Below are positions 1-64,000 of a DNA stretch of 64,000 bases, piece after piece. Under the pieces are notes generated by a model, which was given only the letters and a program-made list of their open reading frames with translations, was not told the origin of the DNA and made no database searches. The stretch's first letter is position 1. Each line of letters begins with the position of its first letter. The stretch is taken from positions 2,294,001 to 2,358,000 of the forward strand of contig NZ_JAVLAS010000001.1 of assembly GCF_032190635.1 (NCBI RefSeq), in the 5' to 3' direction. The stretch is from Levilactobacillus zymae. GTDB lineage: Bacteria > Bacillota > Bacilli > Lactobacillales > Lactobacillaceae. The position numbers and the translations under genes were made by a program.

Positions 1-1
1 G

Positions 2-211
2 TTGCGCGGGCTATTCCAACGAACCGTGATTACGCCACTATCACAACCCGACGTTCCCGCCAATTTCTTCAGTGAGTTAGCTGCCGATGGCCAACCAGCG
101 GCCTTTCATAACCGCATGTTTTTAAACATGCCACTCCGGGCGCTCATCGCCTTAGGAACGCCGGATAAGCCAATCAAGGCCTTTATTCGTCAGGCTAATC
201 AAGACCACTAA
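2..211 (+). CDS. C-terminal fragment of an unrecognised protein
   Basis: An open frame enters from the left edge and stops at 209-211, leaving about 69 residues. The start is outside the window, so the TTG at position 2 should not be taken as one. The fragment looks soluble, with no membrane segment and an end rich in Pro/Ala/Arg. I do not recognise the family. A strong terminator follows 22 bp after the stop, so this is the last gene of its transcript. Confidence 0.6.
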   Translation: MRGLFQRTVITPLSQPDVPANFFSELAADGQPAAFHNRMFLNMPLRALIALGTPDKPIKAFIRQANQDH

Positions 212-233
212 CGTCATAATGTGTTTTAACCTT

Positions 234-274
234 AAAACGACCATTATTCCAACTCCAGGAATAATGGTCGTTTT
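234..274. terminator. Bidirectional-looking intrinsic terminator
   Basis: A perfect 17-bp stem (arms 234-250 and 258-274) with a 7-nt loop. It has A-rich and T-rich edges on both sides, so it could stop the gene ending at 211 and also transcription coming from the IS30 side. Confidence 0.85.
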
Positions 275-294
275 GAGTAAACTATTTTTTAAAC

Positions 295-1337
295 GGTAGA
301 TTGCAAATTTAATCCGAATTTTTGGACAAATTGGTCAGCATAACCTGATACGGTGTTTGCCAGTCGAGTATTTTAAGCGGTCGCTGGTTAATTTGGAGTA
401 ACGTCGTCGTTAAATCTTGAGCACTAATGTGCTCAAAACGAGTCCCCTTAGGATAAAAATAACGTAAATTCCGATTAAAGCGTTCATTACTACCACGTTC
501 AGCTGGCGTATAAGCATGACAGTAATAGGTCTTAATACCATATTGTGATTCAAATGATACTAGCCCACTAAACTCAGTACCACGGTCCACAGTAAAACTG
601 TGCACCGGTCCATTAAAAGTTGTTAGGAACTTAGTCAGTGCTTCATTAACACTCGCTGTCGTTCGATCTTTTAACCGGTATGCCCAAAGGAACCGTGATT
701 TTCGATCGATTAAAGTTAATAAAACTGCCTTACTATGCCCACGAGGACCAACGACTGTATCTAGTTCAAAATCGCCGATGCGATTACGTTGATTAATCAT
801 CATGGGACGCTGTTCAATTGATCGCCCCAAAGATTGATTATATTTGGATCGTTGGTCAACGTTACGCCGTTGGCGTACGCCATGTTCAGGTAGATCATTC
901 AAGGAGAAATCAATTCTCCCCTGATTTAGCCAATTATAAATAGATTTAGTAGCTAGTTTAAATTCGTGAGCAATCATTCCTGGTGACCAGCTTAGACGTA
1001 AATGGTTGAGAATTTTTTGCTTTAACTCATCGCTCAGCTTAGTTTTCCGACCACATCGTGATCGCTTGTATTCGGCATCTGTTTGTGCTAATTCAGCCTG
1101 ATAAGGTTGACATCGAGATAATTCATAAGAAATTGTTGACGGTGATCGGTTCAGCCGAACGCCCATTTGGATATTGGACAGCCCTAGTTCACAAAAGGTT
1201 TCGATTTTAATTCGTTCGGAATAGGTTATACTAGACAAAAGATCAGCTCCTAAAAGATGGGTTTGTGGTAAACACCATTTTAAAGGAAGCTGATCTTTTT
1301 TGTCCGAACAGCGTTCGGATTAATTTTACAATCTACC
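295..1337 (-). mobile_element. IS30-family insertion sequence, intact
   Basis: The ends carry imperfect inverted repeats that both begin GGTAGATTG, then diverge slightly and share AATCCGAA and GGACAAA blocks (left arm from 295, right arm ending 1337). The element is about 1043 bp with one transposase gene on the minus strand. The tetranucleotide AAAC occurs directly outside both ends (291-294 and 1338-1341), consistent with a target duplication, although IS30 elements usually duplicate only 2-3 bp. Size and layout resemble ISLpl1-type elements of lactobacilli (from memory, not searched). It sits just past a terminator, so it probably broke no gene. Confidence 0.85.
309..1238 (-). CDS. IS30-family transposase
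   Basis: A 309-residue protein of normal IS30 transposase length. The N-terminus carries a helix-turn-helix region (IKIETFCELGLSNIQMG, then RLNRSPSTISYEL) that binds the inverted repeats. The C-terminal part is a DDE integrase core: the first Asp lies in DFELDTVVG, the second in FTVDRGTEFSG and the Glu in ERFNRNLRYFYPKG. The frame is uninterrupted, so the element may still be active. The gene fills most of the space between the two inverted repeats, as is normal for the family. Confidence 0.93.
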   Translation of the reverse strand: MSSITYSERIKIETFCELGLSNIQMGVRLNRSPSTISYELSRCQPYQAELAQTDAEYKRSRCGRKTKLSDELKQKILNHLRLSWSPGMIAHEFKLATKSIYNWLNQGRIDFSLNDLPEHGVRQRRNVDQRSKYNQSLGRSIEQRPMMINQRNRIGDFELDTVVGPRGHSKAVLLTLIDRKSRFLWAYRLKDRTTASVNEALTKFLTTFNGPVHSFTVDRGTEFSGLVSFESQYGIKTYYCHAYTPAERGSNERFNRNLRYFYPKGTRFEHISAQDLTTTLLQINQRPLKILDWQTPYQVMLTNLSKNSD

Positions 1338-1424
1338 AAACATCTACTTTGTTATTGTTGAAAAAGCACTCCGGTCGCAAAGTCAAACCGAATCCCCGTC
1401 ACCGGGCTACCAGCCAGCGATCGG

Positions 1425-1880
1425 CTAGTTCCGCGTCACGGGCAAGATCATGTCCAAGTGGGGAATCCCCGTGTCTAGATACACGTCGCTCACGGGTTGA
1501 AACCCGAACGACGCATAAAATTTCTGCAAATACGCCTGCGCTTCAATGTCGATCTGTTGAACGGCGGGCCACTGTTGCCGAATTGTCTGCAGTGCCTGGG
1601 TAACCAATTCCCGGCCGGTTCCCCGCCCACGGGCAGTAGTGGCCACGACGACTCGCCCAATCTGAACGTGGTTCGCTGCGCGCGGAATCAACCGTGCATA
1701 CGCCTGCAGCTGACCGTCGGGGGCTACCCCCATCAGGTGCACGGCCGTCTGGTCTAGCGCATCCACTTCCTGATAGGCGCAGGCCTGTTCCACGACGAAG
1801 ACTGCCGTTCGTAGTTGGTAAATGGCCCATAATTCTTGGGTGGTCAGTTGAGCAAAGGACTTTGCTTGGTAAGTTAACAT
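1425..1880 (-). CDS. GNAT family N-acetyltransferase, ElaA-like
   Basis: A 151-residue protein with the GNAT fold. The acetyl-CoA loop is visible as IGRVVVATTARGRGTG near residues 72-88, and the C-terminal part (AQAYLQKFYASFGFQPV) matches the last strands of the fold. The early segment with LWAIYQLRTAVFVVEQ and YQEVD is typical of ElaA-type acetyltransferases. The substrate is not known for this group. An AGAAGG Shine-Dalgarno site lies 7 bp before ATG 1878-1880. The gene starts 13 bp after the stop of the upstream amide hydrolase, so the two probably form an operon. Confidence 0.88.
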   Translation of the reverse strand: MLTYQAKSFAQLTTQELWAIYQLRTAVFVVEQACAYQEVDALDQTAVHLMGVAPDGQLQAYARLIPRAANHVQIGRVVVATTARGRGTGRELVTQALQTIRQQWPAVQQIDIEAQAYLQKFYASFGFQPVSDVYLDTGIPHLDMILPVTRN

Positions 1881-1893
1881 GTTGTCGCCTTCT

Positions 1894-2877
1894 CTAGTTG
1901 AGTGAATGCACGTGTACCTCGTGCTTTAGTGGGAACTCCGTGGGTTCGTCACAGTTTTCCAACAACTCATCGGTTAACGCTAACTCTTGGAGTTCTTGAT
2001 TATCATAAGGTTCCATATAGTAGGTTCGGTCGTCGAGACTCATGTACCCACGATACTGCGTGTAGTCACTAGTCCCGTCGCTCTTAAGCTTCACACCCTT
2101 AGGAATCGTCACGCTATCCAAGAGGTGTTGCAGTAGGTTAAGCGTGCCGGGCTTGTCGGCAGGCCGTTGACTAAAGTGCTTGGCAAAAACCGTTCGGATG
2201 AATCGGGATGGCGAGGTGTAATCACCCGGTAAGCCTAACGCCCCCGTTCCCGGTCCCTGGGTCTTTAGCGTGTAGCCTAGGTACTGGTTCAGCGGGCGTT
2301 TCTCGGCCGTAAGGGTTCCGTAACTACTGAGGTTTTGTAAATGCCAGCCAAACTCTGGCGAATTGGTCATCACGCCCACCGGATTGTCGATCAGATGCAA
2401 GTCCTGACTGGTCGCTTCTAGGACCGCCGTTGCTCCGGTCGTATCACTCACGATAAAGTGTAGCGGGGTCACCACTTGCAGCAGTCCCACCGGTACGTTC
2501 ACCAGTTGAATCGTCTTCACGAGTTCACCTAATTCGGCAACACTGCCGGCGTTGCCGAGCGCCCAGGCAGTGAAATCGTGGGGCGCTAAGCCTAATTTAT
2601 CCGCTGCCGCCTGGTCAACGTATGCCGTGTTTCCGGGGAAGTAGAGGGCCGCAACGCCCAATCCCTTCTCGTTAACGCCATCAACGAACGTCTCGTGCCC
2701 CAGGTTCCGCCCGGCGCCCACGAAACCATAAGTTGTGGTAAAGTCACCGGCATCCCCCTTCACCGTTCTGCGCCGCGGCATAAACATCGGTCGGCCATCC
2801 AACTCAAAGGCAAAATCCATCGTCCGGGCTAAAAAGTGGTCCCCGCGGCTATTCTCATACGTCAAACTGGTACACAT
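1894..2877 (-). CDS. Linear amide C-N hydrolase (bile salt hydrolase / penicillin V acylase family)
   Basis: An Ntn-hydrolase of 327 residues that cleaves conjugated bile salts, penicillin V or N-acyl-homoserine-like amides. I place the start at ATG 2875-2877 rather than three codons upstream: this makes Cys residue 2, which becomes the N-terminal nucleophile after Met removal, and leaves a GGGATG site 5-6 bp upstream. With this numbering Arg18 and Asp21 (LARTMDF) fall exactly where the family has them. The oxyanion Asn lies in VMTNSPEF and the distal Arg in YTSPSRFIR, so all catalytic residues are present. Substrate preference between bile salts and penicillin V cannot be read by eye. A GNAT gene follows after 13 bp. 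Confidence 0.9.
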   Translation of the reverse strand: MCTSLTYENSRGDHFLARTMDFAFELDGRPMFMPRRRTVKGDAGDFTTTYGFVGAGRNLGHETFVDGVNEKGLGVAALYFPGNTAYVDQAAADKLGLAPHDFTAWALGNAGSVAELGELVKTIQLVNVPVGLLQVVTPLHFIVSDTTGATAVLEATSQDLHLIDNPVGVMTNSPEFGWHLQNLSSYGTLTAEKRPLNQYLGYTLKTQGPGTGALGLPGDYTSPSRFIRTVFAKHFSQRPADKPGTLNLLQHLLDSVTIPKGVKLKSDGTSDYTQYRGYMSLDDRTYYMEPYDNQELQELALTDELLENCDEPTEFPLKHEVHVHSLN

Positions 2878-3040
2878 TCTGGTCATCCCATTTCTGATTA
2901 ATTATTGGACCATTTTACCCTCTTTTTAGAAGTTTTGCACGAATAATCGTTAATTATATAACCATTTTCGCAAAAAGCGAAGAAATGCCTTCGTACCGCC
3001 CTTTAACGTTTTAGGGGAGCGTAGAATTATCTGCTCATTT

Positions 3041-6000
3041 TTACCCGTTTTCACGAATCTGATACTTAAGTTGGCTCTCGCCGTTGCCTTGCGCGATCAC
3101 TTGTAGCTGGTTGGGGACCTGGGCGCGAAGTTCACTGACGTGACTGATAATGCCAATCATTCGATGCTGCCCCTCGACGGTCTCCAAGGATTCTAGCGCC
3201 GTCATTAGCGCGTCTTCATCCAGTGAGCCAAATCCTTCGTCAATGAACAAAGCATCCACGTCCACACTCCCGGTAGTCCGTTGAATGACCTCCCCCAGTG
3301 CTAAGGCCAACGCCAGCGCGGCAATGAAACTTTCTCCACCCGAAAGCGTATGAACACTTCGCTGCTCACCCACATGGTCATCGTAGACGTTGATTTCCAA
3401 ACCCGAATACTTCTTCGCGGCTGTAGGCGTGTCGTCGATGACGAACTGATAGCGGCCATTAGTCAGTTGCCGGAGACGTTGGTTCCCCACCAACAAGATC
3501 TGGCGTAAGTAGGTTTGTAACACGTAACGTTCCAGACCTAACTTGCTGTTCGGCCCATCACCATTAATCACACCCGAGAGTTCGTCTAATTCCTGAGTCT
3601 GTTGTAAGGCTGTGGCTTGATTGGTCAGTTGTTGCTGCAATCGACTGACCAACGTCGCATTCCGTTGCCACCGTTCATGGGTCGCATAGCGTTCGTCCTG
3701 CAACTGAGCCACCCGTTTCTGCGCCGCAGCCAAGGCGGTCTGAGTTTGATCCCGATCTGGCTGCGGGCGATCGGCCAAGCGTTGTTGCAGTTCGGCAATG
3801 GTCGCATTATTCTGGGTGCGCGCCGTTCGGAAGGTTTGTAGTTGTTGCCGGTACGTCGGCAACTGGGCCAACTCGGCTAACTGCTGAGTCAACGTCGCCG
3901 TTGTCGTGGCCGTTAAGGTCAGCTCATGCTTAGCTAGAACTTGTGTTAACGTGGTCCGGGTAGTCGCGACTTGCTGCACACTTTGTTCCAGCTCATGGGT
4001 CGCCGTTTGCGACTCGCTCTTAGCTACCGCTAGGGCTTGCGTGGCTTGGGTTACCCGCTGCTGTAAGGTATCCGCTTTACGTTGTAGTGCGGCTAAGCGG
4101 GCTTGCCGCGTTTCTTCTAATTCATTAAACTCGTGCAACGTTAAGGCATCGGCCGGCAATTGGGCTTGTTGAGTCGTCAGCTGGGCATCCAACCGATCCA
4201 ATTGGGTTTGAGCCGCCTGGGCCGCCGCTTGGGCTTGCGTTAAATCTGCCTGCTGTGCCCGTTCCGTCGTTTGGAGACGATCCAGTTGTGCTTGGGCCGC
4301 GCGTCCCCGGTCCAGTTGCTGATTAACCTGGTCGAGTTCGTGCTGATTCGCATCCTGGGCCTGCGTCAGGGATTGCACTAGCTCCGATAGCGGCGTTTCA
4401 GTCGTCACCGGCAAGCTTGACACCATTGCTTGCCGTAACGTGGCAAGTGCCGTTTGAAAGGCCGCTTGGTCCCGAGCCAACGTGGTCTGGCCTTGACTCA
4501 ACTGAGTCGCCAATTGAGTGGCGGTTTGCTGGGCCTGGGTGGCCGCTTGCTGCGCCTGCTTGACTTGGGTAGCCGTCACCGGCGGTATTTCCTCATGAGT
4601 TGCGGGATGCGGGTGGGTCGTTGCCCCACACACGGGACACGGACTCCCCGGCGTTAATTGCGCACTTAGCTCCGCAATCTGGGACCGTAATCGGGCCTGG
4701 TACCGCTCTTCTGCGGTGGCCTGAGCCTGGTCGGCGGTATCCTGGGCCACCGTGACTCGTGCTTGGAGGTCGGTAAGCTGGTCGGCCTGATCCTTCAGGG
4801 CTTGCCGGTCCGTGGTAAGCTGAGCAAGCCGTTGTTGCCAGGTCGAATAAGTCGTTGCTGTTTGCTGCCGCGCCTGGCTTTGATCATACCAAGTTCCCTG
4901 TTGCGCAATAATTGCTTGGTTCTGTTTTTGCGCCGCCGCGGTTGCCTGTAGTGCGGCGGTTAAGCGCTGGACGGCCGCTTGCGTCTGCTGCTGAGCTGTT
5001 TGGGCGGCCGTTTGCCGGTCCTGTAACGCGGCAATTTGTTGGTAAAGTGGTTTGACGGTGGCCTGACGCGCCAACTGATCCCGGAGTGCCGTTAACTGGT
5101 CGGGCAGATCCGCCGCGGCTTGCTGAGCAGCTTGGGCTTGGGTTAAGTCATCCTGCGCCTGTGTCACCCGTTGCGCTTGCTGTTGTTGACTGGCTTGACG
5201 CTGGCTCACAGCCGCTTGCGCCGTCTGCCAAGCCTGCCAGTGCGGTTGAATTCCTTGAACCCATTCCAACTCGGCTAACTTCGTCTGCAGCTGGGCCATT
5301 GCCGGTTCACGCTGGATTAGCGTTGCTTGCGTCGTTTGCGCCGCGGCCAACCGTCGTTGATCAGCAAGGAACTGTTCCTCTTGCGTTTCTTGCTTGGTTA
5401 GGCGGGTAACCACTTGTTGCGCGGTCGTCAGCTGGGTTAACGTTGCCTGCTCGTGAGCTTGGGTCGTCGCCTGTTGTTGCGCCATCAACTTTAACAAATC
5501 GTCGGCTTGGTGATTACTCTGCAGATCCGCGGCCGCCGCTTGATTCGTCGAATCCCACTGTAGCTCGTTTTGCACGTGGGTCAGTTCTGCCAGGGCCGCA
5601 CGATTGGCCTGCTGACTTTGACGGAGCTTGGCCTTTAACTTTTCGGCCCAACGTGCGTAGATTTCCGTATCGAAAAGTTGCTCTAAGACTTGTGCCTTGG
5701 CATCACTATCCGCCACCAGGAAGCGCCGAAACTGGCCCTGAGGCAGGAGCACAATCTGAGCAAATTGCTTCCCATCCATCTGAAGGAGGTCCTGTAAAAA
5801 CTCACGAACCTGCCCAATCTTGGTAAGCTGCCGCTCTTCGGCCTGGTTGTGCCACACGGTTAGCGTCACACTGGCCGTCACGGGGGTCACCCCCGTTCCC
5901 CGCTTCTTTGCCAGGGTTTGCGCCGGTTCACGCACGATTTGGTAGCGGCGGTCGCGGTGGGTAAACTCAAACGTTACTCGGGTTCGATCGTGGATCGTCG

Positions 6001-6208
6001 CAAAGTCTGAACGCATCGCGGTCGCCTCGCGGTCGGTTCCCGACGTTTGATCGAATAGCGCGTAACACATCCCATCAAAAATGGTTGTTTTCCCACTTCC
6101 CGTTTTCCCACTAATCAGAAACAACGGGGTCGCCGTAAATTTCGTAAAATCGACCGTCGTATCCCGGTACGGACCGAAGAACTCAAGATGTAAACTAAGT
6201 GGTGTCAT
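3041..6208 (-). CDS. sbcC: Exonuclease subunit SbcC (Rad50-like)
   Basis: A 1055-residue SMC-type ATPase that partners SbcD in the nuclease that opens hairpins and trims double-strand ends. The Walker A motif SGKTGSGKTTIFDG lies near residue 33-46. Two long Gln/Ala-rich coiled coils surround a zinc hook CPVCGA near residue 510. The ABC signature LSGGESF and the Walker B DALFIDEGFGSLDED close the C-terminal head. Length is normal for the family. Its ATG begins directly after the TAG stop of sbcD with no spacing, which suggests translational coupling. The coiled coil is unusually rich in Gln, Ala and Thr. Confidence 0.97.
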   Translation of the reverse strand: MTPLSLHLEFFGPYRDTTVDFTKFTATPLFLISGKTGSGKTTIFDGMCYALFDQTSGTDREATAMRSDFATIHDRTRVTFEFTHRDRRYQIVREPAQTLAKKRGTGVTPVTASVTLTVWHNQAEERQLTKIGQVREFLQDLLQMDGKQFAQIVLLPQGQFRRFLVADSDAKAQVLEQLFDTEIYARWAEKLKAKLRQSQQANRAALAELTHVQNELQWDSTNQAAAADLQSNHQADDLLKLMAQQQATTQAHEQATLTQLTTAQQVVTRLTKQETQEEQFLADQRRLAAAQTTQATLIQREPAMAQLQTKLAELEWVQGIQPHWQAWQTAQAAVSQRQASQQQQAQRVTQAQDDLTQAQAAQQAAADLPDQLTALRDQLARQATVKPLYQQIAALQDRQTAAQTAQQQTQAAVQRLTAALQATAAAQKQNQAIIAQQGTWYDQSQARQQTATTYSTWQQRLAQLTTDRQALKDQADQLTDLQARVTVAQDTADQAQATAEERYQARLRSQIAELSAQLTPGSPCPVCGATTHPHPATHEEIPPVTATQVKQAQQAATQAQQTATQLATQLSQGQTTLARDQAAFQTALATLRQAMVSSLPVTTETPLSELVQSLTQAQDANQHELDQVNQQLDRGRAAQAQLDRLQTTERAQQADLTQAQAAAQAAQTQLDRLDAQLTTQQAQLPADALTLHEFNELEETRQARLAALQRKADTLQQRVTQATQALAVAKSESQTATHELEQSVQQVATTRTTLTQVLAKHELTLTATTTATLTQQLAELAQLPTYRQQLQTFRTARTQNNATIAELQQRLADRPQPDRDQTQTALAAAQKRVAQLQDERYATHERWQRNATLVSRLQQQLTNQATALQQTQELDELSGVINGDGPNSKLGLERYVLQTYLRQILLVGNQRLRQLTNGRYQFVIDDTPTAAKKYSGLEINVYDDHVGEQRSVHTLSGGESFIAALALALALGEVIQRTTGSVDVDALFIDEGFGSLDEDALMTALESLETVEGQHRMIGIISHVSELRAQVPNQLQVIAQGNGESQLKYQIRENG

Positions 6209-7339
6209 CTAAGCATCCCCCTTTTCAGCGTCTCGCAAAGTTTCCTTGGCCCACGCCTGCTGCTGGACCGTTAAGTCGTGTTGCGTCACCTGGGTGAAGA
6301 AGTCGTCCATTAGCGTCAACGGATCACGTTGGGTTTCTTGGGGGGTCAGTTCTTTGGGCGTCACCTGTAATTGGTTCACCCGCGTAAGCTCGATGATCCG
6401 GGGAAACCGCGTCTTCAGTCGCTGCATCACGTTTGAGATGGGCGTCGTATCCGTTAACTCAATGGCCACAAAATCCGCCTTGGTCACCGGATAGTCCCGT
6501 TGCGTATCCATCAAGTGGTCAAAGCTGTCCCGCAGTACTACCAGGTCGTGAAGGGGCTGAAGGGGCTTAAAGGTCACCGTCACCGGCGTCGTGGCCGTAT
6601 CGACCACCCATACGCCCTTGGTATCGGCCGCCTCACTTGTAGAGAACTTTAAGGGCGACCCGCTGTACTTCATGGTCGGTTCGCTTTGTAAGGCTTCCTT
6701 GCGGTGTAAATGGCCTAACGCAACGTAATCGAAATCGCGCAACAGGTCGGTGGGGACGGCATTCAGTCCGCCGACCTGGACCAGGGTTTCGGAATCACTA
6801 TGCTGACTGCCCGCCGCAAAAAAGTGCGCCACTAAGACGTGCTTCTTGGCTGGATCAAAATTTGCCTTCATCTCACCGACCAACCGCTGCATGGCCTGAG
6901 TCACCGTCCGAATCTCGGGATCATCGAATAATTGGCGTACCGCGAACGGTTCAAAATAGGGTAACAGAAAGAACTGGGTATCGCCCACCGTCACCGGGTG
7001 CAACCCTTCTGCCACCGTTGTTTTCAGATAAAAGTGCGTGCTGGCGAACCATTCCCGACCGTAGCCTAAGCGAACCGCCGAATCGTGATTGCCACTGATG
7101 GCTAAGATGGGGAGGTGTTCTTGCCGATTCAGATCCACCAACATCTGGTCTAACGCCGCCACGGCGTCTTCTCCCGGCAAAGCCCGGTCGTACAAATCCC
7201 CCGCAATGACCACTGCGTCCACTTGTTCGGCCAACGCAATTGCTTTAATCTGGCGGTAAGCATCCCGCTGTTCGGTCAACAAGTCATACCCGTGCAATTT
7301 CTTGCCGATATGCCAATCGGCCGTATGTAAAAATCGCAT
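6209..7339 (-). CDS. sbcD: Exonuclease subunit SbcD (Mre11-like)
   Basis: A 376-residue metallophosphoesterase that provides the nuclease active site of the SbcCD complex. Metal-binding motifs are clear: TADWHIGK at residue 6, IAGDLYDRA, ISGNHDS, VAHFF and ALGHLHRKE. A C-terminal capping domain follows. The gene sits 3 bp downstream of tag and abuts sbcC, giving a tight tag-sbcD-sbcC repair operon on the minus strand. Confidence 0.97.
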   Translation of the reverse strand: MRFLHTADWHIGKKLHGYDLLTEQRDAYRQIKAIALAEQVDAVVIAGDLYDRALPGEDAVAALDQMLVDLNRQEHLPILAISGNHDSAVRLGYGREWFASTHFYLKTTVAEGLHPVTVGDTQFFLLPYFEPFAVRQLFDDPEIRTVTQAMQRLVGEMKANFDPAKKHVLVAHFFAAGSQHSDSETLVQVGGLNAVPTDLLRDFDYVALGHLHRKEALQSEPTMKYSGSPLKFSTSEAADTKGVWVVDTATTPVTVTFKPLQPLHDLVVLRDSFDHLMDTQRDYPVTKADFVAIELTDTTPISNVMQRLKTRFPRIIELTRVNQLQVTPKELTPQETQRDPLTLMDDFFTQVTQHDLTVQQQAWAKETLRDAEKGDA

Positions 7340-7342
7340 ATC

Positions 7343-7912
7343 CTAATACTCCTTTCGCTGTTCAGGGGCCCAATCACAACTCACCAAGTGATCGTTAACC
7401 AGCCCCGCCGCCTGTAAGAAGGAATACACGGTCGTGGGACCCACGAACTTAAAGCCGCGTTTCTTCATTTCCCGGGAAATATGCTGTGCCAAGTCCGTAG
7501 TCGCGGGTATCTGATCGGCGGCTGTAAAGTGGTGGCGAATTGGTTTACCGCCCACAAAGGCCCACAGCCAAGTACTAAAGTCACTTCCGGCCGGCCAGTG
7601 CAAGATTACCTGGGCGTTATTGACCGTGGCCGCCAACTTCAATCGGTTACGAATAATGCTAGCGTCCTGGCGTAGTTGCGCGAGATCCGCCGGCGTCATG
7701 GCCGCCACTTGTGCCAAATCATAGTGATAGAAGGCCCGTTGAAATGCCGCTCGTTTATTTAAAACCGTTTGCCAGCTCAATCCCGCCTGATAAGTTTCCA
7801 AACACAACAGTTCGAACAACTGTTGATTATCGTGCAGTGGCCGGCCCCATTCCGTATCGTGATAGCGTTGCAAACTGGGAGATTGTTCCGCCCAAGGACA
7901 CCGTGTGACCAT
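7343..7912 (-). CDS. tag: DNA-3-methyladenine glycosylase I
   Basis: A 189-residue base-excision glycosylase that removes 3-methyladenine from alkylated DNA. The N-terminal RCPWA zinc-ligand segment, the YHDTEWGRPLHD active-site block, the FELLCLETYQAGLSW segment and the C-terminal KKRGFKFVGPTTVYSFLQA block are hallmarks of the Tag family. An AGGAGG site precedes the ATG. It is the first gene of an operon with sbcD and sbcC, which links repair of alkylation to processing of broken ends. Confidence 0.95.
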   Translation of the reverse strand: MVTRCPWAEQSPSLQRYHDTEWGRPLHDNQQLFELLCLETYQAGLSWQTVLNKRAAFQRAFYHYDLAQVAAMTPADLAQLRQDASIIRNRLKLAATVNNAQVILHWPAGSDFSTWLWAFVGGKPIRHHFTAADQIPATTDLAQHISREMKKRGFKFVGPTTVYSFLQAAGLVNDHLVSCDWAPEQRKEY

Positions 7913-8056
7913 TTCAATTCCTCCTTAAAAATCGTTACCTTTACTATACCAGATTATCGTCAAAACGAACATACATTCCCCTATCAATTCATCATGAAAC
8001 CGGCTCCATGCCCGCTAAACGGGGAATTTCCTGGATAAAGTTCGCAGCTGTTTTGC

Positions 8057-8085
8057 TTGACCCTCCCCGGGGAAAGTCATATGCT
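8057..8085 (+). promoter_or_regulatory. Promoter with overlapping palindrome, upstream of metalloprotease gene
   Basis: TTGACC (8057-8062), a 17-bp spacer and TATGCT (8080-8085) form a good vegetative promoter 45 bp before the ATG at 8131. A near-perfect 20-bp palindrome centred on CCCCGGGG (8059-8078, 8 of 10 pairs matching) fills the -35 and spacer, a position where a repressor would block polymerase. Confidence 0.6.
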
Positions 8086-8130
8086 ATTGTCAACTATAAA
8101 TGTTTTGGGGATTTGAGGAGGTTATCTATT

Positions 8131-9063
8131 ATGCGTACCGCACAACGATTCAAGGTCCGCTCAGTATTTGCGGCAGCCGCGGCTGTCCTCTTAGTGACGC
8201 CCATCGCCGTGAGTGGCACCGTGACGGCCCATGCCGCCAGCGTTAAACCCTCGGCCAGCGTCCTCAAGAAGAGCAACAGTTACTACCGGAAACACGCCAA
8301 GACCCTGGGCAAGAAGTACAAGTTGGTTTACGACGCCCAAACGGCCCTCAAGAAGAACGGTAAGGCCGTGGTCTGGGTCAATACGTCCGATAAGCAACTC
8401 AAGAAGAGTGTCCAGTTGGCGATGGATTACTGGAACCACAAGCTCGGTAAGAAAGAATTTACGAAGGGGTCGAAGAAGAACCACACCCTCACGTTCTCGG
8501 TCTCCCATGCGCAGGCATCCAAGAGCGATAATAGCGATGCCTGGTGGACGCCAGGAACCAAGAAGGTTCAAGTTCGGTGGTCCTACTACCAAGACGCCAA
8601 AAAAGACATTGCTCAGAAAATGAGTGAACCTTACCAGGTCGCCTTCTATAAGCAATACAATACCACCATTACCAGTACTGCCAAGAAGAACCTGGCCGCT
8701 CAGGGAGTCGATCCCGCTGCTAATAACTACAGTGCGTTGTTAGAACAGGAAGAAACCAAGGTTGCGGAGGGGTTGAAGGCCTTTCAGTCCGTCAACAAGA
8801 CGTTGACCGCCATCAACAATTCCGTGGCCGCCCAAGGACGGATGTACGAATACGCCGGGACGATTGCCCACGAATTCGGACACACCATGGGGCTGGATCA
8901 CTCGCCCAACGCCAAGGATTTGATGTACTACGAGAGTGGCACCAACAAGGTTTATAGCTATAAGCAAGTCACGACCAAGATGAAGAGTTATAACCCCGTC
9001 ACGGCGACCGATAAGGCCCGGGCACAACTCGCCTTAAAGATTTACGTGGCTGCACACAAATAA
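8131..9063 (+). CDS. Secreted matrixin-like zinc metalloprotease
   Basis: A 310-residue exported protein. I choose ATG 8131 because GAGGAGG lies 9 bp before it; the frame extends further upstream but without a ribosome site. A signal peptide is evident (basic start, hydrophobic run AAAAAVLLVTPIAV, AHAAS cleavage region). The catalytic zinc motif HEFGHTMGLDH, near residue 244, is followed by a Met in DLMYYES that matches the Met-turn of metzincins. The rest is Lys-rich with no wall-anchor signal, so the enzyme is probably released or held by charge. The physiological substrate is unknown. A second, smaller member is at 61760. Confidence 0.88.
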   Translation: MRTAQRFKVRSVFAAAAAVLLVTPIAVSGTVTAHAASVKPSASVLKKSNSYYRKHAKTLGKKYKLVYDAQTALKKNGKAVVWVNTSDKQLKKSVQLAMDYWNHKLGKKEFTKGSKKNHTLTFSVSHAQASKSDNSDAWWTPGTKKVQVRWSYYQDAKKDIAQKMSEPYQVAFYKQYNTTITSTAKKNLAAQGVDPAANNYSALLEQEETKVAEGLKAFQSVNKTLTAINNSVAAQGRMYEYAGTIAHEFGHTMGLDHSPNAKDLMYYESGTNKVYSYKQVTTKMKSYNPVTATDKARAQLALKIYVAAHK

Positions 9064-9074
9064 GTTCCGTGAAC

Positions 9075-9107
9075 TCACCCCTGTTTTTTGTCCGGGGTGG
9101 GTTTTTC
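9075..9107 (+). terminator. Intrinsic terminator
   Basis: CACCCC/GGGGTG stem after the metalloprotease stop, followed by a run of T. Confidence 0.75.
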
Positions 9108-9120
9108 TTTGCAATCGAAC

Positions 9121-9136
9121 TGTAATCAATTGTAAA
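9121..9136 (+). promoter_or_regulatory. Candidate WalR-like direct repeat
   Basis: TGTAAT and TGTAAA half-sites separated by 4 bp lie about 70 bp before the muramidase gene; the -10-like TACAAT is at 9169-9174. WalR boxes in Firmicutes are two TGTWAH half-sites normally 5 bp apart and often control peptidoglycan hydrolases. The spacing here is one base short. Confidence 0.35.
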
Positions 9137-9203
9137 TTTGCGGTAACCTCCTTTGCGCCAATCCCGTGTACAATGAAGTCGATGAAGACTGAGGAGGATT
9201 TCT

Positions 9204-10154
9204 ATGCAAAATAAGTTACGTCGATTCGGTATCGGGTTAGCCGCCATGGCAGCCGTTGTGGCAGTGGGAATTGGTCTCAACACCACGACCGCCAGTGCGG
9301 CGGGCTCCAAGATTGCCGACGTCTCACAATACCAAGGGAATATTAACTGGACGAAGGCATCTAAGGACTTAAAGTACGCTCTGATTCGAGTGCAACACGG
9401 GAGTAAGGGCGACGCTGGTTACATGGTTGATACCAAGCGTAACGTCAACGCCAACGGTGCCTACAAGGCTGGCGTCCCATTCGGTCAATACATGTTCGCG
9501 GAATTCACCAGCGTGAAGGATGCCCAACAAGAAGCCAAGGATTTTTATAAGCGCAGTAACAAGCACACCAAGTTCTTTGTTCTAGACGAAGAAAAGCGGA
9601 TGAGTTCGGCGACGAAATCCGAACAGACTTACGTGAACGCTTGGTTGAAGACCATGCGGAAGCTGACCAACAAGCCGTTGATTATGTACGCCGGGGAATA
9701 CTACGCGACCGCTCACAAGTTAAACTTCTCAAAGTTTGACGGGGCTTGGATCGCCAAGTACAGTTCCGTTAAGCCTAGCGTTCCGGGCGTCACCATTGAC
9801 CTCTGGCAATACACCAGTACCGGTCGCGTGTCCGGGATCAGCGGCAACGTTGATCTGAACAAGGCATTAAAGCCGTCCGTAGTTAATAGTTGGTTCAGTG
9901 GTAGCGCGACCCACGGCTCTTCGAAGGCCACTTACTACACCACAGTCAGCGGTGTGAAGGGCGTCAAGACCAAGAAGGCGGTTTATGAATACTCATCAAC
10001 CAGCTTCACCAAGGCTCACCGGGGCACTAAGGTCGCTACGGGGTCTAAGTTAGCCGTTAAGGCCATCGCCAAGAATAGCAAGGGCGCTTACCGGTTCCAA
10101 TTAACTAATGGCAAGTACGTCACGGCCAACCAAGCTTACGTCTCCACCTATTAA
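9204..10154 (+). CDS. Secreted GH25 muramidase (lysozyme) with C-terminal SH3-like domain
   Basis: A 316-residue exported peptidoglycan hydrolase that cleaves the MurNAc-GlcNAc bond. A signal peptide spans about residues 1-33, ending TTASAAG. The GH25 barrel starts with IADVSQYQGNINW (first catalytic Asp). The central acidic pair is in FFVLDEEKRMSS and the late Asp in IDLWQYTSTGRVSG. Residues from about 240 to the end (VYEYSSTSFTKAHRGTK ... YRFQLTNGKYV) form an SH3/SLAP-like wall-binding module. AGGAGG precedes the ATG. A role in wall remodelling or autolysis is the likely one. Confidence 0.93.
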   Translation: MQNKLRRFGIGLAAMAAVVAVGIGLNTTTASAAGSKIADVSQYQGNINWTKASKDLKYALIRVQHGSKGDAGYMVDTKRNVNANGAYKAGVPFGQYMFAEFTSVKDAQQEAKDFYKRSNKHTKFFVLDEEKRMSSATKSEQTYVNAWLKTMRKLTNKPLIMYAGEYYATAHKLNFSKFDGAWIAKYSSVKPSVPGVTIDLWQYTSTGRVSGISGNVDLNKALKPSVVNSWFSGSATHGSSKATYYTTVSGVKGVKTKKAVYEYSSTSFTKAHRGTKVATGSKLAVKAIAKNSKGAYRFQLTNGKYVTANQAYVSTY

Positions 10155-10170
10155 TCATGATCTAAACTAA

Positions 10171-10199
10171 GTCGTTCACCACGGTGAGCGGCTTTTTTA
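10171..10199 (+). terminator. Intrinsic terminator of the muramidase gene
   Basis: A stem of GTCGTTCACC and GGTGAGCGGC separated by 2 nt, followed by TTTTTT. Confidence 0.75.
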
Positions 10200-10231
10200 G
10201 TACTTTTCAAAGCAATCCCCCTGCGGCAACG

Positions 10232-10275
10232 TTAAATTGGCCACCATTCCTTCGTTGAAATGGTGGCCAATTTAA
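10232..10275 (-). terminator. Intrinsic terminator of the GH8 gene
   Basis: A perfect 17-bp inverted repeat (10232-10248 with 10259-10275), AT-rich at both outer ends, just downstream of the minus-strand GH8 gene. Confidence 0.75.
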
Positions 10276-10313
10276 TGTTTAATGCGCCTTGGTTCTTGCT
10301 GCTAACCCCATGG

Positions 10314-11453
10314 TTATGCCGATTGCAAGGCCGTTAACACCTGGAGGGTGGCGCCGAAATAGCTCTTTTTTTGAATCTTTCGGGGCAACTGACGTTGTAA
10401 GCGGTGCTGCAAGGCCGTCTTTTTGAGGGTTTTAGCCCCCCAGTAGACCGGTGCGGTAAACGCCGGGTTCGTGTAACCGTTGACGGCTCTTCCACTCAAT
10501 GTATAGACCGCCGTCACGATTTTCTTCCGCTTGAAGAAGGCTAGTTGCTTGGCCAACGCTCGCTTAGTGGTGCCATCCTTAGTCAGGCGGTAGGTCTTCG
10601 CCAATCGCCACGGCACCCGACAAGCATTATAACCGTACTGATTATCGGTCCCCGATTCGATCTCACCGGGCTTAACGGTCGTGAACTTAAGCCGTTTACC
10701 GCTAACCCGAATAAAGTCGGGAAACAGTCCCGTTTTGTGGCGCGCACTCAACCGGCGGATCACCGTTTGACTACGCTTAGCGACCGTCTGCCAACTGCGG
10801 TCCCCCGTAAACTTCGCGAACGTCCGGAAGTACCCGGGCATCAGATCGCTGGTCCGTAACTTACTGCGATCATAACTGTTCGTTGCCCAATTTCCCATTA
10901 AGGGCAAGCGGGTCGTGGGGTTAATTTCGTGGGCTTTAATGGCCTTCAACAAGGACAATGCCGCTTGACGATAATTTATCTGCCGACTTCCCCACTGCCG
11001 ATCGGCCAGAATTAAAGCGTAGGCAATGTCTAAGTCCCCATCAGTCGCACTGTTGCGTTCACCCCCAACGCTAGTCAGCTTGCCGCTACGCCGGTTTTGT
11101 TGCCACGCCATCAACGGTAAGTTACCCGCAATCCGGTGGGCCCGATAATACCGGTAAAATTGATTAAACGTCGCGTGCGAGTTCACGCCCTTTTTGGCCG
11201 CTAAGACGGCCGCTAACATTCCATACCCCTGGCCTTCCGAAACGGCACGGGTCGGCCCCTGGCCGTCGTTCATCCGGACGTACTTCTGGGTCTTGCCCCC
11301 AACGTAGGCCCGTTGCCACTGTCGATACCAGGTGACCGCCTGACTGGTTTTAGCCTGCGCAGTCCTAGGTGGCCCGACCAGCAAGCCCCCTAAGACCGCT
11401 AAGCCAATTAACCCGACTAGGCCGCTCAATTTTCCTAATCTTCGTCGCTGCAT
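10314..11453 (-). CDS. Secreted glycoside hydrolase family 8 (endoglucanase/licheninase-like)
   Basis: A 379-residue exported enzyme. An N-terminal hydrophobic signal (LVGLIGLAVLGGLLVG) ends near AQAKTS. GH8 hallmarks follow: RAVSEGQGYGMLA with the catalytic acid Glu near residue 74, and NSATDGDLDIAYALILA with the second acidic cluster near residue 137. GH8 enzymes act on beta-1,4- or mixed-linkage glucans, chitosan or xylan; the exact substrate cannot be read here. The Shine-Dalgarno site AAAGGA lies 8 bp before the ATG. No cellulose-synthase genes are adjacent in this window, so it is not obviously a BcsZ partner. Confidence 0.9.
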   Translation of the reverse strand: MQRRRLGKLSGLVGLIGLAVLGGLLVGPPRTAQAKTSQAVTWYRQWQRAYVGGKTQKYVRMNDGQGPTRAVSEGQGYGMLAAVLAAKKGVNSHATFNQFYRYYRAHRIAGNLPLMAWQQNRRSGKLTSVGGERNSATDGDLDIAYALILADRQWGSRQINYRQAALSLLKAIKAHEINPTTRLPLMGNWATNSYDRSKLRTSDLMPGYFRTFAKFTGDRSWQTVAKRSQTVIRRLSARHKTGLFPDFIRVSGKRLKFTTVKPGEIESGTDNQYGYNACRVPWRLAKTYRLTKDGTTKRALAKQLAFFKRKKIVTAVYTLSGRAVNGYTNPAFTAPVYWGAKTLKKTALQHRLQRQLPRKIQKKSYFGATLQVLTALQSA

Positions 11454-11536
11454 GGTGATCCGTCCTTTCCCGGTTCTCTACGACTAGTATGCACCGTTAA
11501 TCGTCACAGCGCACCGGTCAACTTTCCCCGGATGGC

Positions 11537-12196
11537 CTAACTTAACCAGGAATCTAATTCGAACTTCCGCATGGTAATCCGGTGAGCCGCCATTGCGGTC
11601 AACGCTTGAATCTGGACATAGCCGGGTTGGGCCGCCAGCTGTGCGTCCACCGTTGCCAATTGCTCGGCGGGTAAGACCCACTTTAATGCCTGCAGTTGTT
11701 GGAAAATGACTAATAAATCCCGATGGGCTGGCGTTAGCGTTTGCGTCTGCAGCTCATGGACGAGTTGGGTCGTTAACGCTTGCTTTGCCGCGGCGGTTGG
11801 GACGTAGATGGTGTGCGGCATCAGGTTATTTTGAAAAATAACCTTCTCGACTAGCGCCCGTTGTTCCAGTTCCGGACCGATCGTGTCATAAATGGCGTTG
11901 GCGAGTTTCCAGCTAACCAACAATTTGAACACATCTTCGGTCTGGTCACTTTGCGCTCGCGCGGCTTGTAATCGCTGAGCAATCATCTGCAAGCTGGCGG
12001 GTAAGGCCGCCTCCAAACGTGGTTCGCTAGGTACCGCCACGTGCTGTTCGTTGATCATCAACAGCCGCTGATCCCGCAGATCCAGAAACGCGGCCAAGAC
12101 CAGGTAGGCTTGGGCCGTAAACCGGGTCCGCAGCACGGGCCGATTCGTAATTTTTTCCGTTAATAATAGGTAATCTTGCGCAATGGGTAAGTCCAT
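11537..12196 (-). CDS. Conserved protein, possibly GPP34 (GOLPH3)-like
   Basis: A 219-residue soluble protein, no signal or membrane segment. It is mostly helical, with an early block (LPIAQDYLLLTEKITNRP, then LVLAAFLDLRDQRL) that resembles the start of GPP34/GOLPH3 family proteins, where a short beta hairpin and helices form a lipid-headgroup pocket. This is a recollection of the layout and not a search result, so the name is tentative. AGGAGG lies well placed before ATG 12194-12196. It stands alone between GH8 and serS, with no terminator I can recognise. Confidence 0.55.
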   Translation of the reverse strand: MDLPIAQDYLLLTEKITNRPVLRTRFTAQAYLVLAAFLDLRDQRLLMINEQHVAVPSEPRLEAALPASLQMIAQRLQAARAQSDQTEDVFKLLVSWKLANAIYDTIGPELEQRALVEKVIFQNNLMPHTIYVPTAAAKQALTTQLVHELQTQTLTPAHRDLLVIFQQLQALKWVLPAEQLATVDAQLAAQPGYVQIQALTAMAAHRITMRKFELDSWLS

Positions 12197-12348
12197 GACA
12201 ATTCCTCCTCACAAACGACTTAATGGCGATTTGTCCTTAGTTTACCATGTTCCGCCCCCGCTCGACCGCCACTTCCTGTGTCAGCACATTCCGCGTTAAT
12301 GCCGCTAGCGGTAGCCAATTTACCTATTTTCCACTCGCAGTGAAGTAA

Positions 12349-13620
12349 TTATTGAATGACGGTTAAACCGCCCATGTACTTTTGTAGAACGGCCGGGATC
12401 TTAACGGTCCCATCGGCTTGCTGATTATTTTCCAGAATCGCCGCAACCGTACGGCCAACCGCCAAGCCAGAACCATTGAGCGTGTGAACGTACGCCACGG
12501 TCCCGTCGGCCTTGCGGTACCGAATCATGGCTCGGCGGGCCTGGAAGTCTAAACAATTGGAGCAAGAACTAATTTCCCGGTAAACGTTTTGTTCCGGCAT
12601 CCAGACCTCGATATCGTAAGTCTTAGCGGACGAAAAGCCTAGATCCCCGGTCGATAACGTAATGACGTGGTACGGCAGTTCCAGTTCCCGTAAGACCTCT
12701 TCGGCGTTGTCGGTCAACTTCTCCAATTCATCGTAAGAATCCTCAGGCCGGCAGAACTTGACCATCTCAACTTTGTGAAACTGGTGCATGCGGATCAATC
12801 CCCGGGTGTCGCGGCCAGCGCTCCCGGCTTCAGACCGGAAACACGGCGTCATGGCCGTTAGGTAAGTTGGCAACTGATCTTCGGTCAAGATTTCGTTGGC
12901 GTAATAGTTAGTCAGGGGCACTTCGGCCGTCGGAATTAAGGTTTCGCCCGTCGTTTCCACGGTGTACACGTCTTCCTTAAACTTCGGAAACTGACCCGTG
13001 CCAAACATGGTCTTGGCGTTAACCAGATACGGTGGAATGACCTCGTGATACCCTTGTTTTTGGGTGTGCAGATCCAGCATGAAGCAGTACAGCGCACGCT
13101 CCAACTGTGCCCCGGCATCCTTATAATAGACGAACCGGGCCCCGGAAACCTTGGCCGCCCGTTCAAAATCGAGAATTCCCAGCCGTTCCCCTAATTCCCA
13201 ATGGGCTTTGGGGGCAAAGTCAAAGGTCGGAATCGTGCCCCACTTACGGTCTTCGACGTCACTATTCTCGTCGGGACCCACGGGAAGACCGTCCGCCGGC
13301 AGATTGGGGAGCCGCACCGCGATGTAGTGCAGCCGTTCGGCCACCTCTTCTTGCGCCGCCTCCGTCGACTTCAACTCCTGATTTAAGGCCTTCACTTGCT
13401 GGATCAAGGCTTGGCCCGCCGCAGATTGGGAATCGGCCTGACCCACCTGCCGGCTCAATTCATTTTTCTGCTTTTTGAGTGTTTCGGCGCGGGTAATCGC
13501 CTCCCGATTTTGCCGATCGAGGGTCAAATACTCGTCAATTTCGTTGGGGTCCACGCCCCGCGTTTGCAACTTCGTCTTTACCGTTTCAGCATGAGTCCGA
13601 ACATACTTAGGATCTAACAT
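12349..13620 (-). CDS. serS: Seryl-tRNA synthetase
   Basis: A 423-residue class II synthetase that charges tRNA-Ser. The start is ATG 13618-13620: the family begins MLDPKYVR and AAGGAAG lies 9 bp upstream. Residues 1-110 form the tRNA-binding helical arm. Motif 2 is in [21 protein letters not shown], and motif 3 is in [16 protein letters not shown] near the end. A serine T-box precedes it (13653-13902), so transcription is read out from the level of uncharged tRNA-Ser. Confidence 0.97.
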
Positions 13621-13652
13621 TGACAAAACTTCCTTTCTTGACAAACGATACT

Positions 13653-13902
13653 AAAAAAACGCCCCACGACCGGATCACCGGTCATGGGACGTCGCTCAAC
13701 ACATTAACGTGGTACCACCCAACTTCGGGCCTAAATGAGGGTCCGCTCACGAGGATAACGTCTCGCCGTGTCTCCTTCGCTCGGAGACAAGCGCTTAGGT
13801 CGGGGATTCGACTTCTTAGGTTGGCTAACCTCGCAGCACCGTTTAGCTCTCTGGACAACCGGCCGAAGTCTACTAACGACCATGTTCGCGCTTTCAATAT
13901 CT
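13653..13902 (-). promoter_or_regulatory. T-box leader (serine-specific) upstream of serS
   Basis: Reading the minus strand: Stem I has an AGTA S-turn, a GACTTC/GAAGTC helix and then GAA-TCC, placing the specifier codon UCC (Ser) at 13806-13804. An AGAGAG element lies in the distal part. The T-box sequence GGGTGGTACCACG is at 13720-13708, matching the family core GGGTGGNACCGCG with one change. A terminator hairpin with seven T follows (13693-13653). Uncharged tRNA-Ser should pair with TCC and the T-box bulge to favour antitermination. Confidence 0.93.
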
Positions 13903-13908
13903 ACGTCT

Positions 13909-13938
13909 AATGTACCGCCGCTTCCCGACGTTTGTCAA
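13909..13938 (-). promoter_or_regulatory. serS promoter
   Basis: TTGACA (13938-13933), an 18-bp spacer and TACATT (13914-13909) on the minus strand, directly before the T-box leader. Confidence 0.7.
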
Positions 13939-14176
13939 ACCATGGCTAGCCGCCATTGCCGGTCGACGGTCGCAGTCCTTGGGCGCGGACCAATCCAGCA
14001 GACGTTACTGACTAAAGTAACCGGCCGGACTAACGACGGCAAGCGGAACCGCTGCCTGCGTCCGCACATTTTGGCGCGAGTCATTCAAAGTCACCCCGAG
14101 CAATGGAAAAGCAGCAAGAAAATTCCCGGAAAAATCGAGAAACTTCCTACTGCTTGTTAAAATCCGAGTAATCGAC

Positions 14177-15439
14177 TTAATCGTTGATGGACGCACTAGA
14201 ATCTGCATCCGTCGCCGGGGCTTCGGCGGGTTCACTAGCCGCTTCATCGACGGACGCACTTGACGTGGTGTCTGCTGCGGGAGCATCCGCGTTGACCGAC
14301 GCACTGGTCGTGGCATCGGGGTTCCCCTCAAGCTTTTGTCCCGTCTTGGCTAAGTACCATTTGATGGTCGGCATGATGTCTTGAACGTATTCGTTGACTC
14401 CCATGTAGTGTCCTTGTTCGTCGTGCATGGCGCGGTAATTGTGCACGATGTACTTGTCCGCGGTGTTGCCCGGAACCGGCATGCTGACTTCTGGCACTTG
14501 CCCCGTCCGCAAGGCGTGAATGACTTCCTTGACGTGCTTAACCACGCGGGCGTTCTTCGGGTGAACCATCGCGAGTGGGTTCCCCGCTTGGTCCGGCGTC
14601 CGGGCAGCCAACATCTTCTCGGCCGGCGCCATCTTATTGTAGTAGATAAATTGATTATTGCTATCGGCGTAGGTTAATTCCAATGGCATCGAGTTCAGAA
14701 AGGCGTTCAATTGATCGACCGTCAGTAACCCCCGATCCAACTTGACGTAGTCGTTACCCGCAGCCGCGTGCGTCTTTTCAGCGGCCTGTTCCACCCAATC
14801 CGGCGCCGCCATGTCCACGCCCTCGACCGTGGTCGCAATCTTACCGGTTGCGTTCAAGTCTTCGCTTTCCGCACCGGTGTCCTCCGGGTGATTCAAGGTA
14901 TTAATTACCTTCACAAACTTCACGAATTTTTGAAGGGTGGACTGCAAGAAGTTAACGGTTCCGGAATCCTTCAAGTTGTCGTTTTCATCAAAGGCATCCT
15001 TCACTTCGCCTAACAGAAATTCGTTACCCGGCAAGACCACCGCGTTAACCCCGGGGGCTTCCAGGATTTGCCGCAGATTTAATTGTGCCCGTGACGACCC
15101 TTGATCGTAATAGGAAGCGCCGACGATCATGACCGGTTTCCCGTCCAACGGGTGAATCTTGTAGGATAACCATTCGATCACACTCTTAAGACTTGCCGTG
15201 GTGGTGTGGTTGTGTTCCGGCGTCGCAATCACGACCCCGTCAGCGCTTTCAATCTTGCGCTTCAAGTATTGGATGGCATCGCTTTCGGTCTGGTCATCGC
15301 TTTCGTTAAATAGCGGCACGTCCTTAATGTCCAACATTTCAATATCGGCTAAGTCGCTAAAATGAGTGGCCATGTACTTTAAGAGAATTCGATTATATGA
15401 TTTATCGGCTACTGAGCCAGCAATTCCTACTAATTTCAT
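14177..15439 (-). CDS. NAD(P)H-dependent FMN reductase fused to a PAS-like domain, with flavinylation-like tail repeats
   Basis: A 420-residue cytosolic protein. Residues 1-185 are a flavodoxin-like NADPH-dependent FMN reductase ([14 protein letters not shown] phosphate loop; [38 protein letters not shown]). Residues about 245-375 look like the PAS domain of DUF438-type proteins ([43 protein letters not shown]). The last 45 residues are an acidic Ala/Ser-rich tail with three copies of D-[AT]-[TD]-[TS]-S-A-S-[VI]-[ND] ([27 protein letters not shown]). These resemble the D-x-x-[ST]-G-A-[ST] site to which ApbE attaches FMN covalently. ApbE is encoded two genes upstream. A flavin-bearing flexible tail is my inference. 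Confidence 0.85.
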
Positions 15440-15455
15440 GCGTTTTCCGCTCCTT

Positions 15456-16064
15456 TTACAGCTTATTCCAGTCGAAGTTTTTCGTGTCTTTTTGATTGAG
15501 ATCCTTGGCGTGGTTCAGTTGTCCTGACACCGCGACGAAGGTTTGGAAGTCCTTAAATAGGCCGTCCAATTGAGCGACCTTATCGGCGTCCTTCAAGTTC
15601 CCCTGATCGTCAAATGCGTCCAGGGAATGCCCCAAGAGATATTCGGAACTCGGCATAATGCGGGCGCGCAGCTCCGGTGAATCCAGAATCTGCCGCAGGT
15701 GGGCCTGCGCACGGGAAGACCCCAGTGAGCCGTACGACGCCCCAACGATCATCACGGGTTTATCCACGAACGGGTGAACCCGGTGAGATAACCATTCCAA
15801 CGCATTCATCAGCGCAGAAGGGACCGCATGGTCGTATTCGGGGGTCGCGATAATGACCCCGTCAGCCGTGTCAATCGCCTGGGCCATGGCCAACACGGGC
15901 GCGGGAACCGGACTGTTTTCGGGCTTGTTAAACAACGGGAGATCAGTGATTTCCATGAGTTCAATTTCTGCCTGATCGGCAAAATGCCGCTTCATGAACT
16001 GGAGTAACGTTCGGTTGGTGGACACTTTTGCGTTGGTTCCAACCATTGCCACAAATTTATTCAT
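15456..16064 (-). CDS. NAD(P)H-dependent FMN reductase family protein
   Basis: A 202-residue flavodoxin-fold protein closely related to the N-terminal domain of the next gene, and so probably from a duplication. Shared blocks are [38 protein letters not shown] and [20 protein letters not shown]. It lacks the PAS domain and the tail. The start is ATG 16062-16064 with AAAGGAG upstream; the upstream extension of the frame has no ribosome site. It lies 16 bp before the fusion gene, so the two are co-transcribed. It likely binds FMN and moves electrons from NAD(P)H to an unknown acceptor. Confidence 0.9.
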
Positions 16065-16117
16065 TATAGACCGCTCCTTTAAACTTTGGGGATTCGCGGC
16101 GCACACCGCTTAGCTCC

Positions 16118-16146
16118 ATTGTAAACGCTTTTATATACTATAGCAA
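16118..16146 (-). promoter_or_regulatory. Promoter with cre-like site before the FMN reductase pair
   Basis: TTGCTA (16146-16141), a 17-bp spacer and TACAAT (16123-16118) on the minus strand. A cre-like 14-mer TAAAAGCGTTTACA (16133-16120) overlaps the spacer and -10 and differs from the CcpA consensus at one conserved G. The reductase pair may thus have its own carbon-controlled start besides read-through from apbE. Confidence 0.6.
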
Positions 16147-16151
16147 TATTT

Positions 16152-17063
16152 TCACAAAATTGTGGAATAAAGTTGCCCTGTCTGAGTAATAATTATGCCA
16201 TCGATCCCCGACGTTTGCCGCAATTGCGCCATTGCCGCTTCCACGGGTTGTCCGAATAATCGGGTGGTCCAAAGCTCACCGGTGATCGATTGGGCCGAAA
16301 TGATGGTGACACTCGCCATCTCGGTGGGCATCGGGTAGCCGGTCACCGGATCCAAAACGTGGTGGTAAGTATGCCCAGCGGCGTGTAATTGCCGCTCATA
16401 AATTCCGGAGGTCACCACCGACTTGTCCCGAACCCGGATCACCAGCCGGTTTTGCCCCCGTGGTTTCCCCGGATCCTGGATGCCAATTCGCCATTGCTGA
16501 TCGGCGTGTTGCCGTTGCGGACCGAAGACCACCACGTTGCCACCCAGGTTAATCAGCCCCGCCGTGACCCCCACAGTCGTGAAATAGTCGTGGAGGAGAT
16601 CGGCAACGTAGCCCTTGGCGATGGCTCCCAAGTCCAGGGTCATTCCCGGTCGTTGCAGATAAACGGTCAGGTGCCGTGGATCCAACGTTATGGCCGCCGG
16701 ATCCGTCAGCCGTAACGCAGCCTGAATCTCGGCATCACTGGGTTTACGGGCATCGTTAAAGCCGATTCGCCAGGTTTGCACCAACGGGCCAATGGCGATA
16801 TTTAAGTGTTCGGCCGTATTGGCACTGTGATCGCGGCCAATCCGGATCAGGTCAAAAAGTTCGGGATCCACGGCCACCGGTCGCTGACCGGCTTGGTGCG
16901 CGATAGCCATCAATTCCGACGTTTCATCGTTCGCACTAAATCGATGTTCATAAACCTTCAACCGACGAACGGCCTCAGTCAACACGGGTTGCGGTTGCCG
17001 GTGCGTAATCGTCAGTGTAATCACGGTGCCCATCAGGTGCACCACTTGAGTGGCCACAGGCAT
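16152..17063 (-). CDS. apbE: FAD:protein FMN transferase
   Basis: A 303-residue ApbE that transfers FMN from FAD to a Ser/Thr of a target protein through a phosphodiester bond. Family blocks are present: LMGTVITLTI, YEHRFSANDETSEL, TLDLGAIAKGYVAD, INLGGNVVVFG, VTSGIYERQ and HHVLDPVTGYPMPTE. It has no signal peptide or lipobox, unlike the exported ApbE forms, so it should modify cytosolic targets. No FMN_bind domain protein is encoded here; the nearest plausible target is the tail of the 14177-15439 product. AGGAGG precedes the ATG. Confidence 0.95.
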   Translation of the reverse strand: MPVATQVVHLMGTVITLTITHRQPQPVLTEAVRRLKVYEHRFSANDETSELMAIAHQAGQRPVAVDPELFDLIRIGRDHSANTAEHLNIAIGPLVQTWRIGFNDARKPSDAEIQAALRLTDPAAITLDPRHLTVYLQRPGMTLDLGAIAKGYVADLLHDYFTTVGVTAGLINLGGNVVVFGPQRQHADQQWRIGIQDPGKPRGQNRLVIRVRDKSVVTSGIYERQLHAAGHTYHHVLDPVTGYPMPTEMASVTIISAQSITGELWTTRLFGQPVEAAMAQLRQTSGIDGIIITQTGQLYSTIL

Positions 17064-17279
17064 GCCACCACCTCCTTCACCGTTATCGTACCCGAATTTA
17101 GTGCGAATTTAAAGTATTATGATAACGATTTCACTACCACACCGTTACGGCACGCAACCACCGCTTTTTTCACCCCCGTAGATTCCGCCAAAGTTGACGA
17201 ACTCTAGCCAATAGCCTATCTTTATGGATAGATGACATTTACTAGGTCCCACCATTGAGGACCGCTGAAGGAGTTTACC

Positions 17280-17819
17280 ATGGCTAAATTACAGATTTCT
17301 CGTTTCACTACCCGGATTCTCATCGGCTGGTGTGTGTTCTTATTCGCTATTCTCTTGACCTTAGGCTTCTCACACCTGCTGGAACCCCACGTCATTACGT
17401 TACACGCCCTGACGCTCGACGGTTTTCTGGCCAGCGTCCTCATGGGGCTACGGGTCATTGTCTTATTCTTGGTTTTCTCGACCATTCCCATGCGTTGGCC
17501 CATCACGTTACTGTCCTTTATCAGTCTGACCATCGCCATCGTGGCCGTCTACCAATTCATCACCGTGGTTCTGACCGGTAACTTGTTGGTTATCCTCGCC
17601 TACCTGGTCTTCGTTGGCGCCTTTCTGGCCTTACTCTATACCGCCATTCTGATGACCAGCGAGATTATTAATCATAATCACTGGGAGCAAGGCGGCGGTT
17701 ACCTCAAGCACTGGGGCCTTTCGTTACTAGCAAACATTCGGCAGTTCAGTCTCCCCTTATTACTGAGCCTGCTAATCTTCAGCATCGCCCTGCCCCTGAC
17801 TAATTCCGTCACTTTCTAA
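17280..17819 (+). CDS. Integral membrane protein of unknown function
   Basis: A 179-residue protein with about five hydrophobic segments (starting near residues 13, 45, 63, 85 and 155). The N-terminus is short and basic. I do not recognise the family, and no catalytic motif stands out. GAAGGAG lies 7 bp before the ATG. A strong terminator follows, so it is monocistronic. It lies between divergent apbE and the metal ATPase, with no clear functional link to either. Confidence 0.75.
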   Translation: MAKLQISRFTTRILIGWCVFLFAILLTLGFSHLLEPHVITLHALTLDGFLASVLMGLRVIVLFLVFSTIPMRWPITLLSFISLTIAIVAVYQFITVVLTGNLLVILAYLVFVGAFLALLYTAILMTSEIINHNHWEQGGGYLKHWGLSLLANIRQFSLPLLLSLLIFSIALPLTNSVTF

Positions 17820-17830
17820 ACCAAGTTCTA

Positions 17831-17867
17831 TGCGCGCAGCGGATTTCGATCCCCTGCGCGCTTTTTG
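17831..17867 (+). terminator. Intrinsic terminator
   Basis: GCGCGCAG/CTGCGCGC stem followed by TTTTT. Confidence 0.85.
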
Positions 17868-17869
17868 TA

Positions 17870-17928
17870 TTGCAAAATAACCGGTTTCATGATATAAATA
17901 GATTAACATATGAGCATACATAGATATT
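17870..17928 (+). promoter_or_regulatory. Promoter and candidate ArsR/SmtB operator of the metal ATPase operon
   Basis: TTGCAA (17870-17875), 17-bp spacer, TATAAA (17893-17898). Just downstream lies an AT-rich imperfect palindrome, TATG-N6-CATA (about 17909-17922), in the position and style of SmtB-type operators. The operator is a guess from position and symmetry. Confidence 0.5.
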
Positions 17929-17946
17929 AAAAAAGGAGGAATTAAC

Positions 17947-19800
17947 ATGCCCACCAAAAAGCTTGCGCCCAGCGCCTACCTAGTCGGACTTCTGCTCTTC
18001 GGTCTCAGCTTCTTTCTTCCCGGCATTAGCCGGTCTCTGGGATTCCTAGCCGCTACGCTGTTTGCCGGTTACCACATCGTTATCGAAGGCCTGATTGAAA
18101 CCGTGACCGATAGTCGGGCCCAACATAAATTTGCCCCCAACATTCACATCTTGATGTTTCTGGCCGCGCTGGGGGCCATCCTCATTGGTAGCTTCGAGGA
18201 GGCCGCCCTGTTGATCCTAATTTTTGCCGGCGCCCATTTCTTAGAAGAATACGCCGAGGGTAAAAGCCAACGCGAAATCACGGCTCTCTTAGACTTAAAT
18301 CCGGTGGCGGCCCGCCGCTACACCACCACCGGGGCGATCGAGGTGGTCCCCGTGGCCGACCTCGCCGTAGGGGATCGACTCCAGGTCTTAAACGGCGGTC
18401 AGGTGCCGACCGATGGCACCATCATTAAGGGAACGGCCACGTTGAACGAAGCGGCCATTACCGGGGAGAGTATCCCCCAAGAAAAGACCGTCGATGCCAC
18501 CGTCTTCGGCAGTACCATCAATGGCGACTCAACCTTCGACATGGTGGTGACCAAGGATGCCCAGGACACGGTTTTTGCTAAGATCCTCCAGCTAGTTCAA
18601 GACTCCCAACAATCCTTGGGGAAGACCGCCACGAAGATCAAGCGCTTCGAACCCCTCTACGTCACGACCGTCTTACTACTATTACCGGTGGTCTTTCTGG
18701 TAGGAATCTTCCTGATTCATTGGTCGGTACCCACCAGTCTTTACCGGACCATCGTCTTTCTAATCTCGGCCTCGCCGTGTGCGTTGGCCGCTGCCGCGGT
18801 TCCCGCAACCTTATCGGGACTGTCGAATCTGGCCCGTCACGGAGTCCTCTTCAAGGGGGGCGCCTACCTGAATCAGTTAGCCGAGTTACAGGCCGTGGCC
18901 TTCGACAAGACGGGGACCCTGACGGCCGGAAAGCCCACGGTCACCGACACCGAATTCGTACCGGGCGTCAACGCTGACCGACTTACTAACCAAATCGTAG
19001 CGATGGAACAGCAAAGTAACCACCCCCTGGCCACCGCCATTGTCGCGCACTTCACCCCCACCCAATCGCTTGACGTCACCGTCACCAATCAATTAGGTAA
19101 GGGATTGGAAAGTCAGATTGACGGTCATACCGTCCGGATCGGGAAACCCTCCAGTTTTACAACGGTCCCCGCTGCCCTGCAAACCCGTAGCGATGAACTC
19201 GCTGCGGCGGGCAAGACCGTGATCTTCGTGGCCGTCGACGACCAAGTTCAAGCGTTACTGGCCCTGATGGACGTCCCGAACCCAGCGTCGCAAGCGGCCA
19301 TCGATTACTTCAAACAACACCAGATTCACACCCAGATGATCACCGGAGACGCCCAGCTCACAGGTCAGGCCGTGGGGGCCGCACTAGGCGTGGACGAGGT
19401 CGCCGCCAACGTCTTACCGGAGAATAAGGCCGCCATCATCGACCAGCAGAAGCAACGCTACGCCACGGTGGCCATGGTTGGCGACGGCGTTAACGATGCC
19501 CCCGCCCTGGTCAAGGCCGATATCGGCGTAGCCATGGGCGACGGAACCGACGTGGCGATTGACGTGGCCGATACCGTGCTGATGCAAAACGACCTGTCCA
19601 AGCTCACCTACGCCCACCGCTTATCCAAACGGTTAAACCAAATCATCTGGACAAACCTTATCTTTGCGTTGGCAATCGTGGTATTATTAATTGTGCTGAA
19701 CTTTTTAAGCATTACCAACATCGCTTGGGGCGTAGTGGTTCACGAGGGGAGTACCCTGCTCGTGATCTTAAACGGCTTACGCTTATTGATGTTTAAATAA
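17947..19800 (+). CDS. P1B-type metal-transporting ATPase, P1B-4-like (Co/Fe/Zn efflux)
   Basis: A 617-residue transport ATPase, normal for short P1B pumps. It has no N-terminal metal-binding domain. The actuator motif is ITGESIP, the phosphorylation site FDKTGTLTAGKP, and the hinge MVGDGVNDAPALVKADIGVAMG. The membrane metal motif is SPC (ISASPCALAAAAV) rather than CPC, and the last helices carry HEGSTLLVILNGLRL; this SPC plus HEG[GS]T pair defines the P1B-4 subgroup, whose members export Co2+, Fe2+ or Zn2+. A cadmium-pump label would therefore be misleading. An ArsR/SmtB repressor gene follows after 36 bp, and AGGAGG precedes the ATG. Confidence 0.9.
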   Translation: MPTKKLAPSAYLVGLLLFGLSFFLPGISRSLGFLAATLFAGYHIVIEGLIETVTDSRAQHKFAPNIHILMFLAALGAILIGSFEEAALLILIFAGAHFLEEYAEGKSQREITALLDLNPVAARRYTTTGAIEVVPVADLAVGDRLQVLNGGQVPTDGTIIKGTATLNEAAITGESIPQEKTVDATVFGSTINGDSTFDMVVTKDAQDTVFAKILQLVQDSQQSLGKTATKIKRFEPLYVTTVLLLLPVVFLVGIFLIHWSVPTSLYRTIVFLISASPCALAAAAVPATLSGLSNLARHGVLFKGGAYLNQLAELQAVAFDKTGTLTAGKPTVTDTEFVPGVNADRLTNQIVAMEQQSNHPLATAIVAHFTPTQSLDVTVTNQLGKGLESQIDGHTVRIGKPSSFTTVPAALQTRSDELAAAGKTVIFVAVDDQVQALLALMDVPNPASQAAIDYFKQHQIHTQMITGDAQLTGQAVGAALGVDEVAANVLPENKAAIIDQQKQRYATVAMVGDGVNDAPALVKADIGVAMGDGTDVAIDVADTVLMQNDLSKLTYAHRLSKRLNQIIWTNLIFALAIVVLLIVLNFLSITNIAWGVVVHEGSTLLVILNGLRLLMFK

Positions 19801-19836
19801 GGCAGCTTAATTCTTTAAACCATTGGGGGTTGCAGC

Positions 19837-20157
19837 ATGCCGACCGATCCATCGCTCGACCCGACGTTGCCCAGCGACAACGAGTTACGTCCGGTCCTCT
19901 CCATTTTCAAGGCAATCAGTGATCCCTCCAAGATGCGGATTATCCTGTTGATTGCCCACCAATCGCTTAGCGTCGGAGAGATCACCAACCGGCTGAATAT
20001 CAGTCAATCGGCGGTCTCCCATCACCTACAAACCTTGCGTCAGCTCAACCTGGTCACCAACGTACGGGTGGGGCGCGAAATGCACTACCAAGTCACCGAC
20101 CAACACGTCATTCAGATTTTCGAACTGACCAAAAAACATGTATTGGAAGACGCCTAA
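19837..20157 (+). CDS. ArsR/SmtB family metal-sensing repressor
   Basis: A 106-residue winged-helix repressor. The DNA-reading helix is in RLNISQSAVSHHLQTLRQLNLV. The alpha3N site Cys pair is absent. The alpha5 helix has D-x-H-x10-H-x2-E (TDQHVIQIFELTKKHVLED), matching the alpha5 metal site of CzrA/SmtB-type sensors (D-x-H-x10-H-x2-H/E). It should bind Zn or Co and release the upstream promoter that drives the ATPase. GGGGGTTGC lies before the ATG, and a terminator follows. Confidence 0.9.
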   Translation: MPTDPSLDPTLPSDNELRPVLSIFKAISDPSKMRIILLIAHQSLSVGEITNRLNISQSAVSHHLQTLRQLNLVTNVRVGREMHYQVTDQHVIQIFELTKKHVLEDA

Positions 20158-20163
20158 TCTTAG

Positions 20164-20203
20164 ACGACCCTGACTAGCCAACGCTAGTTCGGGTCGTTTT
20201 TTC
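20164..20203 (+). terminator. Intrinsic terminator of the metal operon
   Basis: ACGACCC...GGGTCGT stem with inner CTAGC/GCTAG pairing, then TTTTTT. Confidence 0.85.
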
Positions 20204-20374
20204 TGTCCCATTTTGTCTCAATTTTGGTGAGACCACTGCGACACTCAAGAGCCCATGGTCACCAGCTTCGACACGATCTAGCCGCGAAATCTAGACTATT
20301 GCGTACCCTCACTGTTTTAGTAAACCCCTACTAAATTCAGCGACCAGCCGTCGAATTGTGAAGAAAATAATTAG

Positions 20375-20413
20375 TTGAAAACGCTTGCAGAATAGTGACC
20401 CACCAGCTATACT
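20375..20413 (+). promoter_or_regulatory. Promoter with strong cre site upstream of the GPH transporter
   Basis: TTGCAG (20385-20390), 17-bp spacer, TATACT (20408-20413). TGAAAACGCTTGCA (20376-20389) fully fits the CcpA cre consensus and overlaps the -35, so carbon catabolite repression is expected. Confidence 0.78.
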
Positions 20414-20484
20414 TTATTCGTTAATACATTTTATAAAGGCATTTTTTAAAATAGATTTCAAATCTAACGGAGGAGTGTATTCCA

Positions 20485-21966
20485 ATGAAGCAGTACTTAG
20501 CCTATGCGTTTGGCACTTTCGGGCACGATGCCTTCTACAATACGTTAAGCATTTATTTCATGATGTTTCTCACCAGTCAGCTTTTTACCAGTGGGGCCGA
20601 CGAAAAGATGGTCGGCTTGGTGACCCTCATTGTCGTGGTCATTCGGATTGGTGAAATCATGTTCGACCCGATGATTGGTGGGGTCGTCGATAACACCGAA
20701 ACACGCTGGGGCAAATTTCGGCCGTGGATCATGGCTGGCTCCCTCGTGGCCTCCATCGGTCTAATCGTTTTATTCTCCGATTACGGTGGTCTGGCGTTCA
20801 ACAATCCAACCCTGTACCTGATTTTGTTAGCGGTTACTTTCTTAGTAATCGACGTTTTCTACTCGTTCAGTGACATTGCCTTATGGTCGATGTTACCCGC
20901 CATCAGCATCGACACCAAAGTTCGAACACGCTTCGGAACGGCTTCACGACTGGGATCGACGCTGGGCGCCCAAATCGTGATTGTGATCATCACGCCCGCC
21001 ATCCTGTTGTTCTCCCACGTTTTCTCGAAGGTCCCTTACGGGCAACAGACCCACGCCGGCTGGTTCGGCTACGTCTTGATTGTGGCTTTACTGTGTTCCG
21101 GTGGGGCGTTGATCACTTGCTTGAACATCAAGGAACAGGACAACCTGATTCGGAAGAACACCCAACACACCAACTTAAAGGCCATCTTTAACGCCATTAA
21201 GAACAACACGCAACTCCTGTGGATCGCGGCATCTTACTTCCTGTTTGCCTTTAGCTACGTGGTCACCCAATCCCTGTTGATGTACTACTTCCGTTACCGG
21301 TTGGGCAACGTGGCGGCCTACACCTGGGTCGGGGTCATCACCTGTGTGCTGGGCGTGCTCTCCGTATCCATCTATCCGTTACTTGAGCGCCTGATTCGGC
21401 GAAAAGCCATCTACATTGCCGGTATCGCCTTTATGCTGATTGGCTACGTGATCTTCTTGTTTGCCGGGCAGAACCTGGCCCTAGTACTGGTCGCCGTGTC
21501 CTGCTACTTCTTCCCGTACCCGCTGATTTTCTTGGCCACGTTGATGACCATCACCGACAGTGTCGAATACGGGCAACTAGTCAACGGTACGCGAAACGAA
21601 TCGGTCACCCTGTCCATCCGACCACTGATCGATAAATTAGCCGGCGCCGCCTCCAACGGGGTCGTGGGCCTGGTCGCCGTGGCCGTCGGAATGACGGGTA
21701 ACGCCAAACCCAGTGACATCTCGGCCGCCGGGATCTTTAAGTTCAACACCTTCATGTTCTACATTCCCATCGTGCTGCTGATCATCGCCGCCGTGATTTT
21801 CTTCTTCAAGGTCACGCTGACCGAAGCTAAGCACGCCGAAATCGTTAAGGAGCTGCGCAAGCGTTTGGAAAAACAAGACGCTGCCACGCCTAAGTCAACC
21901 TTAACCGATTCGCAACAAACCACCCACGTGACCTCGGCCACACCAATGGCCAACTCGCACAACTAA
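20485..21966 (+). CDS. GPH-family sugar:cation symporter
   Basis: A 493-residue, 12-segment transporter of the glycoside-pentoside-hexuronide family. Family marks are AYAFGTFGHDAFYNTL at the start, the FDPMIGGVVDNTETRWGKFRPW loop between segments 2 and 3, and the YPLLERLIRRKA loop. It lacks the EIIA-like domain of LacS-type members; the C-terminal tail is about 40 polar residues. The substrate is not readable; a pentoside or glycoside is likely. GGAGGAG lies before the ATG. Monocistronic, with a cre site on its promoter. The FGGY kinase and SDR genes downstream run the opposite way but may share the substrate. Confidence 0.88.
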   Translation: MKQYLAYAFGTFGHDAFYNTLSIYFMMFLTSQLFTSGADEKMVGLVTLIVVVIRIGEIMFDPMIGGVVDNTETRWGKFRPWIMAGSLVASIGLIVLFSDYGGLAFNNPTLYLILLAVTFLVIDVFYSFSDIALWSMLPAISIDTKVRTRFGTASRLGSTLGAQIVIVIITPAILLFSHVFSKVPYGQQTHAGWFGYVLIVALLCSGGALITCLNIKEQDNLIRKNTQHTNLKAIFNAIKNNTQLLWIAASYFLFAFSYVVTQSLLMYYFRYRLGNVAAYTWVGVITCVLGVLSVSIYPLLERLIRRKAIYIAGIAFMLIGYVIFLFAGQNLALVLVAVSCYFFPYPLIFLATLMTITDSVEYGQLVNGTRNESVTLSIRPLIDKLAGAASNGVVGLVAVAVGMTGNAKPSDISAAGIFKFNTFMFYIPIVLLIIAAVIFFFKVTLTEAKHAEIVKELRKRLEKQDAATPKSTLTDSQQTTHVTSATPMANSHN

Positions 21967-21973
21967 CCTTCTA

Positions 21974-22012
21974 AAAACCGTCATCCAGTCTGTGAGCTGG
22001 GTGGCGGTTTTT
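21974..22012 (+). terminator. Intrinsic terminator of the transporter gene
   Basis: AAACCGTCATCCAG stem pairing with CTGGGTGGCGGTTT, followed by T. Confidence 0.85.
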
Positions 22013-22469
22013 GGTGTCCATCTAATCGTTATGTCGCTGTTAGTAGCATAGCTAAGCCCCCTCAGACGTTGCTAATCGTTTTCGTCTAGCACTAGTAGCT
22101 TGCCACAGACGCTAAGCCTGCCCCCAGTACTGTCTGGTCATTACCCTTCAGGATGACCGATCCCACTAATCAGTACCTGCTAATCACCAGCGACACGCCT
22201 ACGAAGAGTCCCAACCCTAGTTCACTCGTTTTGATAACCTTTAATTGATGACTTGCTAGTCCATGAAGGCTCTCCAGTCCCGTAACCCCAAACTAGCTTA
22301 ACGTCCCGACCACTATAAAATCGTCTTCTCTCCGCCTTAATTTCCCACTTTCCCCGCTGGATACCTGCGTCTGCCCTTTAGGGGGCCCACCCAGCAACGC
22401 ATGAAGGCCCTGAAAAGTAACTAAGTAACGACCACCTAGGCCCCACCAACTTACCCCACCGGACCCACT
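22013..22469. other. Intergenic stretch without a recognisable gene
   Basis: Both strands have frequent stops and no ribosome-site-plus-start pair with a credible product. No repeat or RNA motif was recognised. It may be a decayed gene. Confidence 0.5.
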
Positions 22470-22514
22470 AAAAATAGGCCCCATCCGGATCAGCACGTCC
22501 GGATGAGGCCTATT
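22470..22514 (-). terminator. Intrinsic terminator of the kinase operon
   Basis: Long stem (AATAGGCC..ATCCGGA with TCCGGAT.AGGCCTATT), AT-rich ends on both sides, positioned after the minus-strand kinase gene. Confidence 0.8.
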
Positions 22515-22565
22515 GATTTAGGGTTTTATGAATGTAGTTAAAAAGATACGAGTGGGAACCAAAGC

Positions 22566-24146
22566 CTATTTGGCACTAACGGGGGCTTTATCGCTGGCCA
22601 CGTTGGCGTCTAGCTTAGCAAGCTTCGTGAGGCCGTGCATGTCGCCGACTAAGTCCTGGTACAGCTTCCGGTACATAGTGTAGTACTGGTTGTATACGGC
22701 GTGGCGCTTAGCGTTCGGTTCGACTGGGTCGCCGAGAACCTGCCACTTCTGAACGTCGTCGACATCGAGGATGCCCGTGCCGATACCGGCCAACATCACG
22801 TCACCCAGGTTAGCTTCGGCGTCTTCGATTGGCGTCCGAACGGCGTAACCCGTTACGTCAGCAAACATTTGGACCCAGTCCTTGGAGTTCGTGACCCCAC
22901 CGGCGATGATGATGTAATCGCCCAGGTCGCGGCCCGTGCTTTCGATACTGTGCCGCAATGCGTAGCAGACGGCTTCCTGGAAGGCGTGGTAAATGTGAGC
23001 CTTGGTGTGGACCAACGACAACCCGAAGATCAAGCCCTTGGCGTCGGAGTTCCAGATTGGGGCCCGTTCACCCATGAAGTATGGCAGAACGACCAGGCCT
23101 TCACTCCCCGGACCGATGTTTAACTTCTTAGCTTCCTTGTTCAAGGCCACGTAGGCGTTATCGCCCCCGGCCTTTTGTGCGGCCACTTCTTCTTGGGCGA
23201 ACGTGTCCCGGAACCACTTAGTGATGGCGCCGGCCGTAGCGGACCCGGAGAAGTTGTAGACCAAGTTTTCCGACTTGTAGGGGTACGGCCAAACGATCAG
23301 GCCCTGGCCCTTAATCGGCTTTTCGCTAACCAACGCGGCATTCATGGATTGTCCAATGGCGGCCACGTACTTGCCGGGCTTGAAGACGCCCATGCCGACG
23401 TTCGCGGCTCCGACATCGACCCCACCGGAAATCACGGGCGTGCCTGCCAGTAAGCCCAGTTCCTTAGCGGCAGCGGCGGTCAGTCCCCCCACGATGGTCG
23501 TGGAGTCAACGATGGGCATCGGCATCATGCTTTCGGGAACACCCATGGCGTCGAGCATTTCCTTGGACCAGGTATTGGTGTTGACGTCGTAGAACCCACC
23601 CAAGTTCCCGGCGGCGGTGTGGTCAATGGCCACCTTACCGGTCAATTCATAAATCGCGTAGTTGGAAGGCGGCAGGAACATCCGCGTCTTCTTCCAGTTC
23701 TCGGGTTCGTGGTTCTTAATCCAGAGAATCTTAGTGTAGCCGTAATACGGGTCGACCACGTCGTTCCCGGTGATTTCGGTCAACCGGTCGCCGTCGATGT
23801 GTTCCTTGACCCAGGCAACTTCGTCTTCGGCTCGGCGGTCCATCCAGATCAGGCAAGGCCGAACCGGCTGCATGTGTTCGTCAACGGGGATCCCGGAGCC
23901 CCCGTACAGACCACTGATACCGACCCCTTTAATATCGTGCGGGTCGACGCCGGCCTTTTCAACCGTCTTTTGGATGGACTTCTTTAAGCCATCGACCCAG
24001 ACGCTGGGCCATTGTTCCGCCCACAGCGGCTTGGGTGTGAGGACGTCGTATTCTTCTAAGTCTTGTGCGATCAGGTGACCTGCCGTATCCATCAAGATAC
24101 TCTTGGTCCCTGACGTCCCAATATCCGTTCCAATTAAATATTTCAT
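22566..24146 (-). CDS. FGGY-family carbohydrate kinase (xylulokinase/ribulokinase-like)
   Basis: A 526-residue cytosolic sugar kinase. The start is ATG 24144-24146, giving MKYLIGTDIGTSGTKSIL with AAGGAAGG upstream; the frame extends further but without a site. The N-terminal phosphate loop is DIGTSGTKS, followed by WMDRRAEDEV and the catalytic Asp in SGGVDVGAANVG. The ATP-binding C-terminal blocks are SGSATAGAITKWFRD and IIIAGGVTNSKDW. It pairs with the upstream SDR gene: a polyol or sugar is oxidised to a ketose, then phosphorylated into the pentose phosphate pathway. Distinguishing xylulose from ribulose or gluconate needs a tree. Confidence 0.9.
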   Translation of the reverse strand: MKYLIGTDIGTSGTKSILMDTAGHLIAQDLEEYDVLTPKPLWAEQWPSVWVDGLKKSIQKTVEKAGVDPHDIKGVGISGLYGGSGIPVDEHMQPVRPCLIWMDRRAEDEVAWVKEHIDGDRLTEITGNDVVDPYYGYTKILWIKNHEPENWKKTRMFLPPSNYAIYELTGKVAIDHTAAGNLGGFYDVNTNTWSKEMLDAMGVPESMMPMPIVDSTTIVGGLTAAAAKELGLLAGTPVISGGVDVGAANVGMGVFKPGKYVAAIGQSMNAALVSEKPIKGQGLIVWPYPYKSENLVYNFSGSATAGAITKWFRDTFAQEEVAAQKAGGDNAYVALNKEAKKLNIGPGSEGLVVLPYFMGERAPIWNSDAKGLIFGLSLVHTKAHIYHAFQEAVCYALRHSIESTGRDLGDYIIIAGGVTNSKDWVQMFADVTGYAVRTPIEDAEANLGDVMLAGIGTGILDVDDVQKWQVLGDPVEPNAKRHAVYNQYYTMYRKLYQDLVGDMHGLTKLAKLDANVASDKAPVSAK

Positions 24147-24250
24147 GAGTAGACCTTCCTTCGGCAATGCCGTTTTTCAAAGCTATAGGTGTGTGTAGCT
24201 TCCGCCCGAACCGACCATTTGATCAATCCATCACACGCCTGAAGAAACGC

Positions 24251-24283
24251 AAAGGTGACGATAGTCGCACGATCGCCACCTTC
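24251..24283 (-). other. Intergenic stem-loop between SDR and kinase genes
   Basis: AAGGTGGCGAT and ATCGTCACCTTT arms flank a short loop and there is no T run. It could stabilise or process the dehydrogenase mRNA rather than end it. Confidence 0.45.
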
Positions 24284-24303
24284 AGTGAGTTAACGTGGTC
24301 ACT

Positions 24304-25080
24304 TTACCAAGCGGTGAAGGCCCCGTCAACCAAGTAGTCGTCCCCGGTACTGAATGAACTGGTGTCACCCGCCAAGTAAACGGCCATTCCTTGTAATTCA
24401 TCCGGTCGACCCAAGCGCCCAAGCGGTGCCCAGTCGTTCCAAGTCTTGATCAATGGCTTCAAGTCTGGTGAGCTTAACGTCAAGTCGGTGCCCATGTAAC
24501 CTGGGGAAATGGTGTTCACCCGCACGCCCTTCTTGGCCCATTCGATTGCTAAGGACTTGGATAATTGGATAACCCCGTTCTTAGTGGCGTTGTACGAGCA
24601 TTGTGGTTGTGGCCGGTTAACGATGTGTGCGGACATGGAAGCCGTGTTCACGATGGAACCGCCACCATTCTTTAACATGTAACGACCAGCCGCTTGCGAG
24701 CAGAGGAAGACGGAGTTCAGGTTCAAGTTAACAACCTTCAACCAGTCCTGGTAGGACATATCTTCGGCGGGGATGTTTAAGCACATGCCGGCGTTGTTGA
24801 ACGCAGCGTCTAAGCCGCCCAATTCCTGAACCACCGTTTCGACCATCTTTTGCACTTGGTCGGGATCGGTGACGTCGGTTGGTACCGCGATGACCTTTTG
24901 GCCCGTGGCGTCCGCAATTTCTTTGGCCGTGGCTTGTGACTTTTCAGCGTTGATGTCCACGATGGCCAGGTCGGCCCCAGCTTCTGCTAAACCAGTGGCC
25001 ATGGATTTACCTAATCCTTGCGCACCGCCGGTCACGTAAATCTTCTTACCCTTGAGTGACATTCGATCTAGAATCCCCAT
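24304..25080 (-). CDS. Short-chain dehydrogenase/reductase, probable polyol dehydrogenase
   Basis: A 258-residue classical SDR. The cofactor motif is VTGGAQGLGKSMA with an Asp at the end of beta2 (AIVDIN), favouring NAD(H). Other blocks are NNAG, the catalytic Ser in TASMSAHIV, YNATK as the YxxxK pair and SPGYMGTD. Members near it oxidise polyols such as arabitol, xylitol or sorbose. It lies upstream of the FGGY kinase in the same transcript, and opposite the ROK gene with shared operators. AGGAGG precedes the ATG. Confidence 0.9.
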   Translation of the reverse strand: MGILDRMSLKGKKIYVTGGAQGLGKSMATGLAEAGADLAIVDINAEKSQATAKEIADATGQKVIAVPTDVTDPDQVQKMVETVVQELGGLDAAFNNAGMCLNIPAEDMSYQDWLKVVNLNLNSVFLCSQAAGRYMLKNGGGSIVNTASMSAHIVNRPQPQCSYNATKNGVIQLSKSLAIEWAKKGVRVNTISPGYMGTDLTLSSPDLKPLIKTWNDWAPLGRLGRPDELQGMAVYLAGDTSSFSTGDDYLVDGAFTAW

Positions 25081-25150
25081 TAGTGTTGCCTCCTAAGTAA
25101 TTGATTAACTAATTTAAGTGGCATTAAGGGCGTTTAGCAAAATAATAAGT

Positions 25151-25281
25151 AGTTTTGTAAAATCGTTTTCCTTAATGCTCCTTAATCATATATCCAGATG
25201 TAACCGCTGTCAACGATTTTAGAAAACTATTTTATAAAACAAGCCTTCAATTTTACAAAACAAGTTGCGATTAGGTATAAT
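25151..25281. promoter_or_regulatory. Divergent control region with repeated ATTTTAnAAAAC operators
   Basis: Copies of the motif are at 25151-25163 (reverse sense, AGTTTTGTAAAAT), 25216-25227 (ATTTTAGAAAAC), 25229-25240 (ATTTTATAAAAC) and 25250-25261 (ATTTTACAAAAC). The last two are 21 bp apart, two DNA turns. The last overlaps the -35 (TTACAA) of the regulator promoter, whose -10 TATAAT is at 25276-25281. This fits a ROK repressor acting on both its own gene and the SDR-kinase operon. Confidence 0.65.
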
Positions 25282-25302
25282 AACGGTATTGGAGGCGCAC
25301 AC

Positions 25303-26409
25303 ATGGCAAACGATATTACCAATAATTATTCGCGAGTCTTTCAACTCATCTACCATCAAGATAAAATTTCCAAACAAGAAATTGCCATTCAATTAAACCT
25401 CAGTCTCCCCACGGTGACCCATAATCTGAAGCTACTCATGGCGAACGACCTGATTCGCAACGACGGGAAGTTCAAATCCCAAGTTGGCCGGCGCGCCGTC
25501 GCCTACTCGGTCTACGCCCGCAAGCGGGTCTGCTTAGGCCTGGAAATGTTCAAGAATTATGTGACCATCACCGCCATCGATTTAAAGGGTGCCGAAATTG
25601 CGGCCGATAAGTTGCTGCTGGATTACTCGAATGACGACAACTACTTTCAACAACTGGCCACCTGGATCAAAAGCTTCGCCACGGACTGCGGTCTCGTGGA
25701 CGAACAGGTCATCGGCTTAGGCGTGGGCATCCAAGGTTTAATTTCCTACGACCGCACAACGGTTTTGTACGGCAAAATCTTGGATTGCACGGGGTTAAAG
25801 ACTGTCCGCTTCGAACAGTTTCTCCCCTATAAAGTTTCGTTCTTCCATGATGCCGACTGTGTGGCCTATGCGGAACACGATCAGTCCGACGACCACAAGG
25901 ACACCATCTACCTGTCCATCGGCGAACATCTCGGCACGGCCATCATGATTAATGACCGCATCTACTCCGGCGAACAGGGCCGCAGTGGGACCATGGAACA
26001 CGTGACCTTCGTGGCCAACAGCGACCGGCTGTGCTACTGCGGTCGGCACGGTTGCATCGAAACCTACGTCTCCATTAGTTCGTTGCTCCACGCCGACGAG
26101 CAGTTACCCGATTTTATGGCCAGCTTAGCGCAGAATCAGGCTAACCGGGCGCGGTGGGAAACCTACCTGGACGACCTCGCCGAAGCCATCAATAACTTTC
26201 ATATGTTCCTCGACAACCGTATCGTGATTGCCGGGGAGTTATTGCAATTCATCAACCAACAGACCTTGGCCCAGCTTAAGGAGCGCATCGCCAACCTGAC
26301 GGCCTTTCCGGAAGACCGGCCGTACCTGCGCCTAGGATCCGTTTTAACCCATCCAGTGGCTACCGGTGCTGCTATTCCGTTAATGGAAAGTTTCATCGAA
26401 AACATTTAG
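25303..26409 (+). CDS. ROK-family transcriptional regulator
   Basis: A 368-residue regulator. The N-terminal winged helix has ISKQEIAIQLNLSLPTVTHN. The ROK sugar-binding domain has an IGEHLGTAIMINDRIYSG phosphate-type loop and the zinc cluster CYCGRHGCIE near residue 246-255. It is divergent from the SDR-kinase operon with repeated AT-rich operators between them, so it likely represses that operon until a sugar or polyol binds. GGAGG lies before the ATG. Confidence 0.9.
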   Translation: MANDITNNYSRVFQLIYHQDKISKQEIAIQLNLSLPTVTHNLKLLMANDLIRNDGKFKSQVGRRAVAYSVYARKRVCLGLEMFKNYVTITAIDLKGAEIAADKLLLDYSNDDNYFQQLATWIKSFATDCGLVDEQVIGLGVGIQGLISYDRTTVLYGKILDCTGLKTVRFEQFLPYKVSFFHDADCVAYAEHDQSDDHKDTIYLSIGEHLGTAIMINDRIYSGEQGRSGTMEHVTFVANSDRLCYCGRHGCIETYVSISSLLHADEQLPDFMASLAQNQANRARWETYLDDLAEAINNFHMFLDNRIVIAGELLQFINQQTLAQLKERIANLTAFPEDRPYLRLGSVLTHPVATGAAIPLMESFIENI

Positions 26410-26415
26410 GCGACA

Positions 26416-26464
26416 AAAAACGATTAGACAATCAGGCTTCAATCCTGATCATCTAATCGTTTTT
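26416..26464. terminator. Shared terminator between converging genes
   Basis: A long stem AAAAACGATTAGA.. pairing with ..TCTAATCGTTTTT; both ends have A/T runs, serving the ROK gene and the surface protein gene. Confidence 0.85.
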
Positions 26465-26480
26465 AGATTACTTGTCTCGC

Positions 26481-27812
26481 TTAGAAGAACCGCTTCAATG
26501 GCACTAACCCTAAACCAACCAAAGCGACTAAGCCAATGACTGCCGCCACTGGGGAATGCTTCTCGTTAGTCTGTGGTAATGTCGCTGCCGTAACGTGATG
26601 GCCGCTAGCGTCGTAGCTCGGCTGTGCCGCAGCACCAGTCGTGCCAGATTCAGTCGATCCGCTAGTCGCGGTGCTGCCGTTAGCCGTCGTGCCATTCGCT
26701 GGCATCGCGCCCTGACCAGCCGTTGCGGGCATCTGGTTGCTTGGCGTGGTCCCCGTTACGGGTGCGGTCGTCCCAGATTCGGCCGTGCTAGGTTCGCTTG
26801 GCGTTGCACCAGCGCCACCTGGCGTCGTCGTGCTCGGCTCAGTGGTTCCCGGTTCGGTCGTGCTAGGTTCAGTTGGCGTTGCACCAGCACCACCCGGCGT
26901 CGTGCCAGGTTCAGTTGGTGTTGTCGTCCCAGGTCCCGGTTCAAATCCACCGGCACCGTCGCCACCACCAGGAATTAACTCCCCAGGTTCTTGGGGTTCC
27001 GTCGGCGTGCCAGGTTCACCTGGCATCACACCAGCACCGCCCGGCTCAGTAGTCCCGGGTTCTTCGGGATTCGTTGGTTCCGTGACCCCTGGTTCGGTAG
27101 TCCCAGGTTCTTCGGGATTCGTTGGTTCCGTCACACCTGGTTCGGTAGTCCCGGGTTCTTCGGGATTCGTTGGTTCCGTGACCCCTGGTTCAGTAGTCCC
27201 AGGTTCTTCGGGTTCCGTTGGTTCCGTGACCCCTGGTTCAGTGGTCCCAGGTTCTTCGGGTTCCGTTGGCTCCGTGACCCCTGGTTCAGTGGTCCCAGGC
27301 TCTTCGGGCTCCGTTGGTTCCGTGACCCCTGGTTCGGTAGTTCCAGGTTCTTCGGGTTCGGTGATTGGCCCAGCACCAACCACGTCCAACCGGATGAACC
27401 CGTGCCGATTAAACGAATTACTGTTTAACTTATTTAACGTGACCGTCCCGGTATGGGAACCCGCCGCGATGAAGAAGTGACCAATTGGGGCACTCCCGTA
27501 CAGGTTCGTCATTTCAAAACTGTCGTCCTTAGGAATCTTCACATTTGCGGGCACCGTGACCGTCATGGTGTCCCCGGCCTCAAGTGGCGTATAGGAAGGT
27601 AACCGCCACTTATAGTTGACGGTATAGGCCTGATCCTCCGGTAAGACTTCCGTATGGGTCATGACCTTCCCCCGACTGTTCTTAATCACCGCACTAGCGG
27701 CGTCCAAGCCAGTCGCGGCAAGCTCCTTAGCTTGCCCAATCATTGGTGGCCCCATGAAAAGGGTCGCCAAGCCGGCAACCATTAGCAAAGAGATTTTCCA
27801 AAACTTACGCAT
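26481..27812 (-). CDS. LPQTNE-anchored surface protein with Pro/Thr-Glu repeats
   Basis: A 443-residue wall-anchored protein. The start is ATG 27810-27812 (MRKFWKISLLMVAG) with GGAGG upstream. A signal peptide ends near GQAKEL. Residues about 35-155 form a beta-rich adhesin domain (YTVNYKWRLPSYTPLEAGD; GHFFIAAGSHTGTVTLN), homologous to the first domain of the 35416-37273 adhesin. Then come six tandem 16-residue units (EPGTTEPGVTEPTEPE or TNPE), a Gly/Thr/Pro linker, the sorting signal LPQTNE, a hydrophobic stretch and KRFF. LPQTxE is the form used by sortase in L. plantarum-like species. Ligand unknown. Confidence 0.88.
   Translation of the reverse strand: MRKFWKISLLMVAGLATLFMGPPMIGQAKELAATGLDAASAVIKNSRGKVMTHTEVLPEDQAYTVNYKWRLPSYTPLEAGDTMTVTVPANVKIPKDDSFEMTNLYGSAPIGHFFIAAGSHTGTVTLNKLNSNSFNRHGFIRLDVVGAGPITEPEEPGTTEPGVTEPTEPEEPGTTEPGVTEPTEPEEPGTTEPGVTEPTEPEEPGTTEPGVTEPTNPEEPGTTEPGVTEPTNPEEPGTTEPGVTEPTNPEEPGTTEPGGAGVMPGEPGTPTEPQEPGELIPGGGDGAGGFEPGPGTTTPTEPGTTPGGAGATPTEPSTTEPGTTEPSTTTPGGAGATPSEPSTAESGTTAPVTGTTPSNQMPATAGQGAMPANGTTANGSTATSGSTESGTTGAAAQPSYDASGHHVTAATLPQTNEKHSPVAAVIGLVALVGLGLVPLKRFF
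27050..27365 (-). repeat. 48-bp tandem repeats within the surface protein gene
   Basis: About six units of 48 bp coding for EPGTTEPGVTEPT[EN]PE. The first three and last three differ by Glu versus Asn at one position, and units show silent differences. Copy number is likely variable between strains. Edges are approximate. Confidence 0.85.
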
Positions 27813-28217
27813 ATCTAATTCCTCCAATCGCTCTCTCCTAACACCCACAACGTAGCATGAATATACGTAAGAGATTAAACTTCCCGTCTGCTTAGTTAAA
27901 TCAACAACGTTTGCCGAAACACTGCTAAATCGCTCATTAGTTTCCCAGCAACTACATCACGTTAATTATTTCACTAAAAACTAATCTAGCACATCTCTTG
28001 GTCTAACTTTCGGTTAACGCAAGGACTGAGTAACGAAAAAATTATATTTGCATCATCCTTGATTTTTTCCGGGAATCCGATTTTAGACCGGCAACGAGGG
28101 AACCATCATCCCCATCAAACAATCGTTACCGGCCACCTTCCAGCCCACCAACGGTCTTTTTCAGCGCCACCCACCGCTAGCGGACATATAATGTAAGCAA
28201 CCTAAGGAGTGATCCGA
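27813..28217. other. Intergenic region, divergent promoters
   Basis: Contains no gene that I can support. A TATAAT at 28187-28192 probably serves the glycosylase gene. Complementary segments around 28091 and 28122 (CCGGCAACGA with TCGTTACCGG) could pair. The rest is AT-rich and featureless to the eye. Confidence 0.45.
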
Positions 28218-28865
28218 ATGAGCGAATTGAGACGCTTGGACGGCCAATCACCGGCCATTCAATACCTACAGACAAAAGACAAGCACCTCGGCAAAGCCAT
28301 TCAGATGGTGGGACCACTGGAGTACCGACTGGCCGACAACGGTTACGGCTTTCTGGTGAGTCAAATCATTGGCCAAATGTTATCCAATAAGGTGGCCGCT
28401 GTGCTAACCCAACGTCTCCTGGACCAGTGTGCCGGCCCTTTGACCGCGCCGACCATCGCCCAACTCAGCGACGCCACCATTCGGGGGATTGGCATCTCCC
28501 ACTCGAAGGTCGGCTATATCCGCAACTTAACCACCGCCGTGTTGAATCAAACCGTGGACTTTGACCGTTACGCAACGTTACCTGACGCCACCATCATGCA
28601 GGAGCTGACCGCCGTCAAAGGGATTGGACGGTGGTCGGCCAAGATGTATCTAATCTTCGCGCTGGATCGACCCAACATCTTACCCTACGAAGACGTCGCT
28701 TTTCTTCAGGGATACGGCTGGGTGTACAAAACCACCGATTACACGGCGCGGGCCGTCCAGAAGAAGTGTCATAAGTGGCAACCCTATTCGTCGATTGCCG
28801 CGCGCTACCTTTACGTGGCCCTCGATCGGGGGCTCACCAAGACGCCCTTTCACCTCTTCAAATAG
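28218..28865 (+). CDS. DNA-3-methyladenine glycosylase II-like (HhH-GPD)
   Basis: A 215-residue base-excision glycosylase. ATG 28218 is preferred to the in-frame GTG at 28209 because AAGGAG at 28202-28207 has proper spacing only for the ATG. The helix-hairpin-helix is in ELTAVKGIGRWSAKMYLIFAL, and the catalytic Asp is in LPYEDVAFLQGYGW. It is short like AlkA homologues lacking the N-terminal domain. It removes alkylated purines; together with tag it gives this genome two alkylation-repair glycosylases in the window. Confidence 0.9.
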   Translation: MSELRRLDGQSPAIQYLQTKDKHLGKAIQMVGPLEYRLADNGYGFLVSQIIGQMLSNKVAAVLTQRLLDQCAGPLTAPTIAQLSDATIRGIGISHSKVGYIRNLTTAVLNQTVDFDRYATLPDATIMQELTAVKGIGRWSAKMYLIFALDRPNILPYEDVAFLQGYGWVYKTTDYTARAVQKKCHKWQPYSSIAARYLYVALDRGLTKTPFHLFK

Positions 28866-28982
28866 GCTTATCTTCATTCGCTGGTAGTGCCGTTCACTAA
28901 CGCTAATGGCGCAGGAGATTTTACCCGGGGGCCGGAAGCTTCTATACTTAGAAGTAGCCTAAGAAATTGGAAGTGATTCACG

Positions 28983-29852
28983 ATGTTTCAACTTTTGACT
29001 GATTCCGAATGCGGTCTTGCGGGCGCCACATTGAAGGCGCACCACGTGGCGGTCATCCCGTTTCATTTCACGGTTAACGGCCACACCATCGCCAGTGATC
29101 TCGATGATAACCAGCAATTAGAAGACTTTTACACCCAACTCAAACAGGGCGTTCAGCCGTCCACGGCGGCCATCAATGTCGGTGAATACGTCACCTTTTT
29201 CAAGCCCTACGTCCAGGCTGGAACCCCCATCTTGTTCATGGGTCTGTCTAGCGGTCTCAGTAGTTCGTTTCATAACGCCGAACTAGCCCGCGACCTGCTC
29301 CTCGAAGACTATCCGGATGCCGACATCCGCGTGGTCGATACCCTGGCCGCCTGTGCCGGCGAAGGTCGACTGCTCCTCGAAGCCATCCACTTACAAGCGG
29401 CGGGAAATGACCTCGATACCACGGTAGCCTGGTTGACCGCCCACCGACTACAGCTCCAACAGTGGTTCACCGTCGATAGTCTGCAGTTCCTCTACCATGG
29501 TGGCCGGATCTCCCGGGCGAGCGCCACGGTGGGCACCTTGCTGCAGATCAAACCCCTCTTAGACGTCGATCCTCAGGGGAAATTACGAGTGGTCGATAAG
29601 ATTCGGGCCCGCCACCACGCCTTGGCCGCCCTCACGAACAAGGTCACCGCTGCGCTCCATCAAGACGTTCGTCAACCCGTTCTGATTGCGACTAGTGGCG
29701 ATTGGGCCGCCGCCAAACGCGTCCGGGACGCCGTCTTGACGCAATACCCCGCCGCCGACCTGCGTATTGGCCCGATTGGTCCCACGATTGCCTGTCACAC
29801 TGGGTTTGGCTGCGTGGCGGTCTTCGTGACCGGACTAACGGACCGTAACTAA
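28983..29852 (+). CDS. DegV family fatty-acid-binding protein
   Basis: A 289-residue cytosolic protein of the DegV/FakB type, which binds a fatty acid for phosphorylation by FakA. Blocks: LLTDSECGL at the start, VQPSTAAINVGEY (the Ser/Thr that holds the carboxylate), FMGLSSGLSSSFHNAELA, VVDTLAACAGEG and FLYHGGRISRASATVG. Ordinary length. GGAAGTGA lies before the ATG, and a TATACT-like -10 is near 28942. No partner kinase is visible here. Confidence 0.92.
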   Translation: MFQLLTDSECGLAGATLKAHHVAVIPFHFTVNGHTIASDLDDNQQLEDFYTQLKQGVQPSTAAINVGEYVTFFKPYVQAGTPILFMGLSSGLSSSFHNAELARDLLLEDYPDADIRVVDTLAACAGEGRLLLEAIHLQAAGNDLDTTVAWLTAHRLQLQQWFTVDSLQFLYHGGRISRASATVGTLLQIKPLLDVDPQGKLRVVDKIRARHHALAALTNKVTAALHQDVRQPVLIATSGDWAAAKRVRDAVLTQYPAADLRIGPIGPTIACHTGFGCVAVFVTGLTDRN

Positions 29853-30020
29853 CGGCAACCTGCCTTGATAATCGACAGGTCGCCTGGCGAGGCGGGTCTC
29901 CCCTAACCTTAAAGTGCAACGCGTTGCTTTTCGATAATGGGTTTTGACTAACCCCAAGTTTTCCGGGCTGGTCTGGGTCACCAGCTGGCTGGCCGCACGC
30001 AATTAACCGATGCAAACGAT

Positions 30021-30075
30021 TTGTTTTCAAGCATAAATAGTTTATAATACACCTATATTAACCATCGGCGTTAAT
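30021..30075 (+). promoter_or_regulatory. Promoter and palindrome upstream of the DUF4811 gene
   Basis: TTGTTT (30021-30026), 16-bp spacer, TATAAT (30043-30048), followed by ATTAAC-N7-GTTAAT (30057-30075) at about the transcription start, a plausible repressor operator. The following leader to 30141 also carries GC-rich segments that could fold. Confidence 0.5.
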
Positions 30076-30141
30076 CAGGAGTTGCCCTTGGCAGCCCATC
30101 ACGACTGAGGGACGCCCAAACTATCTTCAGGAGGTCATGCC

Positions 30142-30891
30142 ATGGTCCTAATCAGCTTAGTGCTCGGAATTCTCCTTGCCCTCGGTGGTTTCTTCGTCCC
30201 CACCACCCGACTGGTGCGCCTCCTGGTCGGCGGTCTGGGCTTGGTGATCCTCCTAGGGGCCACGGTGGGCCTGGTAGGTAACGCTCAGCAGCACTGGGGA
30301 ATGCACCGGGTGACCACCACTCACACCAATTCCGTTGCTTCAATTGCTTCAACCGATCCCCTCGATGTCCTGGTTTACCAGCCCAGCAAGGGACCGCGTA
30401 ACCAACGAGTCTATACTTATCGTTCAACCACGACGAACCGGCAACAGACCACCGCGGCCACGTCCCAAACTCGTAATCGGGTCGTTATCGGCCACACCAC
30501 TACGGCGACGCTAACCACCACCACAACCAGCTGGCAGTTTCGTTCTCGGTTCTGGCGGGCGATGTTTACCTATCCCGGCCGGCACACGGCGTTAATTCGC
30601 CAGCAAAACACCTTTGAGTTGCCTAGCCGGTGGGTCACGCTCACGCCGAAGCAAACGCAGTGGCTGAAAGCCGCCGTTAAGGAACAGGCCAAGGGGGTGC
30701 GGCAGGCCAAACGCGAGGCGGTCGCCAAGATCGTCAAACAACAATTAGCCGCCATCAGCCACCCCACTGCGGCGCAACGGCGACAAATCACCGCTAAAGC
30801 TCAACGCGCTGTCACCCAAGAACTTCAGAAACAAGCACCAAAACGGGCGGCCCAGCTGGCCCAACAAGCCCAGCAACAACCCGCAGAATAG
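30142..30891 (+). CDS. DUF4811-type membrane protein
   Basis: A 249-residue protein with two N-terminal membrane helices (residues about 2-18 and 26-46), then a Thr-rich extracytoplasmic-looking beta region and a basic, Gln/Ala-rich helical tail from about residue 170. It matches the layout of lactobacillar DUF4811 proteins, which are often beside drug-efflux genes; none is present here. CAGGAGG lies 8 bp before the ATG. Function unknown. Confidence 0.75.
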   Translation: MVLISLVLGILLALGGFFVPTTRLVRLLVGGLGLVILLGATVGLVGNAQQHWGMHRVTTTHTNSVASIASTDPLDVLVYQPSKGPRNQRVYTYRSTTTNRQQTTAATSQTRNRVVIGHTTTATLTTTTTSWQFRSRFWRAMFTYPGRHTALIRQQNTFELPSRWVTLTPKQTQWLKAAVKEQAKGVRQAKREAVAKIVKQQLAAISHPTAAQRRQITAKAQRAVTQELQKQAPKRAAQLAQQAQQQPAE

Positions 30892-30910
30892 AAGAAGTAC
30901 GACCAAAGAT

Positions 30911-30951
30911 CAGGCCCCGTTCCCGGTTAATCACCGGTCAACGGGGCCTTT
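30911..30951 (+). terminator. Intrinsic terminator
   Basis: AGGCCCCGTT..CCGG pairs with CCGG..AACGGGGCCTT. Confidence 0.8.
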
Positions 30952-31017
30952 ACTGGCCTTCATTAAGAACCTATCCGACTTTACGCCATCCTCAGCTGGT
31001 GTTTTACCCATAACACA

Positions 31018-31063
31018 CAAAAGCGTCGCGGTTTCTACCAGAGTAGAAATTGCGACACTTTTA
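31018..31063 (-). terminator. Intrinsic terminator of the secreted protein gene
   Basis: AAAAGTGTCGCAATTTCTA and TAGAAACCGCGACGCTTTT arms on the minus strand, with 5-nt loop. Confidence 0.8.
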
Positions 31064-31089
31064 GCTGACAGCTGTTCTGGCAAGTCTCA

Positions 31090-31863
31090 CTAGAACTTTA
31101 AGGTTTTACTTTCCACCCACGGGTTCTTATCCGCCACAAAGTGTCCCGTCTTCATCGAACCGGCCACCGAACGAACTTTGAGATGGTGTTTGTCCGGCCG
31201 CGTTAACGTGTATTGCGTTGCGATCCCCCGGTCCGTCTTCATATACTCGACCATCACGAATTTCTTGGCTGTCCGCGTGGTCATCACTAATTTATCTAGT
31301 TTAGATAACTTAGTGTCAGCAATCACACCACTCTTTTGTCCAATCTGATAGGCCTTAGCCGTCGTCATTTTCTGTAATGGGACGACCTTAAGCTTCAAAT
31401 GCTTATTCGGATCTCTCCAAGACCACTTCACGATCTTAAACTGCGAGCGGCTGTTCAACGCCACGGCATGAAAGGCCCCCTTACCTCCGGGGAACTTTTT
31501 GGAGGAGACATTAAAGTAGTCCTGTCCGTTTCGAACCATGACCTTCCACGCCAGGGAAAGTTGACTTCCCTTCTTAATCGTCACCACCCGTTTCCAGTTT
31601 TTGTGCCCAGCGTAGTGCTGCCGATTCAAGTTATTGACCTGCTTTTGCGTGGTCAAGTAGGGCTTATTGTTAACCCCGTAGAGGTAGACTTTCAGGGGCC
31701 GTTTAGCCCGAATCGTAAAGTTCTTTTCCTTAGCCTGCCGGGTAAAACTAGCCATCCCCTTGGTCGTCTTCGCTTGCGCTGATTGGGTTGAACTCAACCC
31801 GACCGTGACGAAGGTCATCGCTGCCAAAGCCATGACCGTACCGCGAACCATTTGTTTAAACAT
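31090..31863 (-). CDS. Secreted protein of unknown function
   Basis: A 257-residue exported protein. The start is ATG 31861-31863 with GGGGAG 8 bp upstream (a TTG one codon earlier is possible). A signal peptide has the hydrophobic run MALAAMTFVTVGL and a SAQAKT cleavage region. The mature part is strongly basic, beta-rich and without wall anchor or cysteine. I recognise no domain. The style (Lys-rich, small, secreted) resembles lactobacillar extracellular proteins held by charge on the wall. Confidence 0.75.
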   Translation of the reverse strand: MFKQMVRGTVMALAAMTFVTVGLSSTQSAQAKTTKGMASFTRQAKEKNFTIRAKRPLKVYLYGVNNKPYLTTQKQVNNLNRQHYAGHKNWKRVVTIKKGSQLSLAWKVMVRNGQDYFNVSSKKFPGGKGAFHAVALNSRSQFKIVKWSWRDPNKHLKLKVVPLQKMTTAKAYQIGQKSGVIADTKLSKLDKLVMTTRTAKKFVMVEYMKTDRGIATQYTLTRPDKHHLKVRSVAGSMKTGHFVADKNPWVESKTLKF

Positions 31864-31996
31864 CAAAGCAACTCCCCTTATGTATCTAATTTTAGCTTAA
31901 CTGATTACTAGGATAATCGTTAACCCAAGATAATATTAGGCGATTGGGTAAGGTTAGTAAAATGCAGACTTCCTTCGTTTCTGCACTTTATCCGTC

Positions 31997-32034
31997 AAAA
32001 AATGGACCGCCACCCCATCAGGTGACGGCCCATT
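31997..32034 (-). terminator. Intrinsic terminator of the pnt operon
   Basis: AATGGGCCGTCACC pairs with GGTGGCGGTCCATT, then T-rich on the minus strand. Confidence 0.85.
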
Positions 32035-32050
32035 TTCATTCGGTTAACGT

Positions 32051-33466
32051 TTACTCCAGATACTGCTTCGTGGCGGCCACAATGTCTTGTAACCCCTTCT
32101 TGGCATCGGAGAAGAACATTTGCGTGTTATCCATGGAGAATAACGGGTTTTGAATCCCGGCATACCCGGTACTCATCGACCGTTTGATAACCACCACGGA
32201 CTTCGACTTGTCGACGTCCAGAATTGGCATTCCGGAGATTTCGTTGCCACTTTCCCGCGCTAACGGGTTGGTAACGTCGTTGGCCCCGATGACCAACGAC
32301 ACGTCGGTGTTTTCAAACATCGGGTTGGCATCGTCCAGTTGCTTCATCTGTTCGTACGGCACGTTCACGTCGGCCAACAGCACGTTCATGTGCCCTGGCA
32401 TCCGCCCGGCAACCGGGTGAATCGCGTAGTCGACGTTGATACCCTTATCCGTCAAGACCTTCGCCAATTCGGCAACTTCGTGTTGTGCTTGAGCGGCGGC
32501 TAACCCGTACCCGGGCACGATCATCACGTTGTGAGCGTAAGCCAACTGCAACCCAATATCGTCGGCGGAAGTTTCCTTGACGTCGACGGGCACGGCATCG
32601 GCGGTGCTGTTTGCATCGCTGTCGCCAGTCCCGAAGCCCCCGGCCAAAATGTTGGCCACGGACCGGTTCATGGCATCAGCCATTTGCAGCGTCAAGATGG
32701 TCCCGGCGGCCCCAACTAAGGCCCCGGCGATGATCAAGACTTGGTTATTGATGACGAACCCGGCAAAGGCCACGGCCAACCCAGTGAAGGCGTTCAACAG
32801 GGAAACCACGACCGGCATGTCGGCCCCACCAATTGGTAAGGTCATCAACAGCCCGAAAATTAAACTCATGACCAATGCCAAGATAACGTACCAGACGTTA
32901 GTTGGCGATGCCATCATGAACCAAGCCGAAACCAAAATGGCAACCACTACGATGATGTTCAGTAAGCGGGCCCCCGGGAAGGTAATTGGCTTTCCGGGAA
33001 CTTTCCCGGATAATTTCCCCGTGGCAATCAATGACCCGGAGAAAGTAATCCCCCCGATCACCACGTCCAGAAAGACGGGTAGCGAGAAGGCCAAGCTCAG
33101 GGTCGCGCCATCACCCTTCAACAGGTAATCGAAGATCCCGATAACGGCGGCAGCCCCGCCCCCAACGGCGTTAAATAAACTAACTAATTGTGGCACATCG
33201 GTCATTGGCACCTTGCGTGCTTTGACCATCCCGTACAGAATCCCGAGTGCTAAGCCCAAGATTAAGACGATCCAGCCGACACTGTCGATGGTGCCTTCCA
33301 CGATGATCGTCACGATAATCGTGATGACGGCTAAGAACATCCCAATGGCCGATAAGCCGTTCCCGTGCCGGGCGGTCTTTGGTGACCGCATCATATGTAC
33401 CCCGAGAACGTAGCAGACGGCTGAAATCAGATAAATTAATGCTGATACCGTTTGTAATGCACTCAT
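32051..33466 (-). CDS. pntB: NAD(P) transhydrogenase subunit beta
   Basis: A 471-residue protein: about nine membrane helices of the proton channel (residues 1-270), then the NADP(H)-binding domain III with VPGYGLAAAQAQHEVAEL, IHPVAGRMPGHMNVLLADV and LVIGANDVTNPLARE. With PntA it couples proton entry to hydride transfer between NADH and NADP+. Its ATG overlaps the end of the preceding gene by 4 bp, indicating coupling. Confidence 0.96.
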   Translation of the reverse strand: MSALQTVSALIYLISAVCYVLGVHMMRSPKTARHGNGLSAIGMFLAVITIIVTIIVEGTIDSVGWIVLILGLALGILYGMVKARKVPMTDVPQLVSLFNAVGGGAAAVIGIFDYLLKGDGATLSLAFSLPVFLDVVIGGITFSGSLIATGKLSGKVPGKPITFPGARLLNIIVVVAILVSAWFMMASPTNVWYVILALVMSLIFGLLMTLPIGGADMPVVVSLLNAFTGLAVAFAGFVINNQVLIIAGALVGAAGTILTLQMADAMNRSVANILAGGFGTGDSDANSTADAVPVDVKETSADDIGLQLAYAHNVMIVPGYGLAAAQAQHEVAELAKVLTDKGINVDYAIHPVAGRMPGHMNVLLADVNVPYEQMKQLDDANPMFENTDVSLVIGANDVTNPLARESGNEISGMPILDVDKSKSVVVIKRSMSTGYAGIQNPLFSMDNTQMFFSDAKKGLQDIVAATKQYLE

Positions 33467-33777
33467 TTGCGATCAGCCTCCCCTTGTTTAGCGGCCGGCT
33501 TGCGGTCAAACATGCCCAGCATCCGGTCGGTGACGGTGTACCCACCCGCGACGTTAACCGCCGAGAAGAAGGCCCCTAAGAAGGCTAAGATGTAGAATGG
33601 CCAGCTGTTGGCTTCGGCCGCGATTACGAAGGCCCCCACAACAACGACCCCGTGAATGGCGTTGGCCCCAGACATCATGGGCGTTTGTAGCGTCGCAGGA
33701 ATCTTACTCATAACTTCAAACCCAACTAATAGACTCAATACAAAAATAGCTAAATTCGTAAATAACTCTTCACTCAT
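33463..33777 (-). CDS. pntA2: NAD(P) transhydrogenase subunit alpha, membrane part
   Basis: A 104-residue protein with three membrane helices (LAIFVLSLLVGFEV; MSGANAIHGVVVVGAFVIAA; FYILAFLGAFFSAVNVAGGY) equal to the C-terminal membrane domain of one-piece PntA. The split into separate alpha1 and alpha2 polypeptides is usual in many bacteria. It starts 2 bp after the stop of the alpha1 gene and overlaps pntB by 4 bp. Confidence 0.95.
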   Translation of the reverse strand: MSEELFTNLAIFVLSLLVGFEVMSKIPATLQTPMMSGANAIHGVVVVGAFVIAAEANSWPFYILAFLGAFFSAVNVAGGYTVTDRMLGMFDRKPAAKQGEADRK

Positions 33778-33779
33778 GA

Positions 33780-35012
33780 CTAATCAGCTCCTTTAGTCTT
33801 GGATTCTTCGGAGGAGTCATCGGCAGCGGACGATTGGGCTTCATCAGTCGTTGCTTCCGCTGGTTCGGGATGCCGATCCGGCAACTTCATTGCGGAGCGT
33901 TCACGGCTACTGATGATGTCACCCTGGTAGGTCGCCAGTAATTCACCGACCACCTCATCGTCAACATCAAAGACCAGTTCACCGTCTTTAGTGATATCGT
34001 TGATGACGGCTTGCACGTTCTTGGCAAACATGTCGGAAGCCGATGCTGGCAACTGACTCGCCATATCGCCAGCCGCGATAATCTGGGCGCCGTTTGGCGT
34101 GGTAACCGTTTCGTCGGCCTTAGAACCAGCCACGTTACCGCCCAGTTCACTGGCAGCTAAGTCAATGAAGACCGTCCCAGGCTTAGCATTGTCCACGGAA
34201 TCCTGGGTAACCAACAATGGTGGCCGCCGTCCAGGCACTTGAGCGGTCGTGATAATCACGTCATTTTCCGCAATAAATCCGGCTAACTCTTCCTGTTGCT
34301 TTGCGGTTTCTTCCGGCGTCAAGGCCCGTGCGTAACCGCCTTCACCGGTGGCCGAAACGGATGTCGTCAGGAACGTCGCCCCTAAGGATTCCACTTCGCC
34401 CCGTGACGCTGGTCGAATATCGTACCCGGAAACCATGGCCCCGAGTCGTTTAGCGGTCCCAATCGCTTGGAGTCCCGCAACCCCGGTCCCTAAGACTAGC
34501 ACCTTGGTAGGCTTAGCGGTCCCAGCGGCGGTAATCATCATTGGGAAGTACCGGGTGAACTTATCTGCGGCCAAGAGCGCCGCCTTGTATCCCGCAACAC
34601 TGGCCTGTGAACTTAAAACGTCCATCGTTTGGGCCCGTGAAACCGTCCGTGGTAGGAGTTCGAAAGCCAGCGCATTAACCTTTTTGGCCGCTAACTTTTT
34701 AACAAACTCCAAGTCTGTAAGCGGTGCCAATAATCCTAATAACGTTTGCCCCGCTTGTAAGTGATCCACGACATTGTCGCCGGGTTGACCAATCGTCGCA
34801 ATAATCGACGCTTTTTCAACCGCAGTATTCCGATCCACTACCTGAGCCCCAGCATCCGTATACGCGGAATCCTGGTAGAAGGCCTGCTGACCCGCGTTCT
34901 TTTCGATCAAGACCTGATAATCGCTCTTGACCATCTTGCGGACAACATCCGGTGACAGGGCGACCCGGTTTTCACCCGGCGCCTCTTTCAAAGCCGAAAT
35001 GGTAATTGCCAT
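33780..35012 (-). CDS. pntA1: NAD(P) transhydrogenase subunit alpha, NAD-binding part
   Basis: A 410-residue soluble domain I. The start is ATG 35010-35012 with AAGGAG 9 bp upstream. Blocks: ENRVALSPDVVRKM, MMITAAGTAKPTKVLVLGTG, GVAGLQAIGTAKRLGAMVSGYD (NAD fold) and TTAQVPGRRPPLLVT. The last 25 residues are an acidic Ser/Glu tail without a known role. First gene of the pntA1-pntA2-pntB operon, which supplies NADPH. A hyphenated promoter palindrome and a cre-like site lie upstream. Confidence 0.95.
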   Translation of the reverse strand: MAITISALKEAPGENRVALSPDVVRKMVKSDYQVLIEKNAGQQAFYQDSAYTDAGAQVVDRNTAVEKASIIATIGQPGDNVVDHLQAGQTLLGLLAPLTDLEFVKKLAAKKVNALAFELLPRTVSRAQTMDVLSSQASVAGYKAALLAADKFTRYFPMMITAAGTAKPTKVLVLGTGVAGLQAIGTAKRLGAMVSGYDIRPASRGEVESLGATFLTTSVSATGEGGYARALTPEETAKQQEELAGFIAENDVIITTAQVPGRRPPLLVTQDSVDNAKPGTVFIDLAASELGGNVAGSKADETVTTPNGAQIIAAGDMASQLPASASDMFAKNVQAVINDITKDGELVFDVDDEVVGELLATYQGDIISSRERSAMKLPDRHPEPAEATTDEAQSSAADDSSEESKTKGAD

Positions 35013-35049
35013 ACCACACATCTCCTTTTAACAAATTCTTCACAATTCC

Positions 35050-35120
35050 ACTATAAAGCAATTAATCGCGCAAAACAATGGTTAGACATCAGAATTATAG
35101 AAAGTCATTTTCTATAATTC
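35050..35120 (-). promoter_or_regulatory. pnt promoter with a perfect 12-5-12 inverted repeat
   Basis: Minus strand TTGTTT (35078-35073), 17-bp spacer, TATAGT (35055-35050). Immediately upstream of the -35 lies GAATTATAGAAA-N5-TTTCTATAATTC (35092-35120), a perfect inverted repeat that should be a dimer binding site for an unidentified regulator. Confidence 0.7.
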
Positions 35121-35243
35121 ACCAATCCCGGTGGTTGGGGGTTGCCACGTTCAAACCATTTAGCACCACTCCTTAGGACACAATCGATACTCTGTCATTC
35201 GTGCGCCACCCTATGAGCACGCAACGACAACCCGTTGCACAAA

Positions 35244-35257
35244 TGATAGCGTTTTCA
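35244..35257. promoter_or_regulatory. cre-like site
   Basis: TGATAGCGTTTTCA fits the CcpA consensus except one position (T for A). It is 190 bp upstream of the pnt promoter, so its target is uncertain. Confidence 0.4.
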
Positions 35258-35354
35258 CAACCCAATCGTTTACTACCTATTTTCTCGAGCATCCCAATGG
35301 CTATCCCCGTCAAAAAATTTTCTGAAAATATTTTTCTACCTTAATTTAGACCAA

Positions 35355-35392
35355 CAAAAAACGAGACAATTGCCCGTCGCAATTATCTCGTT
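35355..35392 (-). terminator. Intrinsic terminator of the adhesin gene
   Basis: AACGAGA.AATTG / CAATT..TCTCGTT stem with T-rich end on the minus strand. Confidence 0.8.
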
Positions 35393-35415
35393 GCACACTG
35401 TTCACAATCTCGCAC

Positions 35416-37273
35416 TTAGACTCTCAACTTCCGGTACAGGGTCCAGCCGCTAACGCTCAGAAGCAAGGTGACGACTCCCACGATGGTGAGCCAGCCGTGA
35501 GCCTGCTCGTTAGTTTGTGGCAACGTACCGTGGGCCGTGGACCCTAACGAACCGGTTGGTCCCTGACCAGCAGCCACGCCGGCATTCGCCGTGGCTGTGC
35601 CGGCGGTGGCACCGCCAGTTACTGAACCAGCGGCACCCCCACCATTGGTCAAGCTTCCGGTGGAACCAGTTCCCGTTGTTGGCGCCGCGCCAGGAGTCGA
35701 AACACTTGGTGTGGTAGCCGGATGACCGGTACCTGGTTCGCTCGGGTTAGTGGTTGGTGGCGTCACACTGCTGCCGCCGTTGCCTGGTTCGCTCGGGTTG
35801 GTGGTTGGTGGCGTCACACCGCTGCCGCCGTTGCCTGGTTCGCTCGGGTTGGTGGTTGGTGGCGTCACACCGCTACCGCCGTTGCCTGGTTCGCTGGGAT
35901 TAGTGGTTGGTGGCGTCACACCGCTACCGCCGTTGCCTGGTTCGCTCGGGTTGGTGGTTGGTGGCGTCACACCACTGCCGCCGTTACCTGGTTCGCTGGG
36001 ATTAGTGGTTGGTGGCGTTACACCGCTGCCACCATTACCCGGTTCGCTTGGATTGGTGGTTGGTGGCGTCGTTGTGCTACCGCCTTCTCCTGGTTCACCA
36101 GGGGTCGGCGTAGTCGTCGCCTGATCCGTTTCGTGCAACTGACCAACCGCCGTGCCACCTTCCGTGGATGGTAAACGGAATCGCGGTGGTGTTTAACTCA
36201 TAGCCGGCCGGTGCCTTAGTTTCCACTAGGGTATAATCGCCCGGAAGTAACCGATTTAACGTAATCTGGCCGTTCGCATCCGTGACTAAGCCAGCTTGGA
36301 CCACTTGACCAGTACTATCGCGTAACTCAAATTCCGCACCGGGTAAGACGACGTCGTCGGTTCCCGTCTTGGTTAGAACCACGCTACCATAGCCCTGACC
36401 AGAACCGGTGCCACTACCACCATACGCAATGTTGGCGGTGACGGAACTACCGTTAGATGAAGCCGTATTGGTCCAGGTTTGGCTACCACCCGTAATGTTT
36501 GGCTTCGTTTGATACGTCATATCCACGGCCGTGGTGACATTAGCAAAGGTAAAGGTGATCTCTTGGCCGCTTTGGGAAACGGTCGGGGTCAACTTACCCC
36601 CGTTGCTGACGAAATTCCCACTGGCATCATAGGAACCGGTATTCGCCGTCACACTGCCCGGGATAAAGGTCTGATTCGGGCCTAAGGTATCCGTGACGGT
36701 GACGGTGCCGATATTCTGACTACCCGCGTTAAAGGCCACGTTCCAGGTCAGAGCCGTTGGCGTCCCATCCGGGGCCTTACTGCCGACCCAGCCAACCTTG
36801 TTTACTTTCCAATTGTTATCGGTTGGCTTGGTATCGGTCGTGCCTTTGACGTAGAACTGCAAGGTGCCCTTCCGGTTTCGGGCATTTTCGCCGGCCTCGT
36901 TAAAGGTCAACGTCCCCGTCGTCTCACCGGCTTTGATGGTAAAGGACCCGATGACGGTCCCATCTTCAGCGGTCAACGGGATCGTGGTATCGTTCGCCGC
37001 GACTAACCCGTTCGGCAAAGTCACCGAGGCCGATTGATTAGCAATCGACACGTCGTCTGGAATCGACCAATTATAACTAGCTTCGTAATTTTCCCACTTA
37101 CTAAATTCGGAATTACTGGTGACGGTACTTCCGGCGGAATCCGTAACCGTCGCATCCCCAGCGGCCAGACCACTCACGGTCACGGCCGCGTGCGACGTCA
37201 CGGGGGCGGCCAGCATCAATCCAGCGAGTAACGCCACGATGCCGGCCACGATGGTTGTAACCAACTTCCGCAT
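35416..37273 (-). pseudogene. LPQTNE-anchored adhesin, interrupted by a frameshift
   Basis: Two overlapping frames (36095-37273 and 35416-36138) make one adhesin of about 615 residues. The first has a signal peptide, an adhesin domain homologous to that of the 26481 protein (residues 30-150), a second domain homologous to that of the 44548 protein (TALTWNVAFNAG...; NQTFIPGSVTANTG), and a SpaA/Cna-B domain (SVVLTKTG; YTLVETKAPAGYEL) with isopeptide Lys and Glu. Near 36157-36164 the minus-strand GGAAGG has one base too many; removing one restores HGGGTAVGQLHETDQA, the Pro-rich repeats, LPQTNE and the membrane tail. As read, the product would be released unanchored. Confidence 0.85.
35741..36075 (-). 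repeat. 51-bp tandem repeats in the adhesin gene
   Basis: Six units coding for NPSEPGNGGSGVTPPTT, nearly identical at the DNA level, with partial units at each end. Such repeats can gain or lose copies and form the wall-spanning stalk. Edges approximate. Confidence 0.88.
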
Positions 37274-37714
37274 AAGACATTCCTCCCTTGGTTCAATCTA
37301 ACTTCCTTTGACCCTTAAGGGACCTCATCTCCTTCGTCCAAATCCCTGACGGACCCACTCGTTACCACTTCTACTATAGAGCGATGCCGTCTAGAAAAGA
37401 CACTCGCCCTCTTCCATTACCCTCTGGTTTGAGTAATCATGTGGCGCAACTAAGTCCTTTAGTCCCTAACCGGTTGCGTTTTGCCGTTCAGCGGTGCCAC
37501 CGGTTCATCCAACATTTGGTTGAATCACTCGACCGTTTAACTATCGAATATGACAAACTAATGACAATTAACCGAAATTTGCCGTCAGTTCTTAATCTGG
37601 GCGATACACGGCAGTAACACAACCCCGGTAAACTCGGAGACATTAAAGGCGGGCGTTCCGCCAACGATTCATCTGAACTCACGACTTCACCAATCACCTA
37701 TAGGAGGGTGTCTC
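37274..37714. other. Intergenic region between divergent surface protein genes
   Basis: No supported gene. It should hold the promoters for the adhesin (minus) and the LysM protein (plus); no clear -35/-10 pair or repeat stood out. Confidence 0.4.
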
Positions 37715-38248
37715 TTGACTAAATTAATTACGACTTTCATGACCACTACCGTTGCCGCCGTTAGCTTGTTCCTGTTCGGCTCGATCAACGCCGACGCTGC
37801 CACTAAGACCTACACGGTGAAATCCGGCGACTCGGTCTGGGCCATCTCCCAAAAGTTCAACCTGTCAATGGCCACCCTCGAAAAGACCAACCACATTCAA
37901 CACCACGCCCTCGTTGCTGGTCAGACCTTAACGCTAAGCACCACCGCGAAGGCCAAGACCGCCAAGACGACTTCCACGACGTCTAAATCCACAACCACGA
38001 CTTACACCGGCGCGAACCTGAAAAGCTACGTCTTAGATCAGATGGCGTCGCGGACCGGCGTTCCGGCCGCCACTTGGAACACCATCATCCAACGAGAATC
38101 CAACTGGCAACCCAACGTTCGTAACACGTCCAGTGGCGCGTACGGGCTCTTTCAAAACATGCACATCTCCAGCGGCTCCGTTGAAGAACAAGTCGATGCC
38201 GCCGTTAGTCTTTACCAGGCCCAGGGCTTAGCCGCTTGGTCCCTTTAA
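37715..38248 (+). CDS. Secreted LysM protein with transglycosylase-like C-terminus
   Basis: A 177-residue exported protein starting at TTG 37715, preceded by AGGAGGG; an ATG eight codons later is the alternative. A signal peptide runs to ADAATK. One LysM domain ([18 protein letters not shown] ... LVAGQTLTL) binds peptidoglycan. After a Thr/Lys linker, the last 75 residues ([37 protein letters not shown]) are a short lysozyme-like fold with the catalytic-type Glu in QRESNW, as in aggregation-promoting/resuscitation-like factors. Likely acts on the wall. Confidence 0.88.
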
Positions 38249-38264
38249 TTCAGAATTAGTCCTA

Positions 38265-38293
38265 GTCAGCGTGCCCCGGCACGCTGACTTTTT
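38265..38293 (+). terminator. Intrinsic terminator
   Basis: GTCAGCGTGCC/GGCACGCTGAC stem then TTTTT. The rest of the gap to 38577 holds no supported gene. Confidence 0.85.
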
Positions 38294-38577
38294 CAATTGT
38301 CGACTAAATCGCAATGCCCCCTCGCTATTATTTTGTAATATACGGGATTTTACCGGTCAGCTAACCAACGTCAATCCCCGTCAGACCACCATTTAGCAGG
38401 ATTAATTCCGACCCTTAATTTTCCGTAAAATTAACCAAATAGACCGCTTTCTGGTCGCTTAGCCGACAGAATTATGATATCGGCTTAATCCCGTAGTAAC
38501 TCCCTGTTAATCAAACTGCAACATTCATCGGTTAAGCTACTAGGTAATGATTAACAGATATGGGAGTTATTAAAAAT

Positions 38578-38979
38578 ATGTCAAAACTTAAACTAAAACT
38601 TGCAGCATTCTTATTACTATTCAGCTTTTCCTTCGGCATGGCCACGGACGTTACGGCTAGCCTGGGCACACAAGCCACAGTAACGGCCCAAGCGGCCACC
38701 AAATTAACCGCTAAGCAAAAGAAACAAATCGCGGCCATCAACGCGTCGTTGTCCAAGAAACAAAAGGCCGCCAAGAAGTGGATCGCCTACCACGAATCTC
38801 GGTACAGCTACACCGCTCGTAACGGGAATTGTTACGGTCGTTACCAACTCTTGAAGTCGTACCTCCACGGTAACTACTCCGCCGTCAACCAAGAAAAGAC
38901 CGCCAACAAATACGTGGCTGGTCGTTACGGCACCTGGACCAAGGCCAAGAAATTCTGGCAGAGTCACCACTGGTACTAA
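38578..38979 (+). CDS. Apf-like secreted protein (lysozyme-like fold)
   Basis: A 133-residue exported protein. ATG 38578 is chosen because TATGGGAG lies about 11 bp upstream; an in-frame ATG at 38560 is possible. A signal peptide (LAAFLLLFSFSFGM) is followed by TAQAATK. The C-terminal 70 residues (KWIAYHESRYSYTARNGNCYGRYQL ... TWTKAKKFWQSHHWY) match aggregation-promoting factor C-termini, with the conserved YHES Glu. The family is wall-associated and thought to cleave peptidoglycan. Confidence 0.85.
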   Translation: MSKLKLKLAAFLLLFSFSFGMATDVTASLGTQATVTAQAATKLTAKQKKQIAAINASLSKKQKAAKKWIAYHESRYSYTARNGNCYGRYQLLKSYLHGNYSAVNQEKTANKYVAGRYGTWTKAKKFWQSHHWY

Positions 38980-38998
38980 AAATTTCGCCATTACCCCA

Positions 38999-39030
38999 AC
39001 GTCACGGACTTTGCGCCGTGGCGTTTTTTT
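38999..39030 (+). terminator. Intrinsic terminator
   Basis: AACGTCACGG..CCGTGGCGTT stem then TTTTTT. Confidence 0.85.
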
Positions 39031-39034
39031 CACT

Positions 39035-39076
39035 AAAAAAGCGGCGACGTCCTTTCCGAGGAAAGTCGTCGCCGCT
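39035..39076 (-). terminator. Intrinsic terminator of the small minus-strand gene
   Basis: AGCGGCGACGACTTTCC/GGAAAGGACGTCGCCGCT stem followed by TTTTTT on the minus strand, 14 bp after the stop at 39091. Confidence 0.85.
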
Positions 39077-39090
39077 AACACGTTTCAATT

Positions 39091-39300
39091 TTAGATAGCC
39101 CAGATGCGGCCCAATTCATAGTCACCGTTTGGATGTTGATAAACGCTAACCTGGAGACCCTTGGTGTTATTCTGAAACAGAAAAACGTCCTGTTCCGCCG
39201 AGGTAGCAAATAAGTGCCACGCGCTCGCGTCGTGTCCTAAGAGGGGCAATTGCTCATGGGTCCAAGTTTCAATCGAGATGTTCTGCTTTTGACTAGTGAT
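39091..39300 (-). CDS. Small protein of unknown function with AUC at the start position
   Basis: An open frame of 69 residues ending TAA at 39093-39091. Residues include IETWTHEQLPLLGHDAS, WHLFATSAEQDVFLF and YQHPNGDYELGRIWAI, which read like a real folded protein. AAAAGGAG lies 8 bp before the codon ATC (39300-39298); there is no in-frame ATG, GTG or TTG in front of the coding part. A good promoter (39382-39409) and a strong terminator bracket the frame. Either AUC is used as a rare start, or the start was mutated and the gene is dying. Family not recognised. Confidence 0.55.
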   Translation of the reverse strand: MTSQKQNISIETWTHEQLPLLGHDASAWHLFATSAEQDVFLFQNNTKGLQVSVYQHPNGDYELGRIWAI

Positions 39301-39381
39301 ACTGGCAACTCCTTTTCTCTAAACAACAATCGTTAATTTTAAATGCGCAATTAAGTTGCACACAATATTATTGTAATGCTT

Positions 39382-39409
39382 ATTATACACGAATAGCTTA
39401 GTATTTCAA
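39382..39409 (-). promoter_or_regulatory. Promoter of the small AUC-start gene
   Basis: Minus strand TTGAAA (39409-39404), 16-bp spacer, TATAAT (39387-39382), about 80 bp before the start region. Confidence 0.65.
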
Positions 39410-39477
39410 TCAAAAAATTCTAGTTGGTATTAATTAACAGGCTGAAAACGGTTTATATTTAACCAGTTACTCTAAAA

Positions 39478-39517
39478 AGCGCTCTGAATGACTAGTTACC
39501 GTCATCCAGAGCGCTTA
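39478..39517 (-). terminator. Intrinsic terminator of the permease locus
   Basis: AAGCGCTCTG.ATGAC and GTCAT.CAGAGCGCTT arms, A/T-rich ends. Confidence 0.85.
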
Positions 39518-39527
39518 TTTTAACTGA

Positions 39528-40875
39528 TTAAATTACATCCGGGTCGTGCGTGTCCCGGTACTTGCGTTTCAAATAATAGTAGAGCGGCATTCCCAACGCG
39601 ATCACGATCATCGAAGCCGCGGCCCCGGTGAAATCGGAAAACAACTCGCTGATAACCACGAAACCGGTCCCCAAAATGGCAAAGATGGGCACGATTGGAT
39701 ACCCCGGCGTTCGAAAACCGGTTGGTTGTCCCTCGTGGCGGCGCCGGAGAATAAAGACCCCGACGAACGCGGCGATGTAGAAACTATACATCACGAAAAT
39801 GCACAATTCCGACAAGCGGTCCGTGTCAATGGTCAGAATCATCGCCGTCGCTAAGACCAGTAGCGTCAACGTGGCCACCACCGGCGTGTGCGTCTTGGGA
39901 TTCAAGCGCCCCAGGTACTTCGCAAATGGCAACTGGTGCTTGGCAGCCATCGCGTAGTAGATCCGCGGGAAACTCATCACCTTCCCGTTGAGCGCACCGA
40001 TGATCGAAATCATGATACCAATATTGATCAACCGGCCACCCCAGGTGCCAAACGCACTGGTGGCAAAGTAGGCCGTGGCGTTTTCCCCCAGTGCGTCAAT
40101 TCGCGTGGCACTCATCGACCGGAAGATGCCGTAGGTCACCCCGAGATATAGCACGATAATGATCGTAATCCCCAGGATAATGGCCAGGGGTAGGAGTTTT
40201 TCGGGGCGCTTGATTTCGCCCCCCCAGGTTGGTAATCAGGATCCAGCCATCATAGGCGAAGATGGTCCCCAACACAGCGACCCCGAAGTTGCCCATGCTC
40301 TGATGCACACTGGTGATGGTCTCCCCCAGCGCACTTTGGTTACCGAAAAACAGGCCGAACACGATAATCACCAGAATCGGCACTAGCTTACAGATGGTGG
40401 TCACGATGGCAAACGTCGCCCCGTACCGATTCTCTAACATGTTGAGGACCGCAACTAACACGATCGTGATAATCGCGATGGGCGCCTTCCAGAAGGAACT
40501 GATACCAAAGAAGTTGACCATCAGTAAGCCCAGGTACCCAGCAATTGAGCCCACGATCGAAGGCGCGTAGACGATCACTTGCATCCAGCCGGACATAAAG
40601 CCCCAGAATTCCCCGTAAATGTGGGTCATGTACTGGTACAGCCCCCCGGTATGGGGAATCTGTGATCCGATTTCGGACAACGTTAGCCCGTCCGCCAGGG
40701 TAATTACGCCCCCCAGCAACCAGGCCAGTAACGCTAAGTTGGTCGACCCCGTCATTTGTAAAACGGAGGCCTGTTTAAAGAAGATTCCGGACCCAATCAC
40801 GGTTCCAATGACTAGTGAGAGTGCCGACCACAACCCCAGTGATCGGTTCAATCCCACCGTTGACGTTTCTTTCAC
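39528..40875 (-). pseudogene. APC-family amino acid permease, frameshifted in a G7 tract
   Basis: Two overlapping frames (40096-40875 and 39528-40154) together make a 12-helix amino acid/polyamine/organocation permease of about 447 residues, similar to SteT/LAT-type exchangers (LVIGTVIGSGIFFKQ; IPHTGGLYQYMTHIYGEFW; PRIYYAMAAKHQLPF). The break is a run of seven G (C on the plus strand, 40219-40225). With six G, the frame continues as TNLGGEIKRPEKLLPLAII into the second half. It starts at GTG 40875-40873. It may be a true null, a phase-variable switch, or a homopolymer error in the assembly. Confidence 0.85.
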
Positions 40876-41102
40876 GATTTCCCCATCTCTTTCTCTCCAA
40901 GCTCCGCGCCGACTGCCACCGGCACGGTGTTAGTTTACAGTATACTGAACCACCGGGACCGGCGCAATCAGAACCGACCGGAAGGGGGATTTCAACGCAA
41001 AACCTGCGCGGGGTCAAATCCGGCTCCCATGCTTGGCGAAAAATCGCTATAATAGTAGTCTGTAGTAACTTTTTTACCAACTCAACTGAAAGGATAATTT
41101 CG

Positions 41103-41159
41103 ATGACGAATAAACGGATTTCACGTTCCTTAATCGTGATGGTCTTCGGGTGGATGTAA
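41103..41159 (+). CDS. 18-codon open frame ahead of the IS3 element
   Basis: ATG with AAAGGAT 9 bp upstream and TATAAT at 41048-41053. The product begins MTNKRISRSLIVMVFGWM, resembling the basic plus hydrophobic start of a membrane or exported protein. It stops 9 bp before the insertion sequence. It may be the stump of a gene lost when the IS arrived, or a real mini-protein. Confidence 0.35.
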   Translation: MTNKRISRSLIVMVFGWM

Positions 41160-41231
41160 GCTGATTCCTGAGACAACTTTTAAGAGAGCGTATAATGAAT
41201 AAATCGTCTCTCAAAAGGAAGGAATTTTTAC

Positions 41232-41483
41232 ATGCCAACTCGTTACGACAAAGAATTCAAACAAAACATCATCAACCTATATAAACAAGGCGAATCAGCC
41301 GCCCAACTGGCCAGAGAATATGGCATTGGCTATTCAACCGTTCATAAGTGGATCCAGGGCCAAGCCAAAACTCAATCCGGTAAATCGCCAGACGAAATTA
41401 AAGCGATGGAAAAGCGGCTGGCTTCCCTGTCTGAGGAGAACGAAATCCTAAAAAAAGCCCTGGGCTTCCTTGCGCAGAAGTAA
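41232..41483 (+). CDS. IS3-family transposase OrfA
   Basis: An 83-residue protein with a helix-turn-helix (YKQGESAAQLAREYGIGYST) and a leucine-zipper-like C-terminus (EKRLASLSEENEILKKALGF). The sequence A7-G at 41450-41457 is a classic slippery site, so ribosomes can shift -1 and make OrfAB. AAGGAAGG lies upstream. Confidence 0.92.
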   Translation: MPTRYDKEFKQNIINLYKQGESAAQLAREYGIGYSTVHKWIQGQAKTQSGKSPDEIKAMEKRLASLSEENEILKKALGFLAQK

Positions 41484-41536
41484 CCAATATTTTTGATTAC
41501 ATTCACCAAGAAAGCCATCACCACCAGGTAACTAAG

Positions 41537-42379
41537 ATGTGCCGAATTCTCGGTGTTTCCAGAGCTCAGTATTATCGTTATCGATCCCCCAAGCCTTCAA
41601 AACGCCGGGCCGAAGATGAGGACTTAAAACAACGGATTCTGCGGATCTTTGCGGAATTCAAGCAGCGATACGGCGTTATGAAGATCCACCATGAATTGAA
41701 TCTGGAACTTCAACCACTGCAGCGTCGGTGCAGCCCAAGACGGATTTCCCGGCTCATGAAGGAACTGGATATCCACTCCGTTACCGTCAATAAATGGAAA
41801 GCGGCTTCGGCTTCCAAAACCAAGGTTGAACAGCGTCCCAACTTGTTTAAGCAGGATTTCTCGACCACTGGTTTAAATCAAAAATGGACCGCTGATATGA
41901 CCTATATTCAAACGAAGCGTAATGGCTGGTGTTACTTATCAACCATCATGGATCTGCACTCAAGACGAATTATCGGCTATTCATTCTCAAAAAAGATGGC
42001 TACTGATTTAGTCTTAAAGACCCTGGAAAGCGCGGTTAAAAATCGAACCATTACTGGGGACCTGATTATCCACACAGACTTAGGATCACAGTACACCAGC
42101 GATGATTACAACCAACGTTTAACAGAACTACATATCCGCCACTCTTACAGCCGTAAGGGGTGTCCATACGATAATGCACCAATGGAATCTTTTCATGCTT
42201 CCCTCAAAAAGGAATGTGTTTATCCAGTGCCGGTCTTTGAGAATTATGAAACTGCCGCTGCTGTCCTTTTTGAATATGTGCATACTTTCTACAATAGGAA
42301 GAGAATTCATAGTTCACTGGGCTACCAGACCCCCTTACAAGTTGAAATCGCAACACTTACGAGCCAAATGGCCGCCTGA
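41537..42379 (+). CDS. IS3-family transposase OrfB (DDE integrase domain)
   Basis: A 280-residue open part from the first ATG, but the -1 frame is open from the A7-G site, so the natural product is an OrfAB fusion of about 380 residues. The HTH_21-like start (RILGVSRAQYYRY) leads into an rve core with catalytic Asp in WTADMTYIQTKR, Asp in HTDLGSQYTSDDY and Glu in PMESFHASLKKE. Uninterrupted and probably functional. Confidence 0.93.
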   Translation: MCRILGVSRAQYYRYRSPKPSKRRAEDEDLKQRILRIFAEFKQRYGVMKIHHELNLELQPLQRRCSPRRISRLMKELDIHSVTVNKWKAASASKTKVEQRPNLFKQDFSTTGLNQKWTADMTYIQTKRNGWCYLSTIMDLHSRRIIGYSFSKKMATDLVLKTLESAVKNRTITGDLIIHTDLGSQYTSDDYNQRLTELHIRHSYSRKGCPYDNAPMESFHASLKKECVYPVPVFENYETAAAVLFEYVHTFYNRKRIHSSLGYQTPLQVEIATLTSQMAA

Positions 42380-42480
42380 TTTAATGCTTTCCATGGTTCA
42401 AATAAGTTATTAATCACGATTAATGATTTATTTGAGCTATGGAAGGTAAACGCGGTTCTGAATGTCTCTTAAAACCTGTC

Positions 42481-42690
42481 TCAAATATTGACTTCAATCC
42501 AATTTCTCACCAATAAATTTCCAATATAATATCCTTCTTCTTCTTGATCAATATCTTCTAATAACGCTCTTATATTTTCGTTACTCCAAGAGTACTCTCT
42601 TTGATATAAAGGAATTTTGTATTTTATTGCAGCATTTTCTGACACCGGAAATAAATCTACGATACTACGTGGATCTGCATGTATATCCAT
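42481..42690 (-). pseudogene. N-terminal stump of a DUF262 (GmrSD-type) protein, cut by IS3
   Basis: The first 66 or so residues of a DUF262 protein, recognised by KIPLYQREYSWSNENIRALLEDI and the following YYIGNLLV. An intact ATG has AGGGGGA upstream. The frame runs into the right end of the IS3 element and stops 2 codons inside. DUF262 proteins occur in phage defence (for example GmrSD-type nucleases). The rest of the gene is absent on the other side of the IS. Base composition is much more AT-rich than the surroundings, a sign of transfer. Confidence 0.85.
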
Positions 42691-42857
42691 TGTTAATTAT
42701 CCCCCTAATGATTTTATAGCAGTCATATTTTGGTAACCGTTTACATTAAACTAATATTCAATATTTACTTTCCAATCCAACTACTCTCTTATTAAATTAC
42801 ATTGAACCATTTTAATTATATCTCAATATATTAAGAACCGTTATGATGAAAATTAAA

Positions 42858-42895
42858 AATAGAGCAATCAAGCCTAATTGCTTGGTTGCTCTATT
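42858..42895 (-). terminator. Intrinsic terminator
   Basis: AATAGAGCAA.CAAG pairs with CTTG.TTGCTCTATT. It ends the small gene at 42909. Confidence 0.85.
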
Positions 42896-42908
42896 AAAGT
42901 TCAATTAT

Positions 42909-43166
42909 TTAGCTAGCATCCGCGTCTTCCTGCACGAACGTATGCTTGTCATCCAGCACGTACTGGAACTGCACGGCGTTCAACATCAAGCTCGCGCGGA
43001 ACAACGCCTTGATACCTTGTTCATTACTCATGACCACAAAGAATTCACGGTCGGTGCCACTGACTCGTTGGAAGTCTTCATATTCTCCCTTGAAACCTTC
43101 CTTACGGAACAGTGCGATAATCTTCATCATTTCAACTTGCGTAACTTCTTTAGTCGCCAAATTCAA
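42909..43166 (-). CDS. Small protein of unknown function
   Basis: An 85-residue acidic, soluble protein with no recognised domain; the segment MKIIALFRKEGFKGEYEDFQ and EFFVVMSNEQGIKALFRA look folded. The start is uncertain: TTG 43166 has only a weak AAGAGA site; an ATG 12 codons in is possible. It lies 42 bp after the 72-residue gene and has its own terminator, so the two may be an operon. Confidence 0.6.
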   Translation of the reverse strand: MNLATKEVTQVEMMKIIALFRKEGFKGEYEDFQRVSGTDREFFVVMSNEQGIKALFRASLMLNAVQFQYVLDDKHTFVQEDADAS

Positions 43167-43208
43167 ATCTCTTTTCTTCTCTTATAGTTGTGTATCAATA
43201 ATGCTAAT

Positions 43209-43427
43209 TTAGTGCCTACCGGGGGTACTCTCTAGCTCAGACAGCTTGTCTTCAATCAATTGGTTAGCTATCCCAAAGGCTTTCAGCCGTCGCTTCGCCA
43301 AAGTCAGCTGGGATTTATACCGACTAGGATTCTCTTTCGCTTCAAGGGTCTTCACGACCTCCTGAATCTTATGCAACGTTGAGTCAATCTGACGCTTAGC
43401 TTCTAGTAGTTCGTCAACCTCATACAT
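43209..43427 (-). CDS. Small helical protein of unknown function
   Basis: A 72-residue protein, almost wholly helical with heptad-like Leu/Ile (VDELLEAKRQIDSTLHKI; ANQLIEDKLSELE), probably a coiled coil. GAGGGAGGG lies well placed before ATG 43425-43427. No family recognised. It sits at the edge of the AT-rich patch, next to the DUF262 stump. Confidence 0.65.
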   Translation of the reverse strand: MYEVDELLEAKRQIDSTLHKIQEVVKTLEAKENPSRYKSQLTLAKRRLKAFGIANQLIEDKLSELESTPGRH

Positions 43428-43638
43428 CCAAAGAGCCCTCCCTCGAATAGTCCCAAGTAACCTAAATTAAACGACCAGAAGTGACCAATTAGTGACCACC
43501 GGTGGCGAAACGTGGGATTACCGGGCAGCCGATTCCGCTTAACCCCACTAAGCCAATTAGCCACCCCCAGCTAATCGCCTTAGTGACGTTAATCCTCGTC
43601 AGCTAACCGCCCTGCGGCACACTCTGATTTTTCCCCAC

Positions 43639-43672
43639 GAAAAAGCCGACCCTGCGTAAGCCGGATCGGCCT
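43639..43672 (-). terminator. Intrinsic terminator of gpmA
   Basis: GGCCGATCC and GGTCGGCTTTT arms on the minus strand. Confidence 0.8.
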
Positions 43673-43688
43673 TCAATTAAGCTGACAA

Positions 43689-44381
43689 TTACTTGCCCAA
43701 CTTAACCTTGTTCGTCATGTTTAACTTGTCATCGAAGTCGTAAACCACTGGTTCACCAGTTGCCATTTCGAGGTCCATGATGTCGTCATCAGAGATCCGT
43801 TCGATGTACTTGCTTAAAGCACGTAATGAGTTCCCGTGGGCTGCGATGATGACGTTCTTGCCATCCAGCAACTTAGGTGCGATTTGGTCTTCCCAGAACG
43901 GCATAACCCGTTCCAAGGTAACCTTCAAGTTTTCACCACCAGGGATGATGTTTGGATCCAAGTCAGCGTAACGACGGTCGTTCACAGCGGAACCTTCGTC
44001 ATCAGCACTCAACAGTGGAGGCAACACATCGTAGGACCGACGCCAGATGTGCACTTGGTCGTCGCCGTACTTTTCAGCCGTTTCCTTCTTGTTTAAGCCT
44101 TGTAATGCGCCATAGTGCCGTTCGTTCAAACGCCACGTCTTAGTTTCTGGAACCCAAAGTTGGTCGGATTCTTCCAAAACGTAGTGTAACGTCTTGATGG
44201 CCCGCTTCAGAACTGAAGTGTAGGCGTAATCGAATTCCAAGCCGGCTTCCTTAACTTTCTTCCCAGCAGCCTTTGCTTCTTCGACACCCTTTTCACTCAA
44301 GTCAACGTCAACCCAGCCAGTGAATTGGTTGGAAAGGTTCCATTCACTTTGGCCGTGGCGAATCAGTACTAATTTTGCCAT
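43689..44381 (-). CDS. gpmA: 2,3-bisphosphoglycerate-dependent phosphoglycerate mutase
   Basis: A 230-residue glycolytic enzyme that interconverts 3- and 2-phosphoglycerate through a phosphohistidine. [12 protein letters not shown] holds the catalytic His near residue 9; the second His is in [29 protein letters not shown] and [13 protein letters not shown] are family blocks. AAGAGG precedes the ATG. Monocistronic. Confidence 0.97.
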
Positions 44382-44503
44382 TATTTAGACCTCTTTCTTC
44401 TTAGTTTTACCCTGTTATTTTACACCATCTCCCCGGAAATTTCAGCATTATTCCCGTTTTAACCCCGGAGTTAGCTAGGTAACCGTTTTCTTCTCATTGG
44501 ACC

Positions 44504-44535
44504 AAAAAAGCCAGGTCGGTCACCCGATCTGGCTT
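44504..44535 (-). terminator. Intrinsic terminator of the Ser-rich adhesin gene
   Basis: AAGCCAGATCGGG and CCGACCTGGCTT stem followed by TTTT on the minus strand. Confidence 0.85.
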
Positions 44536-44547
44536 ACTGATTTTAAA

Positions 44548-46008
44548 TTAAGGTTGCTTACGACTGACAAATGCCAAGCCTAACCCGATAAGCATCAGGC
44601 CACCGAAGACCACGCCAGCGTAGTTAGCTTCCTCGTTGGTTTGTGGCAGGCGTCCCGTGGCCGTGACAGGTAAGGCGGCATTGACCGCTGACCCACTGCT
44701 CATGGCGTTGGGTTGCGTTGCTGGTTGTGAACCGGCAATTGCCGCTTGGGTCCCGGATTGTGGTAACCCAGCGACCGTACCGTTGTTGGCCGGAACCGTA
44801 GCGCCCTGACCGCCGACAACCGGTTGACTTGGCTGAACACTCGAACTCGAGTTCATTCCCGGTGCCAACACGCCCTGACCGGACGAAGCAACACTGGAGC
44901 TGGCCGCGCTGCTGGAGATCCCGGGCATACTGGAAACGGCACTACTGCTGCTTACAGAACTCGATGATGCGCTGGGCACCGTGACACTTGGCGTCGATGA
45001 TGCTTGACTCGATGACTCGCTTGGTACCGTAACCGGTGCTGACGATTGACTTGGCTGCGAACTGCTACTCATGCTAGCAGAACTCGAAACGCTGGGTTCG
45101 CTAGGCATCGTCGCAGAGCTGGAAGCACTCGGCAGACTGCTGGATTCCGCGGATTCGTCCGAAGAATCGTCCACGCCACCACCAGCGCCGTCCGTCATGT
45201 GACTGCTGGATGAACTATCAATTTCGTTAGAGCTATCTTCATCGACATCACCGCCAGCGCCATCGGTCATGGGCTCGCTGGACGAACTATCTTCGTCAAC
45301 GCCGCCACCGGCACCATCGGTCATGCCACTACCGCCCACGGTGACCGTGGTCGTTGCGTGACTCGTCACGGTAGAAGAAGTCGGCGTCTTCGCGGGTGTC
45401 GTCAAACTAGAGCTGCTCGACGAACTCGATGAGGATGTCGTTGAGGAACTGGTTGGCGTCTTGACCGGATCTGGGTCGGTCAGGCCGTCCCAGTTAATTT
45501 GACTCGTGCTGGCGTGCCCGGCAACTTCGGCCGTCGCCATCCAGTTACCGTTTAACCCACTGACCTGAGGCGTGGTCCGGTAATAAACCGCGACCGGTGC
45601 GTTCACGTCGCTAAACGCCACCGTCAGTTGTTGACCCAACGTGGTGGTGCCGTTCACGGTAACCGTCGGTGTCAGCTCGTGGCCACCGGTACTACTGAAG
45701 GACCCATCGGCATTAAAGGTCCCGGTCGTCGCCGTGACACTGCCGGGGACGTAAGCCTGCCCCGGACTCAAGGTATTAACTAAACTCGCATTGCCCAAAT
45801 CCTGACCGGTCGAGTTGAACCCGACGTTCCAAGTCAGCTGATTAGGATAATTGTTGGCATCCCGGCCGGTGATATTGCCGTTCACATCGACCGTCCAATT
45901 AGCCGTAGGGGTGGTGGCAGCTTGTGTCGTCACTGGGATGGCTAACGGGATAATTCCCATAATCATGGCAGACAAACTCGTCATGATGACCTGACGTAAT
46001 CTGCGCAT
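44548..46008 (-). CDS. LPQTNE-anchored Ser-rich adhesin
   Basis: A 486-residue wall protein. ATG 46006-46008 (MRRLRQVIMTSL) is chosen because GGGGGAG is 5-7 bp upstream. A signal peptide ends near TQAATT. Residues about 30-165 form an adhesin domain (PNQLTWNVGFNSTGQDLG; GQAYVPGSVTATTG; VAVYYRTTPQVSG) shared with the second domain of the 35416-37273 adhesin. A Ser stretch and three MTDGAGG[GD]VD[ED] acidic units follow, then a long Ser-rich stalk, LPQTNE, a hydrophobic helix and SRKQP. The acidic units could bind cations. Confidence 0.88.
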   Translation of the reverse strand: MRRLRQVIMTSLSAMIMGIIPLAIPVTTQAATTPTANWTVDVNGNITGRDANNYPNQLTWNVGFNSTGQDLGNASLVNTLSPGQAYVPGSVTATTGTFNADGSFSSTGGHELTPTVTVNGTTTLGQQLTVAFSDVNAPVAVYYRTTPQVSGLNGNWMATAEVAGHASTSQINWDGLTDPDPVKTPTSSSTTSSSSSSSSSSLTTPAKTPTSSTVTSHATTTVTVGGSGMTDGAGGGVDEDSSSSEPMTDGAGGDVDEDSSNEIDSSSSSHMTDGAGGGVDDSSDESAESSSLPSASSSATMPSEPSVSSSASMSSSSQPSQSSAPVTVPSESSSQASSTPSVTVPSASSSSVSSSSAVSSMPGISSSAASSSVASSGQGVLAPGMNSSSSVQPSQPVVGGQGATVPANNGTVAGLPQSGTQAAIAGSQPATQPNAMSSGSAVNAALPVTATGRLPQTNEEANYAGVVFGGLMLIGLGLAFVSRKQP

Positions 46009-46202
46009 TAGAACTCCCCCTTTGGTCGCAACCATCTGGTAAAAGTCCACACTTCACCAGTGGTTAACCTATCTGTTTCATCTTCAGCGTAGGCCGAAAT
46101 TAACCGTAATTATAATTTTGCCGATAGATAACCCCCTGGTTAGGCAACTGATGGGGCCTAACTAATTTCATTTTGACTATGCTGGAACTGGTGGGACCGC
46201 AC

Positions 46203-46238
46203 AAAAAAACGGTGGCTCTCCGTAGAAAGTCACCGTTT
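46203..46238 (-). terminator. Intrinsic terminator
   Basis: AAAACGGTG and CACCGTTTT arms with inner pairing; T run on the minus strand. Confidence 0.8.
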
Positions 46239-46248
46239 TGGGATTGAA

Positions 46249-47349
46249 TTAGTCGTCATCCTGATCATCGCCACGGTGTCGGCGTCGCCCGTGCGTCTGC
46301 CGGTACTGGCGAAGCTTCTCGACGTCCACCCCCGGATGTAAGCCGTGAACCGGCCGCACACCCAAGATATCCAGGAAGAAGGTAAAGATGGGGACCCCCA
46401 CAATCAGGCCCCAAACGCCGAAGAGTTGTTCACCCGCCAACAACACCACGAAGGTGTAGAAGATGGGCAGCTCCGTGCGACTGGACATGAACTTGGGGTT
46501 TAACACGTAGGCCTCTAACGCGTGGACCACCACAATCATAACTAAGATGTAAATGATGTAGCGGTAACCGCCGACCGAATAGCCCAGCACGGCCAACGGA
46601 ATCACGGATACAATCACCCCGGCCACTGGAATCAGGCTCAGGATGAAGATCATGATGGCCAAAGTTGGCAGTTGCGGCATCTTCATGATGGCCAGAATCA
46701 CCGTGGTAATCACGGTGTTGCACATCGCGATGAAGAATTGGGCTTCCAACACCACGCCGAAGGTATTGATGAATTTATCGGCGAAGAACTTGATATCCTG
46801 GAAGACCCAGCCGTAAGTACTGGTCAAAAAACGTTGGGAAAAGGCCGTCATCTGCTTGCTTTCAATGGTAAAGAAGAAGCTGAGGATCATCGACATGAAC
46901 AGCGTCAGACCGAACGAACCAATCGTCGAAACGTAGTTCAAAACGACCTTGGCCCCATTCTGTACCTGTCCTAGCAGGTCCGAGGTGCTGATGTAGTTGG
47001 TCACCCAACGGGCAATCTGGTTAGTGTCGTTGTCCGGGTTCTGGTAAAACTTGTAAAGCTTCTCAATCCCGTGGACCGACGACGTCACGATCTGGGGCAG
47101 ATAGGTAGTCACGGCCCAATACAGGCCCCCCAGAATGATCACGTAGGTCAGCACCACAATCAATTGCGTTGGAATCTTGACGTGCCGCCGGACGAACTTG
47201 ACCAGCTGAAGCACCAGAAAGGTAAAGATAAAGGTCAGTAGAATCGTGTTCATTTCGCTGCGGACCAGCCACAGGATTAGGATGATAAAAGCTAGCACCA
47301 CGAAGCGGCGTAAGCGAATGTTCGTTGTAAACCGTTCCCATAAATTCAA
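46249..47349 (-). CDS. AI-2E/PerM family membrane transporter
   Basis: A 366-residue membrane protein with about seven to eight helices in the family's spacing (paired helices at residues 15-55, 65-85, then 150-345) and the conserved LEAYVLNPKFMSSR and GEQLFGVWGLIVGVPIF blocks. The family has been linked to AI-2 export, ion antiport and other roles; function here is unknown. The start is TTG 47347-47349 with GGGGGGAT upstream. The C-terminal tail is rich in Arg, His and Asp. Confidence 0.88.
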   Translation of the reverse strand: MNLWERFTTNIRLRRFVVLAFIILILWLVRSEMNTILLTFIFTFLVLQLVKFVRRHVKIPTQLIVVLTYVIILGGLYWAVTTYLPQIVTSSVHGIEKLYKFYQNPDNDTNQIARWVTNYISTSDLLGQVQNGAKVVLNYVSTIGSFGLTLFMSMILSFFFTIESKQMTAFSQRFLTSTYGWVFQDIKFFADKFINTFGVVLEAQFFIAMCNTVITTVILAIMKMPQLPTLAIMIFILSLIPVAGVIVSVIPLAVLGYSVGGYRYIIYILVMIVVVHALEAYVLNPKFMSSRTELPIFYTFVVLLAGEQLFGVWGLIVGVPIFTFFLDILGVRPVHGLHPGVDVEKLRQYRQTHGRRRHRGDDQDDD

Positions 47350-47480
47350 GGTCGAATCCCCCCACTCTTTTAGTCAGCTTTCATTATACCGCAACGCCCC
47401 CATTTCCCTAAGGATTTCCCCAGCGGTAGCCTAGACAATTGCGTTGGGCGGCTTAAAAATTGCGTTGCTGTCGGCCAATC

Positions 47481-47507
47481 AAAAAGACCCGCCAAACTTG
47501 ACGGGTC
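47481..47507 (-). terminator. Intrinsic terminator of the second ROK gene
   Basis: GACCCG/CGGGTC stem, then TTTTT on the minus strand. Confidence 0.8.
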
Positions 47508-47528
47508 CCCACTGTAAACTTCAGCGTG

Positions 47529-48713
47529 CTAAGATTCAATTTGTTCGAGGACCACCGGCCGCTCGTTTCTAAACGTCAATTGGAGATCATCCAGGGCTAA
47601 GACCCGGTGAATAATCGCCGATGCGCCCCCCATCAGGGAAGCTTCCTTGGCGTTCTTGGTCAAGAGGAGCGGCGCCTTGCGCGGAATCGCCAACTTATCG
47701 ACGTACCCACGGATGTCGTCCATCAATTCGGGCAGGAGTTCCAAAATCGGGGCGTTCAGCAGGATTGCGTCCGGCGCAAACCCACTAGAAATGTTCGCCA
47801 AAACCTTGGCCAAGTAGTAGGAGAATTCATCCAAAATCGCTAATAATTCTGGTTGGTGACCCAGATAATCCCGCCGAATCCGGTTAACGTCGACCCGGTC
47901 GAGCTTCTGATAGGCCATAATGCGCTTCAACACACTGGTCTCGGAAACGTAGTGGTTCACGGTCTCTTGATTCTGTTCCTGATAGCGGTCGGCCAACGGA
48001 CACTTCCCGATGACCCCCGCTTCCCCGCGGTGACCGCGGTACAGGTGACCGTTCGTCACGATACCGGCGCTGACCTGATCCCGGATGGTGACCGAAATTA
48101 GGTTTTCGTAAACCCCTTCGCCGGAGAAGTCCCGTTCGAAGATGGCCGCTTCGTTGGCCAAGTTTTCCAGCACCACCGGCACGTTGAACTTATCGCCGAA
48201 GTACTTTGCCAGGTCAAAATCCTTCAACCCGTTCAGTCCGGCGTTTAAAATTTGGTTTTCGTAAATCACACCGTCTAAGCCAAAGGACAACCCGAGTAAC
48301 CGGGTATCCCGGTCACCCATCATCTGCCGAATGTGTTCTTCAATCATGTCGAGCACGGACGTGAGATCCACGTTACGCGTCGACACACTCGTATAATCTT
48401 CTGATTTACCATCTAACCGACAGGCCAACATGGTGAACCGTTGGCGTAAGATGTTGATGCTGATCACGTACCCATAGTCCACGTTGAGTAACGCCATCAC
48501 CGGCTTCCGGCCACCATTCCGCGTACTAACACCGTGACCCACTTCGCGAATCAAACCTTCGTGAAGTAATTCGCTATAGATATCCGAAACGGTCACCTTG
48601 TTCAGGCTTAGGTTCCGAGAAATCTGACTCCGCGAAATTGGTCCAGCATTGACAATCTGTTGCAATACTTGCTTTTCGTTCGTCGTCCGCATGATATGTT
48701 TGTTAATAATCAT
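47529..48713 (-). CDS. ROK-family transcriptional regulator (XylR/NagC-like)
   Basis: A 394-residue regulator. The winged helix is in ISRSQISRNLSLNKVTVSDIY. The ROK domain follows (LGLSFGLDGVIYENQ; VVLENLANEAAIFERDF; GHRGEAGVIGKCPL). Unlike the 25303 paralogue, the zinc cluster CxCGxxGCxE is missing, and the equivalent region reads VIGKCPLADRYQEQNQE. The first ATG lacks a clear ribosome site, so the true start is uncertain by several codons. No metabolic operon is adjacent; the target is unknown. Confidence 0.85.
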   Translation of the reverse strand: MIINKHIMRTTNEKQVLQQIVNAGPISRSQISRNLSLNKVTVSDIYSELLHEGLIREVGHGVSTRNGGRKPVMALLNVDYGYVISINILRQRFTMLACRLDGKSEDYTSVSTRNVDLTSVLDMIEEHIRQMMGDRDTRLLGLSFGLDGVIYENQILNAGLNGLKDFDLAKYFGDKFNVPVVLENLANEAAIFERDFSGEGVYENLISVTIRDQVSAGIVTNGHLYRGHRGEAGVIGKCPLADRYQEQNQETVNHYVSETSVLKRIMAYQKLDRVDVNRIRRDYLGHQPELLAILDEFSYYLAKVLANISSGFAPDAILLNAPILELLPELMDDIRGYVDKLAIPRKAPLLLTKNAKEASLMGGASAIIHRVLALDDLQLTFRNERPVVLEQIES

Positions 48714-49180
48714 AATATGGTAGTGATGTTGGACCCCCGATTAACCGCGACGCTACGCCCATTCAAGGCTCAGTAGAATCGCTTGACCCCCCAAGATCAT
48801 CACGGTTCTGGCTAACCGGTGCCACACCACCTTACCCCCCTTACAGTGTAATTGGTTTGTGGACCTATTACTATAGTAAACCTCCCTTACCAATAGCGGG
48901 TAAATAATGACTCACCGTCAATCCGACTTTCCAGGTGGTAAAATACCCACCAAACCGCTGGTAATATTGACGTTTTGTGCGTCAAATCACGTTAAGTGCC
49001 GTCAGAAAACTTTCAAACTGCTGGTAAGCTATCCTTACAAACTACATTACCCATCAATTGATTAACCGGAAGTAAATACTTAGTCGTAAATAGTCCAGTT
49101 TCCTGCTGAATCGCTGGTTAGTTTATCATACGATTAATTAGAAGCCGTCGCCAATCACCTAGTTAATTAAGTCACCCATC
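48714..49180. other. Long intergenic region upstream of the second ROK gene
   Basis: No gene that I can support. It contains TTGACG-N7-CGTCAA (48967-48985), a possible operator, and several GCTGGTAA/GCTGGTTA words. The rest is unremarkable. Confidence 0.45.
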
Positions 49181-49205
49181 AAAAAACGCCACCCGCAAGT
49201 GACGT
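49181..49205 (-). terminator. Intrinsic terminator
   Basis: AACGTCAC..GTGGCGTT stem, then TTTT on the minus strand. Confidence 0.75.
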
Positions 49206-49212
49206 TAGCTGT

Positions 49213-50163
49213 TTATTTTAAATATTGTTGCGTGTACTTAGTCAACGACAGGCCCTTCTTATTCGCCTGCTGTAAGGCTACCCGGACGTCCTGATCGCTC
49301 ATGGCGTCAGCTTGCCCACCGGCAGCGTTAATCGTTTGCCGGGCGGAACTAATCTGACCGGCCGTGATGACCTTTCCGTTTAATTCTTGCTGCTTCTTGG
49401 TTACCGTGTATTCGTTCGACCCCTGATAGTTCTGGGCGGCCGCGGATTCCGACGACGTCAGCGACGCTCCGTTACTGCCGCTGTTCGCTGCCTGACTACT
49501 GTCGCTAGCCGAACTGGTCGCCGTGCTCGAAGACGTGGTGGCCGCACTACTACTATTCGTGACCACGCTGGTCTGTCCCGCATTGTTAGCTTTCCGTAAG
49601 GCTAAGGCTTGCGCGTACAGGTTCTTGTAGTAGACCTGTTGGAACTTACGGTTGTTGAACAATTCATCAAGCGTGGTGTTCGATGCGCCATAATTTAACG
49701 CCTGGTTCTGGTCTTGCGCCTTACTCAACACCTGTTTGAACTGTGTGACGTTGGCCCGAATCACCTTAACCTGCTTGAGCCGCTTGGTGGCGCGGTTTAC
49801 CAGGACCGCCGAGCCATTCTTGGTGGTCTTGACCGTCTGGTAGTGCGTTTGGGCGTGCCCAAACTTACGCGCGTCCATGGCATTTTCCCCGGACACAAAC
49901 CGTTGCGTCTGCGTTAAGTACGTTTGCGCGGTCCGATCGTTCAGCCGCCGCTTCAAGGCGTTCTGAAAGTAGCTTTCGGCTTGCGTATAATCTTTATTCT
50001 TTAAGGCTGTCCGCCCGTTAGTCATTGCCGCTTGGTATTCCTTCGCGGTCGCGTGGTGGTTAGAGTAAGCATAGCCACCGATGAGCAATGCGACCACGAT
50101 TGTCGCGACGACCCATACCCATTTTTTCAAAGTGAAGACCTCCGCTGGTTTTTGTAGTTTCAT
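49213..50163 (-). CDS. Membrane-anchored TPR-like protein, Ser-rich
   Basis: A 316-residue protein. A short cytosolic start is followed by one membrane helix (VWVVATIVVALLIGGYAY, residues 16-33), then helices that look like tetratricopeptide repeats (ALKNKDYTQAESYFQNALK; MDARKFGHAQTHYQTV), a Ser/Ala/Thr linker (residues about 205-245) and a C-terminal helical segment. It should face outside as a scaffold or assembly factor. I do not recognise a named family. Monocistronic; the next gene, cfa, runs the other way. Confidence 0.7.
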   Translation of the reverse strand: MKLQKPAEVFTLKKWVWVVATIVVALLIGGYAYSNHHATAKEYQAAMTNGRTALKNKDYTQAESYFQNALKRRLNDRTAQTYLTQTQRFVSGENAMDARKFGHAQTHYQTVKTTKNGSAVLVNRATKRLKQVKVIRANVTQFKQVLSKAQDQNQALNYGASNTTLDELFNNRKFQQVYYKNLYAQALALRKANNAGQTSVVTNSSSAATTSSSTATSSASDSSQAANSGSNGASLTSSESAAAQNYQGSNEYTVTKKQQELNGKVITAGQISSARQTINAAGGQADAMSDQDVRVALQQANKKGLSLTKYTQQYLK

Positions 50164-50324
50164 TATACCATGTCCGTTTAGTAAATCCGGTAAATTTGCA
50201 AACTTCGCTGGCGGTTAAGCGGTTACACTGAGCCTCCCCCTTACGTTAGCCAGGGGAAGTGGCGTATAATGGCGTGGTAAATCTGTTTTCCTTATCGGAA
50301 GACAAATCAGAAAGGACCCTTGAC

Positions 50325-51518
50325 ATGCTTGAAAAGACTTTTTACAAAACGTTTCTTAGTCACACCTTCAACATCCCCGTCCGCGTAAATTACTGGGACG
50401 GTACCAGTGACGTCTACGGGGCCGGCACGCCCGCTAACACGATCACCATCCACCAGGCGATTCCGGTCAAGGAAATCTCTCGTAACGCGTCCATCGCGTT
50501 GGGGGAAGCCATCATGGACGGCACGATTGAAATCGACGGCAGTATCGAAGACCTGCTGACGGCCGCCTACGAAAATGCGGACAGCTTCTTCCATAATAAG
50601 AAGTACATTCACTTCTTACCGAAGCAAAAGCACACCGAAAAGGAAAGTAAGGCCGACGTTCAGAACCATTACGACATCGGGAACAACTTCTACCAACTTT
50701 GGTTGGACAGCACCATGACCTACTCGTGTGCCTACTTCGAGACGCCCGACGATGACCTGGAGACCGCTCAAGTCAACAAGGTCCACCACATCATCAAGAA
50801 GCTCAACCCCCAACCGGGTAAAACGCTCCTGGATATCGGTTGTGGCTGGGGTACGTTGATGCTTACGGCCGCTAAGGAATACGGCTTACACGTCACGGGA
50901 ATCACCTTAAGTCAGGAACAATACGACTACGTGACTCAACGGATTAACGACGAGGGTCTCCAAGACGTCGCCGAAGTTCGGTTGGAAGACTACCGAGAAT
51001 TAGGCCACGAACAGTGGGACTACATCACCTCCGTGGGGATGTTCGAACACGTCGGCGCCGAAAACTTAGGCGAATACTTCAACTGCGTTCAGAAGTACCT
51101 GATGAACGACGGTGTGGCCCTAATTCACGGAATCACCCGGCAACAGGGTGGCGCTAACAACGGCTGGCTAAACAAGTGGATCTTCCCCGGTGGCTACGTG
51201 CCTGGTCTGGTGGAAAACACGACCCACATCATCGAAAACGGCTTACAAATCGATGACATGGAACCCCTGCGCCGGCACTATCAAAAGACCGTGGAAATCT
51301 GGGATCAAAACTTCAACCAACACCGCGAAGAAGTTGCCAAGATGTTCGACGATAAGTTTGTTCGTATGTGGGACTTGTACTTACAGGCCTGTGCGGCATC
51401 CTTCAAATCCGGTAATATCGACGTGATTCAGTATCTGATTTCCAAGGGGCCTTCCGCCCGGATGTTACCGATGACGCGGGACTACATGTACGCCGAAACG
51501 GATAAAGTAACTGACTAA
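50325..51518 (+). CDS. cfa: Cyclopropane-fatty-acyl-phospholipid synthase
   Basis: A 397-residue methyltransferase that adds a methylene from S-adenosylmethionine across double bonds in membrane lipids. ATG 50325 ([10 protein letters not shown]) has AAAGGA upstream. Family blocks: [41 protein letters not shown] (SAM site), [15 protein letters not shown] segment [14 protein letters not shown], and [14 protein letters not shown]. Normal length. It supports acid and stress tolerance in lactobacilli. Strong terminator downstream. Confidence 0.96.
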
Positions 51519-51557
51519 ATTGAGTCAATGGTTGCGGCCGCGGACCGTAATCCAACC

Positions 51558-51605
51558 TAAAAGCTTACCCACTACGTCTGATCAACGTAATGGGTAAGCT
51601 TTTTA
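51558..51605 (+). terminator. cfa terminator
   Basis: AAAAGCTTACCCA pairs with TGGGTAAGCTTTT; the loop contains CGTCTGATCAACG. This block is nearly repeated as the terminal CRISPR spacer (51704-51736). Confidence 0.85.
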
Positions 51606-51675
51606 ATGACCAGTTAGTACAGAAAAGACCATATACAATAGACATAGGCCAATGATAATTTCGGCTAGTGCAATC

Positions 51676-52496
51676 TCCTCACCCCCACACGTGTGGGGAA
51701 TACCGTCTGATCAGCGTAATGGGTAAGCTTTTTTAGGAATCACCCCCACACGTGTGGGGAATACTAGTTGAAGTCAAGGATTCAGGCATGTCGCGTAGAA
51801 TCACCCCCACACGTGTGGGGAATACGTCCCAAGGGTGCCCATAATCACGTCCTAGCGGGAATCACCCCCACACGTGTGGGGAATACGTTCGATAATCCCT
51901 TTGACGGGGTAACTTACTAGAATCACCCCCACACGTGTGGGGAATACTTGTTGGACTAGCCGCGAGTGCTGCTTCAATTAGAATCACCCCCACACGTGTG
52001 GGGAATACGTGGTTCCAAGACGCTAGTGCTAATTACTAGTGGAATCACCCCCACACGTGTGGGGAATACACGGTAACCCTGATGAGTTTGGCAACAATCA
52101 TGGAATCACCCCCACACGTGTGGGGAATACCCTTGGCGACCATTAATGATGAGGCTGTAGCCGGAATCACCCCCACACGTGTGGGGAATACCTGACAGTT
52201 TAACGATGGCGTACGGCGTCTTGAGAATCACCCCCACACGTGTGGGGAATACTCAATGACACCGACCTTATCCCACTGGTCTTCAGAATCACCCCCACAC
52301 GTGTGGGGAATACCATTAAAGCCTGATAGCCTTACTGGGACGGTTAGAATCACCCCCACACGTGTGGGGAATACCATATAGGGTGTGGGGGGTATACCCC
52401 GTTAATAGAATCACCCCCACACGTGTGGGGAATACAGCAAGCGTTAGTAGAAAAATAAAATCCGGAGAGAATCACCCCCACACGTGTGGGGAATAC
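51676..52496 (-). CRISPR. Type I-E CRISPR array, 14 repeats and 13 spacers
   Basis: A 28-bp repeat with the palindromic core CCCCACACGTGTGGGG; in crRNA sense it starts GTATTCCCC and ends GGGGGTGATTC, as in lactobacillar type I-E arrays. Period 61 bp, all spacers 33 bp. Repeats start at 51676, 51737, 51798, 51859, 51920, 51981, 52042, 52103, 52164, 52225, 52286, 52347, 52408 and 52469. The first differs at three distal bases, marking the trailer end, so the array is transcribed on the minus strand and the newest spacer is 52436-52468. No cas genes lie in the window. Confidence 0.97.
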
Positions 52497-52597
52497 ACTA
52501 AACAAAAGCCGTCATAGCAGCATTCTAAATCTCGTCTATTGCAGTTTTACATTAACTTGTTTTCATTAATTGTACCTACAATGCGCTCTATTTTCAA
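52497..52597 (-). promoter_or_regulatory. CRISPR leader with promoter
   Basis: AT-rich sequence next to the newest repeat. On the minus strand TTGAAA (52597-52592), a 17-bp spacer and TACAAT (52574-52569) form a promoter that would start transcription about 65 nt before the first repeat. Confidence 0.75.
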
Positions 52598-52634
52598 TCA
52601 AAGATACGAATACCCTATTAATTATATTTTTAAT

Positions 52635-52676
52635 AAAAAAGGCATCACCCACTTCTCTTGAGAAGCGGATAATGCC
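52635..52676 (-). terminator. Intrinsic terminator of azlCD
   Basis: GGCATTATCCGCTTCTC and GAGAAGTGGGTGATGCC arms then TTTTTT on the minus strand. Confidence 0.88.
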
Positions 52677-52697
52677 GATATAACGATTTACTATTTT

Positions 52698-53042
52698 TTA
52701 TATCACCATCGACAGCAGAAACACGCCAATCAGTCCCGTAATCACGGAAATGGCCATTGAGCGCGTGCGGTACGCGATGATGATGACGATCACCGCCGCC
52801 AACATTTCTGGCACCTGGGTGAAGATCAGCTGGTAACTTTTACTGTCGATAAACACATCTTTAACCACCAGAGCCGTAAAAAGCGACACGGGGACAAACT
52901 TCATCCATTCGTTAAACCACTCTGGAATCTCACGCTTGGTAAACAGCATCAGCGGGATATATCGCGGCAGGAAGGCAACGAAAAAGCCGAGAATAATTAA
53001 CCAAAAATGCTGCGTACTGGTCCACGTATTAACTGTACTCAT
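52698..53042 (-). CDS. azlD: AzlD-type branched-chain amino acid export subunit
   Basis: A 114-residue membrane protein with four hydrophobic segments (LIILGFFVAFLPRYIPLML; FVPVSLFTALVV; MLAAVIVIIIAY; VITGLIGVFLLSM). It fits the small partner of AzlC. Starts 18 bp after the azlC stop. Confidence 0.88.
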   Translation of the reverse strand: MSTVNTWTSTQHFWLIILGFFVAFLPRYIPLMLFTKREIPEWFNEWMKFVPVSLFTALVVKDVFIDSKSYQLIFTQVPEMLAAVIVIIIAYRTRSMAISVITGLIGVFLLSMVI

Positions 53043-53060
53043 AAACTTCTCCCTGCATCC

Positions 53061-53864
53061 TTATTTTCCATCCGAACCTTCTACCGCCGATTGCTTAGCC
53101 CCAGGGCTGCGTAACTTCCAAAACCAGTGACTATCCGGCAGACGCTTCCGTAGCGTCGTCTCCAACCCAAACCCAATCAATGAGGAGATGATGGTCGAAA
53201 TCACCAGCCCCAGCGTTGATTTGGTAATCATCATGCAGACCGCGGCGAGCACCCCGGAAATCAGGCAGATCACCACCGTTAGCCGGTTCTTGATCTGCAT
53301 CACGATCATGTAGAGGAACAGGGCCGTCAGCGCGAAATTAACGATGCCGAGATCGATTTTAAGTGCGCTCCCGATCAAACTCCCGATGACGTTACTCATC
53401 GCCCAGAACAGCAACGAGTAGTGTTCTACCATTAGGGCTTCCTTACCCGTCCACTTCTTATCCGTGGCGAATTTAAGGTAGTTGATGGCGTAGTTTTCAT
53501 CGTTTAGTGAAATTGCAAAGATAAATAAGAAGCGGTTGGATTGACCCTTTAAATATGGAGAAAGACTCGAACTTAAAAGGGCATACCGTAATTCCAAGAA
53601 AAACAGCATCAAGACAATTGAAAGTAATGGGGAATTAATGGTCAACATCGTGGCAATTAAAAATTGTGCCCCACCGGAGAAAATCAATAAGGAAACTAAT
53701 CCGGTCAATAGGGTATTGAACCCTGCCGCGTGGAGCAAAATCCCACAAGCCAGCCCGATAGGAATGTAACTCAAGTTAAGGGGCATGGCTACCCGCAGTG
53801 TCGACCGCCATAAGGGTTCGTTGGGATCAGGCACTTGCTTGGGGTTGGGCCTTCGTTTATTCAA
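53061..53864 (-). CDS. azlC: AzlC-type branched-chain amino acid exporter
   Basis: A 267-residue permease starting at TTG 53864-53862, with GGAGG 9 bp upstream; the frame extends 37 codons further but without a ribosome site and with unlikely composition. Family marks: AMPLNLSYIPIGLACGILLH, SGGAQFLIATML, LRYALLSSSLSPYLK and NDENYAINY. It exports leucine, isoleucine or valine with AzlD. Confidence 0.9.
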   Translation of the reverse strand: MNKRRPNPKQVPDPNEPLWRSTLRVAMPLNLSYIPIGLACGILLHAAGFNTLLTGLVSLLIFSGGAQFLIATMLTINSPLLSIVLMLFFLELRYALLSSSLSPYLKGQSNRFLFIFAISLNDENYAINYLKFATDKKWTGKEALMVEHYSLLFWAMSNVIGSLIGSALKIDLGIVNFALTALFLYMIVMQIKNRLTVVICLISGVLAAVCMMITKSTLGLVISTIISSLIGFGLETTLRKRLPDSHWFWKLRSPGAKQSAVEGSDGK

Positions 53865-54052
53865 GAATGTTTGCCTCCGTCGAATACTCTGAGATATGAA
53901 ATGCGTTATAAAACCACACGAGGATATTTTACCATGTTTCACAAGATTTTCATACCGTAACCCGAACATTATCAAGGGGCAAAACGGCTTTTTCGCTCCT
54001 GGTTCCCCATCTTTGTGAAAATTTGCGGTGACTTTTCATCGCTCTATCATGC

Positions 54053-54090
54053 AAAAACGGCGGCAGACCCCAGAGGTCCACCGCCGTTTT
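54053..54090 (-). terminator. Intrinsic terminator
   Basis: AAAACGGCGG..GACC with GGTC..CCGCCGTTTT. Confidence 0.85.
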
Positions 54091-54105
54091 AATTAAGCTA
54101 ATTGT

Positions 54106-57100
54106 TTAGGAGTGCCGCTTACTGGTTGGATCTTCAACCGCCTGCAGCTTCTGGTTATCGTCTAACTGTGAAACGCCCATCAGGTGCTTCTTCTGTAACC
54201 AATGCATGGTTGGGAACAGGAGTGCCAAACTGATAATGACGAAGAGCGCTAAGACAAAGACCGCTTGCCACTCAACACCACTGCCCATACCGTCCGTAAT
54301 GGCTTGCCGGAATCCGAGGATTGAGTAAGTCATTGGTAAGAACGGATGAACGACGTTGTAGAAGTGGTTCGTGACTTCCATTGGGAAGGTCCCACCGGAG
54401 CCCCCTAATTGCAGCATCAAGAGAACCATGGCGATAAACCGCCCTGGGTTGTCCAGGAGCATCGACAGGAACATGACAATGAACATCGACGCCTCCGAGA
54501 ACGCAATTGAGAGGATGATCAGTTGTCCTGGGTGGGCAACCGACAAGCCCCCTAACATCATCAGGGATGGTTCGATCACGGCCATGGCTAAGGCTTCAAC
54601 GGCCCCAATCGAGACCTTACTGAAGAACCAGCCCGTTGCGCTGCCGCCTTCCATCGACACCTTCCGAATTGGGAAGGCGAAGTTGAAGACCAGTGCCCCC
54701 ACGTAAAGAGCCACAGACAGCACGTAAGGTGCTAAGGCGTGCCCGTAGTTCGGCACGTAACTGTAGTTCTTGTGGGCTAACTTGGTTGGCGACGAGAACA
54801 TATCCGCCGTCTTGCTAGTCAGTGGTTGGTTATTGATCTGGTCGGCCCCAGACTTCAGGGACTTGGCCAGCTTACCGCTCCCGGCGTTCAGCTTCTTGGC
54901 CCCGGCAACTAACTTCGGACTGTTGGCGTTCAATTGTGCTGAGCCAGCAGCTAACTGGTTCACCCCACTGGTCAGCGTTGGCACCTTGCTGTTCAGTTGC
55001 GCGGTCCCAGCGGCTAATTGGCTGGCCCCACTGTTTAGTTGCGGTGAAGCTTGGTTCAGCTGGTTACCCGCAGCCGTCAGTTTACCGGTGCTGGCGTTCA
55101 GCTTGTTGCCGGCGGCCGTTAATTGACCGGTATTGGCGTTAAGGGTGTTGCCGGCAGCCGTGAGCTTGGCAGCGCCAGACGTCAACTGACTCACCCCAGC
55201 AACCACGGTAGAGGCTTTACTGCTTAATTCAGCCGTTCCGCTTGCAAGTTGGCTAGAACCAGACTTCAACGTCTTACCATTCTTGGCCAACTCTGCCGTC
55301 CCGTTCATAATCTTGGTAATCCCATTTTGAAGCGTTGGCACCTGAGCGTTTAAGCTACCGAGCCCACTCTTCAGTGAGGTTGACCCCGCGAAGGCCTTAT
55401 CCACGCCTGACGTGTATTGACTAACGCTACCGCTTAACGTGGAAGCACCCGTGCTGAGACCATTAGCACCGTTTGTCAATGTATCCAGTTGTTCCTTCAA
55501 TTTGGCTTGACCACTGGCAGACGCTAATTCATTGAGTTGAGCCAGCATTGGCGTCAGGTTGTTTTTCGTCGTTTGCGCATCGGCAATGACTTTAGCCAAG
55601 GCATAGTTGCCACCGGTTCCCAAAGACCCGGTACTGATGCTTTGAGAAAGTCCTGCTACCTGAGCGGCTAACGTCTGCGTTGCTTCGTTCAATTTTTGTT
55701 GAGCTGAACTAATAGCTGCCACATCCGCTGTAATTGCCGAGCTAGCTGACGAAGTCGTCACTTGCTTAGTCGTAGACCCACTTTGTGACGAGCCGGCATT
55801 AGCCAGTAACGCATCCGCCTTACTCAACAACTCCTTGGATTTAGTCGCATCATCCGTACCTTCAGCTTCTTTAATTAAAGCTCGTGCACTAGAAATGGCA
55901 CTTGAACTAGAATCGGAACCAGTTGTCGCGTTCGTCGTAGTCGTGGTTGAACCCGACTTTGTTGCATCCTGCTTCAACTGTGATGTTGCTGCGGTCACAC
56001 TGCTAGATGCTTCATCAACAGCGGATTTAGCCGCAACCACGTTACTTACAGATGTTTTTAGCTGATCAGAAGCACCAGCTGGAGCAGCTGCCTCTAACGC
56101 CTTAACTTCATCAATTAAGGAATTTACTTGATTTAACTGCGTTGCTCCCGACGCCACATATGATTCGATAGTTGAACGTAACGTAGCGACACCGCTATTA
56201 AACTTTGAAGCCCCAGCGGCTAACTCGCTAGCGCCACTATTCAACGCACTAGAGTTACCACTTAATTCCGACAATCCAGAATTGAGCGTGCTACTCCCGG
56301 TGTACAGCTTGGAAACACCATCTGCCAATGGTCCCACGCCACTCCCCAGTTGTTTAACCCCTGAGTTCAACGTGTAAACGCCATCGACATACCTATAAGT
56401 GCCATCCTTTAACGTCTGTGCCCCAGAATTTAACAGATTAGTGCCGTCAATCAACTTAGGCATTCCGGCACCCAGCGTGTTAATCCCACTGGCCAGCGTG
56501 TTCACGCCAGAAGTATACTGACCCACTCCGGCCGTGTACTTGTTCACGCCAGAGGTGTATTGACCCACACCGGCTGTATATTGGTTGACCCCAGACGTAT
56601 ATTGGCCCACACCAGAAGTGTATTGGGTCAGGCCGGACTTCAACGTCGCGGCCCCATCGTTTAACTGTTGAATCCCCGTGGCTAACGGTTTCACGGACGT
56701 CTTCATGGTTTGTAACCCATTGTTTAACGTCTTAACCCCCGTCGTGTAGGTGTTTAGCCCATCCGTCAGGGTCGTGGTCCCGTCCTTCAATTGAGCGGAA
56801 CCCGTGGCCGCCTTGTCCATCCCCTTGCCGACCTGGTAGACCAGCTTAAAGGTCGCCTGAGCGTAAGCCTTGGTGACCTTCGCACTGATCTCGCTTTGCA
56901 GCTTAGAAGCGCCGACTTCACTCATGACTTCGGCGATATAGTTGGCCGATGCATTGGTGTTGTACGTCAACGTCATCTTCTTGGGATGCTTGTCTAACGC
57001 CGTGGCCGCGTGGGCCGAGAAGTTCTTGGGAATTGTGATGACCGTGTAGTACTTACGGTCCTTTAGCCCCTGGGCAGCTTGTTGCTTAGACACAAACTTC

Positions 57101-57348
57101 CAGCCCAGTTGGTGATTCTTCTTCAGGTTGGTGACGGTCTGGTCACCCACGTTTAACGTCTGCCCCTGATAAGTCACCGGTTTATCCAGGTTAACCACCG
57201 CTACCGGCAGTTTACTGGTTTCTCCGTACGGATCCCAAACGGACCGCAGGAAGAAAATACTATAGAGGAATGGAATAAACATAATTGCTAAAACGGAAAT
57301 CAAAATCAACCGATTATGCCGAATATAGCTCCATTCGCCTTTCACCAT
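54106..57348 (-). CDS. YhgE/Pip-family membrane protein with long repeat stalk
   Basis: A protein of about 1080 residues. The N-terminal helix (LILISVLAIMFIPFLYSIFFL) and C-terminal helices of the ABC-2-like domain (from about residue 870) flank a huge extracytoplasmic region made of short units ending SG or AG (for example QYTSGV, TLNSGV, LTAAGN), which should form a long helical rod, broken by a Ser/Ala/Thr region near residues 480-560. YhgE/Pip members include the lactococcal phage-infection protein and relate to EsaA of type VII secretion. ATG 57348 is chosen; a TTG at 57363 or 57354 is possible. Confidence 0.88.
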   Translation of the reverse strand: MVKGEWSYIRHNRLILISVLAIMFIPFLYSIFFLRSVWDPYGETSKLPVAVVNLDKPVTYQGQTLNVGDQTVTNLKKNHQLGWKFVSKQQAAQGLKDRKYYTVITIPKNFSAHAATALDKHPKKMTLTYNTNASANYIAEVMSEVGASKLQSEISAKVTKAYAQATFKLVYQVGKGMDKAATGSAQLKDGTTTLTDGLNTYTTGVKTLNNGLQTMKTSVKPLATGIQQLNDGAATLKSGLTQYTSGVGQYTSGVNQYTAGVGQYTSGVNKYTAGVGQYTSGVNTLASGINTLGAGMPKLIDGTNLLNSGAQTLKDGTYRYVDGVYTLNSGVKQLGSGVGPLADGVSKLYTGSSTLNSGLSELSGNSSALNSGASELAAGASKFNSGVATLRSTIESYVASGATQLNQVNSLIDEVKALEAAAPAGASDQLKTSVSNVVAAKSAVDEASSSVTAATSQLKQDATKSGSTTTTTNATTGSDSSSSAISSARALIKEAEGTDDATKSKELLSKADALLANAGSSQSGSTTKQVTTSSASSAITADVAAISSAQQKLNEATQTLAAQVAGLSQSISTGSLGTGGNYALAKVIADAQTTKNNLTPMLAQLNELASASGQAKLKEQLDTLTNGANGLSTGASTLSGSVSQYTSGVDKAFAGSTSLKSGLGSLNAQVPTLQNGITKIMNGTAELAKNGKTLKSGSSQLASGTAELSSKASTVVAGVSQLTSGAAKLTAAGNTLNANTGQLTAAGNKLNASTGKLTAAGNQLNQASPQLNSGASQLAAGTAQLNSKVPTLTSGVNQLAAGSAQLNANSPKLVAGAKKLNAGSGKLAKSLKSGADQINNQPLTSKTADMFSSPTKLAHKNYSYVPNYGHALAPYVLSVALYVGALVFNFAFPIRKVSMEGGSATGWFFSKVSIGAVEALAMAVIEPSLMMLGGLSVAHPGQLIILSIAFSEASMFIVMFLSMLLDNPGRFIAMVLLMLQLGGSGGTFPMEVTNHFYNVVHPFLPMTYSILGFRQAITDGMGSGVEWQAVFVLALFVIISLALLFPTMHWLQKKHLMGVSQLDDNQKLQAVEDPTSKRHS

Positions 57349-57712
57349 TTTCAAAAGTTCCAACTCCCTTTATCCTCAAAATTTCCTTAAAAATTGCGCG
57401 TTTTCAGCTAATCATAAGGTATATTCGCACATTAATACTTGACTTGTCAAAAAAGCAACAGGTCGTCAACTATCTTTTAATTACTGTAAACACTTGGTAC
57501 ACCAACGTTTTCGGGTAATTTACCCAATTATAAAAAAAGACACCGTTGCCTGGCGCGTCGCCTTCAAGCCGCGGTGGGCGCGGGACACCAGCCCGAATGT
57601 CTCCGCCATTAATGCTATTATGCCGAATCCTCCTCGTGATTAACTTGATATTAATCAACTTAGCACCATAACTTTTAGGCGCAGGGGGTCCCCGCTTGGG
57701 AAAAAGGCCTAC
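57349..57712. other. Intergenic region
   Basis: A short minus-strand open frame at 57470-57658 has no family or good ribosome site and I reject it. No repeat or RNA was recognised. The region should hold the yhgE-type gene promoter. Confidence 0.4.
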
Positions 57713-57745
57713 AAAAAAGGACCCCCTTCGCCTGAATGGGGTCCC
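57713..57745 (-). terminator. Intrinsic terminator of dacA
   Basis: GGACCCC/GGGGTCC stem, then TTTTTT on the minus strand. Confidence 0.85.
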
Positions 57746-57781
57746 CTAACTTATTTTAACAATGGTTGAAACACTAATCGT

Positions 57782-59113
57782 TTAGAACAAGGCCACAACC
57801 CAGCGCCACATCCGCACAAAGACGTTGGCCCTTTCTACGGATTGGGTCACCTTCAGCGGTACCTTGACCGTCTTGGTGTTGCCCAAAAAGCCGAGTTGGT
57901 CCCCCTTCAAGGAAAGGTTGGCAGTCCCGATTTGCTGGTTCTTGGCGACCGGGGCCTCCAGGGCGTTATCCTTGGTCAGACTCGCCTTCAATTGCGGCTT
58001 GGCCGTGATGTTGCTGGCCACCTGGTCGTTACGAATCCAGAGCTTCACGTCACTGGCCAGCGCCGTCTGCGCGGTCTTGGCCTTGGCATCGTGAGTCGTG
58101 ATCGACTTGGCCCCGGTGATCGATTGGCCGGCGTGGTACGTCACCGTCTTGAAGTTGTTGTAGACGTACGACATCATCTTTTGGGTCTGTTGGAACCGTG
58201 ACGGGTCCGTTTCGGACTTGTGCGCGGCGTGTAAGACCACCGTGATGATCCGATTGCCGTTGTTGTGTGCCGTCCCGGTGAAGTTAGCCCCGGCGGCATC
58301 CGACGTCCCGGTCTTTAACCCGTCCACGTGTAACTTGGTGTACGACGCGGTCAGGCCCTTCAACATCCAGTTCCAGTTTTCCATCTTGGTGGCATCCTTA
58401 GTGCCCTTTTCAAACCACATCTTGGTAATCTTGGTGGTCTGTAGAACTTCAGGATACTTGTCCAGTAACGCCACGGCGAGCTTGGCCTGGTCGGCGGCCG
58501 ACCATTCGTTTTCGGCCTTACCAGCAACGTTGCTGTAGCCCAGATCGCCCACTTGCTTGTTGGTCAACCCACAGGCGTTGTAAATCTTGACGTTGGTCAT
58601 CCCCAGCTTCTTGGCTTGGGCCTTCATCTGGGTCACAAAGGCGTGTGGTGAACCCGCCACGGCGCTCCCTAAGGCCTCGATGGCCCCGTTAGCGGAGTAA
58701 ATCAGAGACGCCTGGTAGAGGGCCTTGACCGTGTAACTGTGTCCCGCGCGCAGCGGCACGTTGGACAAATCGGTGTCTTCAGCGATCTTGGCGATCGGCT
58801 TACTGATGGTGATCTTCTGGTCCCACTTCAGCTTGCCGGCGTGAACCGCCTGTAACACCAAATAAATCGATAACAGTTTAGACATCGAGGCCACCGGCAA
58901 GGACTGGTCACCGTTCTTCTCGTACAAAATCTGGCCGGTCGTGGCGTCCACGGCAATCCCGGCCTTCGCCTTCAGGTTTACCGTGGAACTGGTGGTACTC
59001 GTTGTCGCAGCGTGAGCCGTTACCGTAGGCGTTACTGCGCCGGTACTCAGGCCACCCGTAAGTAAGGTTACGGCCGCGACGACCCCAACCATGAATTGAC
59101 GTAAACGTTTCAA
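57782..59113 (-). CDS. dacA: D-alanyl-D-alanine carboxypeptidase (PBP5-like)
   Basis: A 443-residue exported S11 peptidase that trims the last D-Ala of peptidoglycan stems. Start TTG 59113-59111 with GGGAGAG upstream. A signal peptide ends near AHAATT. Catalytic motifs: SMSKLLS (SxxK), SANGA (SxN) and HVDGLKTGTSDAAG (KTG). The C-terminal beta domain and the final helix (VFVRMWRWVVALF) anchor it at the membrane. It lies 62 bp downstream of the histidine kinase, so it is likely in the same operon and may be a target of that system. Confidence 0.93.
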   Translation of the reverse strand: MKRLRQFMVGVVAAVTLLTGGLSTGAVTPTVTAHAATTSTTSSTVNLKAKAGIAVDATTGQILYEKNGDQSLPVASMSKLLSIYLVLQAVHAGKLKWDQKITISKPIAKIAEDTDLSNVPLRAGHSYTVKALYQASLIYSANGAIEALGSAVAGSPHAFVTQMKAQAKKLGMTNVKIYNACGLTNKQVGDLGYSNVAGKAENEWSAADQAKLAVALLDKYPEVLQTTKITKMWFEKGTKDATKMENWNWMLKGLTASYTKLHVDGLKTGTSDAAGANFTGTAHNNGNRIITVVLHAAHKSETDPSRFQQTQKMMSYVYNNFKTVTYHAGQSITGAKSITTHDAKAKTAQTALASDVKLWIRNDQVASNITAKPQLKASLTKDNALEAPVAKNQQIGTANLSLKGDQLGFLGNTKTVKVPLKVTQSVERANVFVRMWRWVVALF

Positions 59114-59175
59114 AGCAAAACTCTCCCGTTCTTATGTAATCGCGACTGCTGCCGCGATTGATTTTTTAGTCACAC

Positions 59176-60351
59176 TTAAGCAGTGGGTCCCGCCGTTTTT
59201 AACCGCTGGGGCACCGCCAAAGGGTGCGCGTGTTCTGTTGGTAGATGAATCACAAAACTGGTGAGGGCATCGTCGGATTCGACGTAAATATACCCACCGT
59301 GTAGGGCCACGATGCTTTGCGCAATCGCTAAGCCTAACCCCGTCCCGCCAGTTTCCTTGGACCGCGATTCCTCGACGCGGTAGAACCGCTCGAAAATCAG
59401 GGCTAAGGATTCCTTGGGGATCTTCGGCCCATCGTTGGTCACGCGGACCTCCAGCTCGGCCTCGGAGACGCGGCGCGCCACCAGATTGATGTGCTTACCA
59501 CCATCCCCGTACTTCAGGGCGTTACTGACCAAGTTGTTGAAGATGCGGACCAACTTCTCGGGATCGGCCTCCATCATCAATGGCGTCTCGCCCACATCGG
59601 CACCGATCGCCATGCCCTTCTTCTGGGCCTCCAGTTCGAAGCTGGCCGCCAGCTGTTCCAGCATGGCGCCCAAGTCGATCTTAGTCAGACTCAGGGGCGT
59701 ATCGGTCTGACGTACCTTGGTGTACTCGAACAGATCGTCGACCAGCGACTTCATCTGCTTGGACTTGAGAAAGGCCGTGTGGGTGTACTTAAGCAGGTCG
59801 GTCTCCGAATTGTACTGCTTGTCCTCAATCAAGCCGAGGTACCCGATGATCGAGGTCAGCGGCGTGCGAATATCGTGGCTGACGTTGGTAATCAACTCGT
59901 CCTTGGACTTCTCGATCGCCCGTTCCTCGTCCATCGAATGAATGACCGAATCGACCAACGCGTTAACCGAATCGACCACCCGTTGCACGTCCCCACTGAC
60001 CCGAAACGGGATGCGGTGGTCGAAGTGCCCGTTGGCGATGTAGTGCAACTCTTCAATAATATGGTGCAACTGCATTTGCTTGTAGCGGCGAATCAAGCGC
60101 CACCACACCACCAACGCATCACCAATCATCATCAGGCCAATGAAGAGGTTCTCCCAACTCCACAATTGGTAGTGATGGGGACCTAACACCACGGAGCGTT
60201 TAATGATGAAGATCCCGTCGCGCAGTCCGGGATTACTCTCGATGGCCTGAACGATCAAAACTAAGAGCGCCAAATTCAGCATGAGCAGCAGAATTACCGT
60301 GACGACGCCTTCCATAAAGAGGGCGCTTTTCTCACGGGTCGTGAGCTTCAT
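59176..60351 (-). CDS. Sensor histidine kinase (VanS/PhoR-like)
   Basis: A 391-residue membrane kinase. Two membrane helices (residues about 14-36 and 63-82) bracket a short outer loop; a HAMP segment, then the phospho-His in NVSHDIRTPLTSIIGYL, N-box IFNNLVSNALKYGDGG, and the ATP lid with FERFYRVEESRSKETGGTGLGLAIAQSIV. ATG 60351 (MKLTTREK) is the likely start, though an in-frame TTG at 60375 overlaps the end of the regulator gene. The pair sits just upstream of dacA, so wall stress is a reasonable signal. Confidence 0.9.
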   Translation of the reverse strand: MKLTTREKSALFMEGVVTVILLLMLNLALLVLIVQAIESNPGLRDGIFIIKRSVVLGPHHYQLWSWENLFIGLMMIGDALVVWWRLIRRYKQMQLHHIIEELHYIANGHFDHRIPFRVSGDVQRVVDSVNALVDSVIHSMDEERAIEKSKDELITNVSHDIRTPLTSIIGYLGLIEDKQYNSETDLLKYTHTAFLKSKQMKSLVDDLFEYTKVRQTDTPLSLTKIDLGAMLEQLAASFELEAQKKGMAIGADVGETPLMMEADPEKLVRIFNNLVSNALKYGDGGKHINLVARRVSEAELEVRVTNDGPKIPKESLALIFERFYRVEESRSKETGGTGLGLAIAQSIVALHGGYIYVESDDALTSFVIHLPTEHAHPLAVPQRLKTAGPTA

Positions 60352-60361
60352 GCTGGTGGGG

Positions 60362-61051
60362 TTAGTGGGATTCAATCTTGTACCCCACGCCCCAGACCGT
60401 TTGAATTACCTTTTCGCCGTTCGTGGCCTCTTCGATCTTATCGCGCAAGTGACTCACGTGAACCATCACGGTCTTGGCGGACACGATACTTTCTTGACGC
60501 CAGACCCGCTCGAAGATCTCATCGGCCGAGAAAACCCGGTTGGGGTGACTCGCTAATAGGTAGAGAATTCCAAATTCCAACGCGGTCAACGAGACGGTCT
60601 TACCGGTGATTGTCTTGACCTCGTGGGAGTCCTTGTTAATGGTCAGCGTCCCAATGTCTAAGACGTCGGGACTATCGTCGGTCACTTGGTCCTGGCTCCG
60701 CCGCAACAGCGACTTGACCCGGGCCATGACTTCCAGCGGGTTGAACGGCTTGGTGACGTAATCGTCCGCCCCGGTGATCAGGCCCTGAATCTTATCCATG
60801 TCGCCGGTCTTGGCCGACAAGATCAGAATCGGGATCTGCGAGTCTTTTCGGACTTCCTTGATGACTTCAATCCCACTCATCTCGGGCATCATCACGTCTA
60901 AGATCATTAGTGCAATATCGGGCGTGGTGTGTAACTTGGTGAGGGCTTCCTTACCATTATATGCGGTCAAGGGCTCGTAGCCTTCGTTTTTAATGTAGAT
61001 TTCGAGTAATTGGGCGATTTCTTTATCGTCGTCGACAACTAAAATTTTCAT
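60362..61051 (-). CDS. OmpR-family response regulator
   Basis: A 229-residue regulator. ATG 61049-61051 (MKILVVDDDKE) has AAGGAG 9 bp upstream. Receiver domain: acidic DDD, phospho-Asp in MILDVMMPEMSG, Thr/Ser in LILSAKTGD and Lys in DDYVTKPFNP. The C-terminal winged helix ends VWRQESIVSAKTVMVHVSHL and GVGYKIESH. Translationally close to the kinase gene (about 10 bp apart). It probably regulates dacA and its own operon. Confidence 0.93.
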   Translation of the reverse strand: MKILVVDDDKEIAQLLEIYIKNEGYEPLTAYNGKEALTKLHTTPDIALMILDVMMPEMSGIEVIKEVRKDSQIPILILSAKTGDMDKIQGLITGADDYVTKPFNPLEVMARVKSLLRRSQDQVTDDSPDVLDIGTLTINKDSHEVKTITGKTVSLTALEFGILYLLASHPNRVFSADEIFERVWRQESIVSAKTVMVHVSHLRDKIEEATNGEKVIQTVWGVGYKIESH

Positions 61052-61727
61052 CTTCACGTTCTCCTTCACAATAACCGCCCACTTACGAGCAGTCAGTTTC
61101 GGCATTTAAGCTTAGTGTACCAAAAATTCTTCCGGCAATCCGGCTTGGCCCGGAACCTTTACTCAGGCGTAAGGCAATTTAACAGTTCTTAATTTTACAC
61201 TAATTACCCCCGTCTAGCCACCGCCGCCCCTTTTCTGACCCAGCACTTGTTCGGGGGCGCTATCAATCGTCAAAACTGGTCAAAAAATCTTTAGCCCCCT
61301 AAACCGGCCCCCGGCCAAAACCGTCACCCGCCGGTCACAACCGGACGAAAAATCGCACACTCCTTGGACCAATTTACCCTTATCTGGCGATAAACCACCG
61401 CAAAACGTTCGTTATTTTTTTAATCGTCTTTTTTATGGTGATCCTTAAATTCAAGACTCCCCTAAACCTTTTGGGGGAGTCTGGTTTGGATTGGATTTTA
61501 AACAATCTAAATTTGTATAGCAAACAACCGGTTTTTGGTTTTGACCACAAACCCTTATCTGTAACTATTTCTAAGGGTCTAAAGGGTCATTTTTAATGGT
61601 TTATACCCACTTCATAAAAATTGTCCCCTCGAAACTATCTACAGTCAACTAGGTGTGTGAACAAATCAATTCGATTTCAAGGCATACTAGCATTGTTCAA
61701 AGGGATAAGGAATTTAGAAAATCAAAA
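61052..61727. other. Long intergenic region with hairpins, upstream of the small metalloprotease
   Basis: No supported gene. It contains two simple hairpins on the side of the metalloprotease: AGACTCCCC/GGGGGAGTCT (61454-61482) and ACCCTTA/TAAGGGT (61551-61578). Neither has a proper T run. They may be leader structures or operators. Confidence 0.5.
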
Positions 61728-61750
61728 CATTCGGAATTTTAGAAAGTGGG
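61728..61750 (+). repeat. Left arm of a 23-bp inverted repeat around the metalloprotease gene
   Basis: CATTCGG at its start to AAAGTGGG at its end. It matches the reverse complement of 62334-62356 at 22 of 23 bases. It ends 9 bp before the ATG and covers the place where the Shine-Dalgarno should be. Confidence 0.9.
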
Positions 61751-61759
61751 TTAAACATC

Positions 61760-62326
61760 ATGTTTAAGCAAATCATCAAACAAATCGCTATCGTCTCCGC
61801 AACCTTTGCTTTAGCCTTCACCACGTTAGGTGGGTCGGTTAACGCCGCTGAAAATGCCAAGACGCCTACCTGGGGTGCTTGGAAGACCACGACGATCACC
61901 TACAAGACCGATGTTTCCTCCAAGTACTACAAGGGTGTTTGGAAGAACGCTGTGAAGTCCTGGAACAAGGTTGGCGTTGTTGAATTAGTTCCTGCCAAGA
62001 GCGGTGAAAAGGCCGACATTACGTTGACTTCCTCCAACAGCTTGAAGACTAAGGGTGATGATTTAGCCGGTTACACCAACTACGCTTACTACCAGAAGAG
62101 CGATAGCAACCAGATTGTTTCCGCTACCTCGACGTTAAACAAGAAGTTACTGAACAAGTACAACTACACCAAGACTCAACGGACCAACGTGGCAACTCAC
62201 GAAATTGGCCACGCCTTAGGCTTAAGCCACTCCAAGTCCGAAGCCAGTGTGATGTACGCCAGCGAACGGTACGCATCCATTGAACAACAAGACAAGGTTG
62301 CCTTACAACAAGCCTACAACAACTAA
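61760..62326 (+). CDS. Small secreted matrixin-like zinc metalloprotease
   Basis: A 188-residue exported enzyme, half the size of the one at 8131. A signal peptide (VSATFALAFTTLG) ends near VNAAEN. The zinc motif HEIGHALGLSH near residue 148 and the Met-turn in ASVMYASERYA are complete. Residues 35-140 form the metzincin upper domain (WGAWKTTTITYKTD; AVKSWNKVG). No anchor. The gene is enclosed in inverted repeats and has no strong AGGAGG; only AGAAAGTGGG lies upstream. Substrate unknown. Confidence 0.9.
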   Translation: MFKQIIKQIAIVSATFALAFTTLGGSVNAAENAKTPTWGAWKTTTITYKTDVSSKYYKGVWKNAVKSWNKVGVVELVPAKSGEKADITLTSSNSLKTKGDDLAGYTNYAYYQKSDSNQIVSATSTLNKKLLNKYNYTKTQRTNVATHEIGHALGLSHSKSEASVMYASERYASIEQQDKVALQQAYNN

Positions 62327-62333
62327 GCTTCTT

Positions 62334-62356
62334 CCCACTTTCTAAAATCCCGAATG
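62334..62356 (+). repeat. Right arm of the 23-bp inverted repeat
   Basis: CCCACTTT at its start to CGAATG at its end, beginning 8 bp after the stop codon. Single mismatch with the left arm (A versus G in CGG[AG]ATT). Confidence 0.9.
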
Positions 62357-62360
62357 TGAA

Positions 62361-62394
62361 CCCCCGTCAGGACCGAATGCCTGCCGGGGGTTTT
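62361..62394 (+). terminator. Intrinsic terminator of the small metalloprotease gene
   Basis: CCCCCG.CAGG pairs with CCTG.CGGGGG, then TTTT. Confidence 0.85.
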
Positions 62395-62420
62395 AATTTA
62401 CCTATTTTTTCAAAAATGCA

Positions 62421-62460
62421 AAAAAGCACCAGCTCCGGGCTAAACCCGTGAGCTGGTGCT
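62421..62460 (-). terminator. Intrinsic terminator of guaB
   Basis: AGCACCAGCTCACGGG and CCCGGAGCTGGTGCT arms then TTTTT on the minus strand. Confidence 0.88.
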
Positions 62461-62471
62461 GGTAGTTAGTT

Positions 62472-63635
<1,164 letters not shown>

Positions 63636-63679
63636 TTAGTCTCAGGCTCGGTTAGGAATCCTGGGAGATATTGTTCTCT

Positions 63680-63708
63680 AATGTACCAGCCAAACCTTGG
63701 TCGGTCAA
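63680..63708 (-). promoter_or_regulatory. guaB promoter
   Basis: TTGACC (63708-63703), 17-bp spacer, TACATT (63685-63680) on the minus strand. No purine riboswitch was seen in the short leader. Confidence 0.7.
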
Positions 63709-63827
63709 GGTTTCTCATCGAACTTTCATGGTTTTTCATGAAAATGGGGCAGTTCTCCATATTTTCACTGGAAGTTCCCCCACCTTTGGCCTGACCAGCT
63801 TCCCCGCGTCGCTTCGGTAGTTGGGCA

Positions 63828-64000
63828 CTAACGCTCAGGTCGGCGTCTCCAGCGGATGACGAGTCCGAGTCCGCCGAGCCAGACCACCAACGATACCCAG
63901 CCGCTTACCCGTTGGCTGACCGTCGGGTGGTAGCGGTAAGTCACCCGGTTAATCCCCCGCCGCAGCTGCACGGCGATGACCCGGGTGGCGTCTAACCAGA
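63828..64000 (-). CDS. C-terminal fragment of a membrane protein, probably YfhO-like
   Basis: The frame enters from the right edge and stops at TAG (63830-63828), about 57 residues. It reads RRGINRVTYRYHP, then a single hydrophobic helix (VSLVVWLGGLGLVIRW) and RRRPER. This ending, a beta strand with YRYHP before a last helix, resembles YfhO-type membrane glycosyltransferases. The start is outside the window. Confidence 0.55.
   Translation of the reverse strand, partial: WLDATRVIAVQLRRGINRVTYRYHPTVSQRVSGWVSLVVWLGGLGLVIRWRRRPER

Follow-up and report, generated by a model that had tools for sequence, protein, structure and literature searches.

An acidic, motif-bearing tail on a cytosolic FMN_red-PAS fusion of Levilactobacillus zymae is very probably an ApbE substrate

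ApbE enzymes move FMN from FAD to the last Ser or Thr of a seven-residue motif (PMC12052999). In the 64,000-nucleotide stretch of Levilactobacillus zymae DNA analyzed here (the window), an earlier note made from the letters alone had pointed to an apbE gene two genes upstream of a gene for an FMN reductase-PAS fusion, and had proposed that the tail of this fusion carries covalent flavins. We asked whether the tail is a substrate of the neighboring ApbE, and what flavins held there could do.

The fusion protein and its tail

The fusion gene lies at 14177..15439 on the minus strand and encodes a protein of 420 amino acids, which we assigned from the open reading frame, Pfam, an AlphaFold model and a fold match. 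Residues 1-146 match FMN_red in Pfam (E 4e-37), and residues 244-355 match PAS_10 (PF13596) with an E-value of 7e-25 and 88.2 bits against a curated cut-off of 22.1. The PAS_10 region is strongly conserved in the fusion and its homologues. It has a fold match to PDB 2qkp, the C-terminal PAS domain of SMU_1151c; the solved piece is that domain only and gives no function for the fusion. At E 0.1, the Pfam search detected no FMN_bind (PF04205) domain in the fusion. The protein ends in an acidic tail spanning residues 375-420 (14177..14317, minus strand, stop codon included), which shuffling and the AlphaFold model both mark out, residues 376-420 falling under pLDDT 50 and thus being modeled as disordered. 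Within it are three motifs, DATTSAS at residues 375-381 (14297..14317, minus strand), DTTSSAS at residues 390-396 (14252..14272, minus strand) and DADSSAS at residues 411-417 (14189..14209, minus strand), with FMN predicted on S381, S396 and S417, respectively. All three fit the pattern D-x-x-[ST]-G-A-[ST] except that Ser stands in place of Gly, and the window tail has no canonical copy. The open reading frames, Pfam, shuffling and the AlphaFold model therefore agree with what the earlier note had described: a disordered acidic tail with three motifs on an FMN_red-PAS fusion, in which Asp, Ser/Thr, Ala and the final Ser keep register around the substituted position.

The motifs are far more frequent than composition predicts. 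In the 53-residue window tail, the relaxed motif D..[ST][GS]A[ST] was seen three times compared with a mean of 0.022 in shuffled tails, and none of 20,000 shuffles reached three. To this tail we added 118 of the best 120 of 1416 homologue matches, which had been drawn from 7995 candidates; P0013 and P0023 were left out as multi-domain proteins, and the best 120 lean towards close relatives. Across the resulting 119 tails the relaxed motif occurred 307 times against 1.5 expected by shuffling, and it did not occur in the bodies of the same 119 proteins. The loose form D...[GS]A[ST] was present in every tail (119/119), the relaxed form D..[ST][GS]A[ST] in 117/119 and the canonical D..[ST]GA[ST] in 92/119, once or more in each case. 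Of the 353 loose motifs of this set, 307 had Ser or Thr at position 4 and the other 46 had Ala; at position 5, Gly occurred 212 times and Ser 141 times, and 336 motifs had Ser at position 7. The last motif ended two to three residues short of the C-terminus in 112 of the 119 tails. With respect to position 5, 41 tails had G forms only, 24 (the window tail included) had S forms only and 54 had both; because the two forms are mixed within single tails, we treat them as one motif.

The earlier note had named a tail that is not conserved as evidence against its proposal. We found the tail to be strongly conserved in these 119 proteins from the best 120 of 1416 matches. In an alignment of 60 sequences, D375 and A380 were invariant and S381 nearly so, and D390, A395 and S396 were nearly invariant. 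A second search, in which PAS-type matches of at least 312 amino acids were newly counted, recovered a motif past residue 330 in 71 of 73 and none in the other two; many shorter matches, some of them partial, had no motif.

ApbE, the operon and co-occurrence across genomes

The apbE gene is indeed two genes upstream of the fusion, at 16152..17063 on the minus strand, and encodes 303 amino acids. The ApbE match (PF02424) spans residues 11-289 (E 1e-75; 254.9 bits against a cut-off of 25.6), and in alignment the core begins at residue 9. The earlier note had also stated that the enzyme lacks a signal peptide, and we likewise found no clear one: by a simple measure, the N-terminal hydrophobicity is 1.56, compared with 2.16 and 2.26 in two exported-type proteins. 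HHVLDP is retained in the enzyme, as is the Thr of the final site. Position 263 is Glu in the window ApbE and in 24/24 relatives aligned, and Asp in the three solved ApbE chains compared. The cytosolic-type ApbEs compared here, including the L102 enzyme (by eye) and those of the operon relatives, have Glu at this last active-site Asp position, and a GE(I/L)WTTRLFG-like stretch is common to most operon-linked ApbEs. We considered the Asp-to-Glu change as a mark of the operon, an idea weakened by the ApbE of L102, which is beside an FMN_bind protein and by eye seems to have Glu, and by that of L100, which is not beside a fusion and has Glu too.

Between apbE and the fusion gene is a gene for a small FMN_red protein (15456..16064, minus strand; open reading frame and Pfam), 202 amino acids long from its ATG and without a tail; a GTG start 42 bases upstream of the ATG is also open. 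Before it we noted by eye a promoter-like TTGCTA-17-TACAAT (16118..16146, minus strand), with the same hexamers in L. zymae (L035) and in L. acidifarinae (L042), and TTGCTA-17-TATAAT at the site in L. suantsaii (L036). A candidate CRE-like catabolite-repression site at 16120, in the gap that separates apbE from the small FMN_red gene, was dropped, as the pattern is lost in the close relatives L035, L036 and L042. We then read 24 named loci, which came from one pattern scan reaching close relatives only. In 23/24, the fusion or a related FMN_red gene had the small FMN_red gene immediately upstream (at L043, the upstream gene was masked by an overlapping frame in ORF picking). The order apbE, small FMN_red, fusion or relative was found in 13/24, and 11/24 showed no apbE within the stretch examined. 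The 24 include an 800-amino-acid type (L057), a form without PAS (L056), a gene split into two frames (L053) and one cut by a contig end (L054). Among fusion loci hand-chosen at order level, all ten had apbE, small FMN_red and fusion in this order. No acceptor gene recurred beside the operon in the named and order-level loci read. By eye, an XRE-type regulator-like gene is directly upstream of apbE in three loci (L094:166-1023, L095:10-804, L096:5061-5927); upstream of apbE in the window, at 17947-20157, there appear to be a P-type metal-ATPase-like gene and then an ArsR-type regulator-like gene on the opposite strand.

The fusion and ApbE co-occur across genomes. In a family set of 397 genomes, with strong ApbE defined by a best E-value of at most 1e-40 and full fusion by at most 1e-105, 102 genomes had a full fusion and all 102 of these had strong ApbE; 123 had strong ApbE without a full fusion and 172 had neither. 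Two of the 102 fusions cover only residues 1-296 (G372) and 82-351 (G295). In an order set of 198 genomes (fusion cut 1e-98), 75 had a fusion, again all with strong ApbE; 101 had strong ApbE alone, and none of the 22 without strong ApbE (20 with no match, two weak) had a fusion. Seven genomes are common to the two fusion lists, and full fusions occur in 7/9 families sampled in the order set, as read from the table. The association gives p = 2e-31 (family) and 2e-5 (order), with p-values and counts that ignore shared ancestry. The survey for tails lacking ApbE, proposed in the earlier note as a way to refute its idea, thus found no full-length fusion without strong ApbE, and one partial exception. 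Among the matches listed, strong ApbE was present in 12/13 genomes with PAS-part or split forms; the exception, G261 (76% complete), has a PAS-plus-tail match (residues 217-417) close to the edge of a contig and gave no match to ApbE.

Five genomes on the other side of this association retain the reductases. In four of them (G153, G435, G517, G566) ApbE gave no match; each still has the small FMN_red gene and, after it, a second FMN_red gene, which ends after the FMN_red domain and has neither PAS nor motif. In G533, the only ApbE match has a lipoprotein-type N-terminus, and the FMN_red pair is again kept without PAS or tail. Since these five genomes, with no ApbE or an exported one only, have neither PAS nor tail, both parts seem tied to cytosolic ApbE. 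Cytosolic-type ApbE is also present without the fusion (G476, L100), so other ApbE substrates exist.

The earlier note had stated that there is no classical FMN_bind target, which stands for the window and fails for the genome, where a sole FMN_bind match, in an exported-type protein, is found far outside the window at C1:1557752-1557976. At this second locus (L070:2645-4720, C1:1556144-1558219), the exported-type FMN_bind protein contains SGAS and adjoins a 220-amino-acid ApbE-like frame, which by eye seems to lack the HH(I/V)xDPxTG region; a neighboring membrane protein may be ferric-reductase-like, which is a guess. FMN_bind is present in 24/28 family-set genomes whose only ApbE match is weak, and the short ApbE-like protein of the L070 type is possibly a divergent mini-ApbE. 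Among the 102 family-set fusion genomes, 18 have no match to FMN_bind, the substrate family searched, and ApbE therefore probably has another substrate there.

Taken together, we conclude that the domains, the conservation of the motif and the tie to cytosolic ApbE are supported by comparative evidence. Given the co-occurrence with ApbE and the loss of PAS and tail where cytosolic ApbE is missing, we regard the tail as a very probable ApbE substrate even with Ser at the Gly position, a judgment that draws on sequence comparison.

What the tail flavins may do

Relatives of the fusion combine its parts in several ways. Some have FMN_red and a tail without PAS (L071, L073, L074, L075), mostly with weaker motif copies that have Ala at position 4, and P0186 of Streptococcus gallolyticus has FMN_red, one motif and no PAS. 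In P0160, P0174, P0184, P0186, P0192 and P0221 we observed a further type of tail, in which FMN_red and one motif precede an FDK(T/A)LD..FG.DLGI-like C-terminus, without PAS. Others have PAS and a tail with no FMN_red on the chain (L076-L080, L098 and L072), and at L072 FMN_red is encoded by a separate adjoining gene. One chain of 882 amino acids (G428, L088:1997-4645, minus strand) has FMN_red, three PAS_10-like units and, clustered between these units, nine motifs; P0013 and P0023 (711-712 amino acids) are built in a similar way, with FMN_red and several PAS units separated by motif clusters. Finally, in G003 (L082) a single frame of about 800 amino acids encodes both FMN_red and FMN_bind and contains an ApbE motif, and L083 and L057 were judged to be of the same type by length and one motif; a small FMN_red gene is upstream in all three. 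The FMN_red of these proteins is of the same type as in the window fusion, whereas their covalent site is in FMN_bind, and by eye an FAD-type, fumarate-reductase-like domain seems to follow as an outlet. They suggest that an FMN_red of the fusion type is able to pass electrons to FMN that is covalently bound. The L. zymae genome has no such protein, its sole FMN_bind match being the exported-type one. As a possible sign of covalent flavin we also considered loss of a loop Arg in FMN_red, and dropped it: tail-less versions lack the Arg too, and the pattern used for the comparison recovered only 1/8 own-genome paralogues.

The explanation that we favor, and think probable as a whole, is that the fusion is a cytosolic ApbE substrate whose tail flavins act as a mobile store or relay of electrons from NAD(P)H. 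The neighboring ApbE would put FMN from FAD on the last Ser of each of the three motifs; covalent FMN on S381, S396 and S417 is highly likely, because the ApbE chemistry, the flavinylated tails of Lactococcus and the Ser variant of trypanosomatids are known. Electrons from NAD(P)H would enter the non-covalent FMN of the FMN_red domain, probably in cooperation with the small FMN_red partner, and could pass from there to the tail flavins and onward to an acceptor. The PAS domain may space, dock or sense the tail flavins. Several observations count against this explanation: all three window motifs have Ser where the published motif has Gly, and some motif copies in relatives depart further from it, with Ala at position 4 (46 of the 353 among the best 120 of 1416 matches). 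The roughly 50% flavinylation after a G-to-A change in K. pneumoniae fumarate reductase (PMC12052999), the lack of a recurring acceptor gene in the loci read, the 11 named loci with no apbE in the stretch examined, the cytosolic-type ApbEs without a fusion, G261 and the anchor model for Lactococcus weigh on the same side. A more elaborate version, tentative and in our opinion doubtful, is a cytosolic 'flavin brush', in which PAS_10 modules and disordered linkers with covalent FMNs would be loaded from NAD(P)H by the FMN_red pair. It would serve as a tethered multi-electron store or wire without FMN_bind folds, the PAS domains docking or sensing the flavins.

The tail flavins could instead be tethered cofactors of the FMN_red pockets of the fusion and its small partner, the tail being an anchor and not an additional relay. 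Anchoring was proposed for the Lactococcus FMN_red proteins, in which AlphaFold models place the tail site near the flavin site (PMC11334425), and it would suit both the presence of tail and FMN_red on the same chain and the existence of PAS-less FMN_red proteins that have one site or a few. However, one chain has nine motifs and a single FMN_red domain, other motif-bearing chains consist of PAS plus tail with no FMN_red, and tail-less FMN_red pairs persist in genomes without ApbE, where their pockets probably hold free FMN. For these reasons we favor extra carriers over anchoring, which we regard as rather unlikely. We infer that electron relay, which the earlier note had pictured as a swinging tail next to a PAS sensor domain, is the likeliest role of the tail flavins.

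Two further explanations were considered. In a redox sensor, the state of NAD(P)H would be read out by the tail flavins, and the PAS domain would bind a flavin or another ligand and signal to a partner, a role that would account for the presence and strong conservation of PAS_10 and could involve the XRE-type regulator-like gene seen by eye beside apbE in L094-L096. Yet the Pfam search found no output domain in the fusion, the regulator was not seen recurring in the other loci read, and in several proteins the PAS unit is repeated between motif clusters, making a sensor improbable. A low-complexity spacer that is not flavinylated would be consistent with the absence of the published Gly from all three window motifs and with G261, the incomplete genome with a tail and no ApbE match. 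We consider it very improbable, since the motif is enriched far beyond composition in the 119 tails from the best 120 of 1416 matches, every full-length fusion of both surveys is accompanied by strong ApbE, the tail is lost along with cytosolic ApbE, and related FMN_red proteins are flavinylated (PMC11334425). The claim that the tail is an ApbE substrate is well supported, and a precedent for its Ser variant is quoted in PMC8065229.

Comparison with known systems

ApbE flavinylation has mostly been discussed for exported electron transfer, whereas the system in the window is cytosolic and widespread in lactic acid bacteria and relatives. If the flavinylated tail is confirmed, a protein can hold several covalent flavins without needing folded FMN_bind domains, the usable bacterial motif extends to D-x-x-[ST]-S-A-S, many cytosolic ApbE enzymes gain a substrate, and the tail becomes a natural multi-site flavin tag. 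As a tag, the ApbE motif works best at a protein end, and changing its G to A in the fumarate reductase of K. pneumoniae left about 50% flavinylation (PMC12052999).

The closest known system is the FMN_red proteins with C-terminal flavinylated extensions described in 2024 in Lactococcus lactis and L. taiwanensis, for which flavinylation was demonstrated by co-expression with their own ApbE and by point mutants (PMC11334425). As described there, the class has an unstructured C-terminal extension with one to two motifs and apbE nearby, mostly in Firmicutes. The window fusion resembles it in having FMN_red, a disordered C-terminal tail and a nearby apbE. It differs, by a comparison with the published description of the two Lactococcus proteins and not with their sequences, in having three motifs (up to nine in one relative), PAS_10 between FMN_red and the tail, and Ser for Gly in all motifs. 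An FMN_red protein with an ApbE-modified tail is therefore already published, as is Ser for Gly in the motif, and the suggestion of the earlier note that the module is possibly undescribed can hold only for variants such as its PAS-containing form. We found no report of a PAS-containing flavinylated FMN_red in the open-licence literature; the term 'PAS domain' has no occurrence in PMC11334425, whose supplementary table may list PAS members. The same literature yielded no report of PAS-plus-tail proteins, chains with up to nine motifs or S-only tails.

The Ser variant has its parallel in the fumarate reductase of trypanosomatids, with the motif D(g/s)x(s/t)(s/g)AS and FMN on the last Ser (quoted in PMC8065229). 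Both proteins are intracellular and use a short terminal motif in which Ser can replace Gly; unlike the fusion, the trypanosomatid enzyme has one N-terminal site, a fused ApbE-like domain and no FMN_red or PAS. For several flavins on one chain, the comparison is with SaFMN3 and CbFMN4, which carry several covalent FMNs per chain through ApbE in a role described as largely unknown (PMC10339131). These proteins are described as secreted, with their flavins in folded domains, whereas the window fusion has no signal peptide and bears its sites in a tail modeled as disordered. The 'flavin brush', if true, would be the cytosolic counterpart of such secreted multi-flavin proteins.
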